The position numbers and the translations under genes were made by a program. Shown here piece after piece: positions 1-64,000 of a stretch of 64,000 bases of DNA (its first letter is position 1; every line of letters starts with the position of its first letter). The notes under the pieces were generated by a model that was not told the origin of the DNA, searched no databases, and saw only the letters and a list, made by a program, of their open reading frames with translations. Source of the stretch: Clostridiales bacterium (GTDB lineage: Bacteria; Bacillota; Clostridia; Peptostreptococcales; Anaerovoracaceae); NCBI GenBank assembly GCA_009776955.1, contig WRMW01000008.1:1-64000 (forward strand). The letters run 5' to 3'.

Positions 1-61
1 CCTCATCGGCTAATTCCTTTAGCTTGCGGATTTCATCGGCGATAGATGTATTGTCACTCAT
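1..61 (-). CDS. N-terminus of a small hypothetical protein (MSDNTSIADEIRKLKELADE...), truncated by window edge
   Basis: ATG on minus strand at 61 preceded by GAAAGGAGATAACTAT (good RBS); open to the window edge. Confidence 0.5.
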   Translation of the reverse strand, partial: MSDNTSIADEIRKLKELADE

Positions 62-354
62 ATAGTTATCTCCTTTCGGTTTGTTTGTGCGGGTGTTCTC
101 TCTATGTTTTCCCAATACAAAAGGACACCTGCCTGTGTCGCCAAACACCCATGAACAAACAAATCCATGATAGGCAGATGCCCTCTTTTGAATTTGTTTG
201 TTGACCCTTGCGGGTCGGGTATTTGGCATGGATATTGTAACACACGAGCGTAGTCGAGTGTGTTCAAAGGTTTACAACATTGTGGCAACGCCGAATGTAA
301 ATCAGGGAAACCTTATAACAGATATTTAGCCTGTGGCACGGAAAGCGTAGCAGG

Positions 355-762
355 CTACGCCGCTATCTGGTCGTGCAGTTCAGCAAAGATGGTATCAATC
401 TCGCTTGTGATAGCGTCACGTTCGTTATACGTCCGTCCGTACTCACAGGCGCAAGTGCCGCTCCACCATACACAGACAACAGCTTGCAAGTCTGTGTCGA
501 TATAGCAAGCGGGACCCCCAAGGGTGATGGCGATTTTGACGCTGCGGTACTCGTGCTGCGAGCCAACCCGATACTCGATGTCCAAGCAGTCCGCAAGGTA
601 TTCATAGAGCGTCAGGTATTCAAAGCAGGTTATGTATTCGCTACTGATAATCTCACTTAGCGTTCTTGCTATATGTAGCGCGTAGTCCTCATGGTCTTCA
701 AGATGTTCGCCCTCCTGTTCGCGGCGAGTTAGGATATTGATGTTGGTTGTGGTCGAGTTCAT
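355..762 (-). CDS. hypothetical protein of mobile-element type
   Basis: Minus ORF; preferred start MNSTTTNINIL at 762 behind GGAGGTATCCACC; no recognised domain. Confidence 0.55.
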   Translation of the reverse strand: MNSTTTNINILTRREQEGEHLEDHEDYALHIARTLSEIISSEYITCFEYLTLYEYLADCLDIEYRVGSQHEYRSVKIAITLGGPACYIDTDLQAVVCVWWSGTCACEYGRTYNERDAITSEIDTIFAELHDQIAA

Positions 763-849
763 GGTGGATACCTCCATTACAAAACAAGGCATAGACTTTA
801 TGATATACTTCACATATGAATGGCAGTACGCATTTGAAAGGAGCTTGGC

Positions 850-1080
850 ATGATTGCTGTACAAGGATATTTTGAGGGTGACCGTTTCTTCCCTGAACAA
901 CAGGTGAAGATTCCACAGCGCAAGCGGGCAATCGTCACGATTTTGGACGAGCCTGTTGTGGACAGGCATGAGAGGAACAAGAAAGCGTGGATGAAGTTTC
1001 TGAAGGAAATAGCAGAGTGCGATGAGCCGCCGCCCGAAGGTATGCCAGAGCGCGTACGTTTCAACAGGGTGCTTGACTGA
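850..1080 (+). CDS. putative VapB-like antitoxin
   Basis: 76-aa ORF directly upstream of and overlapping a PIN-domain ORF (TGATG overlap); typical TA layout. Confidence 0.6.
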   Translation: MIAVQGYFEGDRFFPEQQVKIPQRKRAIVTILDEPVVDRHERNKKAWMKFLKEIAECDEPPPEGMPERVRFNRVLD

Positions 1081-1490
1081 TGATTATATACGCGCTTGAC
1101 ACTAATATAGTTTCGCATATTGTGAAAGGTGATGAGGGGTTGTCAACTCGCGTGGCGCAGGAGTGGGCAAGCGGAAACGCAATTGCCGTCCCGCCAGTTG
1201 TGCTGTATGAAATAAGGCGGTGGCTTCTGTTCAACAAATCAGGTAATCGGTCACAGACATTTGAAAACTTTCTTGCGGATTCTTTGACTGAGGACATGGA
1301 ACTTAGCGCATTTGAAATAGCAGCGACTGAACACGCTCGTCTAAAGCGGGCAGGGTATACGCTTGACGATGCCGATTTGCTCATTGCGGGGTTTTGTTTA
1401 GATAAAGGCTATGTGTTGGTCACAAACAATACAAAGCATTACAGCCTTGTTGACGGTCTTGATATAGAGGACTGGACAGCCACGGTATAG
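1080..1490 (+). CDS. vapC: PIN-domain toxin, VapC family
   Basis: YALDTNIVSHIVKGDE N-terminus and DADLLIAGFCLDKGYVLVTNNTKHY C-terminal acidic/PIN motifs. Confidence 0.85.
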   Translation: MIIYALDTNIVSHIVKGDEGLSTRVAQEWASGNAIAVPPVVLYEIRRWLLFNKSGNRSQTFENFLADSLTEDMELSAFEIAATEHARLKRAGYTLDDADLLIAGFCLDKGYVLVTNNTKHYSLVDGLDIEDWTATV

Positions 1491-1596
1491 GGCTACGACA
1501 AAACTAATGTCAAACTGCACTACGAACGGCGGTTCGTTAGTGTGGTACAAAACGTGGTAATAGGCAGGGGAATGTTGAAACTTCAACGCTTAGAGT

Positions 1597-1645
1597 AGCC
1601 TTGCCAAGGCGAGGGTCGCGAGTTCAAATCTCGTCTTCCGCTCCA
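1597..1645 (+). pseudogene. 3' fragment of tRNA-Gly(GCC): anticodon loop to CCA (putative att site)
   Basis: TTGCCAAGGCGAGGGTCGCGAGTTCAAATCTCGTCTTCCGCTCCA matches the 3' half of tRNA-Gly(GCC); no GCGGAAG 5' acceptor strand upstream. Confidence 0.8.
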
Positions 1646-1683
1646 AAAAACCGTTGGAATTGCAATGTGACCAACGGTTTTTG
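1645..1683 (+). terminator. Rho-independent terminator-like hairpin
   Basis: AAAAACCGTTGG ... CCAACGGTTTTT inverted repeat ending in T run. Confidence 0.65.
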
Positions 1684-1774
1684 CTTGCATTGAAAGCGAA
1701 AGAGACGATTTCTTGAACAAACGTTCTTCTTATGTTACAATTACATTAGTTGAAAATAAGGAAAGGGATCAAAT

Positions 1775-2632
1775 ATGGCTAAAGAGAAAAACAGCATAAT
1801 TACGGTACAGAACACAATAGTCAATGTCACGAAGATACGCAAGGATGACTATATTTCGTTGACAGATATTGCGAAGTATCGAGATGCTGACAACCCCAAT
1901 CAAATTATTAGCTTATGGCTGAGAACATATAACACAATTTCGTTCATAGGTCTTTGGGAAACAATAAACAACCCAGAGTTTAAACCCCACATATATGAGG
2001 GGTTTAAACAAGAAGCTGCCCAGCCAACTTTTTGGATGTCTCCAAAGAAATGGATAGATGGAACAGACGCTATTGGTATGATTTCAAAATCTGGGCGGTA
2101 TGGTGGCGGAACGCTTGCGCACAATGAGATTGCGTTTGAATTTGCATCGTGGATTTCGCCGGAATTCAAGCTATATCTTATTTCTGAGTTCAAACGCCTA
2201 AAAAGCGAAGAACAATTGCAACTATCGCAGGAATGGGATTTGCAGCGTACGATTTCAAAAATCAACTATCGAATTCATACAGATGCGATAAAAGAGCATA
2301 TTATTCCGCCTATGGTGACAAAAGCTCAGGCTAATATCATCTATGCTTCAGAAGCGGATATTTTAAATGTTGCTTTATTTGGGTTGACTGCGGCAGAATG
2401 GCGAATGAATAACCCTGAAAAACCTGGGAATATACGTGATGGCGCAACACTCGAACAGCTTGTTGTCCTTTCCAATATGGAGAGCATCAATGCGCTTCTT
2501 ATTAAGCAGGGATTGTCGCAAGGCGAGCGCCTTGTCGAACTCAATCAGGTCGCAATCACGCAATTGACATCGTTGTTTGGAAACAAACAAATCCAGCGAT
2601 TAGGCAATAGTACCAAAGGAAAAAGAAAGTAA
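1775..2632 (+). CDS. KilA-N domain-containing protein
   Basis: DDYISLTDIAKYRDADNPNQIISLWLRTYNTISFIGLWE ... FEFASWISPEFKLYLISEFKRLK matches the KilA-N pattern. Confidence 0.85.
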   Translation: MAKEKNSIITVQNTIVNVTKIRKDDYISLTDIAKYRDADNPNQIISLWLRTYNTISFIGLWETINNPEFKPHIYEGFKQEAAQPTFWMSPKKWIDGTDAIGMISKSGRYGGGTLAHNEIAFEFASWISPEFKLYLISEFKRLKSEEQLQLSQEWDLQRTISKINYRIHTDAIKEHIIPPMVTKAQANIIYASEADILNVALFGLTAAEWRMNNPEKPGNIRDGATLEQLVVLSNMESINALLIKQGLSQGERLVELNQVAITQLTSLFGNKQIQRLGNSTKGKRK

Positions 2633-2634
2633 GA

Positions 2635-3024
2635 TGATAACGATTATTTCAATCGCCAAATAAGGTATTAGACAATATATACCTAAAATATATGTTGCAA
2701 GCAGCAAACGGTGTAGAAATATCAATGATTTCAGCCCCACATCTTTTTCGGTGTAGGTTGGCAAGGGAAAGCTTGTGATTTCAACGGTCATGGGCTTTTC
2801 CCATGTCGTGGCTGACTCAAGCAACGTAAGACCAGATGCCATTTTCCATCCTAATATTTGTGGGAATGCATCAATGATGGAGTCTATCAAGGCCAACAAT
2901 TGTTGCCCGGTTGGTTTGCCATTTAGAACTATTCCCTGAATATCTTGAAAAACTTTGGCTTGTGTTAACGCTATGAAGCTATCAGCATAGCTTGTATTAT
3001 AGCTCTGGGGGTAGAAGCGTTACC
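2635..3024 (-). pseudogene. possible decayed gene (coding-like, no ATG)
   Basis: Open minus frame ...FIALTQAKVFQDIQGIVLNGKPTGQQLLALIDSIIDAFPQILGWKMASGLTLLESATTWEKPMTVEITSFPLPTYTEKDVGLK... lacking a convincing start. Confidence 0.3.
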
Positions 3025-3115
3025 GATTAACACTCTAATAACTATTTCCTCCAAAGTCGTGATTGCGATATAATACTGTCGTAAAATAATTGTGTTGCAA
3101 AGGCAGGGAAAAACT

Positions 3116-4213
3116 ATGGATATAAAAGCGGCAGTTGTATATGAGAGGGGCGAGCCCTTTGTCATAAGGGATGTATGTCTTGGCGAGCCGAAGGCGACGG
3201 AGGTGTTGGTGCGAATGGTCGGCTGCGGCATCTGCCACTCGGATCTTTTTGTAAGAGACCATGGGCCGACGGAGGTTCCGGCGGTGCTTGGGCATGAGGG
3301 CGCAGGCGTGGTCGAAAGGGTGGGGAGCGCGGTGACGATGGTGGCCCCTGGCGAACATGTCGTGTTTTGCTCTTACTCTTGCGGGGTTTGCGAGGCGTGC
3401 TTGAGCGGTCATCCCGCATGGTGTGAGCGTAGCGACGATGTGAATTTTGGGAGCGTGCATGCGGACGGCACGAAGCGTCTTGCGGACAAGGACGGGGCGG
3501 AGCTGTCGACATTCTTCGGGCAGTCGAGCTTTGCGACGTATGTTGTCGCAGACCAAAGGAGCGTTGTAAGCGTAGACAAGAGCGTGGATCTTGCGATGCT
3601 TGGGCCGCTAGGCTGCGGGATACAGACGGGCGCAGGCTCCATAATAAACGTCCTTGCCCCCAAGGTGGGGGACACCATCGCGATTTTCGGGTGCGGCTCG
3701 GTGGGGCTCTCGGCGCTTATGGCCGCGAAGCTATGCGGATGCTCCACCATAATCGGTGTCGATGTGACCACGGCTCGACTCGATCTTGCGAGGGAGCTTG
3801 GCGCGACCCACACAATCAATGCGAGCGAAACAAGCGACGTGGCTGCCGAGATTATGAAGATTACGAACGGCCGCGGACTTGACTTCACATTTGAGACAAC
3901 GGCGATAGAGTCCGTCCTCGGCGCGGCGGTGGATTCGCTTCGCAGGGGCGGGGCGTGCGGGATGGTCGGCACGTCGGGCGAGAGGGTGCTCGGCCTGAAA
4001 ATGCAGACGATTATGGGACAGAGCAAAAAGCTTGTCGGCATTGTGCAAGGCGACTCTATACCGTGGTTGTTCATTCCAAAAATTATTGGATTATACAAGG
4101 ACGGGAAATTTCCGTTCGATAAATTGATTACATATTATTCATTTGAGGACATCAACAAGGCGGCGGACGATTCGCATAGCGGCGTCGCGATAAAGCCGGT
4201 GATAAGGTTTTAG
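3116..4213 (+). CDS. zinc-dependent alcohol dehydrogenase (MDR, aryl-alcohol-dehydrogenase-like)
   Basis: GCGICHSDLFVRD, GHEGAGVVERVGSAV, Cys cluster CGVCEACLSGHPAWC, Rossmann GCGSVGL. Confidence 0.9.
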   Translation: MDIKAAVVYERGEPFVIRDVCLGEPKATEVLVRMVGCGICHSDLFVRDHGPTEVPAVLGHEGAGVVERVGSAVTMVAPGEHVVFCSYSCGVCEACLSGHPAWCERSDDVNFGSVHADGTKRLADKDGAELSTFFGQSSFATYVVADQRSVVSVDKSVDLAMLGPLGCGIQTGAGSIINVLAPKVGDTIAIFGCGSVGLSALMAAKLCGCSTIIGVDVTTARLDLARELGATHTINASETSDVAAEIMKITNGRGLDFTFETTAIESVLGAAVDSLRRGGACGMVGTSGERVLGLKMQTIMGQSKKLVGIVQGDSIPWLFIPKIIGLYKDGKFPFDKLITYYSFEDINKAADDSHSGVAIKPVIRF

Positions 4214-4235
4214 GGGCGGCGCGACGGAGGGGCAG

Positions 4236-5387
4236 ATGGAGTACAGGCGGCTTGGAAAACTGGACAGAACGGTCAGCGTCATCGGGCTTGGGTGCGAGCA
4301 TCTTGACAGGAAACCGTACGAGCAGGTCAAGGAGACGGTGGACGCGGCGCTTGCGAACGGCGTCAATATTTTGGACGTGTTTATGCCGGGCAAGGAGATA
4401 CGCGAGGACATCGCCAAGGCGCTTGGGAGCAGACGCAAGGACGTGATGATACAGGGGCATATCGGCTCCACGGACATCAACCAACAATACGATATCAGCC
4501 GCGACCTGCCCACGGTGAAGAAGTATTTCGAGGACCTTTTGCGTATCTTCGGCGGGCATGTCGAGTTCGGCATGATGTTCTTCATCGACTCGGAAAAGGA
4601 CTATAAAAATGTGTTCGAGACGGATTTTGCGACGTATGTGGAGCGTATGAAAAAGGAGGGCTATATCGGGAATGTCGGCTTCAGTTCGCACAGCCCTGAG
4701 AGGGCTATCAAGGCGATTGAGACCGGGCTGCCCGAAATGCTTATGTTCAGCGTCAACCCTGCGTTCGACATGGTTCCGCCCGAAGAATACACCATACGGC
4801 AGCTCGACAAGGGCTTCACCCCCGAAGCGTTTAAGGGCATCGACCCTCAGCGCGCGAAGCTTTACAAGCTATGCGAGCAGAGGCAAATCGGCATCACGGT
4901 GATGAAATCGCTCTGTTCAGGCAAGCTGCTTTCGCCTGAGCATACGCCGTTTGCAAGCCCGATGACGGTGCCGCAGTGCATACATTATGCGCTGTCGAGA
5001 CCGGCGGTAAGTAGCGTGCTGCTCGGCTGCCAGACGGCGGCGGAGGTGGAGGACGCCGTCCGCTACCTTACGCTTGACGATGCGGAGCGTGACTACACGG
5101 AGGTTCTTAGCTCCGTCAAAAACGACTTCCGTGGCAGCTGCGTCTATTGCAATCATTGTCAGCCCTGCCCAGCGGAAATCGACATCGCCGCCGTCACAAA
5201 GTATCTGGACATCGCATTGCTCGACCTAGAGAATGTGCCGCCGTCCGTCCGCTCGCACTATTCGCAGCTGCCGTACAGCGGGAGCGACTGCATAGCCTGC
5301 GGGAAATGCGAGGATCGTTGCCCGTTCGGTGTGCCGATCATCCAGAATATGAATGAAGCGAAAAGGGTTTTCGGTGTGCGGGCTTAA
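4236..5387 (+). CDS. aldo/keto reductase with C-terminal 4Fe-4S domain
   Basis: MEYRRLGKLDRTVSVIGLGCEHL; C-terminal CVYCNHCQPCP and CIACGKCEDRCPFGVP. Confidence 0.9.
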   Translation: MEYRRLGKLDRTVSVIGLGCEHLDRKPYEQVKETVDAALANGVNILDVFMPGKEIREDIAKALGSRRKDVMIQGHIGSTDINQQYDISRDLPTVKKYFEDLLRIFGGHVEFGMMFFIDSEKDYKNVFETDFATYVERMKKEGYIGNVGFSSHSPERAIKAIETGLPEMLMFSVNPAFDMVPPEEYTIRQLDKGFTPEAFKGIDPQRAKLYKLCEQRQIGITVMKSLCSGKLLSPEHTPFASPMTVPQCIHYALSRPAVSSVLLGCQTAAEVEDAVRYLTLDDAERDYTEVLSSVKNDFRGSCVYCNHCQPCPAEIDIAAVTKYLDIALLDLENVPPSVRSHYSQLPYSGSDCIACGKCEDRCPFGVPIIQNMNEAKRVFGVRA

Positions 5388-5427
5388 AGGAAAAATTTTG
5401 CATAATAAGTAAATTTTGGAGGGGAAT

Positions 5428-5739
5428 ATGGACGGCTTTTCGATTGTGATGACGACGTGCGGGAGCGCGGACAAGGCAAGGCAGATATCTTCGGCGCTGC
5501 TTGACGGAGGCTTGGCGGCTTGCGTTCAGGCCATGCCGATAGAGAGCCATTATATATGGGAGGGCGAGGTGCAGAACGACGATGAGGTGCTGCTTATGAT
5601 AAAGGGCAAGACCGAAAACTATGAGGGCATCGAGGCGGAGATTCTGCGTCTGCACGACTACGATCTGCCGGAGATAATCAGGGTGCCGATAGAGGGCGGG
5701 CTCGCAGGCTACCTTGCCTGGCTCGCCGCCCCTAAGTGA
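5428..5739 (+). CDS. cutA: divalent-cation tolerance protein CutA
   Basis: MTTCGSADKARQISSALLDGGLAACVQ...SHYIWEGEVQNDDEVLLMIKGK...YDLPEIIRVPI. Confidence 0.9.
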   Translation: MDGFSIVMTTCGSADKARQISSALLDGGLAACVQAMPIESHYIWEGEVQNDDEVLLMIKGKTENYEGIEAEILRLHDYDLPEIIRVPIEGGLAGYLAWLAAPK

Positions 5740-5754
5740 GGTGGTCACAAAGAA

Positions 5755-7266
5755 ATGACGGGAAAATCATATATAGTCGAAACGAAATATGGCACCCTGC
5801 GGGGCGAGGACGCCGGAGGCGTGAGCGTCTGGCGCGGCATACCATACGCATCACCGCCCGTGGGTGACTTGCGATTCAGGAAACCTGAGCCGCCGGCGTC
5901 CTGGGAGGGCGTGCGGGACGCCTTGGCGTTCGGGCCCATATGCCCGCAGAGCGGCAGCTTCCGTAGGAGAGGACGCGCCTCAGTCACGGAGATGTCCGAG
6001 GACTGTCTGACGCTCAATATTTGGTCACCGGCGGCGGACGGGGCGAAGCGCCCGGTGCTGTTCTATATCCACGGCGGCTCGTTTTCCGACGGCGCAGGCA
6101 GCGACAAGGAGTATGACGGCACAGGCATTACGCGCGACGGCGATATCGTCTTGGTCACGATAAATTACCGCTTGGGCGCGCTCGGCTTTATGGACTTTTC
6201 GTTTCTGGATGACAGCTTTGTGCCGAATTGCGGCTTTTGGGACATACTTGCCGCCCTGCGCTGGGTGAATGAAAACATCGAAGCGTTCGGCGGTGACCCT
6301 GACAATGTGACGGTGTGCGGCCAGTCCGCCGGCGGCATCAGCGTATGCATCCTTGCGACTATGGACGAGGCGTGCGGATACTTGAAACGCGGCATCATGA
6401 TGAGCGGCCTGCCGACATTGCTGCATACGAGGGAGCAGGCGCAAAAGGTCGCCCGTGGCTTTCTTGAGTTTATGGGCATATCGGACGCGGACGGATTGAG
6501 GGCGGCGTGCGACCTTGACCTTGCGGCACGTCAAAAGGAGTTTGCGCTCAATCACGCTCTCGGCGCCGCCACGTTCGCGCCGTGTGCGGACGGCGACCTT
6601 GTAGTCCGCTATCCTATCCCCGCTGCGAAAGAGGGCGAGACCTGCGGCGTCCCCATGCTTATCGGCACTACGCGGGAGGAAATGTCCATCGTGTTCAAGA
6701 AAACGCTTTCCCGCCTCGTGGATATCAGCGTGCTGAGGAAGAAGGGCGTGCAGGCGGAGCTTGAGGAAGCGAAAAAGCGTATTTCGGCGGCATACGAAAG
6801 GTATGGGAGGCGCGGGCCGGCCATCATGGTTTCGGACTATGTGTTCCGTATGCCGAGCGTCTGGTTCGCGGAGGCGCACAGCAAAAGCACATGCACATGG
6901 ATGTACCGCTTCGACTACGAGACGTTCGGTATGCGGATGTCGGGCCTGCACGCCTTCCACTCAAGCGACATACCCTTCCTTTTCGGCAATTTCAAAGTCG
7001 GCTTGGCAAGGTATATGCTCGCCTTTTCGCCGGTCAAAACGGGCATTCGCAAGGTACACAAAGAGCTTCGTGGCGACTTCCTCACATTCATAAAGACAGG
7101 TGAGCTGCCCTGGGAGAAGTGCGACGGGGAGAATACGCCCGCCAAGTGCTACGCACTCCCGTCGTTTTTCGAGCAGGCCGTACACCCTGAGGTCAAGGAC
7201 GCATACAACGGCAGCGAGTTCAAACGCCGCAGCCTCGCAGGGGAGAGCAACAATCTCGCGGACTGA
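5755..7266 (+). CDS. carboxylesterase/lipase family protein (type B, PnbA-like)
   Basis: TKYGTLRGE...VWRGIPYASPPVGDLRFRKPEPP; SEDCLTLNIW; GQSAGG nucleophile elbow. Confidence 0.92.
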   Translation: MTGKSYIVETKYGTLRGEDAGGVSVWRGIPYASPPVGDLRFRKPEPPASWEGVRDALAFGPICPQSGSFRRRGRASVTEMSEDCLTLNIWSPAADGAKRPVLFYIHGGSFSDGAGSDKEYDGTGITRDGDIVLVTINYRLGALGFMDFSFLDDSFVPNCGFWDILAALRWVNENIEAFGGDPDNVTVCGQSAGGISVCILATMDEACGYLKRGIMMSGLPTLLHTREQAQKVARGFLEFMGISDADGLRAACDLDLAARQKEFALNHALGAATFAPCADGDLVVRYPIPAAKEGETCGVPMLIGTTREEMSIVFKKTLSRLVDISVLRKKGVQAELEEAKKRISAAYERYGRRGPAIMVSDYVFRMPSVWFAEAHSKSTCTWMYRFDYETFGMRMSGLHAFHSSDIPFLFGNFKVGLARYMLAFSPVKTGIRKVHKELRGDFLTFIKTGELPWEKCDGENTPAKCYALPSFFEQAVHPEVKDAYNGSEFKRRSLAGESNNLAD

Positions 7267-7304
7267 TGGCAAGCCCCACAATACCCGCAAAATAAAAATT
7301 TTTG

Positions 7305-7333
7305 TTGACAGGGCTACGAAAAGGTGATATTTT
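7305..7333 (+). promoter_or_regulatory. sigma-A-type promoter of cysK operon
   Basis: TTGACA-N17-TATTTT. Confidence 0.65.
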
Positions 7334-7341
7334 AATCACAA

Positions 7342-7357
7342 TAATCATATATGATTA
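7342..7357. promoter_or_regulatory. putative operator: perfect 16-bp palindrome
   Basis: TAATCATATATGATTA just downstream of the -10, upstream of cysK. Confidence 0.55.
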
Positions 7358-7387
7358 GTATGTATTAAGTAAAGAGAGGATGAATCT

Positions 7388-8323
7388 ATGTCAATTAACA
7401 AGAATTTCGGGGACTTGGTAGGGAACACGCCGCTGTTGGAATTGTCGAACACTGCGGCCTCTAATCAATTATCGGCGAGGCTGATCGCAAAGCTTGAGTA
7501 TTTCAATCCCGCCGGCAGCGTAAAGGACAGGATTGCGAAAGCGATGATAGAGGACGCCGAGGAAAAGGGGCTTATAGACGAAAACACGGTCATTATCGAG
7601 CCGACGAGCGGCAACACGGGCATAGGGCTCGCAGCGATCGCGGCCTCGAAAAATTACCGCCTTATACTGACCATGCCTGAGACCATGAGCGTCGAAAGAC
7701 GTGATTTGCTCAAGGCATATGGGGCGGAGCTCGTACTGACCGAGGGCGCGCTCGGCATGAAGGGCGCCGTCGCCAAGGCGGAGGAATTAGTGCAGTCTAC
7801 GCCGAACAGCTTTTTAGCAGGGCAGTTCGTCAACCCCGCCAACCCCGCCGTCCATTATAAGACTACGGGACCGGAGATATGGGCGCAGACAGACGGGAAG
7901 GTCGATATCTTTGTTTCGGGCATCGGGACCGGCGGCACCATCAGCGGCGCGGGCAAGTACCTTAAAGAGAAAAACCCGAACATAAAGATCATCGCGGTAG
8001 AGCCGGCGGACTCCCCGCTGCTTTCGGAAGGGAAGGCGGGCCCACATAAGATTCAGGGCATCGGGGCGGGGTTCGTGCCCGACGTGCTGGACACCAAGAT
8101 ATATGACGATATCATCACGGTTAGGAACGAGGACGCGTTCCAGACGGGCAGGGATATTGCGCGCAACGAAGGGGTCTTGGTGGGCATATCCTCCGGCGCG
8201 GCGGCATGGGCGGCCATCGAAGCGGCGAAGCGTCCAGAAAACGCAGGCAAAACAATTGTCGTAATCCTGCCGGACACGGGCGAGCGGTATCTCTCGACGC
8301 CGATGTTCGCGGAGACGCAGTAG
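7388..8323 (+). CDS. cysK: cysteine synthase A (O-acetylserine sulfhydrylase)
   Basis: [39 protein letters not shown]. Confidence 0.95.
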
Positions 8324-8335
8324 GCGGAGAAGGCG

Positions 8336-9142
8336 ATGGATGTGGATATCAAGGGAATAATTTCGGGTACGTCGTCGAAATTGCTCGCGCAGCACGGCGA
8401 GTTTTCAAAGAGCGGCAATTCTAACCCCTTCCCCTGCATGAAGAAAACCATTGGGGTATTGGAGCGTATACGGACGGCTCTTTTCCTTGACTGCTTCTGT
8501 GAAATCCCCGAAGCGGGGCTGTCGGACGCATGGCTTCAGGATATGCTTGCGGACATACACCGCGACCTGTCGGCAGAGATCGAAGCGGCGTTTCTGAAGC
8601 AGGGCACCAAACAGCCCTCAAGCGATATCTCCGCGGACCTTATAGCGCACCTTGCCGACTTGCAGCAGCTTTTGTACAAGGATGCCAAGGCGAGTTTTGA
8701 CGGCGACCCTGCCGCACGGGGCGTGGACGAGGTAATTCTCACCTACCCAGGATTCTTCGCCGTGTTTGTGTATAGGATCGCGCATTTCCTGTTCCTGAAA
8801 GATGTGCCGTTCATACCGAGGATGATGAGCGAGCACGCACATAGCGCCACGGGAATAGACATACATCCCGGCGCCGAGATCGGGGAGTACTTCTTTATCG
8901 ACCACGGCACGGGCGTCGTTATCGGCGAGACCACCGTTATCGGAAACAATGTGAAGCTTTACCAAGGAGTGACGCTCGGCGCCATTTCCACAAAGAGCGG
9001 GCAGAAGCTCGCCGGGCAGAAACGCCACCCCACCATAGAGGACAATGTGACGATCTATTCTGGGGCGTCAATACTTGGCGGCAAAACCGTTATCGCAAAA
9101 AATTCAATTATAGGAGGGAACGAATTTGTCAAAGGAGAATAA
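8336..9142 (+). CDS. serine O-acetyltransferase (EpsC/CysE type), short C-terminus
   Basis: [46 protein letters not shown] left-handed beta-helix. Confidence 0.92.
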
Positions 9143-10418
9143 CAATTATAGGTTCGAGACGCTTCAGGTCCATGCGGGGCAGGAGAGCCCGGACCCGTCG
9201 ACCGACGCGAGGGCGGTGCCGATCTACGCCACGACATCGTACGTGTTCAAGGACTGCGACCAGGCGGCGGGCAGGTTTGCGCTCACCGAGGGCGGCAACA
9301 TATACACCAGGCTTATGAATCCGACATCGGATGTTTTTGAGCAGCGCATAGCGGCGCTTGAGGGCGGCGTAGCGGCACTCGCGACGGCGTCTGGTGCGTC
9401 GGCGGTGGCATACGCCGTGCAAAACATCGCATTGGCGGGGCACAATATCGTGTCCGACAGGCGCATCTACGGCGGCACGTACAATTTGTTCGCACACACC
9501 TTTCCGGATTTCGGTATCGAAACGATTTTTGTTGACGGCGACAAGCCCGAAAATTACGAGAAGGCCATCAACGAAAACACGAGGGCGATATTTATCGAGA
9601 CGCTTGGCAATCCGAACTCTACCATCGTCGACGTGGATGCGGTGGCGGAGGTCGCCCACAAGCACGGGATACCGCTTATCGTGGACAACACATTCGCGAC
9701 GCCCTATCTGTTCCGTCCTTTCGAGCATGGGGCGGACATCGTGGTCCACTCGGCAACGAAGTTTATCGGCGGGCACGGGACGGCGCTCGGCGGCGTAGTG
9801 GTGGACGGCGGAAAATTCGACTGGGCGGCGAGCGACAAATTCCCCGGGCTCTCGAAGCCGAACCCGAGCTATCACGGCGTTGTGCTTACCGATGTCGTCG
9901 GGAACCTTGCGTATATCATAAAGCTACGGGTCACCTTGATGAGGGACACGGGCGCGACGGTCAGCCCGTTCCATTCGTTCCTGTTCCTGCAAGGCTTGGA
10001 GACCCTGTCGCTCAGGCTGGAGCGTCATGTGCAGAACGCGTTGCGCGTGGTCGAGTACCTGTCGGGGCATCCGCTTGTGGAGGCGGTGAACCATCCTGCG
10101 CTTGCGTCCCATCCTGACAATGGGCTTTACAAAAGGTATTTCCCGAACGGCGCCGGCTCTATCTTCACTTTCGAGATAAAGGGCGATGCGGCGAAGGCTC
10201 GGGCCTTCATCGACAAGCTGGAATTGTTTTCGTTGCTCGCAAACGTCGCGGACAGCAAATCGCTCGTGATACACCCTGCCAGCACGACGCATTCGCAGCT
10301 TTCGGAAGCCGAGTTGGCGGAGCAGGACATAAAGCCGAACACGGTGCGCCTGTCCATCGGGACGGAGCATGTCGATGACATAATAGCCGATTTGAAGCAG
10401 GCTTTTGAGGCTGTGTAA
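9126..10418 (+). CDS. metY: O-acetylhomoserine aminocarboxypropyltransferase (PLP, Cys/Met metabolism)
   Basis: TTG start behind [24 protein letters not shown]...[30 protein letters not shown]. Confidence 0.93.
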
Positions 10419-10464
10419 TCCGGCAAAAGACAGATTTTTGTGAAAGTGCGCGAAAAAATACCAA

Positions 10465-10660
10465 GACATTGGTGCTAAAAATGTTATTCTGCAAGTGCGT
10501 ATGACGCAAGGAACCCGGTGAAAGTCCGGGGTGGTTCATCAACCACTGTAAGAAGCTACAAAGCTTTCACGCGCATTCCGCGCGGAAAAGCCATTGGGGG
10601 TTTCCCCTGAGAAGGCGAAAGCTGAGGTTTGACGCTTCAAGCCAGTAGACTTGGCATATG
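10465..10660 (+). ncRNA. cobalamin riboswitch (1)
   Basis: B12-box-like elements: GGAACCCGGTGAAAGTCCGGGGTGGTTCATCAACCACTGTAAGAA ... AAGCCAGTAGACTTGGCATATG. Confidence 0.88.
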
Positions 10661-10775
10661 CGGTAACCGCTCCTTTTGGTGAGGGCAGTGTGTTGCGGGA
10701 TATGTTCCGCGCAGTGGCGTTATGAGCTAATTAATGCCTGCTGTGCGTGGAAGTGGTTTTTTCGTAATACATAAC

Positions 10776-10807
10776 AAAGCCTTACCGTTGGACGGTAGGG
10801 CTTTTTT
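10776..10807 (+). terminator. Rho-independent terminator, likely expression platform of cobalamin riboswitch 1
   Basis: AAAGCCTTACCGT TGG ACGGTAGGGCTTTTTT. Confidence 0.85.
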
Positions 10808-10836
10808 GATGGTGTTTTGAAAGGAGGGTACGCAAT

Positions 10837-13800
10837 ATGATGAAATCGAGGAGAGGGTCGCGCTTGTTGGCGATATTGTTGGCGTTTGTCCTGGTGGCGG
10901 GAATGGCGCCAGGGGGCGTTTTTGGCGAGGAGGTAGGGGTCGGCGAGGGCGGGCAGTCGGTCGGCGATCCTGCGACGGACGGCGTGACGGAATCGGAGCA
11001 GGATGGGTTCGGAGAGCTCGGAGAGCCTGTAGAGCCTGGAGAGCCTGGGGAGCCCGAAGTCACCGAACCGGCAGGCTTTCTGCAGCCTATGGCGGATTCG
11101 TTGCCGGACATCAGCGGGCCCGGCGACTGGCTTAGCGCGCGCGGCAACCCGCAAAACATGGGTGTGTTGAACGCGCTGACGCCCACGACGGCGACCGAAA
11201 CAAACCTGAAATGGGCGAGGACTTTTGGCACAGGCGGATTCGCCGACACCCCAAACAGCCCTGTTATTATCGGCGACCATTTAATCGTGTCCGCGAACAA
11301 CGTAATATGCAAACTTGACAGGGAAACAGGTAATGTCGTTGCCCAGACCACTATGGTCGCCGCGCCGAGCTTCGGGATATCGTCCCTTGCCTACGGCGCA
11401 GGCATGGTCTTTGCCCCGATAAGCAACGGGCGCATACAGGCGTTCAACGCGTCCACGTTAGAGTCGTTGTGGGTCAGCGAGCAGATAGGCGGGCAGTCCC
11501 TCAGCCCCATTGTTTACCATGACGGTTATGTATATACGGGCTTTTGGCAGAGCGAAACGGCCGACAACTACTATGTCTGCCTGTCCGTGACGGATGAGGA
11601 TCCTGCCGACCCGACCGAAACGAAACTTGCCCAGTGGAAGCACCTGGCGGCGGGCGGATATTATTGGGCCGGCGGCATCGTACTGGGCGATTATATAGTA
11701 TTCGGCAGCGACAACGGCGTTGGCACGGGTGAAGAAGCCGGCCTGTCTAATGTGTTCGCCCTGAACCGCATCACGGGAGATGTATCGGATGTGCTTGAAG
11801 GGGTGTTCGGCGACCAGCGCAGCGGCATTGCCTACGACGATGTGACTGGCAATCTGTTCTTTGTAAGCAAGGCCGGCTATATCAACACGGTCAAATTTGA
11901 TGAAAGCACGGGAAAATTTGACAAAAGCAGCTTTAAGATGAACCGCCCGTTTAACGCGCAGGCGACGAGCACGCCCGCCGTATACGACGGCACCGTGTTC
12001 TTTGGCACGGGCGGAGGCCCGGGTTCTCCCGGCAAGATTGTGGCCGTTGAAGCCGAGACTTTGGATCTTATAGACGATGTGGACCTTATCGCATACCCAC
12101 AAGGCTCGCCGCTGCTTACCACTGCCTATGAAGATGAAGACAAGCTGTTCCTCTATATTACATACAATGGGTTGCCCGGCGGCCTCGCCATGGTCGAGTT
12201 TGACACGGATACAAGGGAACTCACAAAAACGGAAATTTTCACGCCGCCCGCGGGCATGCAAAATTACGCGATATCCAGCGTGGTCTGCGACAAAGACGGC
12301 ACATTGTACTTCCACAACGACTCCCGTACCATGTTTGCCATTGAGAGGAATGTGGCGTGGCTTGAGTCGCTTTCCGCGGATATCGGAACGTTTGACAGGG
12401 CTTTTGAAACAGGCGTCCTGACATATGAGCTTGTCGTCCCCATAGGGACTGAGGATGTAGGGCTAAGTTTCACCGCCTCGGTGGGCTCTACAGTCGAGGT
12501 AAACGGCACGGCAAACGTCGCAGGCGTTGCGACCATCGAGCTTGCGGACGGCACGGCGAAGGCGGTAATTAAGGTGGCCAACGGCGGCCAAAACAGGGAT
12601 TATACGGTGAATATACGCGAGGCGAGCGATGAAACGGGGCTTGGCGTTTCGATCAATCTGTTGAACGCCGCGCCCGCCGACGCAAGCTTTGTGCCTTTTG
12701 ACGAGGACAATAATTATAGCCACAGCCTTGTAGATGAGACGACTTTTCGCCGCGTCTGGCTAAAGCGAGCCGATGTCAGGGCGAATGTGGTTGCCACCGC
12801 TGTCAGAGGCGTGGCGGCTTCAATGGGCGGGGCTGCGCTTGCGCCAGGCACGGAATTGACAAACATGAACACCTTGACTTCGGGCGTGGGCGCGACGTAT
12901 TTGCGGTACAATATCTACTTTGCGGGGAGTCTTGCGAATGCGGTAATCAAGCTTACGGTCACGGCAGAGGATGGTGTGACCACGGAGGAATTCTTTGTAA
13001 CGGTCAGCAGGCCCGGCGACCCAGACCCGCCGGTGAGCGAGGTAAAAGTGTTCCTGCAGGAAGATGACAGGGGCTTTCTGATAGCGGATACTGAGTTCAG
13101 CGTCGAGGCGGATCTTTCGGAGCGCTACGGCTTTGCCGATACCTATAACGGAGAGGAAGTGACCGTGCTTGACGTGCTTGTCGCCGCGCATATCGCGATT
13201 TATGGCGACGTCGAGGCGGATATACAGGACGTGCTTGCCGTGTCCGGCGGCAACGTGACAAAACTTTTCGGGTATTCGGACGCCTCAAGCTTCACCTTTC
13301 TTGTCAACGGCGCTTTCACGAAAGACGATGACGGATGGGGCATGTTGATTGTGGACTCGACGGTAGAGGACGGCGATATAGTATCGTTTTTGCTGCGCGA
13401 CGACGAATTCGGTTGGGGCGGTCTGATGAACCAGTATACATGGTTTGAGCAGGACGGGGTACCCGTCAGCTCGGTTACGGCTGATGCGGGGAGCGATTTG
13501 ACGCTCAAGTTGCAGGGGGTTTGGCTGATGATGCTGTTTGAGGATGAAGAAGATCAGAAAAAGGCCGCCGGCCCGATTGAGGATGCGGATATTTATGACC
13601 TTGAAATATCTGACGGCGGCGGTTTCAAAGTCGCCACTAGAGACGACAAACTTGCCGAGACTGACGAGGACGGGGAGTTTACCGTATCGTTTGACATGCC
13701 CGGCACTTACTATATCACTGCTACCGACGGCAACAGTTATGAAACCCTGATAATCCCGTGGCTAGAGGTAGTTGTGGCAGCGGGCGAGCCAGACCCCGAC

Positions 13801-16557
13801 CCCGATTCGATGGGCACGGATATTTCGCTGAGGCCTGTGCATACAATACTTACGAAAGACAATCCTTCAATCGTGATCGATGCGGATATTCTGCCTGATG
13901 ACCTATCTGGCCTCGTGGCTATCGACTGGTTTATAGACGGCGCGGAGGCGTGGGGCGCAGGCGAAGATGAGCCACTGATCACTTTGGAGCAGTCGCCGGA
14001 CAGGAGAAGTGCGACCGTGACTGTGACGGAAGAAGGGCTAAAGGCGGACGGCATATACCGCATACGCGCAAGGTATAGCACAGCACGCAGCCAGGTGTTC
14101 AGGCAGGCCACCGCGACGGTCGAAGTGCTGTCGGAAAATTCCGGCGAGGCGGCGTTTGGAATCCTCGGAACGGCGTTTACATTCAACAAGGCGATGGTGG
14201 CAGGCGTGCGTGTGCCTATCAGAATGGAAGGGATGAACACGGCGGCGAACGGCGTACAGGCAAGGCTTGTGAAGCAGGACGGGACGCCCTATGTCGAGGG
14301 CGAAAACCTTTGGAATATCAAAGCGGAGATAAGCAAGGACGATCCGCGTGTCATAGAATTGTCGGAAAAGACCCCGTTTGCGACCAAAAATGTGAAAAAT
14401 GTGAGAAGCAGGCTGCAGATCCTTCCGGCGGGCGCAGACGAGGAAACGGGCTGGATTACTTCAACCAGCAGTTCGAGCGGCAACACGTTCACGCTGACGG
14501 TAAGCGAAACATGGCCGAAGGTGACGCTTAGGCTTAGCAGGGCGTTGAGCAGGGCGTTCCCGTCCGTGCCCGCCGAGCTTACGGCTGCCACGCCGGTCGG
14601 CATCGGCGAGGTGAGGGAAGTGGGTCTTGACGCTTTTGCCGCAAACACGCTTGAGTACAATGCAGCTACGTGGGAGCTAAAGCTTGCGAACGACTGGTCG
14701 GGCATGCCGAACAATGGCAAGGTCGCCTTGAGGACGTCCGGCGCAGGCTATGTGGACATAGAAGGCTATCGCCGCATGGAGGTCGGCCAAGGCACTCGCA
14801 CGGCAAAAAACATGCCTACACTGAACGTGACGGTCGCTGCGGTCTCTGCGTTGCCCAAGCTCAAACTCAACAAGACTTCGTATCCCATACTGACAGACGA
14901 GCAGGTCGCGAACGCAGGCGGACACTTTGATGGGGCGGGGAGGGAAGCCGTGATGACTCTTATCTCTACCGACAAGAAAGTTCCGTTTGCGATTATTCCC
15001 GAAATTACAAAGGTGGAAATAGCCGACAAGGGAACGCGCGCAAACGGCAAGGACGAATTGACGGCGTGGCATATAGAAGGCAACAGGATCGGGCTTTCCG
15101 CCAAGGCGGGCGTAAGGGCAGGCACGGCAGCGGTAGAGGTATACTTTGAAAACGCGCCAAATCCGCGTGTATTGCAATTCCGCATTACTACGCCGCAGCT
15201 TTCCGCGCTAAAGACGACAAACAAGGCCGGTACAGTCAATATGAACAGGAATCATATATTGCTTGAAAGCACGCCGGTCTTTAGGGTTGCGGACATACCC
15301 ATCGCCATGAATGTGGACAACCTTGTGCTCGACGATTGGGACATAATGTTCGCGACGCCGGTCACGGGCAGCAACTTCAGGACCTTGCCGTGGAATGGCG
15401 AACTTGACGGATTTGGGTCTTGGGACGGCGCGGTGTATGCCGAGTCTGTGGACGGCGAAAACGCATTGAGAATAATGGCAAACCAAAGCCAGCTCAACAA
15501 GTTGGTGGCTGCACACAACGCCGCTGCATCTGGCAACGAAAAGCGAAACTTGAGGTATACGTTGCGTATCGGGTCGAAGAAGCTCAACGACGCATTGGGC
15601 AGGGCGCCGGGCAAGGAATTGACATTCAACACTACGCTGAATATTGTCAAGGCGGCTCCGACGTTCACGATAAGCCTGTCGAAGGCAAGGATCGACATCT
15701 CGAACCCTGAATCCGTCCAGACGGCGACGGTGCGGCTTGTAGGCACCACGTCCCAGATAAGCGGCATCAGGCTCTTTGAACGGGAGTTTGGCAGGGATGG
15801 GAAAAAGAATGTGTTGATCAAAGCGGGCAATGACGAGAGCCTGGATTTTGTGGTTGAAAACATCAGGGGGCTGAGCTTCGACATCAAGCGCGCGCCCGAC
15901 GTGTTGGTGCCGCCGACCGTGGCGAAAAGGCTCAGCGTCGAGGTGACGCTTGCCAATGGGCAGGTCCTGACATCCTATGCGGAATCGCTGACCAATATGG
16001 GAGAGCCTAGACTGGACATTGGCGGCAACCCCATATTTTCGGAGCCAAACAACAGGACGGTCAACATCAATCCGAGGCAGACGGTGGGCCGTGCGGCTTT
16101 CAGCAGAAACAATGTGACGCTTTATGGCGACAAGGCGATGCAGGGCGAGGGCATCGCGCTTGACCTTATTACGCCGGACAATGTGAAACTTGGGGCGGTC
16201 GGGATCGACCCTGCGAGTTTAAGGCCCTTTGCGATAGATGAGGACGGGCTTAGGGACGGCTTCCGACTTGAGCGAAAAGGCGAAAACGAATGGACGATTT
16301 TCTTCGCGAACGACAGGCTGCCGATACGTGGCGACAGCCGCGGAAGGCCGACCGCTGCTACGCTCGCAAACAATTACAAGATAGGGCTGCAGCTATGGGC
16401 CGAGGGGACATATGAATGGCAGATGGAGAGCGACGGCGTCACTTTGGTGAGGGACAAGAGCGGCAACCCAGTGCCGGTAGCGCTGAAAAATGCAAAAGGC
16501 AAGAATGTGTCAAAGCCGATCGTGGTAAATGTGACGGTGCGGATAGTGAGGGGATAG
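10837..16557 (+). CDS. giant secreted protein: PQQ-like beta-propeller + cadherin-like + DUF4430 domain + long repetitive C-terminal module
   Basis: Signal peptide MMKSRRGSRLLAILLAFVLVAGMAPGGVFG; PQQ-like repeats (GDWLSARGNPQNMGV...); DUF4430-like TVLDVLVAA...FTFLVNGAFTKDDDGWGM. Confidence 0.85.
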   Translation: MMKSRRGSRLLAILLAFVLVAGMAPGGVFGEEVGVGEGGQSVGDPATDGVTESEQDGFGELGEPVEPGEPGEPEVTEPAGFLQPMADSLPDISGPGDWLSARGNPQNMGVLNALTPTTATETNLKWARTFGTGGFADTPNSPVIIGDHLIVSANNVICKLDRETGNVVAQTTMVAAPSFGISSLAYGAGMVFAPISNGRIQAFNASTLESLWVSEQIGGQSLSPIVYHDGYVYTGFWQSETADNYYVCLSVTDEDPADPTETKLAQWKHLAAGGYYWAGGIVLGDYIVFGSDNGVGTGEEAGLSNVFALNRITGDVSDVLEGVFGDQRSGIAYDDVTGNLFFVSKAGYINTVKFDESTGKFDKSSFKMNRPFNAQATSTPAVYDGTVFFGTGGGPGSPGKIVAVEAETLDLIDDVDLIAYPQGSPLLTTAYEDEDKLFLYITYNGLPGGLAMVEFDTDTRELTKTEIFTPPAGMQNYAISSVVCDKDGTLYFHNDSRTMFAIERNVAWLESLSADIGTFDRAFETGVLTYELVVPIGTEDVGLSFTASVGSTVEVNGTANVAGVATIELADGTAKAVIKVANGGQNRDYTVNIREASDETGLGVSINLLNAAPADASFVPFDEDNNYSHSLVDETTFRRVWLKRADVRANVVATAVRGVAASMGGAALAPGTELTNMNTLTSGVGATYLRYNIYFAGSLANAVIKLTVTAEDGVTTEEFFVTVSRPGDPDPPVSEVKVFLQEDDRGFLIADTEFSVEADLSERYGFADTYNGEEVTVLDVLVAAHIAIYGDVEADIQDVLAVSGGNVTKLFGYSDASSFTFLVNGAFTKDDDGWGMLIVDSTVEDGDIVSFLLRDDEFGWGGLMNQYTWFEQDGVPVSSVTADAGSDLTLKLQGVWLMMLFEDEEDQKKAAGPIEDADIYDLEISDGGGFKVATRDDKLAETDEDGEFTVSFDMPGTYYITATDGNSYETLIIPWLEVVVAAGEPDPDPDSMGTDISLRPVHTILTKDNPSIVIDADILPDDLSGLVAIDWFIDGAEAWGAGEDEPLITLEQSPDRRSATVTVTEEGLKADGIYRIRARYSTARSQVFRQATATVEVLSENSGEAAFGILGTAFTFNKAMVAGVRVPIRMEGMNTAANGVQARLVKQDGTPYVEGENLWNIKAEISKDDPRVIELSEKTPFATKNVKNVRSRLQILPAGADEETGWITSTSSSSGNTFTLTVSETWPKVTLRLSRALSRAFPSVPAELTAATPVGIGEVREVGLDAFAANTLEYNAATWELKLANDWSGMPNNGKVALRTSGAGYVDIEGYRRMEVGQGTRTAKNMPTLNVTVAAVSALPKLKLNKTSYPILTDEQVANAGGHFDGAGREAVMTLISTDKKVPFAIIPEITKVEIADKGTRANGKDELTAWHIEGNRIGLSAKAGVRAGTAAVEVYFENAPNPRVLQFRITTPQLSALKTTNKAGTVNMNRNHILLESTPVFRVADIPIAMNVDNLVLDDWDIMFATPVTGSNFRTLPWNGELDGFGSWDGAVYAESVDGENALRIMANQSQLNKLVAAHNAAASGNEKRNLRYTLRIGSKKLNDALGRAPGKELTFNTTLNIVKAAPTFTISLSKARIDISNPESVQTATVRLVGTTSQISGIRLFEREFGRDGKKNVLIKAGNDESLDFVVENIRGLSFDIKRAPDVLVPPTVAKRLSVEVTLANGQVLTSYAESLTNMGEPRLDIGGNPIFSEPNNRTVNINPRQTVGRAAFSRNNVTLYGDKAMQGEGIALDLITPDNVKLGAVGIDPASLRPFAIDEDGLRDGFRLERKGENEWTIFFANDRLPIRGDSRGRPTAATLANNYKIGLQLWAEGTYEWQMESDGVTLVRDKSGNPVPVALKNAKGKNVSKPIVVNVTVRIVRG

Positions 16558-16558
16558 T

Positions 16559-17410
16559 GTGTTGAGGAAAATATTTGCGAAAAAATCATATGTGGCTGCG
16601 GTGGCGGTTGTGGCCGCCATCGCGGTGGTCAGCGTTTTGTATTTTGCAGCGGGCGAGGGGGGTGAGGGCGGCTCGCGCACGTTCTTTAGCTCGGTCTATA
16701 TGCCCCCCGCCGCTTCGGGTTCGGTTGCAAACCCCTTTGACGCTTTTGCGAATAATGGGGTGGGCCCAGAAACGCAATTGGGGATGCCCGGAGCGTTTGG
16801 GACGCCTGGGGCGTCGAGGCAGGTTCCGGGCTCGGTTGCCTCTGACAATCAGCAGGGCGGCAGGCGGGGCGGTGGCTCGGAGTCGGGTGGCGGCGGCATG
16901 GGCGGTGTAGGGGGTATGGATGCGGGGGGCGGTCAGGGCGGTCAGCCCGATGGCGGTCAGGGCGATGGCGGCGGCAGTGGTCAGCCCAGCGGCGGAAACC
17001 CATCCGATGGAGGCGGCGGCAGTGGTCAGGACGGCGGCCCGTCAGGTCCGACAGTAACAATCTCAATCGACGCAAGCACGATGGGGCGCGGCTTTGTAAT
17101 GCGGCCCCGCACAGCATCATTTACCGAGGGCGAATCCGTTTTTGACGTGTTGTTCCGCGAGTGCCGCGCAAGCGGAATACATATGGCTTCAAGATGGACG
17201 CCGCTATACAGCAGCTACTATATTGCGGGGATCGACAACTTGTACGAGTTTGACGGCGGGGACCTTTCCGGCTGGATGTACAGGGTCAACGGGTGGTTCC
17301 CCAATTATGGGGCGAGCAGCTATACCCTTGAGGACGGAGATGTTGTCGAGTGGCTTTATACCCGCGACCTCGGACGCGATATCGGCGGCGAGGGCGCGGT
17401 CGGCGGGTGA
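16559..17410 (+). CDS. DUF4430 (transcobalamin-like C-terminal) protein with N-terminal membrane anchor and Gly-rich linker
   Basis: N-terminal TM (VAAVAVVAAIAVVSVLYFA); G/Q/S linker; ESVFDVLFRECRASGIHMAS...GGDLSGWMYRVNGWFPNYGASSYTLEDGDVVEWLYTRDLGRDIG. Confidence 0.88.
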   Translation: MLRKIFAKKSYVAAVAVVAAIAVVSVLYFAAGEGGEGGSRTFFSSVYMPPAASGSVANPFDAFANNGVGPETQLGMPGAFGTPGASRQVPGSVASDNQQGGRRGGGSESGGGGMGGVGGMDAGGGQGGQPDGGQGDGGGSGQPSGGNPSDGGGGSGQDGGPSGPTVTISIDASTMGRGFVMRPRTASFTEGESVFDVLFRECRASGIHMASRWTPLYSSYYIAGIDNLYEFDGGDLSGWMYRVNGWFPNYGASSYTLEDGDVVEWLYTRDLGRDIGGEGAVGG

Positions 17411-17421
17411 CGGTCTGACTT

Positions 17422-18258
17422 ATGCCTGAAAAAAGACGTTTATCGAGGCGCACGGTCGTGGCCGCAATAATTGTCATCCTGTGCATACCGGCGGTGATGG
17501 CGGTCAACATATTGTTTTTTGAGGACCGCAGCTACTATGCGACGTCGTTTATAATAATCGCGCTGTCGCTTGTGCCGTTTGCGCTCGTGTTTGAGGGGCG
17601 GAAGCCGCAGGCACGCGAGCTTGTGGTGATTGCGGTCATGGTGGCGGTCGCTGTGGTAGGGCGGGCGGCGTTTTTTATGCTGCCGCAGTTCAAGCCCGTG
17701 GTGGCAATAGTCATAATAGCGGGCGCGGCGCTCGGCGCGGAGAGTGGCTTTGCGGTCGGGGCGCTTACGGGGTTTGTGTCCAATTTTATCTTTGGGCAGG
17801 GGCCGTGGACACCGTGGCAGATGTTTGCTTTCGGAATAATAGGATTTTTGGCGGGGCTTATTTTTTACAGGCTTGCGGCGTCGATAGGGGCACCGAGCAG
17901 GGACGGGTCGGGTGCAGAGGGGGTTGTTGCGTACAAGTGGTACGACACAGGCCGCCTTGGGTGGAATGTGCGGGCGCGCAAACGTGTGGAATGGCTCCGT
18001 GTGTTCGTCCTATGCGTATTCGGCGGCGTCATCACCTTTGTGGTATATGGCCTGCTGCTCGACACGGCGGCGGCCATCATGTTTTCGTCAGGCGATGTCA
18101 CGCTGAGCCAATTGCTGACGACGTACCTGACGGGGGCGCCTTTCAATATGGTGCATGCAGCGGCAACGGTGTTTTTTCTCGCAGTCCTCGCACGTACCAT
18201 GATTGAAAAACTTGAGCGCGTCAAGAAAAAATACGGGCTGCTAGGAGCTGAGGCATGA
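17422..18258 (+). CDS. ECF transporter S component, putatively cobalamin/corrinoid specific (CblT-like)
   Basis: Polytopic S-component pattern (RELVVIAVMVAVAVVGRAAFFMLPQFKPVVAIVIIAGAALGAESGFAVGALTGFVSNFIFGQGPWTPWQMFAFG); next to ECF T and A genes; downstream of a cobalamin riboswitch. Confidence 0.87.
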   Translation: MPEKRRLSRRTVVAAIIVILCIPAVMAVNILFFEDRSYYATSFIIIALSLVPFALVFEGRKPQARELVVIAVMVAVAVVGRAAFFMLPQFKPVVAIVIIAGAALGAESGFAVGALTGFVSNFIFGQGPWTPWQMFAFGIIGFLAGLIFYRLAASIGAPSRDGSGAEGVVAYKWYDTGRLGWNVRARKRVEWLRVFVLCVFGGVITFVVYGLLLDTAAAIMFSSGDVTLSQLLTTYLTGAPFNMVHAAATVFFLAVLARTMIEKLERVKKKYGLLGAEA

Positions 18259-19205
18259 TAGGGCATATATCCGAAAACCGTAGCATTTTCGCAGGCTACC
18301 ACCCGCTTGTCAACTATATGTGGTTTGCCTATGTAATATTGCTGCCGGTTTTTTTCATGCACCCCGTCATTGTCGCGATTTCGTTTGTGCCCGCCCTTGC
18401 GCATTCTATTTATCTGGGGCGCAGAAGGGCCGCCCGTTTCGGGCTGTGCTTCGTCTTGCCGCTTATGGTCATAGCCGCGCTGTTCAACCCCGCATTTAAT
18501 CACCGAGGCATCACTATATTGTATTACATAAACTACAACCCAATTACGCTGGAGGCAGTTATTTATGGAATTGTCGCGGCCGGCATGATAGGTGGCGTCG
18601 TTTTCTGGTTTGTCTGCTATAACTCGATTATGACATCGGACAAGTTCATCTATTTGTTCGGGCGGATTGTGCCAGCGATGTCCATGGTCATCTCGATGGC
18701 GCTGCGGTTCGTCCCGCGCTACAGGGCGCAGATAAAACGCATAATTGCCGCGAGGCGCGGGATCGGCTTTGACGTAAGCTCCGGCAAGTTCATCGAGCGC
18801 GTGAGAAGCGGGGGCGCCATCCTTTCGGTGATGCTGACGTGGGCGCTTGAGAACGGGATCGAAACCGGCGACTCCATGCTTTCGCGCGGCTACGGGCTGC
18901 CGGGGCGTACGGCATATTCCAATTATCGCTTTGATTCGCGCGACCGGACGCTGGTACTGCTTCTGGCTGCTTTGATGTCGGTCGCGCTGTTCGTGTGCGT
19001 CACGGGGCTGATATCCGTGGTGTACTATCCGATGTTTGTTATGGAGAGCGTTTCTCCCTTTGCGGGGATTGCGTATGTCTGCCACGGCGCGGTTTGCTTG
19101 CTGCCGCTTGCGCTTGAACTTAGGGAGGACGCGATTTGGAACATGGCGCTGCACGGGTGCGGAGCGTGCGCTGGAAGGCAGGAGGGCGTGCCATGTTTGA
19201 AGTGA
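18255..19205 (+). CDS. ECF transporter T component (EcfT)
   Basis: HPLVNYMWFAYVILLPVFFMHPV; ARRGIGFDVSSGKFIERVRSGGAILSVMLTWALENGIETGDSMLSRGYG; overlaps neighbouring genes. Confidence 0.9.
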   Translation: MIGHISENRSIFAGYHPLVNYMWFAYVILLPVFFMHPVIVAISFVPALAHSIYLGRRRAARFGLCFVLPLMVIAALFNPAFNHRGITILYYINYNPITLEAVIYGIVAAGMIGGVVFWFVCYNSIMTSDKFIYLFGRIVPAMSMVISMALRFVPRYRAQIKRIIAARRGIGFDVSSGKFIERVRSGGAILSVMLTWALENGIETGDSMLSRGYGLPGRTAYSNYRFDSRDRTLVLLLAALMSVALFVCVTGLISVVYYPMFVMESVSPFAGIAYVCHGAVCLLPLALELREDAIWNMALHGCGACAGRQEGVPCLK

Positions 19206-21022
19206 GGGGGCTGACGTTTGCCTACCCTGAGCGGGGGCGGGCGGCGCTTTCCGATGTGTCGCTGTCGGTGGAAGCGGGCGAGTTTGTGGTGATATGCGGC
19301 AAGTCGGGGTGCGGCAAGTCCACGCTACTGCGCCACTTAAAGACAGTGCTTACGCCGTTTGGCAGACGGGAGGGCGAGGTGTTTTTTGACGGCCGCTTGG
19401 TCGAAAGCATTTCAAAGCGCGAGCAGGCCTCACGAATAGGCTTTGTATTGCAGAGCGCCGAGAACCAGATTGTCACCGACAAGGTGTGGCATGAACTGGC
19501 GTTCGGTCTTGAAAGCCTTGGCGAGAAAACGCCTGTCATACGGCGGCGCGTTGCGGAGATGGCGTCGTTTTTCGGTATTCAGGAGTGGTACGAGAAAAGC
19601 GTGTTCGAGCTTTCGGGCGGGCAGAAGCAGATACTTGCGCTTGCGGCGGTGCTGGCCATGCAGCCAGATGTGCTGATACTCGACGAGCCGACGAGCCAGC
19701 TCGACCCGATTGCGGCAGAGGACTTTATAGAAACGCTAAAAAAGATAAATGATGAGATAGGCACGACCATTATCCTGTCCGAGCACAGGCTTGAGGGGGT
19801 GCTGCCGAGGGCCGACAGGGTGGCAGTGATGGCAGAGGGGCGGGTGCTGTGCGAGGGGGGCGCGTCCGAGGTGGCGTGGGAGTTGAAGCGTCTGGGGGAT
19901 CCGATGTTGACTGCTATGCCGACGCCGGTGCGGGTGTATTTGGCGCTGGAAGCAAGCCAGGCCTTGCGACGCGTCCGCAGAGGTTCTACCGAAAGGCTCG
20001 CTCCGCCTTCGTTTGGCTCCGCCTCGCTTTCGGTAACCCCTTGCTCCGCCTCGCGCCTTCGGCGCTCGACGCGAAGTCCCGGCTTTTCTTCGGTCCGGCA
20101 AGTGCCGCAGACTGTGCGGGAGGGGCGGGTTTATCTTGAGGGGAAGTACGCTGGACGTGGCGTGGACGGTGAGCGTGGCGTTGGTGGTGATGAGCCTGCT
20201 CGCAATAATGACGGTGCCACCCGCGAGCCTATTATCGAGATGAAGGAGCTGTGGTTTCGGTATGAGCGCGATGGGCGTGACATTGTGAAAGACCTTGCGC
20301 TCAATGTATATCCGGGCGAGTTTGTGGCAGTGGTAGGCGGCAACGGCGTGGGCAAAAGCACCATGCTCGGCATCGTGGCCGGCGACAACAAATATTACCG
20401 AGGCAAGGCGCGTGTCCTCGGCTTCGACCCGAAAAAGGCTGACGGGCGGTGCCTTACCGACGCGGGCTTGGCTGTGTTGCCCCAAGACCCGCAGACATTG
20501 TTCACGCGCGCCACGGTCTTTGACAACCTTATAGATGTGGCAACGGCCCATGCGAAACGGCGCGGCGAGCCTGCGAGCCCCGAAGAAATAGAAGCGGAAG
20601 TGTGCCGCGTCTGCGAAATGACAGACATAGTGAACCTGATGGGTTTTCACCCCTTTGACGTAAGCGGCGGCGAGCAACAGCGCACCGGGCTTGCGATGGC
20701 GTTGCTTACAAAACCAAAGTTATTATTGCTCGACGAGCCAACCAAGGGGATGGACAGCTTTTTCAAGGAGAAGTTTTCCGCAATACTGAAGCGTCTTTGC
20801 TCGGACGGGATTGCCGTGCTTATGGTCTCGCATGACGTGGAGTTTTGCGCGAAATATACAGACCGCTGTGCGTTGTTTTTCAATGGCGGCATCGTCAGCG
20901 AGGGCACGCCACGCAAGTTTTTCAGCGGAAACAGCTTCTATACGACCGCCGCCAACCGCATGGCGCGGGGGTTGTTCCACGACGCGATCACCGCAGAGGA
21001 AGTCGTGGCTCTGCTTTTATAA
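19193..21022 (+). CDS. fused ECF transporter ATPase (two ABC domains)
   Basis: Two Walker A (GKSGCGKSTLLRHL, GGNGVGKSTMLGIV), two signatures (LSGGQKQILALA, VSGGEQQRTGLA). Confidence 0.93.
   Translation: MFEVRGLTFAYPERGRAALSDVSLSVEAGEFVVICGKSGCGKSTLLRHLKTVLTPFGRREGEVFFDGRLVESISKREQASRIGFVLQSAENQIVTDKVWHELAFGLESLGEKTPVIRRRVAEMASFFGIQEWYEKSVFELSGGQKQILALAAVLAMQPDVLILDEPTSQLDPIAAEDFIETLKKINDEIGTTIILSEHRLEGVLPRADRVAVMAEGRVLCEGGASEVAWELKRLGDPMLTAMPTPVRVYLALEASQALRRVRRGSTERLAPPSFGSASLSVTPCSASRLRRSTRSPGFSSVRQVPQTVREGRVYLEGKYAGRGVDGERGVGGDEPARNNDGATREPIIEMKELWFRYERDGRDIVKDLALNVYPGEFVAVVGGNGVGKSTMLGIVAGDNKYYRGKARVLGFDPKKADGRCLTDAGLAVLPQDPQTLFTRATVFDNLIDVATAHAKRRGEPASPEEIEAEVCRVCEMTDIVNLMGFHPFDVSGGEQQRTGLAMALLTKPKLLLLDEPTKGMDSFFKEKFSAILKRLCSDGIAVLMVSHDVEFCAKYTDRCALFFNGGIVSEGTPRKFFSGNSFYTTAANRMARGLFHDAITAEEVVALLL
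19975..20111. repeat. palindromic, compositionally distinct in-frame insertion in the ATPase linker
   Basis: Inverted repeat TACCGAAAG (19987-19995) / CTTTCGGTA (20027-20035); GCGCCTTCGGCGC hairpin; GCTCCGCCT repeated three times; flanked by CCGCAGA copies. Confidence 0.5.
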
Positions 21023-21092
21023 TGGACAGGGAGTATTCGGTGCATTAATATATGACTTGAGGAAATCGAATATGAACTTGTGAGAAGAAACC

Positions 21093-21680
21093 ATGCGGCT
21101 TTTTATTGCGATAAATTTAAGTGATGGCATGAAGGACGTGCTTGATGAGACTGCGGCGGAGTTGCGTTCGGTTGCGCGGCGCGGGCGTTATACCCATCGC
21201 GAAAACCTGCATCTGACGCTTGTGTTTATCGGCGAGAGCGACCGCGTGGATGACATCCTCGATGTGATGGAGGACGTGGCGGAGGAGTTTTTCACCGAAC
21301 CCATTCGGTTGGCATTGTCGGGGGCGGGGGCGTTTCGAAGGAGCGGAGGCGATTTGCACTGGGTCGGCGTGGAAAGCACGCCGGAGCTGAAAGCCCTTGC
21401 GAAGGCTCTGGCCGACGGCCTCCGCGCCGACGGGTTTGATATCGAGAGGCGCCGCTATGTGCCGCATATCACGATAGCCCGCGAGGTGGTTGTGGGTGCG
21501 GGCGGCGGTGCAGACGGCGGGGGCGGGGCTGGCGGTGCCGCTGTCAAAGTACACCTTGCCACTATGGAAGCGGACCATATATCCATTATGCGCTCAGACC
21601 ACATAGGCGGCCGGCTTGTCTACACCGAAGTCGCCTCCGTGCCCTGCGGTTCACTTGCTTACGCGAAAGACCCTCTTTGA
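21093..21680 (+). CDS. thpR: RNA 2',3'-cyclic phosphodiesterase
   Basis: MRLFIAINLSD; HRENLHLTLVFIGE and RRYVPHITIAR (two HxTx motifs). Confidence 0.9.
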   Translation: MRLFIAINLSDGMKDVLDETAAELRSVARRGRYTHRENLHLTLVFIGESDRVDDILDVMEDVAEEFFTEPIRLALSGAGAFRRSGGDLHWVGVESTPELKALAKALADGLRADGFDIERRRYVPHITIAREVVVGAGGGADGGGGAGGAAVKVHLATMEADHISIMRSDHIGGRLVYTEVASVPCGSLAYAKDPL

Positions 21681-24356
21681 GAACTCGCTCCCTACAATCG
21701 GCACCAGTATAAAGGCTATGCAGGCAAGAAGCTGCGTGATGCTTAGCGGCACCACCGTAAAGACGTCGCCAAAAACCGGGACGTACACGACGGCAACCAA
21801 TATCGCCAGCGAAAGCCCCATTGATATATTCAAGAATTTGTTTCCGAACAAAGCCCGTTTGAATCCCAAGAACGTTTCGGTCTTGGATGTGTACGCCAGC
21901 AAGAGCTCGCTCGCCACCAAGGTGAAAAAGCACATGGATATCGCCACATTGTAGTCGTGGAGATTTAGCCCGTATAGGAACGCCCCCAGCGATCCCGCGC
22001 AAAGGAAAACAGCCCTGAAAGCGACCGAGCCACGCATGGCCTTGTTTATTATCGCCTCCCCGGGGTCTCGTGGGCGACGCTGCATCACCCCAGGCTCTTT
22101 GCCCTCCATGCCAAGGGCAAAGGCGGGGAAGGCGTCCGTAAGCAGGTTCACGAACAAAAGCTGGGTCGCTACAAGCGGCACCGGTAGCCCGAAAACTATT
22201 CCTAGGAGTATCACCAATATCTCGCCGATATTGCACGCAAGCAAATAGCCCGTGACCTTTCGGATGTTTCCGTAAATCGTCCGGCCCTGCTCCACGGCGC
22301 TCACTATGCTTACGAAATTGTCGTCGGTCAATATCATGTCCGCTGCCTCTTTTGAGACGTCCGTGCCTGTGATGCCCATCGCGATGCCGATGTCCGCCTT
22401 TTTGAGAGAGGGTGCGTCGTTTACGCCGTCGCCGGTCATCGCCACGATATTGTTGTTTTCCTTGATGGCCGTCACGATGCGTACCTTGTGCTCGGGCGAC
22501 ACCCTTGCGAAAACATTTGCATGCTTCACATGCTCCCTAAGCTGCTCGTCGCTCATCCCGCTTATGGCGGCACCGTCCAACACCTCGTCGCCAGGTGCCA
22601 TGATGCCCAAGGCCTCCGCTATGGCGGCGGCCGTCGTCTTGTGGTCGCCAGTAATCATCTTGACGTTGATGCCTGCGCCGTGGCATTGCTCGACGGCCGC
22701 CTTCACTTCCTCGCGCGGGGGGTCTATCATGCACATCATGCCCACGTAGACCAAGCCATCTTCCTTGCCGTCTATTGCGGCCTCGTTTTCGTATTCTTTG
22801 TACGCAAACCCCAGGACGCGTAAGGCCTGTTTTGCAAACGCTTCGTTTTGGGCGGTCAGCCGCTGCCGTATATCATCCGTCATGGGCACGACGTCGCCGT
22901 CTATGAATACTGAGGCGGAGCGTCCGATAATGGCGTCGGGTGCGCCCTTGGTGTTCATAATGACCTCGCCGCCCTTGATGCCGTCCTTGAGATTGTAGGT
23001 GGACATCAGCTTTCTGTCCGAGTCGAAAGGTATTTCCTGCACTCTTTCGTAAAGCCCGTTCAGCTCGTCCTTGTCCATGCCGAGCTTCGTGCCGAACACC
23101 AGCATGGCAGCCTCGGTCGGGTCGCCTATGATTTTCGCTTCGTGCCTGTCGTAGATGGAGTCGTTGCACAGTACTGAAATTTTTGCCATTAAAGGGATAT
23201 TTTGGCTAACAGTTGGGGTGTCCGCTTTTGCTTCTCCGTCTGCCCAGACATCGCCACTCGCCACGACCTCGCCCTCTGCGCTATAGCCGACCCCCGTTAC
23301 TTCGTATGTGGTGCTTGCATCAAAGACTTTTACGACGGTCATCTTGTTTTGGGTCATAGTGCCGGTCTTGTCCGAGCATATGACGGTGGTGCTGCCAAGA
23401 GTCTCGACCGCTCGCAGCTTCTTCACTATGGCGTTGGACTTGACCATCTTCTGCACGCCGATAGCCAGTATGACCGTGGCAACGATCGCCACGCCCTCCG
23501 GCACCGCCGCCACCGCAAGCGACACCGACACCATCAGCATTTCGATTATGTCCATGCCACGCAGGAAGCCGATGCAGAATATGAACGCGCAGGTGAGGAT
23601 GCAGACGATGCCCAAGGTCTTTGCCATGGCGTTCAGCTTGTCCTGGAGCGGGGTGTTCGCCTCGTCGGTCTCGCTCAAAATGGTGGCTATCTTGCCCATT
23701 TCGGTGTCCATGCCTGTGGCGTAGACCACGCCCACGCCCCTGCCGTAAGTGACTACCGTCCCCATGGACGCTAGGTTTATCCTGTCGCCCAATGTTGTTC
23801 CGTTATCCAAGACGGCAAGGGCATCTTTCTCGACCGCCAACGACTCCCCGGTCAAGGCCGCCTCGTCCACTTTCAGGTTCATGCTCTCGACTATCCTGAC
23901 GTCCGCCGGTATATAGTCGCCTGCGTCCAGGATGATGATATCGCCGACCACCACATTCTCGGAATCGACCTTTTCGACCACGCCGCCCCTTCGTACCTTA
24001 GCCTTGGGGCTGGACATATCCTTGAGCTCTTTTAGCGCGTTGTCCGCCTTGTTCTCCTGCGTGATGCCGATAATCATATTTATGACGAGTATGGCAAATA
24101 TGATGATTGCGTCCTTTTCGCCATCGCCCACGAGCATGGATATGACCGCCGCAATAATAAGGATGATTACGAGAAAGTCCTTGAACTGCGCGAGTATCCT
24201 CAAAAGCAGGGACTTTTTCTTAGGGCTCCTGAGCCGGTTCGGGCCGTTCTGCTCAAGCCTTTTGGCGGCCTCGTCAGCACCAAGCCCATTGTGCATATCG
24301 GACCCCAATTCCGACAGGGTCTGCTCTATATCCTTGCTGTAAAAATCGTTTTCCAC
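21651..24356 (-). CDS. P-type cation-transporting ATPase (Ca2+/PMR1-like; possible Mn2+ role)
   Basis: DKTGTMTQNKMT, TGES, MITGDH, GDGVNDAPSLKKADIGIAMG. Confidence 0.95.
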   Translation of the reverse strand: MENDFYSKDIEQTLSELGSDMHNGLGADEAAKRLEQNGPNRLRSPKKKSLLLRILAQFKDFLVIILIIAAVISMLVGDGEKDAIIIFAILVINMIIGITQENKADNALKELKDMSSPKAKVRRGGVVEKVDSENVVVGDIIILDAGDYIPADVRIVESMNLKVDEAALTGESLAVEKDALAVLDNGTTLGDRINLASMGTVVTYGRGVGVVYATGMDTEMGKIATILSETDEANTPLQDKLNAMAKTLGIVCILTCAFIFCIGFLRGMDIIEMLMVSVSLAVAAVPEGVAIVATVILAIGVQKMVKSNAIVKKLRAVETLGSTTVICSDKTGTMTQNKMTVVKVFDASTTYEVTGVGYSAEGEVVASGDVWADGEAKADTPTVSQNIPLMAKISVLCNDSIYDRHEAKIIGDPTEAAMLVFGTKLGMDKDELNGLYERVQEIPFDSDRKLMSTYNLKDGIKGGEVIMNTKGAPDAIIGRSASVFIDGDVVPMTDDIRQRLTAQNEAFAKQALRVLGFAYKEYENEAAIDGKEDGLVYVGMMCMIDPPREEVKAAVEQCHGAGINVKMITGDHKTTAAAIAEALGIMAPGDEVLDGAAISGMSDEQLREHVKHANVFARVSPEHKVRIVTAIKENNNIVAMTGDGVNDAPSLKKADIGIAMGITGTDVSKEAADMILTDDNFVSIVSAVEQGRTIYGNIRKVTGYLLACNIGEILVILLGIVFGLPVPLVATQLLFVNLLTDAFPAFALGMEGKEPGVMQRRPRDPGEAIINKAMRGSVAFRAVFLCAGSLGAFLYGLNLHDYNVAISMCFFTLVASELLLAYTSKTETFLGFKRALFGNKFLNISMGLSLAILVAVVYVPVFGDVFTVVPLSITQLLACIAFILVPIVGSEFSKRVFRVSK

Positions 24357-24399
24357 TTACGCCTTTCCCTCCTGCCCGTCCCCGCCGAGCCTGGGAAAT

Positions 24400-24439
24400 A
24401 AAAAAGACCCATGCACGACCCAAAGGGCGTTACATGAAT
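24400..24439 (-). terminator. terminator hairpin in the ATPase leader
   Basis: Minus strand ATTCATGTAACGCCC TTT GGGTCGTGCATGGGTCTTTTTT. Confidence 0.75.
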
Positions 24440-24526
24440 CTCGTTCTTTAAGGCAAACCAGGCGCACCGGCCGTGATGTTGATTTGCCACGCGGAGCCAT
24501 CCCGCGCAAACTACTCCCTCATGAAC
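24431..24526 (-). ncRNA. yybP-ykoY (Mn2+) riboswitch
   Basis: Minus strand CATGAGGGAGTAGTTTGCGC...TCAACATCACGGCCGGTGCGCCTGGTTTGCC...ACGAGATTCATG: conserved GGGAGUAG, UCAAC and GAGA...P1 segments; precedes a P-type ATPase. Confidence 0.8.
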
Positions 24527-24544
24527 TGCTATACTGTCCTCAAT

Positions 24545-24573
24545 AATATAGCAATAACGGTGAGGTTAGTAAA
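24545..24573 (-). promoter_or_regulatory. promoter of riboswitch/ATPase transcript
   Basis: Minus strand TTTACT-N17-TATATT. Confidence 0.5.
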
Positions 24574-24613
24574 GTGTTTTTTGAGGGGCTTCCAGGGCGC
24601 CATTTGTTGGGTT

Positions 24614-25112
24614 TTAGGCAACGCTGCTTCGAGAGGGCATCACCCCTTGTCGTTTAGCACGCTTCCTGAAATATATCCGCAGCTCGATGCCGAGTACAAA
24701 CAATGTGGCGATGCCAAAGCCAAGCATAAGGATTTCATGCACCACCGCAAAATAAGCTATATACACTCTATCACTGCCTATAGAAAGATTCTCGCTTTTG
24801 CAAAGCGTCAAGGTTTTGCTTATGCTGTCAGAGGACGGCAGTTTGTTTCCGCCCCCTGCGTCCCTCCAAAACCGTCAGCATATCTGACTTCACATTTACA
24901 GCCGATTCACCCGCAAAACGGTTTAGCAGCGAAACCTCGCTCCCTTCCCTGTATAGGCTCATCGCACATTCCAGCATATGCAGCTTTTTTGCGGAGGCGG
25001 CGTATATCTTGTCGGGGGCTCTGCCGAAGTTTTTCTGCTCCACAGGCGTGTTCATGATAAAGTCCTGTGCCGTAAAGCTCTGCACATCGGAAACGGATTC
25101 TTGTATTCCCAT
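24614..25112 (-). pseudogene. decayed/truncated apbE-like (FAD:protein FMN transferase) remnant
   Basis: Frame at 25112: FIMNTPVEQKNFGRAPDKIYAASAKKLHMLECAMSLYREGSEVSLLNRFAGESAVNVKSDMLTVLE resembles ApbE N-terminus, then stops; a second short TM-containing frame continues to 24614. Confidence 0.6.
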
Positions 25113-25534
25113 TATTGTGCCTGTCTACCCCCGCTCTCTGGCACACCTTCTTCCAAGGCAAGTTCAATCGCCTTGAGGATCACCTTGCTACTGTTTGTCG
25201 CGCCAGAGACCGTATCGACATCCAATGTCTGATTCAATATGACATCTTCCGTGATGACCTCCGCTGACGCGCCTCTGCCATTGTGGTGCTCGTTGATTGT
25301 TATCCCAGCAATCCTATGGCCTTTCACGACAACATCGACATCGACAGAGATAAGGCCGGCATCGAAAAACCCATTATAGACACCGTCTTGAACCAATGAA
25401 ATGTCCGGGGTCGCGATCACAGTGTCCGCTATGACTTTTTGGTATCTCGCCGTATCATGCAGTACTTTCCCTCCAAACCCGAGGAACACGGCGACGACAA
25501 CGCATACAATTACAATTACAGCTTTCTTTTTCAA
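25112..25534 (-). CDS. FMN-binding domain protein (RnfG/NqrC-type), membrane-anchored
   Basis: N-terminal TM; DGVYNGFFDAGLISVDVDVVVKGHRIAGITINEHHNGRG...VDTVSGATNSSKVILKAIELAL (SGAT motif). Confidence 0.88.
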   Translation of the reverse strand: MKKKAVIVIVCVVVAVFLGFGGKVLHDTARYQKVIADTVIATPDISLVQDGVYNGFFDAGLISVDVDVVVKGHRIAGITINEHHNGRGASAEVITEDVILNQTLDVDTVSGATNSSKVILKAIELALEEGVPESGGRQAQ

Positions 25535-25650
25535 AACAATTCCCTCCTGTCAAAACGTCATACAAAACCATCAAAGCCATAATACTGCAACGTGCTCAAA
25601 TGCGAATTTAAGCAAGATTGAGGGAAGGTTAAAAAGGGGTTAAAAAAGCT

Positions 25651-26889
25651 TTATCGGGGCATCTTTTTCAATATCAGCATTATGACGATCCCGCCGACCG
25701 CGCAGCACGAAGCTATCACAAATGCCGGGAACATAAGGCTGATATCGTCCGCAGCGATGTTTTTGTAATGCCCTGCAATCTGCGAGGACACTATCGCGGC
25801 GACGCCGAAGCCCAGCAGCACAAACCCGTAGTTGGCCGCCATATGCTTTGCGCCGAAGATGTCGGAGGTCAGCGAGGGGAAGGTGCTCAGCCCGCCGCCG
25901 TAGAAGAAGCCGATAAGCGCAATCAGGACATAAATAGCATAATCCTGTGCGACGTTCACGAAAAGCGCGAACACGGCAGAGCCCGCGAGCAATATCAATA
26001 TCGTGTTGATACGGCCGAGCTTGTCCGAGACCATGCCCCAGAACAGGCGTCCGAGCGAATTAGTCATCGAAATCGCGAGGACGCCGATGGTCGCTGTCGA
26101 TTCGAGTCCTTTCGCGACCGCGATGGGCTTCGCGAAACCTATCATCATAAGGCCGCCCATGCAGGCGAGCAAAAAGGCGGCTGTGATCAGGTAGTATTTC
26201 GTGGTCTTGACCATTTCCGAGGACGTGTAATTTTTGGGCTCGTTTACGCTTGCGTTCACGTCGTCGGACGCGGCGGCCTCCATACCATAGCCTTCGGGGG
26301 GATTCTTCATAAAGATGCTTCCGATGGAGCATACGACGAGAAAGACCACGCCCAGAACCATAAAAGTCTTGGGCTCGCCGATGCCTGCCCCTCCAAAAGT
26401 CACTATCAGCGACTCCACAATGGGCGTGAAAATCACTCCGCCAAAACCGAGCGTTGCCACTATTATGCCGGTTACGCGTCCCTTCTTGGTTGGATACCAT
26501 TTCTGGGCGCAGGCGATGGTGGTGGAATACATAAAGCCCATGCCGATGCCGCCCATGATGCCGTAAGTGACCCATAGCAGCCAAGGGACTTCAGCCGTCA
26601 CGAGCGACGCAAGGAAAAACCCGGCGGCAAGAATGAGCCCGCCGATAAACACGACGATGCGCGTGGTGTACTTGACGGCCAGCTTGCCGCCTATGACGCT
26701 CCCGATGGCGAGCAGGGCAAGCAAAAGCGAGAACGTAAGCCCCGCCGCCGCATTGTCGCCGCCAAATATGCTGTCCGCGATACCCGTCTGGAACACGCTC
26801 CAGATATATGCGATCCCGATGGTCAACTGTATTGCGATTGCCGCAAACACGACTTTCAAACCTGATTTTTTGTCCATAGTATTGTTCAT
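25651..26889 (-). CDS. MFS transporter, oxalate/formate antiporter-like (OFA) family
   Basis: Start MNNTMDKKSGLKVVF at 26889; QLTIGIAYIWSVFQTGI...GIMGGIGMGFMYSTTIACAQKWYPTKKGRVTGIIVATLGFGG. Confidence 0.9.
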   Translation of the reverse strand: MNNTMDKKSGLKVVFAAIAIQLTIGIAYIWSVFQTGIADSIFGGDNAAAGLTFSLLLALLAIGSVIGGKLAVKYTTRIVVFIGGLILAAGFFLASLVTAEVPWLLWVTYGIMGGIGMGFMYSTTIACAQKWYPTKKGRVTGIIVATLGFGGVIFTPIVESLIVTFGGAGIGEPKTFMVLGVVFLVVCSIGSIFMKNPPEGYGMEAAASDDVNASVNEPKNYTSSEMVKTTKYYLITAAFLLACMGGLMMIGFAKPIAVAKGLESTATIGVLAISMTNSLGRLFWGMVSDKLGRINTILILLAGSAVFALFVNVAQDYAIYVLIALIGFFYGGGLSTFPSLTSDIFGAKHMAANYGFVLLGFGVAAIVSSQIAGHYKNIAADDISLMFPAFVIASCCAVGGIVIMLILKKMPR

Positions 26890-26955
26890 AGTATTTATCT
26901 CCGCCGAGTATATTAACACACTTGCGGCAACTGGGGCAAATGGTAAAATGGGAGC

Positions 26956-28131
26956 ATGAAAGAGCGCATCGTATTCTTGTATATCGTGACGTTGGCGGGG
27001 GTAGCCATGTCGTTTGCTCTTGGGAATAGTGTGGGTGCGGTGCAGACGGTGGTGGCGGCTCTGGCGGCGGTGGTGCTTGTGAGTGCCGCATTGCTGTTCG
27101 GGCTTTTGGGGCGGCTGTGGGTCGGTCGTGTAGGGCTGGTGCTTGCCATCGCCGTGACGTTGTGGGCTGTGGGATCTGCCGCTTTGCCGATGGCGGCCAT
27201 GGCGGCATTGTGGGCTTTGCTGCCAATGCAGCGGGATGGCGGTATGGGGGAAGGGCTTGTGTCCGTTTGCGTTGTGATCGCCTGTGTGAGCGTTGCGTTG
27301 GCGCTGATATTCTGGCCGGAGCCTATGGTGGTCGTAAGCGTCGCCTTGCTGTTCGGCCTGTCGGCATATGCGCTTAGGCTGATGGGGCGGCTGGAAAGCG
27401 CGGAGCGGTCGGCGGAGGGGAATTTGGGCAGGGCAGAAGAACTGAAGGGGCTGCTTGGGAGCCGTAAGCGGATGGTGAGGACTGCGGAGCATGTTTCGAG
27501 GCTTGAGGAACGAAACAGGCTTGCGGCACGCATTCACGACGAGATAGGCCACGGCATGTCGGGGAGCATATTGCTTCTTGAGGGGGCGGAGCTTGTGATG
27601 GACAAGGAGCCGGAAAAGGCACGCGAGACCGTAAGAAAAGTTACGGAAAACCTGCGCGAGAGCGTCGAGGAAATTCGCAAGGTCCTGCGGGAGGAACGCT
27701 CGGCCTCTGCCAAGGTCAGCCTGGCGCGGATAGAGAACGAGCTGAGCGCTTTTGAGGCCGACCATCCGCAGATAAAGACCCTGCTTGAAACCGAAGGGGA
27801 TATGGGCAGGGTGGACGCCACGGTCTGGACCTGCGTGCATGAAAACTTGGTTGAGGCGTTGACGAACGTGTTAAAACACTCGGCGGCAACCGCATTCAGC
27901 GTCAGCCTGAAGAACAGCGGGGCGCTTTTGCGCGTCGAGTTTGCAGACAATGGCGGGGGGGCGGAGCAAGGCGGCGTAGCGGGCGGTTTTAAGGAGCGGG
28001 ACGAGACCATGGCCGGTATCGGGCTGCAGAGCATGGAGGAAAGGGCGGCGCTATGCTATGGGCGGTGCTTTTTCAGGCATGAGCCGGACGGCTTTCATAT
28101 AGTGATGACTTTTCCAAGGAGAGGACAATGA
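26956..28131 (+). CDS. sensor histidine kinase (NarX/DesK-type)
   Basis: N-terminal TM bundle; RNRLAARIHDEIGHGMSGSILLLEGA H-box; HENLVEALTNVLKHSAA N-box. Confidence 0.9.
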   Translation: MKERIVFLYIVTLAGVAMSFALGNSVGAVQTVVAALAAVVLVSAALLFGLLGRLWVGRVGLVLAIAVTLWAVGSAALPMAAMAALWALLPMQRDGGMGEGLVSVCVVIACVSVALALIFWPEPMVVVSVALLFGLSAYALRLMGRLESAERSAEGNLGRAEELKGLLGSRKRMVRTAEHVSRLEERNRLAARIHDEIGHGMSGSILLLEGAELVMDKEPEKARETVRKVTENLRESVEEIRKVLREERSASAKVSLARIENELSAFEADHPQIKTLLETEGDMGRVDATVWTCVHENLVEALTNVLKHSAATAFSVSLKNSGALLRVEFADNGGGAEQGGVAGGFKERDETMAGIGLQSMEERAALCYGRCFFRHEPDGFHIVMTFPRRGQ

Positions 28132-28766
28132 TAAAAGTATTGATTGCGGACGACGATCCCATCATCGTGCAGGGCGTTTCGATGATAATAGGCTCAAATG
28201 ACGGCTTTGAGGTGGTGGGCGCCGCCGCCGACGGCAGGGAGGCGGTAAGGCTCGCCCGCGAGACAAGGCCGGATGTTGCGGTGCTTGATATCCGCATGCC
28301 GCTGATGAACGGAATAGAGGCGGCGGCCGTGATGCTAAAAGAAGGGCTTTGCGCCCCGTTGCTGTTGACGACATTCGACGAGCCGGAGCTTATCGCGGAC
28401 GCGCTGACGGTCGGCGCACGCGGGTATATACTGAAAAATAGCAGCGCAGAAAGCATCATATCCGCCATACGCGTGGTTGCCGACGGCGGCACTGTCTTTG
28501 CGCCCGATGTCATAGGCTATATAAGGAGCATGATAAAGTCACCGCAACGGGCAGGGTCTCCGCCGCAAAAGGACGTGTTCCAAGACCTTTCCCCGCGTGA
28601 GCTTGAAGTGGCCGCCTTGGTCGCCGAAGGGCTGTCAAACACCCAGATTGCAGAGCGGCTTTTCCTTGCGGACGGCACGGTGAGGAACCATATATCGACC
28701 ATCCTCGAAAAGGCAGGATTGGAGCACCGTACACAGATTGCCGTAAAATTCTTCGAACGGGGGTAG
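28128..28766 (+). CDS. LuxR/NarL-family response regulator
   Basis: IKVLIADDDPIIVQG...DVAVLDIRMPLMNG; LSPRELEVAALVAEGLSNTQIAERLFLADGTVRNHISTILEK. Confidence 0.95.
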   Translation: MIKVLIADDDPIIVQGVSMIIGSNDGFEVVGAAADGREAVRLARETRPDVAVLDIRMPLMNGIEAAAVMLKEGLCAPLLLTTFDEPELIADALTVGARGYILKNSSAESIISAIRVVADGGTVFAPDVIGYIRSMIKSPQRAGSPPQKDVFQDLSPRELEVAALVAEGLSNTQIAERLFLADGTVRNHISTILEKAGLEHRTQIAVKFFERG

Positions 28767-28786
28767 GGGGCGGCAAAGGGGATGCT

Positions 28787-29224
28787 TCACTGGCCGCTTA
28801 CGGTTGGGTAGGGCCAGTCGGTGATGCCGCCTATGTCGTAGACGTTTGTGTAGCCTAAGCTGGCAAGGGTTTCGGCGGCGGCTGCGCTTCGGACGCCGGC
28901 TCTGCAGTAGACGAAGATGGCTTGGTCTTTGTTGGGGAGTTCGGCCTCGGCGCGGTCTGCTACCTCGTCGTGCGGGATAAGGAGCGCGTTCTCGATGCGG
29001 GCTTCTCGGTATTCGAGTTCCGTGCGGACGTCGAGGATGATGTAATCGTCCGACGCGTCCATCATTTGGCGGGCGTCATCGGCGGAGATTTTTTCATAGG
29101 TCGGGGCGGAGTGGTTGTCGGTGGCGGGGTCACCGGCGGTATCGTCGACAGAGGGGCTGCACGAAGCCAACACCGCCACTCCAATTACCAAAAAAACAAT
29201 TATCGAAATTATTCGCATATTCAT
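28787..29224 (-). CDS. rhodanese-like lipoprotein
   Basis: Lipobox VAVLASC; DYIILDVRTELEYREARIENALLIP; VYCRAGVRSAAAAETL. Confidence 0.88.
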   Translation of the reverse strand: MNMRIISIIVFLVIGVAVLASCSPSVDDTAGDPATDNHSAPTYEKISADDARQMMDASDDYIILDVRTELEYREARIENALLIPHDEVADRAEAELPNKDQAIFVYCRAGVRSAAAAETLASLGYTNVYDIGGITDWPYPTVSGQ

Positions 29225-29292
29225 ATTATTATTATACAGCAAGCAAAGGGGCTTGTATGTTGTATAATAGGGGCGAGGAGCGTAGAGGCATT

Positions 29293-30903
29293 ATGCAGAC
29301 ATATGTTTTGTTATTCAAGTTTGGGCGGTCGACGTCGCGCAAGTACAAGGAGGCGATAGAGCTTGCGGGGCAGTTTTCGGATTTTACGGAGGCGACTGAC
29401 AAGAAGCCGGTCAATACCATTTGGCTGCCGGCGGGGGAGTGGTTTATCAAGAAGCGGGAGTTCGACGATCTCTATGCGCTTGTGTGCGGGTGGAAGGGCA
29501 CGAGCGTGAGCTTGGACGGCGAGGAGATAAGGCCGCATGAGTTTTTTTGGAAGTTCAATACGGTTATCAAGTGCGCGAAGGAGTACGAGGACGCGGTAGA
29601 CAAGGACAATTATTGTTGCACGCATGGGACTTTTGAGGGTTGGGGGTGCAAGCAGCTTGACGACCTCGACCGGCATCTAAGCAAGCGGGCGTCGTATGCG
29701 ATGAAGTATTGGTACGGCTTCGGCGAGTTTGTGAGCGAGGGCGTGTGGAAGGTCAACAAGGGGCTAATCAAGGATTATTTGAAGAAGGAGGCCGGCGACA
29801 AGAACCTGGATTATTGCAAGATTTTTTCGCTTGAGAAGGCGTGGAAAATCGTGGATGGGCTGCCGGACGAGATAGATACGCACGGGAGCGCCTGGTGGGA
29901 TATCGACTATCGGGAGGATTTTGAGGGGGCGGCGATACTCAAGCGGCCTGTCGGGATAAAGCATAGGGCGGCGGGGTCGCGTGCCCGTGGCGGCGGAGTG
30001 TCGGCGGTGATGAAAGACGGGGTGCTGAACCTTGAGGCTGCCGAGGAGCGGACGCGGTATATCCCGAACGTGACGTTTGACGATGTGGGCGGCATCGACG
30101 ATATCATCGGGCAGATACGCGAGGTGATAGAGCTGCCATTGAAACGGCCGGATATCTATCGGTATCTGGGCATCGAGCCGCACAAGGGGATATTGTTCTA
30201 CGGGGAGCCGGGGACGGGCAAGACGCTTATCGCGAAGGCGATAGCGAACGAGACGAAGGCGCACTTCATACCGGTGAGCGGGCCGGAGGTGCTGAGTAAG
30301 TGGTATGGAGAATCGGAGTCGAATCTGCGGGATATTTTCGAGGAGGCGCGCGAGCTTCAGCCGGCAATCATCTTCTTTGACGAGATAGACTCTATGACGC
30401 AAAACCGCTCCGAGTCGGAGGGAGCGCGCGTGGATTCGCGTATAGTGAATCAATTGCTTACGCTGATGGACGGCATGGAGTCGTATGACAATGTGACGGT
30501 GCTTGCGTCGACGAACCGCCCTGAGCTGCTTGACGAGGCGTTGCTCAGGCCGGGTAGGTTTGACTACAAGATCGAGATAAAACGGCCTGATGCGGCGGGG
30601 TGTTTGCGTATACTTGAGATAGCGACGAGGAATATGCCGGTCGAGCCGGGTTTTGATTTGGGGGATATCGTGCCGGAGCTGCTTGGCAGTTCAGGGGCTG
30701 ATATCGTCTTTGTCGCGAAAGAGGCGGCGATAGGGGCTTTGCGTCGGAGCACCGATGTAGAGGGGCTGATACAGAGCGCAGAGGGCGATGGGTTTAAGCT
30801 GGATGATGTCAAGGTCGAGCGCGAGGACTTTGTTCATGCGATTGATGAGCTGCGGTCGAACAAGCTAGGGATGGCGCCGACGCGGACGGTAAGCGAGCGG
30901 TGA
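29293..30903 (+). CDS. AAA+ ATPase, Cdc48/FtsH-like single AAA domain, novel N-terminal region
   Basis: [52 protein letters not shown]. Confidence 0.9.
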
Positions 30904-32456
30904 GTGAATGCTATAATTTAGACCAGAGCAGGACGCCGCTTTTTGATGCGCTTAGGAAGTTTGTCGATTGGGATCCGGCACCTTTTTTTATTCCGGCGCA
31001 TAAGATGGGCGTGGGCATAGACCCTAGGTTCAAGTCCTTTGCAGGGGAGAATATCTTTAAGCTCGACCTTTGCGAGGTGCGGTGGACGGACGATTTCCAT
31101 GGCGCTGCTTCGTCTATAAAGGAGGCTCAGGAGCTTGCCGCCGATGCTTGGGGGGCGGTAAAGACCCACTTTCTTGTGAATGGGACTTCGGGCGGTATAA
31201 TCGCTTCGATATGTGCGGTCTGCGGGGAGGGCGAGCCCATAATAGTGCCGCGGAATGCACATAAGTCGGCGGTCTACGGGCTTGTGGTAAGCGGCGCGAG
31301 GCCTGTCTATGTGGAGCCTGAGCTTGATGTGGGGCGTGGTTTTGTGGGTGGGCTTTCGCCTGCCGCCCTCGAACGTACGTTCTCCGAAAATGCGGGCGTG
31401 AGGGCAGTGTTCACGGTCAGCCCGACATATCATGGGGTGATGAGCGATACGGCGGCGCTTGCGGAGATCGCGCATAGTCATGGGGCTGTGCTTATCTCGG
31501 ACGAGGCGCATGGGAACCATATGTATTTTAATAAGCGTTTGCCAATGGGGGCGCTCGAACTCGGCGCGGATATAGTCTGCCAGAGCACGCATAAGATGTC
31601 GGGGGCGCTTACTCAGGCGTCAATGCTGCATCTTGGGAGTGGGGCGGCACGGCGTGTGGATTTTGACAAGCTTAGCGCGAACCTTAGTATGATGCAGACC
31701 ACGAGCCCGTCATATATATTGCTTGCATCGCTCGATATGGCACGGAGCTATATGGCGACGCAGGGTGAGGTTTTGCTTGATGGCGTGCTTGATTTGTTAG
31801 ATAGGGCGCGGGCGGATATCGGGGCGTTGCCGGGAATTGAGGTGCTTGGGGGCGAGGCTGTCGGGGGTGCGGGTTGCCGCCCATACGTTGGGAGTGCGGG
31901 TGTGTGGGGCTATGAGCCGACGCGGTTGGTGGTGTCGGCGTGCGGGCTTGGGCTTGATGGATATGGGCTTTTTGATGTGTTGCGTGAGCGCTATGGCGTC
32001 GAATGCGAGTTTGCGGACCCGATGTGGGTGGTCTGCGTGGCGGGAATCGGGACTACGGCTAGGGATACGGAGACGTTGGTCGGGGCGTTGCGTGAGGTTT
32101 CGGGGGAACGAGGCGGGGAACAGGAAATGTGCGGTTCTGTGCGTTCGGATAAGGCAGGGGAGCAAGGTTGTGGCTCCGTGCGCCCCTCGGCGGCGGTGCT
32201 GCCGCCTATGCCGCCGCTTCGTATGACGCCTCGTGAGGCCTGGTTTGCGGACAAGGAGACCGTTCCCTTTGAGGCGGCGCGTGGGCGTACAAGTGTCGAA
32301 ATGGTGGTGCCGTATCCCCCAGGGATACCGGTCTTGTGCCCAGGCGAAGTCGTTACGGACGAGGTACACGACTATCTTGCCGAGCAGAGGCGGGCAGGGC
32401 GGCATATGCATAGCGCAGCGGGCGATGGGCTTGAGACGCTCCTTGTGGTGAAGTAA
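30900..32456 (+). CDS. Orn/Lys/Arg decarboxylase family protein (PLP, fold type I)
   Basis: RTPLFDALRKFVDWDPAPFFIPAHKMG; LVNGTSGGIIASICAV; DEAHGNHMYFN; STHKMSGALTQASMLH; GTG start overlapping upstream stop. Confidence 0.92.
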   Translation: MSECYNLDQSRTPLFDALRKFVDWDPAPFFIPAHKMGVGIDPRFKSFAGENIFKLDLCEVRWTDDFHGAASSIKEAQELAADAWGAVKTHFLVNGTSGGIIASICAVCGEGEPIIVPRNAHKSAVYGLVVSGARPVYVEPELDVGRGFVGGLSPAALERTFSENAGVRAVFTVSPTYHGVMSDTAALAEIAHSHGAVLISDEAHGNHMYFNKRLPMGALELGADIVCQSTHKMSGALTQASMLHLGSGAARRVDFDKLSANLSMMQTTSPSYILLASLDMARSYMATQGEVLLDGVLDLLDRARADIGALPGIEVLGGEAVGGAGCRPYVGSAGVWGYEPTRLVVSACGLGLDGYGLFDVLRERYGVECEFADPMWVVCVAGIGTTARDTETLVGALREVSGERGGEQEMCGSVRSDKAGEQGCGSVRPSAAVLPPMPPLRMTPREAWFADKETVPFEAARGRTSVEMVVPYPPGIPVLCPGEVVTDEVHDYLAEQRRAGRHMHSAAGDGLETLLVVK

Positions 32457-32474
32457 AAGAGATTTAAGAGGGAT

Positions 32475-33842
32475 TTAGGCAATGGCGCGCATGGCGGCGA
32501 TGCCGATGGCGCATTCGAGACGTTTTTTTTCAAGTTCGCAGGACAGGCGGTGGGGTTTCATCATATCGCCTTCGATATGCAGGGCGTTGGCGTGGCAGCC
32601 GCCGCTGCAATAGTATTTTGCCCAACACTCGCGGCAGTCATCTTTGGAGAAGATATGCGATTTCTCGAATGCTTTGAGAAGCGGGTTGTGAAAGGCGTTG
32701 TCGTGGACACTGCCGAGCCGGAATGTATGCTCGCCTACGAATTGGTGGCAGGGGTAGATGTCCCCTTCGGGCGTGATGGCCGCGTATGTCGTGCCGGCGC
32801 CGCAGCCCGATGCCCTCTTGTACACGCATGGGCCTTGGCTGAGGTCGACGTTGAAGTGGAAGAACGAGATAGGCGTGCCTGCTGCGTCATAATCTAGGAT
32901 AAGGTCCGCGAGGCGGTCGTATTCTGCAAACAATTCGGGCAGGTCGGCGTCCGTTAGCGCCCAGGGCTCGTCCCTGTCCGTTACGGCGGGTTCTATGGAA
33001 ATATTTTTGAAGCCCATATCCGCAAGAAACCGAACGTCCTCGGCGAAATCTTTGTTGAGAGCCGTAAATGTGCCACGGACGTAATAGAGCGGGCTACGGC
33101 CAGGTGCGCCGTTTGCTTCGCGGGCGTTTTTGAACTGTGCCAATCTGTCGATGATATGTGCGTAAGTGCCCTCGCCGTTTACGGTCTTTCGCATACGGTC
33201 GTTGACTTCCGGCCTGCCGTCGATGGAGAGAATCACGTTGTCCATATGCTCGTTTATAAAAGCCGTGTTTTTTTCGTCGAGCAATAGGCCGTTTGTCGTA
33301 AGCGTGAAGCGTATATTTTTGCCGTAGTCTTTTTCGCGTTCGCGGCCGTAGAGGACGAGGGCTTTTACGACGTCGAAGTTCATCAGGGGCTCGCCTCCGA
33401 AGAAGTCTATTTCAAGGTTTCGGCGGTTGCCTGATTGCACGAGCAGAAAGTCGATGGCGGCCTTGCCTGTTTCGAGGGGCATCAGGGCGCGGGTGCCTGA
33501 AAAGCCGCCGGTGTCGGCGAAGCAATAGGCGCATCGCATATTGCAGTCGTGCGCGGCGTGCAGGCAAAGGGCTTTGATATGGGTGCCGCGGCCTTCGGGG
33601 GAAATGTCGCTTTCGGGGGGGGCGGGGGAGTAGAGAAGGCCGGCGGCGGTAAGGGCGTCGATTTCGTCGCGGGCCTCGCGGAGGGTTGCGGGCGGCAGGT
33701 TGTTGCCCCTACGGGCATCATCCGTGGGTGTGCCGTCGCAAAAAGAAAGGACATCAAAGACGGTATCGCTGACCGCATGGACAGCCCCGCTGTTGACATC
33801 CAGAACTATATTAAGGTCTTTGAAACGGTATAGGTGTATCAC
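32475..33842 (-). CDS. scfB: radical SAM/SPASM maturase of SCIFF ranthipeptide (thioether maturase)
   Basis: CNMRCAYCFA radical SAM motif; C-terminal SPASM cysteines (CVYKRASGCGAG...CHQF...CRECWAKYYCSGGCHANA); GTG start overlaps stop of SCIFF peptide ORF. Confidence 0.93.
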   Translation of the reverse strand: MIHLYRFKDLNIVLDVNSGAVHAVSDTVFDVLSFCDGTPTDDARRGNNLPPATLREARDEIDALTAAGLLYSPAPPESDISPEGRGTHIKALCLHAAHDCNMRCAYCFADTGGFSGTRALMPLETGKAAIDFLLVQSGNRRNLEIDFFGGEPLMNFDVVKALVLYGREREKDYGKNIRFTLTTNGLLLDEKNTAFINEHMDNVILSIDGRPEVNDRMRKTVNGEGTYAHIIDRLAQFKNAREANGAPGRSPLYYVRGTFTALNKDFAEDVRFLADMGFKNISIEPAVTDRDEPWALTDADLPELFAEYDRLADLILDYDAAGTPISFFHFNVDLSQGPCVYKRASGCGAGTTYAAITPEGDIYPCHQFVGEHTFRLGSVHDNAFHNPLLKAFEKSHIFSKDDCRECWAKYYCSGGCHANALHIEGDMMKPHRLSCELEKKRLECAIGIAAMRAIA

Positions 33843-33997
33843 TACCTCGGATGTTTGATACGTTCCTGCTCGCACTCCTGGTTTGCGACTGTGCATGAAG
33901 TCTTGCACGCCGACTGGCATGAGGTCTGGCACTCGCCGCAGCCTTTGGCTTCAGTCTCTTTGAGCGTTCCCTTGATGATGGTCTTGATCTGATTCAC
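33842..33997 (-). CDS. scfA: SCIFF (six-cysteines-in-forty-five) precursor peptide
   Basis: GTG start; NQIKTIIKGTLKETEAKGCGECQTSCQSACKTSCTVANQECEQERIKHPR. Confidence 0.95.
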   Translation of the reverse strand: MNQIKTIIKGTLKETEAKGCGECQTSCQSACKTSCTVANQECEQERIKHPR

Positions 33998-34087
33998 GTT
34001 TTTTCCCTCGCTTCCGTTGATATTTTCCGAACTAAATAATACCACAAAAAATAAACGCCGCGACTATTTTTCTGTATTGTTCCCCGC

Positions 34088-34849
34088 TTATGCCCCGTAT
34101 TGCTCTTTTTTCTTCGCCACCATTTCGGCGATCTCGCCGTCGTGCTCTGCCATCATGTCCTTGAAAAAGCCTTCGTAGTCGTAGACCAGTTCGTCCGCAG
34201 GCTCGGCCTCTATTTTGCGGACATAGCCTTCGATAAGGGCGAAGTTCTTTTCGTAGGCGTGCATGGAGTTTGAGCGGTGCGAGTAGGAGCCTATAGGCAC
34301 GCCGAGCTCTGCGGCCACTTTTTCCTGCAAGCGAATCAAGGCGAAGGCGTTCATAAAAAAGGCCTCTGGCAAGTCGTTTGAGCGGAACAGCACGCAGCAG
34401 TCGAGCTTGCCGTCACGGATAAAATACTGGATGCTTTGCAGGCAGGCGGGGTGGCTGTTTGCGCTGTCCACCTCGAAGTCGCGCAGCGACATAATGGCGC
34501 GTCTGCTGAAAAGCTCGCGTTTCAGGTCGGCGATTACGAAGCCTAGCTGGTGGGCGTAGCGTTGATGGTAGGTGTACTCCCAAAGGTGGTCTGCCTTGCC
34601 GATAACAAAGTCGAGTATGCCGTCAAGCATCTCAAGCTCGTACTGGCGAAGCTCTTTCGGCCCGCAAATAAGCAGCTTGCTGATGCGTGGCTCGGCGGTC
34701 GGCGCCTCTACACGCACGGTCATGGTGCATTCCTTCTGCATTTGCTCGTAGTCCGGGCAGTCCGCAAGCTCGCCGAGATTGTGCAAGGTCTGCAACGCCT
34801 TGTGATATGCTTCGGGCAGGGTGCGCCCCTCGATAAAAAACTCTTTCAT
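34088..34849 (-). CDS. thymidylate synthase-like (ThyA superfamily) protein
   Basis: HPACLQSIQYFIRDGKLDCCVLFRSNDLPEAFFMNAFALIRLQEKVAAELGVPIGSYSHRSNSMHAYEKN aligns by eye to the ThyA PPC/RS/N/HxY motifs. Confidence 0.75.
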   Translation of the reverse strand: MKEFFIEGRTLPEAYHKALQTLHNLGELADCPDYEQMQKECTMTVRVEAPTAEPRISKLLICGPKELRQYELEMLDGILDFVIGKADHLWEYTYHQRYAHQLGFVIADLKRELFSRRAIMSLRDFEVDSANSHPACLQSIQYFIRDGKLDCCVLFRSNDLPEAFFMNAFALIRLQEKVAAELGVPIGSYSHRSNSMHAYEKNFALIEGYVRKIEAEPADELVYDYEGFFKDMMAEHDGEIAEMVAKKKEQYGA

Positions 34850-34966
34850 GCAACACTCTCCTACGTAATCCATGCTCTACACTTATTGTTGATTAATACT
34901 AACATATTTTGTTACAATTACTCGAAAACAGATGCACATTATATAGAAATTATCGAGGTAAAAAAA

Positions 34967-36304
34967 ATGGCAGATAGAAAAATTATTATTATTGGGGCAG
35001 CGGGCAGGGATTTTCACAATTTCAACACCGTTTATCGGGACAATCCTGCGTACAAGGTGGTGGCGTTCACGGCGGCGCAGATTCCGGACATCGCAGGGCG
35101 GAAGTATCCGGCTGCGCTTGCGGGGGGGCTCTACCCCGACGGGATACCGATATACGAGCAGGGCGAGCTTGAGCGGCTTATAAAGGAGCTCGACGTGGAC
35201 GAGTGCGTGTTTGCGTATAGCGACATCCCATACACTGTGGTGATGGGCGTGGGCGCAAAGGTCAATGCGGCGGGGGCGGACTTCACGCTGCTAGGCGGCA
35301 AGGGCACGATGATAAAAAGCACGAAGCCGGTGGTCGCGGTGGGGGCAATACGAACGGGCTGCGGCAAGAGCCAGACCTCGCGGCGAATCGCAGAGGTGCT
35401 GATGGCGGCCGGTCTCAAGGTGATAGCCATTCGCCACCCGATGCCCTACGGCGATCTCGAAGCCCAGAAGGTGCAGAGGTTCGCGGCGATAGAGGACCTT
35501 GCCAAGCACGATTGCACCATCGAGGAAATGGAGGAGTACGAACCGCATATAGCGCGCGGCAATGTCATCTATGCGGGCGTGGACTACGATGCGATATTGA
35601 GGGCGGCAGAGAACGACCCAGACGGCTGCGACGTGATACTGTGGGACGGCGGCAACAATGACTTCCCATTTTACGTGCCGGACTTGATGGTGACGGTGGT
35701 GGACCCGCACAGACCGGGGCACGAGTTGCTTTACTACCCAGGAGAGACGACGCTTCGCATTGCGGACGTGGTCGTTATAAACAAGATCGACAGCGCCGAC
35801 CCTGCGGGGGTGGAGGCGGTCAGGCGAAATATAGCAAGCGTCAATCCTGGTGCGAAAGTGGTGGATGCCGCGTCAACCATAAGCGTTGACAAGCCCGAAG
35901 CGATAAAGGGCAAGCGGGTGCTTGTGGTGGAGGACGGCCCGACCCTGACGCACGGCGAAATGAAGATAGGCGCCGGCGTCGTGGCAGCCCAAAGGTTTGG
36001 GGCGGCCGAGATCGTGGACCCGCGGCCATACGCTGTGGGCAGGCTTGCGGACACATTCCGTACCTATCCCGACATAGGAATGCTGCTGCCTGCAATGGGC
36101 TATGGCAGCGAGCAGATGGCAGACCTCTCCGCCACGATAGAGCGGACGGACTGCGACTCCGTGGTCATAGCCACGCCGATAGACCTTGGGCGGGTGATAA
36201 AGATAGACAAGCCCAATACGCGTGTGGAGTATTGCCTCGATGAAATGGGGCATCCGAATATGGAGGACGTGCTAGCGGGCCTTATCGCAAAGGTCAAGAA
36301 GTAG
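34967..36304 (+). CDS. cyclic 2,3-diphosphoglycerate synthetase-like GTPase
   Basis: KIIIIGAAGRDFHNFNTVYRDN; AIRTGCGKSQTSRRIAEVL; ILWDGGNNDFPFYVPDLMVTVVDPHRPGHE. Confidence 0.85.
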   Translation: MADRKIIIIGAAGRDFHNFNTVYRDNPAYKVVAFTAAQIPDIAGRKYPAALAGGLYPDGIPIYEQGELERLIKELDVDECVFAYSDIPYTVVMGVGAKVNAAGADFTLLGGKGTMIKSTKPVVAVGAIRTGCGKSQTSRRIAEVLMAAGLKVIAIRHPMPYGDLEAQKVQRFAAIEDLAKHDCTIEEMEEYEPHIARGNVIYAGVDYDAILRAAENDPDGCDVILWDGGNNDFPFYVPDLMVTVVDPHRPGHELLYYPGETTLRIADVVVINKIDSADPAGVEAVRRNIASVNPGAKVVDAASTISVDKPEAIKGKRVLVVEDGPTLTHGEMKIGAGVVAAQRFGAAEIVDPRPYAVGRLADTFRTYPDIGMLLPAMGYGSEQMADLSATIERTDCDSVVIATPIDLGRVIKIDKPNTRVEYCLDEMGHPNMEDVLAGLIAKVKK

Positions 36305-36788
36305 TAGCTGCCTCCGCTTTTTTCTTGGCGGCCTCGTGCCGCTGACGGTCAAACTCCCGTCGTGTTTTTACGTGTTCGTAAAGCTCTTTTTCACGTTTGG
36401 TCTCCGGCACATATGCGGGCACGGGCGTCGGCAGCCCGTCTTTGTCCAACGCTACGAGCGTGAAAAATGCTTCGATGGCGCGGCCTTTGGTCTGGCTGTC
36501 GCGTATGTCCTCGGTATCGACCGTGACGCGTATCTCCACTGAGGTTTTGCCGGTGTAAGCGACGGTGCCGGTGCAGGTCACGAAATTGCCGAGGTGGATC
36601 GGCTTCAAGAATTGCAATTCGTCCACACGCGCAGTCACGCAGATGTTCTTTGCGTACTTGATGGCGGTGCATCCCGCCGTGGTGTCCATAAACCGCATTA
36701 TCTCTCCGCCGTGTACGCTGCCTATCAGGTTTGCGTGATGCGGCTCCATAATCATTGTCAGTGTGACAGTCCTGTCTTTTGCGCTCAT
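36294..36788 (-). CDS. acyl-CoA thioesterase (hotdog fold, YciA/BACH-type)
   Basis: MIMEPHHANLIGSVHGGEIMRFMDTTAGCTAIKYAKNICVTARVDELQFLKPIHLGN. Confidence 0.92.
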   Translation of the reverse strand: MSAKDRTVTLTMIMEPHHANLIGSVHGGEIMRFMDTTAGCTAIKYAKNICVTARVDELQFLKPIHLGNFVTCTGTVAYTGKTSVEIRVTVDTEDIRDSQTKGRAIEAFFTLVALDKDGLPTPVPAYVPETKREKELYEHVKTRREFDRQRHEAAKKKAEAATTS

Positions 36789-37093
36789 TTATCGCTCCCC
36801 TCCTATTTGTCCCCTATATCATACAGGCTATCGAGAGTCCTGCCAAGAAGCATGGTGCGATAATTCTTGTAAAATTTTATAACGATAAAAACCTTGATTT
36901 TTCAAGGACTGCAATATTCTAAAAATTTTTTTGTGACAAGATTGCAATAAAAACGGGAAAATCCGGGTCTATATATATACGGGGCATACGGCACATCAGT
37001 GCCTAAGAACCGTACAAGAACTTCGAAGTTTTGTAAGTTATAGCAGCCAGTTTTATCAAAATCGTTGTAATGTAAAAAGGAAAGAATCGAGTT

Positions 37094-37291
37094 ATGAAAA
37101 CAAATGTGGAAAACGTGGCGAATTCGAATCGCCAGATGGGGCAGGCCCATCAGAAGAAGGGGATCGCTTATCAGGTTGACGCAATGGTGAAGACGGCATG
37201 CCTGATTTGCGGGGAGCGCCTAGGGAGCTACAAGCACTACGGCAAAGACGTTTGCGCGGAGTGTGTGGATCACATACGAGTGAATTTCTAG
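37094..37291 (+). CDS. small zinc-ribbon-like protein (two CxxC), function unknown
   Basis: 65 aa, CLICGERLGSYKHYGKDVCAECVDHIR; RBS GGAAAGAATCGAGTT; followed by strong terminator. Confidence 0.7.
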   Translation: MKTNVENVANSNRQMGQAHQKKGIAYQVDAMVKTACLICGERLGSYKHYGKDVCAECVDHIRVNF

Positions 37292-37303
37292 ACGGCGTGC
37301 GAC

Positions 37304-37342
37304 GGGGCGGAGCCTTAGGCTCCGCCCCCGCCCTGACTTTTT
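37304..37342 (+). terminator. Rho-independent terminator
   Basis: Perfect 11-bp stem GGGGCGGAGCC TTA GGCTCCGCCCC followed by T-rich tract. Confidence 0.8.
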
Positions 37343-37491
37343 CACGTCACCGCAATGATAAAAACCAAAAATATGAGACAAGCGTGACGAAAACTATAGC
37401 ATCGCCCGCCAATAAGCGGTACAATAGCGGATAGGAAAAGTCGTGCTGCGGATTGCGTGCGGCGATGTGTATGCTTAATTGGAGATTGTAG

Positions 37492-37923
37492 GTGAAGATC
37501 GTTCTTGCGTCAGATCACGGCGGGTATCAACTTAAAGAAAGCGTAAAGGCGGCGCTGGCAGCGCAGGGCCACGAGATAGCCGACCTTGGCACGGACAGCG
37601 AGGCGAGCGTGGACTACCCCATTTACGGCAAGGCGGCCGCAGAGTATGTGGCGTCCGGGAAGGCGGAGCGAGGCATAGTTTTTTGCGGCACGGGCATCGG
37701 CATCAGCATCGCGGCGAACAAGGTGCATGGCATCCGTTGCGCCGTGGCCATGGATGACGAGTGCGTGCGTCTTGCGTCTGCGCACAACCATGCGAACATG
37801 CTTGCGATCGGCGGCAGGTTCGTGGATGTTGAAGATGCTCTTCGTTATATTGACATTTGGCTGGCGACGCCGTGGGATGGAGGTCGGCACGACAACCGCA
37901 CGGCGATGCTGGATGATATGTGA
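37492..37923 (+). CDS. rpiB: ribose-5-phosphate isomerase B
   Basis: GTG start; KIVLASDHGGYQLKESVKAAL; GIVFCGTGIGISIAANKVHGIRCA. Confidence 0.95.
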   Translation: MKIVLASDHGGYQLKESVKAALAAQGHEIADLGTDSEASVDYPIYGKAAAEYVASGKAERGIVFCGTGIGISIAANKVHGIRCAVAMDDECVRLASAHNHANMLAIGGRFVDVEDALRYIDIWLATPWDGGRHDNRTAMLDDM

Positions 37924-37977
37924 TGATGTGTAAGGTAAGGTAACGTTTAGGTAAGAGAGAGGAGCAAAAGAGAAATT

Positions 37978-38607
37978 ATGGCCAATGTATACGTATTCGA
38001 GCACCCGCTGATTCAGCACAAGACGGCGCTTATTCGCGACAAGGACACGGGGGTAAAGGATTTCCGTCAGCTTGTCCGTGAGATCTCGCTGCTGATGGGC
38101 TACGAGGTGATGCACGACCTGCCGCTTCAGGACGTCGAAATCGAGACGCCTCTGGCAAAGACGACAGTCAAGATGCTCAGCGATAGCAGCCTTGCGCTTG
38201 TGCCGATATTGCGTGCGGGGCTCGGCATGGTCGACGGGTTCCTCGATCTTGTGCCGACGGCGCGTGTCGGGTTTGTCGGCATTTACCGCGACCCGGATTC
38301 GCACGAGCCTGTAGAATATTATTGCAAGCTACCTGACGATTTGGAGAAGCGTCAAGTGATAGTGCTCGACCCGATGCTTGCGACGGGCGGCAGCGCGGCG
38401 GCGACGGTGGACTTTATCAAGAAGCGCGGCGGCAAGCGCATCGCGTTCGTCTGCTTGATAGCGGCGCCCGAGGGCATCGAGGTGCTTAGCGAAGCGCACC
38501 CCGACGTGCCTATCTATGTCGCGGCGAAGGACAGCCACCTAAACGAGCACGCTTACATCGTGCCGGGGCTCGGCGATGCAGGCGACAGGCTGTATAGCTT
38601 GAAATAA
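37978..38607 (+). CDS. upp: uracil phosphoribosyltransferase
   Basis: [51 protein letters not shown]. Confidence 0.96.
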
Positions 38608-38648
38608 TTGAGAAGTAATCGTGAAATAATTGTCAAATAAGGGAAATT

Positions 38649-39935
38649 ATGCCGAACAATGTAAATGTATATGATGTGATGGTCGAGCGCGGATTTATCC
38701 GCCAGACGACCCACGAGGACGAAATACGAAAGCTGCTTGGCGAGGAGTCGGTGACGTTCTACGTCGGCTTCGACCCGACGGCGGACTCTTTGCACGTCGG
38801 CCACTTCATTCAGGTGATAATAATGATGTGGATGCAGAAGTACGGCCACACGCCCATAGTGCTTGTGGGCGGCGGAACCACGATGATAGGTGACCCGTCC
38901 GGCCGCACGGATATGCGAAACATGATGACGCGCGAGACGATAATGGAGAACGGCAGGCGCTTTGTGCAGCTGTTTGAGCGGTTTCTCGAATTTGGCGAGA
39001 TCGATCCTGACGGGCGGCCTGCTGAGCCGGGCAAGGCAATCCTTGTGAACAATGCCGACTGGCTGCTCGACCTCAATTATATAGACTTTATACGCGACAT
39101 AGGCCGGCATTTCTCGGTGAACAATATGCTTCGTGCGGAGTGCTTCAAGTCACGTATGGAGAAGGGGCTTTCGTTCCTTGAGTTCAATTATATGCTGATG
39201 CAGAGCTATGACTTCCTCGAACTGTACAAGCGCCATGGGTGCAAGATGCAGTTCGGCGGCGACGATCAATGGTCTAATATCATAAGCGGCGTGGACCTCG
39301 TGCGTAGGGAATTGAGCGAGCAGGCGTATGGGATGACCTTTGCCCTGCTTACGACGAGCGAGGGCAAGAAGATGGGCAAGACGCAGGCCGGGGCGTTATG
39401 GCTCGACGCGTCCAAGGTAAGCCCGTATGAATTTTATCAATACTGGCGAAACGTGGAGGACGCCGACGTCCGCACCTGCCTGTCGATGCTGACTTTCTTG
39501 CCGATGGACGAGGTGGAGCGTCTGGCGTCGCTCAAGGATGCGGAGATAAACACCGCCAAAGAGGTGCTTGCCTTCGAGGTGACCAAGCTCGTGCATGGCG
39601 AGGATGAAGCGCTGAAGGCGCAGGATGCGGCGCGGGCGCTGTTTGGCGCGGCCGGCGGTTCGGGAGAGGGCGGCGATATGGAGAACGTGCCGACCACGGA
39701 GATCGAGCGCGCGCGGTTTTCCGGCGAAGGCGTAGGGCTTGTGAACCTGATGCGCGAGGTCGGGCTGATTTCGAGCAATAGCGAGGGCTTTCGCGCCATA
39801 GGGCAGGGCGGCGTTTTCCTCGGCAATGACAAGGTGCAAGACGCGAAAATGGCCGTTAAGGAAAAGGATTTTACGGACGGCGCCCTTATTGTCAGGAAGG
39901 GCAAGAAGGCGTACCATAGGGTGGTGTTGGTGTAG
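38649..39935 (+). CDS. tyrS: tyrosyl-tRNA synthetase
   Basis: [46 protein letters not shown]-terminal S4 domain. Confidence 0.96.
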
Positions 39936-39978
39936 AGAAGTGCAGTGTTTGGCCGGCCTGAGGGCGGCCTTTCGGGCA

Positions 39979-40078
39979 GGGCCGGGCCCTGCGCAATGGA
40001 GATCTGTGAACCTCGTCAGGCCCGGAAGGGAGCAGCGATAAGCGGAGTCCTCCATGTGCCGCAGGCTCACCCGGTCCT
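39979..40078 (+). ncRNA. ffs: signal recognition particle RNA (small bacterial type)
   Basis: GTGAACCTCGTCAGGCCCGGAAGGGAGCAGCGATAAGC apical core with flanking pairing GGCCGGGCC...TGCGCAATGGA / TCCATGTGCCGCA; directly upstream of dnaX. Confidence 0.93.
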
Positions 40079-40117
40079 GCCGGGAAGACCGCACGAGTAA
40101 ATATGAGTTGAGGGAAG

Positions 40118-41215
40118 ATGAACGAGAAGGGTTACGAGGCGATTTATAGGCGGTTTCGGCCGCAGACATTCGGCAAGGTGCTTGGGCAGGCGCATATCGT
40201 GCGTGTGCTTGAGCGGCAGATCGCAATGGACGAGACCCTGCACGCATATATGTTTGCAGGGACGCGAGGGACGGGCAAGACGACAATGGCACGGCTTTTG
40301 GCAAAGGGCGTCAACTGCCTTGCGGACGAGGGGAGGCCGTGCGGCGTATGCGAGAATTGCGAGTCCATCCGCAATGGCACATTTATAGACGTAATAGAGA
40401 TTGATGCGGCCTCGAACAATGGGGTCGCGGATGTGCGCGAGCTCGTCAGCTCCGTTGTGTATCCGCCGACGGCAGGGCGGAAGCGGGTGTATATCATCGA
40501 TGAGGCGCATATGCTTTCGACGGCGGCGAACAATGCGTTCCTCAAGACTTTGGAGGAGCCGCCGGAGAATACCATCTTTGTGCTTGCGACCACGGAGCCG
40601 GGCAAAATGCTTGCGACCATACGTTCGCGTTGCCTTATGTTTGAGTTCAAACGCGTGCCGGCGGCGGTCATCGCAGACGGCATGAAGGATATTTTAGGCG
40701 AGATAGGAATGGAAGCGGACGACGATGCGCTTATGCTTATCGCCGGGTGCGGGGATGGGAGCGTGCGCGATGCGCTTTCGATACTTGAGCAATGCGTGTC
40801 GCTCGGCAAGGACAAGTTCGGGCGGGGCGATGTGCTTGACGCCATAGGCGGAGCAGGTGATGAGGCTATCTCGGTTTTGGCGGGCTCGGTGTTTTCCGGC
40901 GATGCGGCCGGGGCGCTTGTGAAGTTCAACGAGGTGCTGACGGCGGGCAAGGACGTACGGCGGGTCATAGAGGAATGGATCGACTATCTGCGTAGTGCGC
41001 TGCTGATAAAGTATCTTGACAAGCCGGAGGCCGTGCTTGGGCGGTCGCTTGAGAGCATCGCGGAGATAAGGGAGCGGACGGCGGCGGTGGACGAGAAGGT
41101 CTTGGCGTCGCATATACTAAGGCTGTCGAAGGTTTATAACGAGAGCAGATGGTCGGCACGGCCAGGGATATTGGCCGAAATGATGATAATTGAGCTAAGC
41201 GAAAGTAAGGAGTAA
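40118..41215 (+). CDS. dnaX: DNA polymerase III gamma/tau subunit, short form (365 aa)
   Basis: YEAIYRRFRPQTFGKVLGQAHIVRVL; MFAGTRGTGKTTMARLLAKGVNC; YIIDEAHMLS. Confidence 0.95.
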   Translation: MNEKGYEAIYRRFRPQTFGKVLGQAHIVRVLERQIAMDETLHAYMFAGTRGTGKTTMARLLAKGVNCLADEGRPCGVCENCESIRNGTFIDVIEIDAASNNGVADVRELVSSVVYPPTAGRKRVYIIDEAHMLSTAANNAFLKTLEEPPENTIFVLATTEPGKMLATIRSRCLMFEFKRVPAAVIADGMKDILGEIGMEADDDALMLIAGCGDGSVRDALSILEQCVSLGKDKFGRGDVLDAIGGAGDEAISVLAGSVFSGDAAGALVKFNEVLTAGKDVRRVIEEWIDYLRSALLIKYLDKPEAVLGRSLESIAEIRERTAAVDEKVLASHILRLSKVYNESRWSARPGILAEMMIIELSESKE

Positions 41216-41217
41216 TT

Positions 41218-41604
41218 ATGGGCAAGGGTATGAAAGCAGGCAAGAAAAGGTCTGGGGGCGGTGCGCCAGGAGGGTTCAAGGCGGGCGGCGGTGGCGGGCA
41301 GGCCGCTCAAATGAAGCAGCTTCAGGCGATGCAGGCCGAAATGGAGCGTATGCAGGAGGAGCTTGACGCCAAGGAAGTCGAAACGACTGCCGGCGGCGGC
41401 GCCGTTGCTGTTCGCGTCAACGGGAAAAAGGAGCTCGTGTCCATCAAAATCGACCCCGACGTGATGGACAAGGACGATCCCGAAATGCTTGAGGACTTGA
41501 TTCTTGTCGCTGTCAATGAGGCCCTGCGGCAGATCGAGGAAATGAGCCAGGCGGGAATGAGCAAGTTGACCGGCGGGCTAGGCCTGCCAGAGGGGTTATT
41601 GTAA
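41218..41604 (+). CDS. YbaB/EbfC nucleoid-associated protein
   Basis: [52 protein letters not shown]; between dnaX and recR. Confidence 0.93.
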
Positions 41605-41608
41605 AGCC

Positions 41609-42211
41609 GTGCAGAACTACCCCGCGCCGCTTGCGAAATTGATAAATGAGCTTGCGAAGCTGCCAGGCGTCGGCGGCAAGACGGCGCAGCGGCTCGCTTT
41701 CCATATACTAGCCATGCCCGAAAGCGACGCACTTGGGATTGCCGAGGCGATTGCCGTGGCAAAGCGTGAGCTCGTCTGCTGCTCGGAATGCGGCAATCTG
41801 ACGGACATAGAGCCTTGCCATATATGCGAGGACGCAGGGCGCGACCGCTCCACTTATTGCGTTGTCGAGTCGCCGCGCGATGTTGTTGTTATTGAGCGAA
41901 TGAGGGAGTACAAGGGGCTGTACCATATCCTGAACGGCGTCATCGCGCCGATGTCGGGCGTGGGGCCGGAGGACATAAACCTCGAAAGCCTTATCGTGCG
42001 GCTCACCAAGAACGACGAGGCAAAAGAGGTCATTATCGCGACCAACCCCAATATCGAGGGCGAGGCGACGGCCATGTATATCGCCCGACTTATCAAGCCT
42101 GCGGGCATCAAGGTCACGCGAATCGCCCACGGCGTCCCCATTGGCGGCGACCTGGAATACACGGACGATGTTACGCTCGCAAAGGCGATAGAGGGCCGGC
42201 GGGAACTTTAG
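41609..42211 (+). CDS. recR: recombination protein RecR
   Basis: GTG start; [33 protein letters not shown] zinc finger; Toprim domain. Confidence 0.96.
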
Positions 42212-42244
42212 CGGGAGAATTAAGGGAAAGGACGGACATTAGCA

Positions 42245-42796
42245 ATGGACAAAAAAACGATTGGCATTATTGTGGGGAGTTTGCGGCGCGATTCTTATAA
42301 CAAAAAGGTCGCAGAGTGCCTGGCGGAATTATTGAAGGAGCGTTTTGAGACAAGGATGCTGGACATCGCCTCCCTCGCGCTGTACAACGAGGATCTGGAC
42401 AACGACGCAAAGATGCCGCAGGAGTGGCGGAGTTTTCGTCAGGACGTGAAGGCGGTGGATGCGGTGCTGTTCGTCACGCCTGAGTACAATCGGTCTGTGC
42501 CGGCGGCGCTCAAGAACGCGCTTGACGTGGCCTCGCGGCCTATGACCGAGAACGCATGGAAAGGCAAGCCTGGGGCGGCGGTGAGCGTGACACAGGGGAA
42601 GATCGGCGGGTTCGGCGCGAATCACCATTTGCGTCAGGCGGCGGTCTGTCTGAACATTCATATGATGGCGCAGCCAGAGGCGTATATCGGCGGCATCGCG
42701 GAAATGATTGGCGAGAACGGCGTCCCCAGTGAGGAGTTTATGGGATTTCTGAAAAAATTCGCCAGTGCGTTCGCGAATTGGATTGACAAAAATTGA
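42245..42796 (+). CDS. NAD(P)H-dependent FMN reductase (NADPH-quinone reductase family)
   Basis: IGIIVGSLRRDSYNKKVAECL; FVTPEYNRSVPAALKNALDVASRP. Confidence 0.92.
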   Translation: MDKKTIGIIVGSLRRDSYNKKVAECLAELLKERFETRMLDIASLALYNEDLDNDAKMPQEWRSFRQDVKAVDAVLFVTPEYNRSVPAALKNALDVASRPMTENAWKGKPGAAVSVTQGKIGGFGANHHLRQAAVCLNIHMMAQPEAYIGGIAEMIGENGVPSEEFMGFLKKFASAFANWIDKN

Positions 42797-42847
42797 TTTG
42801 GGCGAAAAATTGCCATGCAAGTGTGGTAGAATGTCCGCATAATTGAA

Positions 42848-43112
42848 AAGCGTTTGTGTTTCGGCTGATGCGCCTTGGAGGTAGGGTGCGGGAAGCCGGC
42901 GAAAAGGGAAGCGGGTGTGAATCCCGCACGGTACCGCCGCTGTAAACGGGGAGCGAGAGCCGACTCCTGTTATGCCGACAAGAATTGTGCAGTATTTTGT
43001 TGGCGGAGCAATGCGACAGGTGGGGCAACCACTGGCAGAAATGTTGGGAAGGTTGGCTCAAAGCTAAGAACCGTGAGTCAGAAGACCTGCATAAGCGCGC
43101 ACTGCGAGCCGC
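42848..43112 (+). ncRNA. cobalamin riboswitch (2)
   Basis: GGGAAGCGGGTGTGAATCCCGCACGGTACCGCCGCTGTAAACGGGGAGCGAG ... AACCGTGAGTCAGAAGACCTGCAT. Confidence 0.95.
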
Positions 43113-43157
43113 CCACGGTTATGGGCGTTGTTTGGGGCGAATTTGAGAAAAGCAGAG

Positions 43158-43184
43158 AAAGCGGTCTGATGGGCCGCTTTTTGC
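43158..43184 (+). terminator. terminator downstream of cobalamin riboswitch 2
   Basis: AAAGCGG TCTGATGGG CCGCTTTTT. Confidence 0.75.
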
Positions 43185-43223
43185 GTGGCTTCGATATGGG
43201 CGCTTCGGACGGGAAGGAGAGTA

Positions 43224-44231
43224 ATGAAGAATAGGTTTGCAAAGGTAATGATGGCGTTGGCGATGGCTGCGGTTTTGGCGCTTGGGGCGTTCGGGCTTGC
43301 GGGGTGTTCGGGGGGTGGCGCGGTAGAGCCTGTGACTACGCCCGTGCCGATATCGGCGCCCGTCGAGGATATGGGCGATGATGTTGGCGATGGGCTTGTG
43401 GTGGTGGACATGATAGGTCGAGAGGTGCGACTTTCCGGGCTGGCGGAGCGGGTTGTGGCGTTGATGCCCGCCGATGTCGAGACGCTTTACGCCATAGGCG
43501 CGGGCGATGTGCTTGTGGGCAGGGGCGAGTATTGCAATTACCCGCTTGAAGCCTTGGAAGTCCAGTCGGTGCAGTCGGGATTTGAGACGAACACCGAGCA
43601 GATAATCGCGCTTGAGCCGGACTTGCTGCTGATGACGAAGTTGGCGCAGGACGAAGGCCAGATACAGCAGTTTGAGGCGGCGGGCATAGAGGTCTTTGTG
43701 ACGGACGCGCAGGATATCGAGGGGGTCTATATGGCGATAGGCCTTATCGGGCAGCTTGTCGGCAAGGAAGCGGAAGCCGAGGCCGTCGTGGGCGATATGA
43801 GGGGCGTGCTCACGGACTTGGGCGCACGATCCGCAGCAGCAGTAGAGGCGGCGGGCGGCGAGCCGGGCACTATATATTTTGAAGTCTCGCCGCTTGAGTT
43901 CGGGCTTTGGACGGCGGGCGCCGGCACATTTATGAATGAGGTTGCGGAGCTTTTGCACCTCAGAAATATTTTTTCCGACGTGTATGACTGGGCGGAGATA
44001 TCGGAGGAGCAGGTGATTGAGCGTGACCCCGATTATATACTTACCGTGGGGATGTATTTCGGGGACGGCCCGACGCCGATAGAGAGCATTCTTTCCAGGC
44101 AGGGCTGGGAGAATATCGCCGCCATAAGAAACGAGGCGATCCTGAACCTGACCGAGGACGAGCTTTCGAGGCCGGGGCCGAGGCTGGCGCTCGGGGCGCA
44201 GATGCTTTATGAGTTTGTGTATGGTGGATGA
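43224..44231 (+). CDS. btuF: ABC transporter substrate-binding lipoprotein (BtuF-like)
   Basis: Lipobox FGLAGC; DMIGREVRLSGLAERVVALMPADVETLYAIGAGDVLVGRGEYCNYP; downstream of cobalamin riboswitch. Confidence 0.9.
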   Translation: MKNRFAKVMMALAMAAVLALGAFGLAGCSGGGAVEPVTTPVPISAPVEDMGDDVGDGLVVVDMIGREVRLSGLAERVVALMPADVETLYAIGAGDVLVGRGEYCNYPLEALEVQSVQSGFETNTEQIIALEPDLLLMTKLAQDEGQIQQFEAAGIEVFVTDAQDIEGVYMAIGLIGQLVGKEAEAEAVVGDMRGVLTDLGARSAAAVEAAGGEPGTIYFEVSPLEFGLWTAGAGTFMNEVAELLHLRNIFSDVYDWAEISEEQVIERDPDYILTVGMYFGDGPTPIESILSRQGWENIAAIRNEAILNLTEDELSRPGPRLALGAQMLYEFVYGG

Positions 44232-44252
44232 TAAGGGATAGTTGCATGGTGG

Positions 44253-45296
44253 ATGATGGGAAATAGCATTGTGAGAAGCGAGACGTTCAGGGCGGCGGAC
44301 TATGGGTTGTTCGCCGCGCTGACGCTCGGCATATTTGTCGTATGCGTGGCGGTGGGAAGCGTGAATGTGCCGTTGGGCCATACGGCGGGGGCGCTTTGGA
44401 ATGCGGTGGCGGGGCAGCCGCAGGCGGAGGGCACGGCTGCGTCCATAATACTCACGTCGCGGCTGCCCCGCGTCATATGCGTGGCGCTCGTTGGGGCGTC
44501 GCTGTCCATCGGCGGCGGGGCTATGCAGGGCTTGTTGAAAAATCCGCTTGCGGACGGTACGACGCTAGGCGTGTCTAACGGCGCGGCGTTAGGCGCCGTC
44601 TTTGCGATGACCTTCGGCATAGCGATACCGGGCGTGCCGTTCGCGGGCACTATGGTGATGGCGATTCTATTCGCGTTTCTGTCCCTTATAATTATTCTTT
44701 CGCTCGCATACAGGCTCGATTATAGCCTGTCGACAAACACGATAATACTCCTGGGCGTGATTTATTCCATGTTCGTCGCGAGCATCGTGTCCCTTTTGAC
44801 TACTTTCGCGGGGGACAAGGTGCGGAGCATCACGTTTTGGCTAATGGGGTCGCTTGCGGGCACGAGCTATGCGGACGCGGCGGTGTTGGCGGTGACCGCG
44901 CTCGTGTGCGGGATAATTTTGCTCAAATGCGCGCGGGAGCTAAACGCCTTTGCGATAGGCGAGGACAACGCTCGGCATGTGGGGGTGGACGTGCGACGCG
45001 TGCGGCTAGTGGTGCTTATCACGGTGTCGGCGCTTATCGGCGTGTGCGTGTCGGTGGGCGGGACCATAGGGTTCGTCGGGTTGGTGACGCCTCATATGGT
45101 GCGGATGGTGGTGGGGCCGAACCACAAAAGGCTTTTGCCAGGCGTGATGTTCGGCGGGGCGTGCTTCTTGATGCTTGCGGACTTGATAGCGCGGACGATA
45201 CTTTCGCCTAGGGAGCTGCCCATCGGGGTGGTAACGTCGCTTATCGGGGCGGTGGTGTTTTTGGCGATTTTCTTTAGAATGAGGAAGGGGCGGTAA
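44253..45296 (+). CDS. btuC: FecCD/BtuC-family ABC permease
   Basis: LPRVICVALVGASLSIGGGAMQGLLKNPLADGTTLGVSNGAALGAVFAM. Confidence 0.93.
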   Translation: MMGNSIVRSETFRAADYGLFAALTLGIFVVCVAVGSVNVPLGHTAGALWNAVAGQPQAEGTAASIILTSRLPRVICVALVGASLSIGGGAMQGLLKNPLADGTTLGVSNGAALGAVFAMTFGIAIPGVPFAGTMVMAILFAFLSLIIILSLAYRLDYSLSTNTIILLGVIYSMFVASIVSLLTTFAGDKVRSITFWLMGSLAGTSYADAAVLAVTALVCGIILLKCARELNAFAIGEDNARHVGVDVRRVRLVVLITVSALIGVCVSVGGTIGFVGLVTPHMVRMVVGPNHKRLLPGVMFGGACFLMLADLIARTILSPRELPIGVVTSLIGAVVFLAIFFRMRKGR

Positions 45297-45301
45297 AGTC
45301 A

Positions 45302-46063
45302 ATGCTTGAAGTGCGTAATCTGTCTGTGCGGTATGGCGACCTCGTGATAGTGGACGAGGTGAGCTTTGGCGTGGGCAGCGGCCAGTGGCTTATGATAGTC
45401 GGGCCGAACGGCGCAGGCAAATCGACAATAATCAACGCGATTTCCGGTGGGGCGCCGTATAGCGGCAGCATCGACTGCATGGGCAGGGACATTAAATCCT
45501 ATAGGCCGCACGATATCGCGAAAATCATAGGCGTGCTTTCGCAGAGATATCAGATCAGCTACCCTTTTACGGTGGGCGAGATAGTGCGGCTTGGGCGGTA
45601 CGCGCATTCAAAGGGCGTTTTTGCCGGCGGGTCGGACGAGGACGAGACGGCTGTCGAACGTGCCATCGACTTGACGGGCATGAGGCCGTTTTTGAACCAG
45701 TCGGCGCTGACGCTTTCGGGCGGTGAGCTCCAGCGGACGTTTCTGGCTCAGCTGTTCGCACAGGAGCCTAAGATATTGATACTTGACGAGCCGACCAACC
45801 ACCTCGATTTGGTGTATCAAAAGCAGGTGTTCGCCTTGATAAGCGAGTGGCTGAAAACGCCGGGGCGGGCGGTGATATCCGTGGTTCACGACCTTTCGCT
45901 CGCGCGGGCGTACGGGACGGATGCGTTGCTGCTGCACGAGGGGAAGGTGGTATCGCAGGGCGCGGCACGGGAGACTCTGTCGCCGGAGAATTTGAACAGC
46001 GTCTATGATATGGACGTGTTCGAGTGGATGCGGACCATGTTGGAGCAGTGGGTTGAGAATTGA
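45302..46063 (+). CDS. btuD: ABC transporter ATPase (BtuD-like)
   Basis: GPNGAGKSTIINAISG; LSGGELQRTFLAQLFAQEPKILILDEPTNHLDL. Confidence 0.93.
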   Translation: MLEVRNLSVRYGDLVIVDEVSFGVGSGQWLMIVGPNGAGKSTIINAISGGAPYSGSIDCMGRDIKSYRPHDIAKIIGVLSQRYQISYPFTVGEIVRLGRYAHSKGVFAGGSDEDETAVERAIDLTGMRPFLNQSALTLSGGELQRTFLAQLFAQEPKILILDEPTNHLDLVYQKQVFALISEWLKTPGRAVISVVHDLSLARAYGTDALLLHEGKVVSQGAARETLSPENLNSVYDMDVFEWMRTMLEQWVEN

Positions 46064-46088
46064 GAATGGAGAGTCAGGAGGGAAAGCT

Positions 46089-46616
46089 ATGAGCAAGGGA
46101 TTGATACATCTGTACATCGGCGATGGCAAGGGCAAGACGACGGCGGCCATCGGTCTGGCGGTGCGTGCTGCCGGCCGCGAGCGAAAGGTCGTGCTCGCGC
46201 AGTTTTTGAAAGGGCGCAAGACCGGCGAGGCGGCTATGCTCGAAGGGCTTGGCGTAAGCGTCATACGCTCGGAGAAGAATCGGAAGTTTTATTGCAATAT
46301 GAACGATGATGAGCGCGTTGGCTTCCGTGAGGAACAAGTACGTCTGCTTGAGGAAGCAAAGGAAGCGGTTTTCGGGGGTACACAGGTCGATCTGTTGGTG
46401 CTTGACGAGGCGGTGGATACCTTGGATTTGAATATGCTTGACGAGGGGGCGCTAAAGGACTTTATTATGCAAAAGCCGGAGGACATGGAGCTCGTGATAA
46501 CCGGCCGCTCCGCTCCACCGTGGCTTATTGAAATGGCTGACTATATTACGGAAATGAAAAAGCACAAGCACCCATATGACCGTGGCATTGACGCCCGCGA
46601 GGGCATAGAGTTTTAG
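46089..46616 (+). CDS. corrinoid adenosyltransferase (CobA/CobO/BtuR type)
   Basis: LIHLYIGDGKGKTTAAIGLAVRAAGRERKVVLAQFLKG; ELVITGRSAPPWLIEMADYITEMKKHKHPYDRGIDAREGIEF. Confidence 0.95.
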   Translation: MSKGLIHLYIGDGKGKTTAAIGLAVRAAGRERKVVLAQFLKGRKTGEAAMLEGLGVSVIRSEKNRKFYCNMNDDERVGFREEQVRLLEEAKEAVFGGTQVDLLVLDEAVDTLDLNMLDEGALKDFIMQKPEDMELVITGRSAPPWLIEMADYITEMKKHKHPYDRGIDAREGIEF

Positions 46617-46644
46617 CTGGCGGTACGGAAGGAAGTGTGAACGC

Positions 46645-47724
46645 ATGGACTATAAGAAAGCAATCAATGAAATCAAGGGCGCCGACGAAGCTGCGATGGC
46701 GAGCGCGCGCGATTATTGCGATACGCTTATAAAACCGCTCGGCTCGCTCGGCAGGCTTGAGGAGCTTGCCGTACGGCTTGCGGGCATAACTGGTCAGGTG
46801 AGGAACAGATTCGACAATCGTGCAATAGTGGTGATGGCGGCGGACAACGGCGTCTGCGCGGAGGGGGTCGCGGCGGCACCGCAGGCGTTCACGCTGTTGC
46901 AGGCAATCAATATGACGCGCGGCATCTGCGGCGTTAATGTGTTCGCCAGTGCGTTCGGGGCAGAGGTCGTCGTCGTCGATATCGGCATAATGACCCCGCC
47001 CGCCACGGACGCGATAATAGACAGAAACGTGCGACGTGGCACGGACAATATGGCCGTCGGGCCTGCAATGTCAAGGGGCGAGGCGGAGGCAGCAATAGCC
47101 GCAGGCTTCGATGTCGCATCGGAGCTTTTCAAAAACGGCTGCGACATACTCGGCACTGGCGAAATGGGCATAGGCAACACGACGTCCACGAGCGCGTGCG
47201 CCATAGCCTTTCTCGGCATCGTGCCGGAGCTTGCCGTAGGGCGGGGAGCCGGCCTTACGGACGAAGCGCTTGCAAACAAGGTCGAGGTCGTCAAGCGGGC
47301 GCTTGCCGTAAACGCGCCTGACAAAGGCGACCCCGTAGATGTGCTCGCAAAGGTCGGAGGACTCGATATCGCAGGGCTCGCAGGTTGCTATATCGCAACG
47401 GCTTACCATAGAAAGCCCATTCTGATAGACGGCGCGATCTCAGTTGTCGCCGCCCTGATTGCGGCTCGGCTCTGCCCGCCCGCGAAAGACTTTATGATCG
47501 CGACGCACCGCTCGACGGAGCCGTCCTACGACGCAGCCATCGCCGAATTGGGCTTGAGCCCCTTCCTCGAAATGGAAATGCGGCTTGGCGAAGGCTCGGG
47601 CTGTGCGCTTGCTTTCCCGATAATTTCCGCCGCATGTGTTATGATAAACGAAATGGGAACTTTCGCAGATATCTCATTTGACGATTCGGTGTTGGTGGAC
47701 ATAAGGGAAGGGACGGAAGAATGA
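46645..47724 (+). CDS. cobT: nicotinate-nucleotide-dimethylbenzimidazole phosphoribosyltransferase
   Basis: KPLGSLGRLEELAVRLAGITG; VVMAADNGVCAEGVAAAPQ; GEMGIGNTTSTSA. Confidence 0.95.
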   Translation: MDYKKAINEIKGADEAAMASARDYCDTLIKPLGSLGRLEELAVRLAGITGQVRNRFDNRAIVVMAADNGVCAEGVAAAPQAFTLLQAINMTRGICGVNVFASAFGAEVVVVDIGIMTPPATDAIIDRNVRRGTDNMAVGPAMSRGEAEAAIAAGFDVASELFKNGCDILGTGEMGIGNTTSTSACAIAFLGIVPELAVGRGAGLTDEALANKVEVVKRALAVNAPDKGDPVDVLAKVGGLDIAGLAGCYIATAYHRKPILIDGAISVVAALIAARLCPPAKDFMIATHRSTEPSYDAAIAELGLSPFLEMEMRLGEGSGCALAFPIISAACVMINEMGTFADISFDDSVLVDIREGTEE

Positions 47725-48275
47725 CATCTGACATCTGGCTGATAACCGGCGGAGGGCGCAGCGGAAAGAGCGCCTATGCGGAGGGGCTTGCCGAGGGCGG
47801 CGTGCTCTATATCGCGACCGCCATAGAGACGGACGGGGAAATGGCGGAACGGATAGCCATTCACCGCGCAGCCCGTCCCCAAGACTGGATAACGTGGGAG
47901 CGACATAGCGGCTTCGAGGATATCGAACATACGTTTTCGCCAAACGACTTCGACACCATCTTGCTCGATTGCGTCGGCAATTTGCTTATGGGGATACTTT
48001 TCGAGGAGATTCCCGATGCGGACGAGTTTGCAAGCGAGGATTTTGACCGCGTCGAGCATATGTCGATGTCGGAGGCAGACAAGCTGTGCGCCTACGCCAG
48101 AAAACACGGCAAACGCCTTGTGTTCGTCACCAACGAAGTCGGCATGGGCATAATTCCTGGGACGCGTTATTCACGGTACTACCGTGACGCGCTCGGCCGC
48201 ATCAACAAGCATATAGCCAAGGCTGCGGACAAGGCGGTGCTGATGGTTTCGGGCATCCCGATGACGCTTAAATGA
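47721..48275 (+). CDS. cobU: adenosylcobinamide kinase/adenosylcobinamide-phosphate guanylyltransferase
   Basis: ITGGGRSGKSAYAEGLAEGGVLYIATAIETDGEMAERIAIHRAARPQDWITWE. Confidence 0.94.
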   Translation: MTSDIWLITGGGRSGKSAYAEGLAEGGVLYIATAIETDGEMAERIAIHRAARPQDWITWERHSGFEDIEHTFSPNDFDTILLDCVGNLLMGILFEEIPDADEFASEDFDRVEHMSMSEADKLCAYARKHGKRLVFVTNEVGMGIIPGTRYSRYYRDALGRINKHIAKAADKAVLMVSGIPMTLK

Positions 48276-48285
48276 GGTTTCAAGG

Positions 48286-49068
48286 ATGAAATCATTTTTC
48301 CTGATGCTTGGGTTTTTCACACGCCTGCCCGTTCCTAAGATCGAGTTCACCGAGGAACGGTATCGCAGAGCTATGAAACTGATGCCGCTCGTCGGTCTTG
48401 TTGTCGGCGTTGTCATCGTGCTGATTTCATTGCTTCTTTCGGTGCTGCAAGTGCCTGGCCTGATTCGTGGCGGCGTGCTCGTCTGCGCCTATATCATCCT
48501 TACCGGAGGCCTACATTTCGACGGCCTTGCCGACACTTTCGATGGCGTTTTCAGCGCTCGCTCCCGCGAGCAGTCCCTTGAAATAATGAAGGACAGCCGC
48601 ATCGGGGTGTTCGGGCTTCTTGGCATCGTGATGGTGGCGTTGCTCTATTTCGCCACGTTTATCGAGGCCCCGCTCCCCGCACTGCTTTTATTCCCCCTCT
48701 GCGGGCGCGCTTGCTGCCTGATATCGGCATCGCTCGCACCCTATGCACGCGAGGACGGCATGGGCAAAGCGACTAGCGTGGAGGGCGGCCCCGCATCCGT
48801 AACGGCGGCGATTGTCGCCATTGTCGGCGCGTCATTTTTGACAATCCCATTTGACCTATATGTTCTGCACAACAATAATTTTGCACTTTCGCTTGTTTGC
48901 TCATTGATAGCTGCCGCGGTCGCGGTATTGGTGACTGCGTGCGTAACGGCGCACTTCAAGAAAAAGCTTGGTGGCGTCACGGGTGACACTTTTGGCGCAG
49001 TTATCGAGATTTCGTCGATAGCGTATCTGCTCGTTTTCGCGATAATCTATCAGGTATTGCCGTTATGA
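48286..49068 (+). CDS. cobS: adenosylcobinamide-GDP ribazoletransferase (cobalamin synthase)
   Basis: FTRLPVPKIEFTEERYRRAMKLMPLVGLVVG; GGLHFDGLADTFDGVFSARSREQSLEIMKDSRIGVFG. Confidence 0.95.
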   Translation: MKSFFLMLGFFTRLPVPKIEFTEERYRRAMKLMPLVGLVVGVVIVLISLLLSVLQVPGLIRGGVLVCAYIILTGGLHFDGLADTFDGVFSARSREQSLEIMKDSRIGVFGLLGIVMVALLYFATFIEAPLPALLLFPLCGRACCLISASLAPYAREDGMGKATSVEGGPASVTAAIVAIVGASFLTIPFDLYVLHNNNFALSLVCSLIAAAVAVLVTACVTAHFKKKLGGVTGDTFGAVIEISSIAYLLVFAIIYQVLPL

Positions 49069-49868
49069 AATCAAGGCTGATAGCGCTCGACATAGACGGC
49101 ACCATACTCGACAGCCCTGCGGGCATCCCTGTGCCGGAGGAGGTTCGCGAGGCGGTGCGTGAGGCGCGGGATGCTGGTGCGCGCGTCTGCCTTTGTTCCT
49201 CGCGACCGTGCTATATGATGGAGGAGGTCACGAGCAGGCTCGATGGGATAGATGCGCTTGCGGGATGCAGCGGGGCGATGATCGAGCTTGCCGGAGCGTC
49301 GGCAGGCGATTTGTTCTATCTGGACAGGATTCCCGACGCTCTTTCGCTCGCCTGCCTTGAAACGGCAAAAAGTCTGGGTGCGTATGTATCTTTTGCAGGC
49401 AGGGAGCGGATCTATGTGCTGCAAAAGGGTGTTATAGGCCTTCTGGCCGCGAAAGACCCGACATTCACGATTATGAAAGAAAAAGCGCTTGTGAAATTGT
49501 TCAAGACCGAGCAGATTTCAAGCGCCTTTATCATCACCGACCCCGATGTGCCGGCCGAAGCCGTGACGGGGGCGCCGGTGCTGAAAGACGTCAATGTCCA
49601 CCACTCAGGCCATAGCTGCTTCACCATCACAAACAAGGGGACGGACAAGGGGGCCGGAGTTCTGAGGCTTGCGGAACTCTGGGATATCCCCCAAGAAGCG
49701 ATTCTTGCGGTCGGCAACGACGAGAACGACATCCCGATGCTCAAGGCTGCGGGGGTCGGGGTCGCTGTCGCAAATGCGGTTCCTAGCGTGTTCGCCGCCG
49801 CCGACTGGGTCGCACCAAGCGTCCGACAGGCGGGCGCCGCCGCCGCTATACGACGGTATGCACTATGA
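49065..49868 (+). CDS. HAD-superfamily (Cof-type) hydrolase
   Basis: RLIALDIDGTILDSPAG; AVGNDENDIPMLKAAGVGVAVANA. Confidence 0.93.
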   Translation: MKSRLIALDIDGTILDSPAGIPVPEEVREAVREARDAGARVCLCSSRPCYMMEEVTSRLDGIDALAGCSGAMIELAGASAGDLFYLDRIPDALSLACLETAKSLGAYVSFAGRERIYVLQKGVIGLLAAKDPTFTIMKEKALVKLFKTEQISSAFIITDPDVPAEAVTGAPVLKDVNVHHSGHSCFTITNKGTDKGAGVLRLAELWDIPQEAILAVGNDENDIPMLKAAGVGVAVANAVPSVFAAADWVAPSVRQAGAAAAIRRYAL

Positions 49869-49919
49869 TATGCGTCCAAGGTTTTGCTTTTATCTGCGGT
49901 TGCGTGATAAACTCTCACC

Positions 49920-50378
49920 ATGAAATATTATTACGTTTATGAATACCCCACTGGGCCTGTCCGCATTGCGGAAGCGGACGGGAGCATAGTGGGGGTGACC
50001 TTCGCAGGTACGAACCCGCCCGGCGGCTTTGAGGAGCGTGAGTCGCCGCTGATAAAGCGGGCGGTGAAGCAGCTCGACGAATATTTTGCAGGAAAGCGCC
50101 GTGAATTCGACTTGCCGCTTGCGTTTAGCGGCACGGACTTTCAGCGAAAGGTCTGGGCGGCCTTGCTTACGATACCTTACGGCGAGACCCGCACCTACGG
50201 CGAGATAGCGGCACAGATAGGCAACCCCCAGGCCGCCCGCGCCGTCGGCATGGCAAACAACCGCAACCCCATATCCATCATCTGCCCGTGCCACAGGGTT
50301 ATAGGCGCAAACGGCGCCCTCGTCGGCTATGGCGGCGGCCTCCCCGCAAAGCGGCTGTTGCTCGACCTCGAAAAGTGA
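49920..50378 (+). CDS. ogt: methylated-DNA-protein-cysteine methyltransferase
   Basis: FQRKVWAALLTIPYGETRTYGEIAAQIGNPQAARAVGMANNRNPISIICPCHRVIG. Confidence 0.96.
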   Translation: MKYYYVYEYPTGPVRIAEADGSIVGVTFAGTNPPGGFEERESPLIKRAVKQLDEYFAGKRREFDLPLAFSGTDFQRKVWAALLTIPYGETRTYGEIAAQIGNPQAARAVGMANNRNPISIICPCHRVIGANGALVGYGGGLPAKRLLLDLEK

Positions 50379-50420
50379 CGGCAGCCCCCGTCACTTGCAT
50401 TATCGTAGCTAATCGCATAA

Positions 50421-50476
50421 AAAGACGCCGCCTCCGACCTCGCCGCAAAGCGACAATCGAACGACAGCGTCTCCCT
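50421..50476 (-). terminator. possible terminator of the minus-strand symporter gene
   Basis: Minus strand AGACGC ... GCGTCTTTTTA with long internal loop. Confidence 0.4.
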
Positions 50477-50517
50477 TATTATTAAATTGTGCTATTCCCT
50501 AAAGTTATGCCCTAGAA

Positions 50518-52050
50518 CTACGCCTCCTGTACGTCTTCGGCCTCCGGCAAGGGCTGCTGCGTCCTCTCGAACTCGTGCATCATTTCCTCGGACGGCGGCT
50601 TTGTCATAAGGCTTACAACGATGCCGAACACAAGCGAGATGGCGAAGCCCGGCGCAAGCGAGTAAAGCTCCGTGGCGTCGCCTATCGTGGTGCCGGCAAA
50701 GGGTATATAGTCCCAGACGATGACGGTCAGGCCGCCGGCGATGATGGCCGCCGCAGCACCGGCGCGGTTGATGCGCTTCCAGTAGAGCGAGAGCAGTATA
50801 AGCGCCCCGAACGCGGAGCCGAAGCCCGCCCATGCGTTGGACACGAGCGACATAACATTTGAATTGTGGTCGAGCGCGATGACAAATGCGATGACTGCGA
50901 CTGCTACGACCGCGATGCGGCTGACCCATACATAGTGCTTGTCGGTGGCGTCGCGCTTGGCGGTGGTCTTGTAAATGTCGCTCGTGATGGAGGATGCCGT
51001 GACCAAGAGCTGCGAATCCGCCGTGGACATGATGGCGGCGAGGATGCCGCAGAGGAAGAACCCAGCGAGAAGCGGCAGATACGCAACGGCGTTCTCGCCC
51101 ATAAAGACGCTTTGTATCATTTGGATGAATACGGTTTCGGGATTTTCCAAGCCGGGGGTGAACGCCTGTCCGACAACGCCGACGATAATGGCGAATATAA
51201 GCGTAAAGACGACCCAGACGATGGCTATAGCCGCAGACCGCTTTACGCGGCTTTCGGACTTGATTGCCATAAAGCGAATTAATATGTGCGGCATACCGAA
51301 GTAGCCGAGCCCCCACGCAAGCTGTGAAATGATAGATACTGCCGTGATGGTATTGCCTGAGCCGTCGTTGAGCGGGTCAAGCATATCAGACGGCACTATA
51401 GCTGTGACCGCGTCCATGCCTCCGAGCGCCGCAAGAGCCAAAAGCGGTACGGCGATGATGGCGGCAAGCATCAGCAGGCCTTGGATAAGGTCTGTCCAGC
51501 AGACGGCAGAAAACCCTCCCAAGAAAGTATAGATGAGGATAACAAGCACGCCGATCAGCAGAGCCACATTATAGTCGATTCCAAACAATTGCGAGAACAG
51601 CGTGCCGCCCGCCACGAAGCCCGAGGCTGTGTAGATGGCGAAGAACAGGGTTATGAAGCATGCCGCCGCCACGCGGAGTATGCGGGACGTATCGTGGAAG
51701 CGGTTCTCGAGATACTCCGGTATGGTGATGGAGTTCTTCGCCACGATGGTGTACCTGCGAAGGCGTTTTGCGACCAGCACCCAGTTGAGCGCCGTGCCTA
51801 TGGCAAGCCCCACGGCGATCCAAAGCTGACCAGTGCCGAAGGCGTACACCGCCCCCGGAAGCCCCATAAGCAGCCAGCCCGACATATCGGACGCCTGCGC
51901 CGACATCGCCGCCACCCATGAGTTGAGCTTGCGACCGCCAAGAAAGTAATTTGACAGGTCGGATGAGCGCTTGAAGAAAAACGCCCCGATAAAAATCATT
52001 ATTGCCGCATATATAAGAAAAGCGACAATAATCCATACACTATCTCCCAT
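50518..52050 (-). CDS. putP: sodium/proline symporter family (SSS), PutP
   Basis: RSSDLSNYFLGGRKLNSWVAAMSAQASDMSGWLLMGLPGAVYAFG; ILAAIMSTADSQLLVTASSITSDIYK. Confidence 0.95.
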   Translation of the reverse strand: MGDSVWIIVAFLIYAAIMIFIGAFFFKRSSDLSNYFLGGRKLNSWVAAMSAQASDMSGWLLMGLPGAVYAFGTGQLWIAVGLAIGTALNWVLVAKRLRRYTIVAKNSITIPEYLENRFHDTSRILRVAAACFITLFFAIYTASGFVAGGTLFSQLFGIDYNVALLIGVLVILIYTFLGGFSAVCWTDLIQGLLMLAAIIAVPLLALAALGGMDAVTAIVPSDMLDPLNDGSGNTITAVSIISQLAWGLGYFGMPHILIRFMAIKSESRVKRSAAIAIVWVVFTLIFAIIVGVVGQAFTPGLENPETVFIQMIQSVFMGENAVAYLPLLAGFFLCGILAAIMSTADSQLLVTASSITSDIYKTTAKRDATDKHYVWVSRIAVVAVAVIAFVIALDHNSNVMSLVSNAWAGFGSAFGALILLSLYWKRINRAGAAAAIIAGGLTVIVWDYIPFAGTTIGDATELYSLAPGFAISLVFGIVVSLMTKPPSEEMMHEFERTQQPLPEAEDVQEA

Positions 52051-52205
52051 AACAAACCTCCATAACATTCATACTATTATTCCAATACCAATAGCGAGAA
52101 GTATAACAGAAAAACGCTTGCAAGACTATGTTGCGACAAAAAATGGAGTATACTTGCATTGTATTGAAAAGCAGGTAAATGGGCGTGAGCTCAAGGAGGC
52201 GGGAA

Positions 52206-54131
52206 ATGAAATTATTGGAATCGATCAAAATCAACAATATGGAATTGCGTAACCGCATCTTTATGCCGCCGATGGAGACGCGGCTCAACACGGTAGACGG
52301 CGATGTGACAAGCGAAATGCTTGACTACTATGCGGTGCGGGCGCAGGGCGGCGCGGGGCTGGTCGTGGTGGAGAACACGTTTGTGGACGCCAAGGAGAGC
52401 CGCTCGTCGCTGATATCGTCTGGCTTGTATTCGGATCATTTGATACGCGGAAAGAATCTGCTTGCGGAGGCAATAAAAGGCCACGGCGCAGCGGCGGTAA
52501 TACAGCTTTCCCACGGCGGGAGGCAGTGTACGGCGGCGGCGAACCCCTTGCAGCCGGTGGCGCCCTCCACTGTGATGTGCAATGTGACTGGGCGTATGCC
52601 GCGGGAGCTCCCAATTGCTGAGATACATGAGATAGAGGACGCTTTTGCACAGGCGGCGCGGCGTGCGAAGCAGGCCGGGTTTGACGGGGTGGAGATACAT
52701 GGCGCCCACGGCTACCTTGTGTCGTCGTTCTTCTCGCCGTATACAAACCGCCGGACGGACGAATACGGCGGGAGCATGGAGAACAGGGGCAGGCTTGCGA
52801 AAGAGATACTTGAGAAAGTGCGTGCGATAGTCGGCGCTTATTTTATCGTGGGCATACGCATGAACGGCAGCGAGTTCTATCCCGATGGCGGCCTGACCGA
52901 AGCTGAGTCTCCCTTGCTTGCGAAGATGTTCGAGCCGTACGTGGACTATATAAGCGTTTCCGGCTCCACGTACGAGACCGGCGCTTTGTGGAATATCGCC
53001 GCCATGTATGTGGGCGACGGGCCGATGGTGTTTTTGGCCGATGCGATAAAAAAGGTGGTGGACGTGCCAGTAGTGGCAGTGGCGTCGCTCGATGCCGCCG
53101 CTGCGGAGCGGGTGCTTGAGGAAGGCAAGGCGGACATGGCCGCGCTCGGAAGGGCGCTTATAGCCGACCCTGAGCTTCCGAACAAGCTTGCTCAGGGGCG
53201 CGCCGAGGACATCCTGCCGTGCTGCCGTGGCAACGAGGGCTGTATCACAAGGTTTTACGATGGCAAGTCGATACGCTGCGAGCTGAACCCGGCGTGCGGG
53301 CGTGAGCGTGCGTACGGTCTTGCGGGAGCGGCGCGGAAAAAGGTGGCGGTGATAGGCGGCGGCATCGGGGGCATGGAGGCGGCGCGGGTCGCAGACCTTG
53401 CAGGGCATGGCGTGACGCTTTATGAAAAGACCGGTGAGCTAGGCGGGCACCTTATAGAGGGCAGCGTGCCGGACTTCAAGGAAAAGACGGGGCATTATCT
53501 GGAGTGGCTGAAAAGGCAGGTCGGCAAGGGCGGCGTCAAGGTCAGCCTGAACACGGAGATAGCGCCGGATGACATCGCCGGCATGAGCGTGGACGCCGTA
53601 ATAATCGCGGTCGGCTCGGAATATATTTCACCGAATGCATTCGGTATCGAGCGCGCCGTCTGCGCCAAGGACGCGTTGATGGACGGCGTGGCGGCAGAAA
53701 GCGTCGCGGTGATAGGCGGCGGGCTTATAGGCTGCGAAACGGCGCTGATGCTTGCCGAGCAAGGCAAGAAGGTGACAGTGCTTGAAATGCTAGGCGATAT
53801 AGTGCCTGGCCACGAGGCGAACGCAAAGGCCGGCCTCGTGCATAGAATGAAAGCGGCGGGCGTGGATGTGCGCCTGAACACAAAGGTCGCCGGCATAGGG
53901 GATGGCCATGTCGAATGCGAGGGCGGCGAACGCATCGAGTGCGGCGACGTGGTCAACGCCGCCGGCCTGAAAGCCAGGAAAGACCTAGCGGGGCAGCTGG
54001 CGGCAAAGACCGCCGCCGCAGGCAAGGAAGCCTATATCATCGGCGACTGCAAAGAGGCGCGAAAAATCTACGATGTGACGCACGAAGCATGGCAGGCCGT
54101 CCTGCGTATTGGCGAAAAACCGTTTGTCTAA
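52206..54131 (+). CDS. NADH:flavin oxidoreductase / FAD-dependent enoate reductase-like (2,4-dienoyl-CoA reductase/BaiCD family)
   Basis: OYE TIM-barrel HGAHGYLVSSFFSPYTNRRTDEYGGSMENRGR; CCRGNEGCITRFYDGKSIRCELNPACGRE Fe-S region; two Rossmann motifs VIGGGIGGMEAA, VIGGGLIGCETALML. Confidence 0.94.
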   Translation: MKLLESIKINNMELRNRIFMPPMETRLNTVDGDVTSEMLDYYAVRAQGGAGLVVVENTFVDAKESRSSLISSGLYSDHLIRGKNLLAEAIKGHGAAAVIQLSHGGRQCTAAANPLQPVAPSTVMCNVTGRMPRELPIAEIHEIEDAFAQAARRAKQAGFDGVEIHGAHGYLVSSFFSPYTNRRTDEYGGSMENRGRLAKEILEKVRAIVGAYFIVGIRMNGSEFYPDGGLTEAESPLLAKMFEPYVDYISVSGSTYETGALWNIAAMYVGDGPMVFLADAIKKVVDVPVVAVASLDAAAAERVLEEGKADMAALGRALIADPELPNKLAQGRAEDILPCCRGNEGCITRFYDGKSIRCELNPACGRERAYGLAGAARKKVAVIGGGIGGMEAARVADLAGHGVTLYEKTGELGGHLIEGSVPDFKEKTGHYLEWLKRQVGKGGVKVSLNTEIAPDDIAGMSVDAVIIAVGSEYISPNAFGIERAVCAKDALMDGVAAESVAVIGGGLIGCETALMLAEQGKKVTVLEMLGDIVPGHEANAKAGLVHRMKAAGVDVRLNTKVAGIGDGHVECEGGERIECGDVVNAAGLKARKDLAGQLAAKTAAAGKEAYIIGDCKEARKIYDVTHEAWQAVLRIGEKPFV

Positions 54132-54226
54132 GGCGAAAAACCGTAGATTCAATCAGCAGTATGTAGAATAATGTAGGAAAATATGCGATAATTGTACTCG
54201 TGGGTGTGTAACCTGCACGTTTTCGT

Positions 54227-57200
54227 GTGCAAAAAACGCATCCGAATCGGAGAGTGGATTTGAGCGTAAGGCGAGAGGTTTTTCATAGGTTTGTTGCATG
54301 GGGGCTAACGTTCGCCTTGGTGGCTGCGATAGCCTCTGTAGGCACGTTCGCGGAAACCGATCAGGGCGAGGTTGCTTCTGGCATTGCGATGGGCGAAGCG
54401 GAACAGTCCGACGAAGCGGAACAACCCAGCGAGCAGGGCGAAGCCGATGATGAAGGCACCGATGACATTGGCGACGACGGCGCTGACAATGAGGGCTACC
54501 CGGAAGCGATCACTCCCGCGAATGATGTCGATGACAATCCTGATCAAGAAGCATTGGATCAAATAATGGCATTGATGTCCGATGACGAGCCAGATGAGAG
54601 TGCCTACGACGGCTACATAGTTGTAGTAAAACCTGAAGAAGTTTCAGGCGATATGGCTGGGGCGGCATCGGAAGACCCGGTCGCGGGCAACCTCTTTGCT
54701 GTCGAATCGCCAGAGGAGGCGCTGGAGTTCGCCGAGCCCGAGCAGATAATAGCCATAGAGCCTAACTTTATCCTTATGCCTCTTGAATTTCCCCAGACCG
54801 CGCCAGAAGATCCCTACTATAAGGATGGTCTCCAGTGGAATCTTAGCGGAGACTTCGGCGTGGATGCGCTCGGTGCGTGGAGCCGCGAGCTATCAGGTAC
54901 GGGTGTGCGCGTGGCGGTGATAGATTCTGGCATCAAGGAGCATGAAGACATGGAGCCAATCAAGGACGGGTATAGGTTTGGCAACAGCGGCACCCTGCTT
55001 GGAACTTTCGCCCAAGGCGGCTATGCGGTGGTGGACGATGATTATCTGAGTACTCACCGATCGGCGGGGCATGGCACTTTTGTCAGTTCAATGGTGTCTG
55101 CCAAGACCAACAACGGAGTGGGGATAGCGGGGCTTGCCTACGGTGCGGAGGTAGTCCCGTACAAAGTGCTGGGACGTACGCTGAACGCGAGTTTTCTAGA
55201 CCTTGCGGCGGCGCTTAACCATATAGCGCAGCACAATGAGCAAAACCCTGAATCGAAAATAGAAGTTGTCAATATGAGCCTAGGGGCGGCGTCGTCGGCG
55301 AAGCCGACTTCGCTTCAGGGAAGCATCGACGCGTTGGACGAGCAAGGAGTCATCATGGTGGCTTCGGCAGGGAACGGCGCTGACAACAACACAACTAATA
55401 TAATGTATCCGGCGGGCAATGACAGCGTTGTTGGCGTCGCATCAATTGATGAAGACGGAATAAGGGCGGACAATTCCCAGACAAACGACTCTGTTGATAT
55501 CGCAGCGCCTGGAGTATTGATATACGGGCTTTCGTATGCAAGCCCGACGTCCTACAGGACTATGAGCGGCACATCTATGGCGGCGCCGCAGGTAGCCGCT
55601 GTTGCTGCGCTGGCCAAGGAGATGGATCCTGATATCGACCACGAGGAATTCATGGACTTGCTTGAAAGGACAAGCAAGGCGCCTACGGACGGCGATACAG
55701 GCAAGACGCCGGAGTACGGCTTCGGGCTGCTTGACGCGGCGAGCCTCGTCAAAGAATATAACCGCTACACAATAAAGCACTCATACGACGACGTGATAGA
55801 CGAATCGCTGACAGTGAGAGGCTATGCAAAAACGGATGAGCAGTCGTTTACTGCATCTCTCGCAATGGCGGATGTGGGAGACCCGAAGCGCGGATATATG
55901 GTCGAGAGCTGTACGCTTAACGGGGTGCCGATTGACCTCTCGCTGACCTATGTCTTGGTTGAAGACGAGGATGTGCTTGTGGTGGACTACGTCATTGACG
56001 AAGGGCAGTTGTGCACCATCGAGTTTGAATACGAGATACATAATGACTCCCTTGACGGCACAGATGCGGAAATCACTGCGACGTATGATGACGCGGCGAT
56101 AGAAAGCGGCGATGTGGTGTTCAAGGGCGGAGAGCTTGTCGTCACCGTGGAGGCTGAGGGCGCGGATGCGTACGCATACGCTTGGGCGGTAGACGGTGAG
56201 CCGGTTTCGGCTGACGGGGCAAGCTATAGCATGTTCTTAGGCGACGGGGACTATAAGTCGGTAGAGGTTTTCTGCAAAGTGCGAGGGGTGAGCTTGCCGG
56301 CTGTCATTACGGAGTCCTTGCCGGACGGCAAGGTGGGCGAGGAGTACAATGCGACGCTGGAGGCTACGGGGACAGAGCCCATAGAGTGGGGCATTGCGGG
56401 CGGCAGCGAAGCCGGTGGCCTCTGGATCGGCGGCGGCATGCCGGGCGGCCTTTCACTCAACTCGCAGACCGGTGAAATCTCCGGGATGCCGACTGCGGAA
56501 GGCATATTCAGCTTCACCGCAATGGCGGGCAATATAGCCGGCGATGACACAATGGAGCTTTCCATTAAAATCGATGCCGTTCCAGAGCCGGATATGACCG
56601 CGACTCTTAGCCTGATGCCGTCCCATGCCATAATTTTCGATATAGGCGAAACGGCGGTCTTTGAAGCGTTTTACAGCGCGGATGCATACGATCCCGAGCT
56701 GGTCAAGTGGGAAGCGGAGGGCGATGCGGGAGATTTCATCACCATAGACGATTCCGGCAAGGCCATCGCCTTGGTGCAGGCTACGATAGACGGGCTTTCC
56801 GAGGCGAGGACGGTACGGATAAGGGCTACTTACAACGAAGCGTATATCGCTACTGCGACGGTGACGCTGCTCCCGCCGGACGAGGGCGAGGATGACGGCT
56901 CTCCCGCCGTTCGGCTGCTCGCAACCAAGGCCACCATAAACCTTGCAAAAACGGAAGGGACGATGGTGCCCTTGCATATCACAAGGCGGCTAGAGCCGCC
57001 AAGCGGTGGTGGCAATGGGACTTACGATGTCGTGTTCACGGGCAAGGGCGCCGAAAGCTTTACAGGCTTTGTCCGAGACAGCAGGTTTTTGGAGATACTT
57101 GCCGCAGAGGGCACGAAGAAGGGCACGTACAAGAAAATAGGGGTTGAGATCAACGGCGTTTCCGCTGGCACGATGACGCTTGCCGTCAATGAAAAATTTC

Positions 57201-58867
57201 CAAAGATCAAGATAGTGACGGAGCGGCTGAACCTTTCGCGTCCAGAGGATATCGCACGGGTCACGGCAACAAGCAACGACGGCGCCATATGCACGGTCGA
57301 ACGCATCGAGGTCGTGTCCTCGAACAAAGCTTCGTATGTGGCCGTGCAGGGCGTGGACGGCAGGGACGGCTTGATGCTCACCTCTACTGCGAAAAAAGGA
57401 AGCGTCAGAGTGGAGGTGACGGTCAAGGCGGCAGGCTACGAAAGGCTTTCCAAAAATGGAAGCCCGACAGAGGGCACAAGTTTCAGAGCCACGGTAAAAA
57501 TAGTAAACGACGTGCCGAGGCTCAGGCTTTCGACAAGCTTATTGAGGATGGCGGGCACGGCGCCGGCAACAGTCCGACTGGAATCGGCAGTCAAAAAGAG
57601 GGCGCTCGAAAGCTGGGGCGCAATAACGGCGATAAGGCTTGCCAAAGCGGGCGAGCTTACAGCGTCGCAGACCAAGAAAGCCCTTGGCGGCATTGTTTTG
57701 GAGCGTACGGGAAAAGATGCGTTTGCCATAAACTTTGACCGTCCAGAGGATGTCAAGGCGGGTACAGTCTTTGTCGCGGTGGATATTGACGGAGGAGCGA
57801 GGCCTGTCATTCTGCCTCTTACGATGAAAACAATAAACCCTGCCAAATCCACGATGACCGCCAGCCCCAGAAGCGTCGCATGGAACAGGAACCAGCCGAA
57901 TGAGACGACACCCATAGCACTCGGCTCGAACCAGAGCAATCTTGTATTTGAAGCGGGGAATATTGGGGTGGAGCTCGTCACTGGCAGCGGCAAGTCGGAA
58001 AAAGTCGGCACGCTCCCGTTGTATATAGATATAGCGGAACGCCTCGACAACCAAGTGGTGCTTAGCCTGAACAATGGCGAGCTTGAAGACCATCTTGGCA
58101 ATGGCGGCACGTGGCCTAAGGGCGGGAAACACAGGCTTAGGATAGCCGACGATGCCACCGGAAAGAAGGTGCATGTGACCCTCACGATTGCCGACCGGCC
58201 TGCTTCGGCAATCATCTCCCTTAGGGGCAGGATAGATATCGCAAATCCGGATTCGGCCATAACGGCGACTGTGCGGTTGCGGAACACCACGGCGCCCGTA
58301 AGAAGCGTTGCGCTCAGCAGTAGCGACTTTGAAGCCCGGTACAGCGAGGGCAATACCTTTGCCATCATGGCAGGCCATAGGTTTGTCGTGCCGGTCAAGC
58401 AAAGCGTCACTGCCACGATCACGCTAGAGAACGACGAAGTCCTGACCCGTAACATAAACATAACTCCAAGACAGGGCACTCTCAGGGCGTGGCAGAGCAG
58501 AAGCGCCGTGACCTTGTACAAGGATAGGCCTCTGGAAGGCGAGCAAGTGGGTCTAAAGCTGAGGAAGCCGGACGGCGCAGTGCTCGGCGTGGTGCAGATA
58601 CGTGAAGCGAGCCAAAAGCCCTTTGTGGGCGACGGCTTCAGGCTTGAGCGGAACGGCGCAAACGACTGGAGCATCTATTTTGCGTGGGGCGAGCCTCCGA
58701 TACCCGCAAAAGGCAGTAAACTGGCTTCGCGATACACCGTCGGGATAGAACTTTGGGCTGAGGGGACTTACAGGATGGAAGGCGGACGCGCGGCCCCGCT
58801 TAGGGATGATCGGAATCGAGCAAAAACCAAACCGAGAATCGTAAACGTCCGTGTGAATATCCGGTAG
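54227..58867 (+). CDS. large secreted S8 (subtilisin-like) peptidase with Ig-like domain and repetitive C-terminal module
   Basis: Triad motifs VRVAVIDSGIKEHED, GHGTFVSSMVSAKTNN, MSGTSMAAPQVAAVAALA; putative Ig (LPDGKVGEEYNATLEATGTEPIEWGI). GTG start used; internal GTG/TTG starts also possible. Confidence 0.9.
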   Translation: MQKTHPNRRVDLSVRREVFHRFVAWGLTFALVAAIASVGTFAETDQGEVASGIAMGEAEQSDEAEQPSEQGEADDEGTDDIGDDGADNEGYPEAITPANDVDDNPDQEALDQIMALMSDDEPDESAYDGYIVVVKPEEVSGDMAGAASEDPVAGNLFAVESPEEALEFAEPEQIIAIEPNFILMPLEFPQTAPEDPYYKDGLQWNLSGDFGVDALGAWSRELSGTGVRVAVIDSGIKEHEDMEPIKDGYRFGNSGTLLGTFAQGGYAVVDDDYLSTHRSAGHGTFVSSMVSAKTNNGVGIAGLAYGAEVVPYKVLGRTLNASFLDLAAALNHIAQHNEQNPESKIEVVNMSLGAASSAKPTSLQGSIDALDEQGVIMVASAGNGADNNTTNIMYPAGNDSVVGVASIDEDGIRADNSQTNDSVDIAAPGVLIYGLSYASPTSYRTMSGTSMAAPQVAAVAALAKEMDPDIDHEEFMDLLERTSKAPTDGDTGKTPEYGFGLLDAASLVKEYNRYTIKHSYDDVIDESLTVRGYAKTDEQSFTASLAMADVGDPKRGYMVESCTLNGVPIDLSLTYVLVEDEDVLVVDYVIDEGQLCTIEFEYEIHNDSLDGTDAEITATYDDAAIESGDVVFKGGELVVTVEAEGADAYAYAWAVDGEPVSADGASYSMFLGDGDYKSVEVFCKVRGVSLPAVITESLPDGKVGEEYNATLEATGTEPIEWGIAGGSEAGGLWIGGGMPGGLSLNSQTGEISGMPTAEGIFSFTAMAGNIAGDDTMELSIKIDAVPEPDMTATLSLMPSHAIIFDIGETAVFEAFYSADAYDPELVKWEAEGDAGDFITIDDSGKAIALVQATIDGLSEARTVRIRATYNEAYIATATVTLLPPDEGEDDGSPAVRLLATKATINLAKTEGTMVPLHITRRLEPPSGGGNGTYDVVFTGKGAESFTGFVRDSRFLEILAAEGTKKGTYKKIGVEINGVSAGTMTLAVNEKFPKIKIVTERLNLSRPEDIARVTATSNDGAICTVERIEVVSSNKASYVAVQGVDGRDGLMLTSTAKKGSVRVEVTVKAAGYERLSKNGSPTEGTSFRATVKIVNDVPRLRLSTSLLRMAGTAPATVRLESAVKKRALESWGAITAIRLAKAGELTASQTKKALGGIVLERTGKDAFAINFDRPEDVKAGTVFVAVDIDGGARPVILPLTMKTINPAKSTMTASPRSVAWNRNQPNETTPIALGSNQSNLVFEAGNIGVELVTGSGKSEKVGTLPLYIDIAERLDNQVVLSLNNGELEDHLGNGGTWPKGGKHRLRIADDATGKKVHVTLTIADRPASAIISLRGRIDIANPDSAITATVRLRNTTAPVRSVALSSSDFEARYSEGNTFAIMAGHRFVVPVKQSVTATITLENDEVLTRNINITPRQGTLRAWQSRSAVTLYKDRPLEGEQVGLKLRKPDGAVLGVVQIREASQKPFVGDGFRLERNGANDWSIYFAWGEPPIPAKGSKLASRYTVGIELWAEGTYRMEGGRAAPLRDDRNRAKTKPRIVNVRVNIR

Positions 58868-58895
58868 CGTATAGGCCAAGGGGGGAATCTGAGGC

Positions 58896-61800
58896 ATGAA
58901 ACGGTTGCAACTCAATAAAGTTATTTCGATATTGTTGCTATCGGCGATGATGGCGATGTTTGTGCCGTTGTCGGGCATGGCGCTGATGGATGCCGGCGAA
59001 GGAATAGGGTCGGATGCCGGCGGCGAAACGGAGCACGGCGGTGGAGCGGAGCACGGCAACGAATCAGATGCGAGGCCGGATGCCCACGACTGCCTGGACG
59101 GGGATGGCGAAGCTCCGGAATGCGATTTGGAGCATGGCGAAGAAGCTGATATAGAAGCAGGCATAGAAGCGGATGTAACAGATGAAACACTCACAGACGG
59201 GGACGGTATTCTCGAACCGCCCATGGTGCAGGCTTTTGCAGGGGACTCGGAAGAAAGCGACGAGGAGCTGGCGCCGCTGGCAGACCATCCCTGGAGCGGC
59301 TCTACTCCGCCCACGGTCGCTGGCGGCGATACGGTGACGCTCGGCGGCTCGCCGTCCGGCACGCTTGACATTCCGATCGGCGCGACCGTCACCATGAACG
59401 GCGTGGCCGCAGAAACAACGGCAGGTCTTACCCTGAATATCGGCGCGGGAGCGACAGTTATATGGGACGCGATCCTTGCCGGCTCGTCGTCGGCGTACCT
59501 CGTATCCCTGACAGGAAGCGGCACGTTCGAGATGAGGGAATCGAAAATTGCGAATATGGGGACGCCGGGCGGCGGCATAAGCATAGGGGGCAATGTGGCC
59601 GTCAATATCGGCAGCGGCGCCTCGGTTTTCTCCGATGTGCGCGGCAACCCCATCCGTGTCAATGCGGGTGGCGTCACCATCACCATAGGCCCTGGCGGGC
59701 TGGTCGAGAGCCTTGGGGCGAACTCCGCCGACCCCAACGCCGCCATACAGGTCAATAATAATTTGCCGAACGTCACCATAAACGTGAACGGCGGCTCAGT
59801 GGTTTCAACGAATGAAGGCTATGCGATCAATGATGGCGCGGGGACGGCTGAGGTCGGCAACACCACCGTTATCAATGTCCGCAGCGGCGTGGTAAGCGCC
59901 GACCGAGCCTGCGCGATTCACTCCACAGGTTCGGGTTCCGTCGCGAATATAAGCGGAGGCTCGGTGTCGAACGCCGCCGCCAACAATCTCAACCCCGCAA
60001 TCAACATGAACGCCGGCTCAGGCTCCGGCATCGACAATATAAATATCAGCGGCGGCACGGTGCAGTCGAGGACGGCTGCGGGGTGGGCTGTTCAGACGAA
60101 AGGCAATGTGGTGGTCAGCGGCGGCCTTGTCACCGCAGTGAACGGGCGCGCGATAAACCTCGCCGGCATGACGTCCAAGGCCACGGTCACGGACGGAAGG
60201 GTGGAGGCGACAGGCAACGGCACGGCCATAAGCACGTCGACCACAGCCCTAGGCGAAGTGGTCAATACCTCCGTGGTCGTATCGGGCGGGGCGGTCTGTT
60301 CGGAAGCCGGCCTTGCGATCAATGTCACGGGCGCGAACTCCATCGTCGAGGTGAGCGGCGGCTCGGTTTCGACTGAGGCTACGATGTCCACGGCCGCCGC
60401 CCAAAGGCACGCAATCAATGCATCGGGGGCGAACTCTTCCGTCACGGTGAGCGGCGGCGAAGTCACCGCCACCTTCGGCAGGGCAATAAACGCCGCTGCG
60501 GGCGTCACGGTAGGCGACGGGTTTGTGTTCGCATATGGCACGGGGATGGCCGATGTGGTGCAGGGCTCCCCTTTCGCCGGGCCTTCCCTGCCCGCAATAG
60601 TGGTGGCATGGAATCAGGCGGCAGGGCGAAGGACATACTTGTCGATGCCGATAAACCATCAAGACTTGGTTTTTATGCCTGAAGAGTTAAGCCTTAGCGA
60701 TTTCTCGTGTTTTTGGTATAACGACCCGGCCACAGACAGCGCGGGAATCCGTTATATAGTGACCGCCCCGACTTCCAATGTGGGATTCTTCCCGATAGAT
60801 ATTGTGACCATAATCAGCGACTACGGCCTGATTTTCGACGCGAGCGACGGCAGGATGTATATGAACAATACCGGTTCCGGCGTGCCAGGGGGCGAGAATG
60901 GCGAGTTCACTGCAGGCAGGGGGTCTGTATGGGACGGGGCGCCGGCGATTCTTACCCTGAACGGCTTCTTCTGGGCTACTGCCGCCCCGATCGCGTTGAC
61001 TATTATAAACGGCAACACGGAGATTGTGGCGACGCCCGGGACTTTCAACGGTTTTTCCGTAATCGGCTCGCAGGCGAGCGGCAATTCTGTTGGCATGTCC
61101 GCACCAGGTCTTGATATCACGATAGGGGGCGGCGGGAATATGAGCGTCAGCGCTGGAGAGGCCGCAGGCTCGTCTTTCGGGATAGATTGCGACGGCCTCA
61201 TTTTCGGCGGCGGGACGCTGACTGCCCAAGGCTATACGAGGGCGTTGAATGCCGACAGCTTCGGCGACACGACCGATGCCTATAGATATTGGTGGGATAC
61301 CGGGTACAACGATCCTGGCGGCACGGGGACGGTATACGCCGCCGATGCCCCGCCGCCCCTTAATACGCCATATAGCCAAGACCCGTCCCACAGGTATGTC
61401 AAGTTCACCACGGTCCCGTTTGCGGTGGTGGATGACGTGAGCGTCACAGGATTGACGGGCACCCCGCTCATTACGGTACCGCAGCCGCAGAGGGCGAGGC
61501 TGACGATAAGCGGCGACAGCGTTTCGGCGGGCGGGCTTTCCGGCGTGGATGCCGGAAGCTGGTTCGCATATCTGCCTGCGGGAGTGACGGTTACTGCAAG
61601 CGCTTCGCCTGGCGGCACCCACGTCATAGAACTTACGTTTACGGGAACGCCGCTGGAAGCATCCGTTTCAGTGTTTGACATTGTAATACCCGGAAGCGCA
61701 CTTGCAGGGGGCGGAAGCCTTGCTGTGTTTTTCAACCCTGACGCGGGGTTCAATATAACGGCGATTTATGATCTGCTCGTGACTGCCGGCGACGGCGGCG

Positions 61801-62201
61801 CCATAGCGGACATCAGCACAAGCACAGGGAAGTACCGTGCTGCCACCGCCATAAGCGTGTCGGCAAATGCGGATGCAGGCTACCGTTTCACACAATGGAC
61901 GGCAAGCGGCGTGGAATTGGGGAGCGGGGCAGCAAGAACGGCCACAGTAGCGTTCCCCATGCCTGCCGAGAGGGTGGTCCTTACGGCCAACTTTGCGCGC
62001 ATAACTCCCCCGGGCGGCGGTGGCGGCGGCGGCGGCGGGCATCATATAGTTTCCGGTGCAGATGCGGCTCTGCCGCGCACTGGCGACGATAGAAACATGC
62101 AGGGCTGGGTGATGGCGCTGCTGGCATCTGTGATGGGGCTGGTCTTTGTCGGTATTTTCGTTGCTTGGAAAAAACGGTTTGACATAAACCAGGGTTTTTA
62201 G
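58896..62201 (+). CDS. LPXTG-type cell-wall-anchored surface protein, beta-helix-like repeats and an InlB B-repeat-like domain
   Basis: Signal peptide; repeated (V/I)SGGxV motifs; ITAIYDLLVTAGDGGAIADISTSTGKYRAATAISVSANADAGYRFTQWTASG; C-terminal LPRTGDD + TM + KKRF. Confidence 0.9.
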   Translation: MKRLQLNKVISILLLSAMMAMFVPLSGMALMDAGEGIGSDAGGETEHGGGAEHGNESDARPDAHDCLDGDGEAPECDLEHGEEADIEAGIEADVTDETLTDGDGILEPPMVQAFAGDSEESDEELAPLADHPWSGSTPPTVAGGDTVTLGGSPSGTLDIPIGATVTMNGVAAETTAGLTLNIGAGATVIWDAILAGSSSAYLVSLTGSGTFEMRESKIANMGTPGGGISIGGNVAVNIGSGASVFSDVRGNPIRVNAGGVTITIGPGGLVESLGANSADPNAAIQVNNNLPNVTINVNGGSVVSTNEGYAINDGAGTAEVGNTTVINVRSGVVSADRACAIHSTGSGSVANISGGSVSNAAANNLNPAINMNAGSGSGIDNINISGGTVQSRTAAGWAVQTKGNVVVSGGLVTAVNGRAINLAGMTSKATVTDGRVEATGNGTAISTSTTALGEVVNTSVVVSGGAVCSEAGLAINVTGANSIVEVSGGSVSTEATMSTAAAQRHAINASGANSSVTVSGGEVTATFGRAINAAAGVTVGDGFVFAYGTGMADVVQGSPFAGPSLPAIVVAWNQAAGRRTYLSMPINHQDLVFMPEELSLSDFSCFWYNDPATDSAGIRYIVTAPTSNVGFFPIDIVTIISDYGLIFDASDGRMYMNNTGSGVPGGENGEFTAGRGSVWDGAPAILTLNGFFWATAAPIALTIINGNTEIVATPGTFNGFSVIGSQASGNSVGMSAPGLDITIGGGGNMSVSAGEAAGSSFGIDCDGLIFGGGTLTAQGYTRALNADSFGDTTDAYRYWWDTGYNDPGGTGTVYAADAPPPLNTPYSQDPSHRYVKFTTVPFAVVDDVSVTGLTGTPLITVPQPQRARLTISGDSVSAGGLSGVDAGSWFAYLPAGVTVTASASPGGTHVIELTFTGTPLEASVSVFDIVIPGSALAGGGSLAVFFNPDAGFNITAIYDLLVTAGDGGAIADISTSTGKYRAATAISVSANADAGYRFTQWTASGVELGSGAARTATVAFPMPAERVVLTANFARITPPGGGGGGGGGHHIVSGADAALPRTGDDRNMQGWVMALLASVMGLVFVGIFVAWKKRFDINQGF

Positions 62202-62208
62202 GTATACT
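62179..62208 (+). promoter_or_regulatory. promoter for rplM-rpsI, overlapping the 3' end of the surface-protein gene
   Basis: TTGACA-N18-TATACT. Confidence 0.65.
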
Positions 62209-62214
62209 CCCCTT

Positions 62215-62405
62215 TGCGTGCCTGAAAAGGCAGGCGTGGTACAGGCTGGACATCAAACCGGCCGAGGCCAAGACGTTAGCGGCTCCGGGAGACCGGATAG
62301 CGGCGCCGAAAAAGATTGGGGAGGGTGCGGACAGGTTCCGTGCGTACCGCAATCGGAGTAGGCAGAGACGGGACTCTAAAGCAGGGTTCTGCAATACGGA
62401 GGTTC
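62215..62405 (+). promoter_or_regulatory. long structured 5' leader of rplM (possible autoregulatory or unclassified leader)
   Basis: About 200 nt untranslated, with TGCCTGAAAAGGCA hairpin and further GC-rich complementary segments. Confidence 0.35.
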
Positions 62406-62411
62406 AGAAAA

Positions 62412-62858
62412 ATGAGCACAGGCAGTTTTATTGCGAAGCCTCATGAGGTTGAGCGCAAGTGGTATGTGGTGGACGCTGAGGGGAAGACCCTCGGGCGGCT
62501 TGCCAGCGAGATCGCGGCGATACTCAGGGGTAAGAAGAAGCCTATCTACACACCGCACGTCGACACGGGCGACTATGTCATCGTGATCAATGCGGAAAAA
62601 GTGGAAGTGACGGGCAAGAAGCGGCAGGAAAAAATCTACAAGCGATATACAGGGTATCCGGGCGGGCTGCGTGAGATAACTTTCGACAAGCTTTTGGCGA
62701 GAAAGCCGGAGCAGATAGTGCGGCATGCGGTCAAAGGGATGATGCCGAGCGGCAGGCTTGGCCGTCAGATGTACAAGAAACTCAAGGTTTATGTCGGGGC
62801 GGAGCATCCGCATACGGCACAGAAGCCGGAAGTCTGGAATTTTGAGGAGGGCAGATAA
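62412..62858 (+). CDS. rplM: 50S ribosomal protein L13
   Basis: [55 protein letters not shown]. Confidence 0.97.
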
Positions 62859-63257
62859 ATGGCAGCGAAAATGCAATACCCCGCAACGGGCAGAAGGAAG
62901 TCGTCGGTCGCCAGAGTCCGCCTTATGCAGGGAACCGGCGAGATAACCATCAACGGCAGGCCTATGGACGAATATTTCGGCATGGAGCTTCTAAGGCAGG
63001 AAGTGAAGCGGCCGCTTGTTCTGACGGATACAGATGGCAAATTCGATATCATAGCGCGTGTTTCCGGCGGCGGCACCACAGGCCAGGCGGGGGCGCTCAG
63101 GCACGGTATAGCACGTGCTCTCTGCAAGGTCGATGAGGAGGCCTACAGGCGTGTGCTTAAAGATGGCGGTTACCTGACGCGTGATCCGCGCATGAAGGAG
63201 CGCAAGAAGTACGGGCTGAAGAAGGCGAGGAGAGCCAGCCAGTTCTCTAAGCGTTAA
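62859..63257 (+). CDS. rpsI: 30S ribosomal protein S9
   Basis: [27 protein letters not shown]...[25 protein letters not shown]. Confidence 0.97.
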
Positions 63258-63279
63258 AATCGTTCGGGAGGTCTTAAAT

Positions 63280-64000
63280 ATGGCGAAGAAACAATTCAAG
63301 GCTGAGTCCAAGCGGCTTTTGGACTTGATGATCAATTCCGTCTATACGCACAAGGAGATTTTTCTGCGTGAGCTTATCAGCAATGCAAGCGACGCGATAG
63401 ACAAGCTCTACTACAAGATATTGACGGAAAAGATAACGGGCGTTTCAAAAAAGGACTTTTTTGTACGGCTCGCTCTAGATGAGGACGCCCGCACCATCAC
63501 CATTTCTGACAACGGAATCGGCATGACGAAGCCGGAACTCGAGGAAAACCTTGGAACCATTGCGAAAAGCGGCTCCCTATTGTTCAAGAGCGAGGAAGCC
63601 ACGGAAAAGGCCGCAAGCAAGATAGACATTATCGGGCAGTTTGGCGTGGGATTTTACAGCGCGTTTATGGTTTCATCGAGGATACGCGTGGTGTCGAAAG
63701 CCTATGGCGAGGAACAGGCGTGGGTCTGGGAGTCGGACGGCGCGGACGGCTACACGATAAAGGAGAGCGACAAGGCGGAGGTCGGCACGGAAATAACCCT
63801 TTTCGTCAAGGAGGACACCGACGAGGAGAAGTACGGGGAGTTTCTGTCGGCGTGGCGCGTGAAGTCGCTGGTCAAGCGCTACTCGGACTATATCCGCTAC
63901 CCGATATTGATGGTTGCGGAAAAATCCAGAATGATAGAGCCGGCAGAGGGCGCCCCTGAAGACGCGCCGCCGGAATACGAAACGTATATAGAGGAAGAAA
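63280..64000 (+). CDS. htpG: molecular chaperone HtpG (Hsp90), 5' part truncated by window edge
   Basis: Translation from 63280: MAKKQFKAESKRLLDLMINSVYTHKEIFLRELISNASDAIDKL...; ISDNGIGMTKPELEENLGTIAKSG. Confidence 0.95.
   Translation, partial: MAKKQFKAESKRLLDLMINSVYTHKEIFLRELISNASDAIDKLYYKILTEKITGVSKKDFFVRLALDEDARTITISDNGIGMTKPELEENLGTIAKSGSLLFKSEEATEKAASKIDIIGQFGVGFYSAFMVSSRIRVVSKAYGEEQAWVWESDGADGYTIKESDKAEVGTEITLFVKEDTDEEKYGEFLSAWRVKSLVKRYSDYIRYPILMVAEKSRMIEPAEGAPEDAPPEYETYIEEE

Follow-up and report, generated by a model that had tools for sequence, protein, structure and literature searches.

Non-covalent attachment of proteins to the surface of Gram-positive-type bacteria rests on a short list of domain families. 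CWB2 (PF04122) of Clostridioides difficile and SLH (PF00395) are single envelope-binding modules carried by tens of secreted proteins. In the type IX secretion of Bacteroidota, an Ig-like C-terminal domain is common to many cargo proteins, and Ig-like arrays are also common as plain spacers. The wall-binding families have been catalogued as SLH, CWB1, CWB2, LysM, SH3-type, SPOR and ChW (PMC5817068). Choline-binding repeats are well known to hold proteins non-covalently on the wall, and the WxL domain occurs C-terminally on many secreted proteins of one strain and attaches them non-covalently (PMC5817068).

The window analysed here is a 64-kb stretch of DNA with two large plus-strand genes whose products share a C-terminal module. 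The first gene encodes a 1906-aa secreted protein (10837..16557) with a signal peptide, a PQQ-type propeller (best stretch of the PQQ_2 match, 11239..11541) and a cadherin-like domain (PF12733, 12391..12618) before the module. The second encodes a 1546-aa secreted subtilase (54227..58867) with a Peptidase_S8 domain at 54896..55726 (Pfam, E=6.4e-43). In BLASTP, residues 987-1903 of the propeller protein aligned with residues 786-1545 of the subtilase over 937 columns at 27% identity (E=1e-45), and the pair scored 162 bits against a best of 28.9 among 1000 residue-shuffled versions of the subtilase C-part. This bears out the homology reported in the sequence-only reading of the DNA. All the motifs quoted there for the two C-termini are present, and the module starts it placed at 13800 and 56590 agree within about 16 bases with the limits of an iterated profile, 13816..16554 (913 aa) and 56600..58864 (755 aa). 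The N-terminal parts are unrelated, as it had stated, except for a weak signal-peptide-like similarity. Its name for the first protein, the DUF4430 giant, was wrong: Pfam gave PQQ_2 and Cadherin-like, and no DUF4430 at E<=1 in the propeller protein.

DUF4430 sits in the next gene downstream (16559-17407). This gene is followed on the same strand, nearly contiguously, by an ECF S component (17422-18255), CbiQ (18255-19202) and a double ABC ATPase (19136-21019). The propeller giant may act at the surface as the partner of an uptake system of the vitamin or cobalamin type.

A search of the source genome (2.03 Mb in 22 contigs, 91% complete, 0.2% contaminated) with the module gave 53 matching segments. 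When the ORFs were scored with the iterated profile, 17 proteins were found to end in one full-length copy each (666-1079 bits, spanning 750-1040 aa), and the copy was C-terminal in 17/17. The module had been described as common to the propeller protein and the subtilase, which it is, but it is not confined to them, with at least 17 proteins holding a full copy. The family members read out total 48,340 aa, about 7.1% of the genome, with protein sizes up to 7605 aa; one 6608-aa member lacks a start at a contig end. There is also a divergent, shortened 18th copy (C17:3689), and a profile of the last two domains detected three C-terminal fragments at contig edges, on C13, C17 and C20.

Some of these contig ends bear on the assembly. 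C17 and C20 have a common 127-base end and their sequences part after the stop codon, while another 127-base overlap, between C10 and C1, joins two halves of one protein; 127 bases is probably the word length of the assembler. At C13:53104-53448 only about 98 positions from the end of the module profile are present, preceded by unrelated sequence with stop codons, and this is either a truncated module copy or an assembly error. A 7515-aa ORF on the minus strand of C2 (1-22547) resembles the family in its signal peptide and has related repeats of the Ig type, and its C-terminus is lost at the contig end; the missing part could be one of the module fragments found at contig edges.

The heads that precede the module are diverse. 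Pfam matches included subtilase with He_PIG, PQQ propeller with cadherin-like domain, Beta_helix_3 (several proteins), Glug, YDG with MBG and He_PIG, InlB-type repeats and PKD, and some heads had no match; the protein of the divergent copy has an aBig_2 head. Read by eye, the N-termini resemble signal peptides, often with a common (V/I)AW-L-L-L-V-T-M-P pattern. In a maximum-likelihood tree built from the modules, the propeller protein and the 6608-aa YDG/MBG protein form a pair (support 100/100) and the PKD protein nests inside the beta-helix group (support 100/100). Because fully supported module clades mix head types, exchange has taken place, either of heads on a given base or of bases on a given head, and the module appears to be the constant part on which heads were exchanged.

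The module was searched for outside the source genome in overlapping samples of 60 relatives (including three congeners), 200 family, 396 order, 388 class and 398 phylum genomes, about 1000 different genomes in all. No module was found in these ~1000 genomes by BLAST-level and profile searches, the first-pass sensitivity of which is uncertain. Subthreshold hits listed as possible distant homologues came from G710, G088, G082, G105, G647, G1000 and G897; the six that were opened (G710, G088, G082, G105, G1000 and G897) were partial, non-C-terminal or in unrelated frames, and were put down to chance. A scan of genome contigs with the subtilase returned one weak match, limited to the He_PIG region, and plasmids and phages gave no module match. 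The three congeners are drafts (83-86% complete, 150-210 contigs), and judging from these searches the module is likely absent from the genus outside the source genome. With matches in the source genome only across the family, order, class and phylum samples, the proposal that the module is lineage-specific has held.

It had also been called uncharacterised, and this too is sustained. Neither Pfam nor NCBIfam gave a meaningful match to the module in any of the 17 copies, no family of either collection covers it in the two proteins of the window, no PDB chain matches its profile, and no description of such a module was found in a partial coverage of the literature. GC content is the same in module, head and window (56-57%), with GC3 slightly under that of most metabolic genes. 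A foreign origin was considered on composition, and neither GC nor GC3 shows a sign of recent import.

Known anchor signals were then compared with the module. SLH, CWB1, CWB2, LysM, SH3-type, SPOR and ChW had no Pfam match in the 17 members at E<=0.1, and the same was true of the WxL domain (PF13731), whose distal YxxxLTWxLxxxP motif is absent from the last 200 aa of all copies. As noted from the sequence alone, neither protein of the window ends in LPXTG. No copy ends in LPXTG with a hydrophobic stretch and positive tail; the copies finish at a beta-strand (..VNVRVNIR and stop codon), and their only xPxTG strings are DPxTG, within a hydrophilic loop. No NCBIfam type IX C-terminal domain matched the module. 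The module was accordingly judged to be neither a WxL nor a type IX domain, to carry no LPXTG signal and to belong to none of the catalogued wall-binding families.

Sortase substrates do occur beside module genes. The gene after the subtilase (58896-62201) encodes a 1101-aa protein with an InlB-type repeat that ends in LPRTGD, a hydrophobic stretch and a positive tail, a classic sortase substrate, and on C17 the gene after the divergent module protein (stop at 12159) has a similar NPHTGD tail. The genome has a single Sortase (PF04203) match, at C12:7467-7949, flanked by an aromatic-pathway gene cluster and, on the opposite side, by TasA-like and RPRTG-tailed proteins.

The very last residues of the copies form a short strand of similar sequence (..TVYNVRVNIR), and an invariant W-x-x-G-T-Y lies just upstream. 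Such an end would suit a sorting signal for a dedicated machine, a type IX-like or sortase-like enzyme, with the rest of the module as a stalk. No Omp85 was found in the 91%-complete genome (control genomes were positive in 7/14), and its absence means that the outer membrane required for type IX secretion is lacking. Together with the choline-binding repeats, GH25, sortase and ECF transporter, it indicates a Gram-positive-type (monoderm) cell. The missing NCBIfam match counts against a sorting signal as well, and the last two domains, a 223-aa well-folded pair at pLDDT 94, look structural and not like a cleaved tail. We therefore consider a sorting signal distinctly improbable.

The structure of the subtilase copy (56600..58864) was predicted by AlphaFold2 from a 17-row alignment, and the succession of strands was used to place the domain boundaries by eye. 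The whole-module model (pLDDT 80.8, pTM 0.63) is almost all strands and forms about seven successive sandwiches; D6-D7 alone reached pLDDT 94.4 and pTM 0.85. The domains, with approximate boundaries for the first five, are D1 (56600..56893, an acidic beta-sandwich), D2 (56894..57196), D3 (57197..57508), D4 (57509..57838), D5 (57839..58198, where the least confident part of the model falls), D6 (58199..58471, the most conserved, with the RIDIANP..TVRL region) and D7 (58472..58864, with the invariant W-x-x-G-T-Y, and VNVRVNIR directly before the stop codon). D6-D7 of the propeller protein lie at 15652..16554. The predicted tandem beta-sandwich fold is that of an Ig-like stalk and fits the stalk proposed in the sequence-only reading. 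Internal sequence repeats were not found among the seven domains (pairwise HHalign probability <=18%); with no detectable homology between them, the module consists of seven different domains in fixed order and is not a repeat array.

Foldseek against the PDB returned generic tandem Ig-like arrays, namely titin, cadherins and the S-layer proteins Sap, SbsB and SbsC, with TM-scores of <=0.22 over the whole model and <=0.46 for the D6-D7 model among the matches listed. The low whole-model scores probably reflect a flexible arrangement of the modelled domains. The presence of Sap, SbsB, SbsC and cadherins among the many Ig arrays, and of one conserved base common to many paralogues, could point to an assembly platform, in which the modules of ~20 proteins bind one another, like to like or in mixed pairs, and build an S-layer-like coat or matrix held by something else. 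This we regard as unlikely, since the whole-model scores are generic to tandem Ig-like arrays, divergence to ~25-30% identity makes a single common lattice less likely, and Pfam shows no SLH-type or other coat-holding anchor on these proteins.

Conservation is highest at the end of the module. Mean pairwise identity was 0.43 in D6 and 0.41 in D7 versus 0.30-0.34 in D1-D5, and the invariant residues near the C-terminus include W719, G722, T723 and Y724. Five copies are close at the DNA level (~75-89%), and among these dN/dS was 0.24-0.41 (Nei-Gojobori); the module is thus under purifying selection. The close copies, the contig-edge fragments, which record recent copying, and the common use of Ig arrays as spacers would all suit a mere stalk duplicated with its genes. 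In that case the proteins would be shed or only loosely attached, and their common C-terminus would go back to recombination within the genome. Against this, copies down to 25% identity keep the seven domains, their order and the C-terminal position; conservation peaks in the last two domains and not in the middle; the dN/dS values are low; and a subtilase paralogue carries choline-binding repeats instead. A mere spacer is, on balance, a doubtful explanation.

The isoelectric points of heads and ends differ, at 4.05-4.54 for the heads and 8.7-10.6 for the last 250 aa in 17/17 proteins, but these C-terminal stretches carry a modest net charge (+2 to +16) and equally basic windows lie elsewhere in several of the proteins. 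The polarity is real, but as basic stretches are not limited to the C-terminal end it was given little weight as proof of wall binding.

The subtilase paralogue is encoded in the same genome at C1:68973-74684. It is 59% identical to the subtilase of the window over residues 108-603 and has choline-binding repeats and GH25 where the latter has the module. In one sister species (G003) a related subtilase has the same architecture of choline-binding repeats and GH25, and in another (G002) a subtilase has choline-binding repeats. This swap is the strongest of the indirect arguments that the module may retain proteins at the surface. Two large secreted-looking proteins of the genome lack the module, one with a subtilase and fn3 (C1:90841-97005) and one with InlB-type repeats and a membrane-like tail (C3:167116-172941), and other modes of retention therefore coexist.

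Given its strict C-terminal position behind interchangeable heads and the subtilase paralogue, surface attachment is a reasonable inference for the module. Our preferred reading, which we hold to be somewhat probable, is that the module is a lineage-specific C-terminal base holding giant exported proteins on a Gram-positive-type surface. Each protein would be exported by its signal peptide, with the head (protease, propeller, beta-helix or repeat arrays) facing outward and the fixed row of about seven Ig-like domains forming a rod or stalk of constant make-up beside the envelope. D6-D7, the best conserved part and always at the very end, would touch a component of the envelope non-covalently, with a wall polymer as the most probable partner. 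Against this reading, the genome also has choline-binding repeats and one sortase gene and so has no strict need of another anchor; the module matches no catalogued wall-binding family; and Ig-like arrays often serve as plain spacers.

A wider proposal is put forward more tentatively, as plausible but short of probable. The module would be a new envelope-binding family, invented or acquired in one lineage, that has given rise to ~20 giants (7% of the DNA) by head exchange and partly replaces the choline-binding repeats of the congeners, with Ig-like domains that bind a wall polymer. If this is true, a module that lies outside the short list of attachment families, sits on ~20 giants of one genome and is missing from the relatives sampled would show that a single lineage can evolve and multiply anchors of its own, and that the attachment parts of large surface proteomes escape annotation. 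For testing it, the two subtilases, one with choline-binding repeats and one with the module, offer a direct comparison.

Among known systems, choline-binding repeats (CWB1; PF01473/PF19127) are the nearest in position, holding the C-terminal half of a subtilase, the place of the module in the subtilase of the window. They are short and widespread, whereas the module is made of about seven non-repeating Ig-like domains and has no sequence relation to them. The CWB2 and SLH families resemble the module in being a single shared part on proteins with different functional regions, but they are unrelated to it in sequence and widespread, and the module is known from one genome. Like the module, the WxL domain is C-terminal on many proteins, though it spans 120-190 aa against 750-1040 aa. 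The type IX C-terminal domain is likewise a common Ig-like C-terminal domain, and differs in that there is no NCBIfam match and no Omp85 here. The S-layer arrays Sap, SbsB and SbsC have a row of Ig-like sandwiches as in the predicted fold of the module and appear among its Foldseek matches; they have no sequence similarity to it, and the fold match is as generic as those for titin and cadherins. The module thus stands outside all the families tested, while the principle of one shared module on many heads is already known from choline-binding, CWB2, SLH and WxL proteins.
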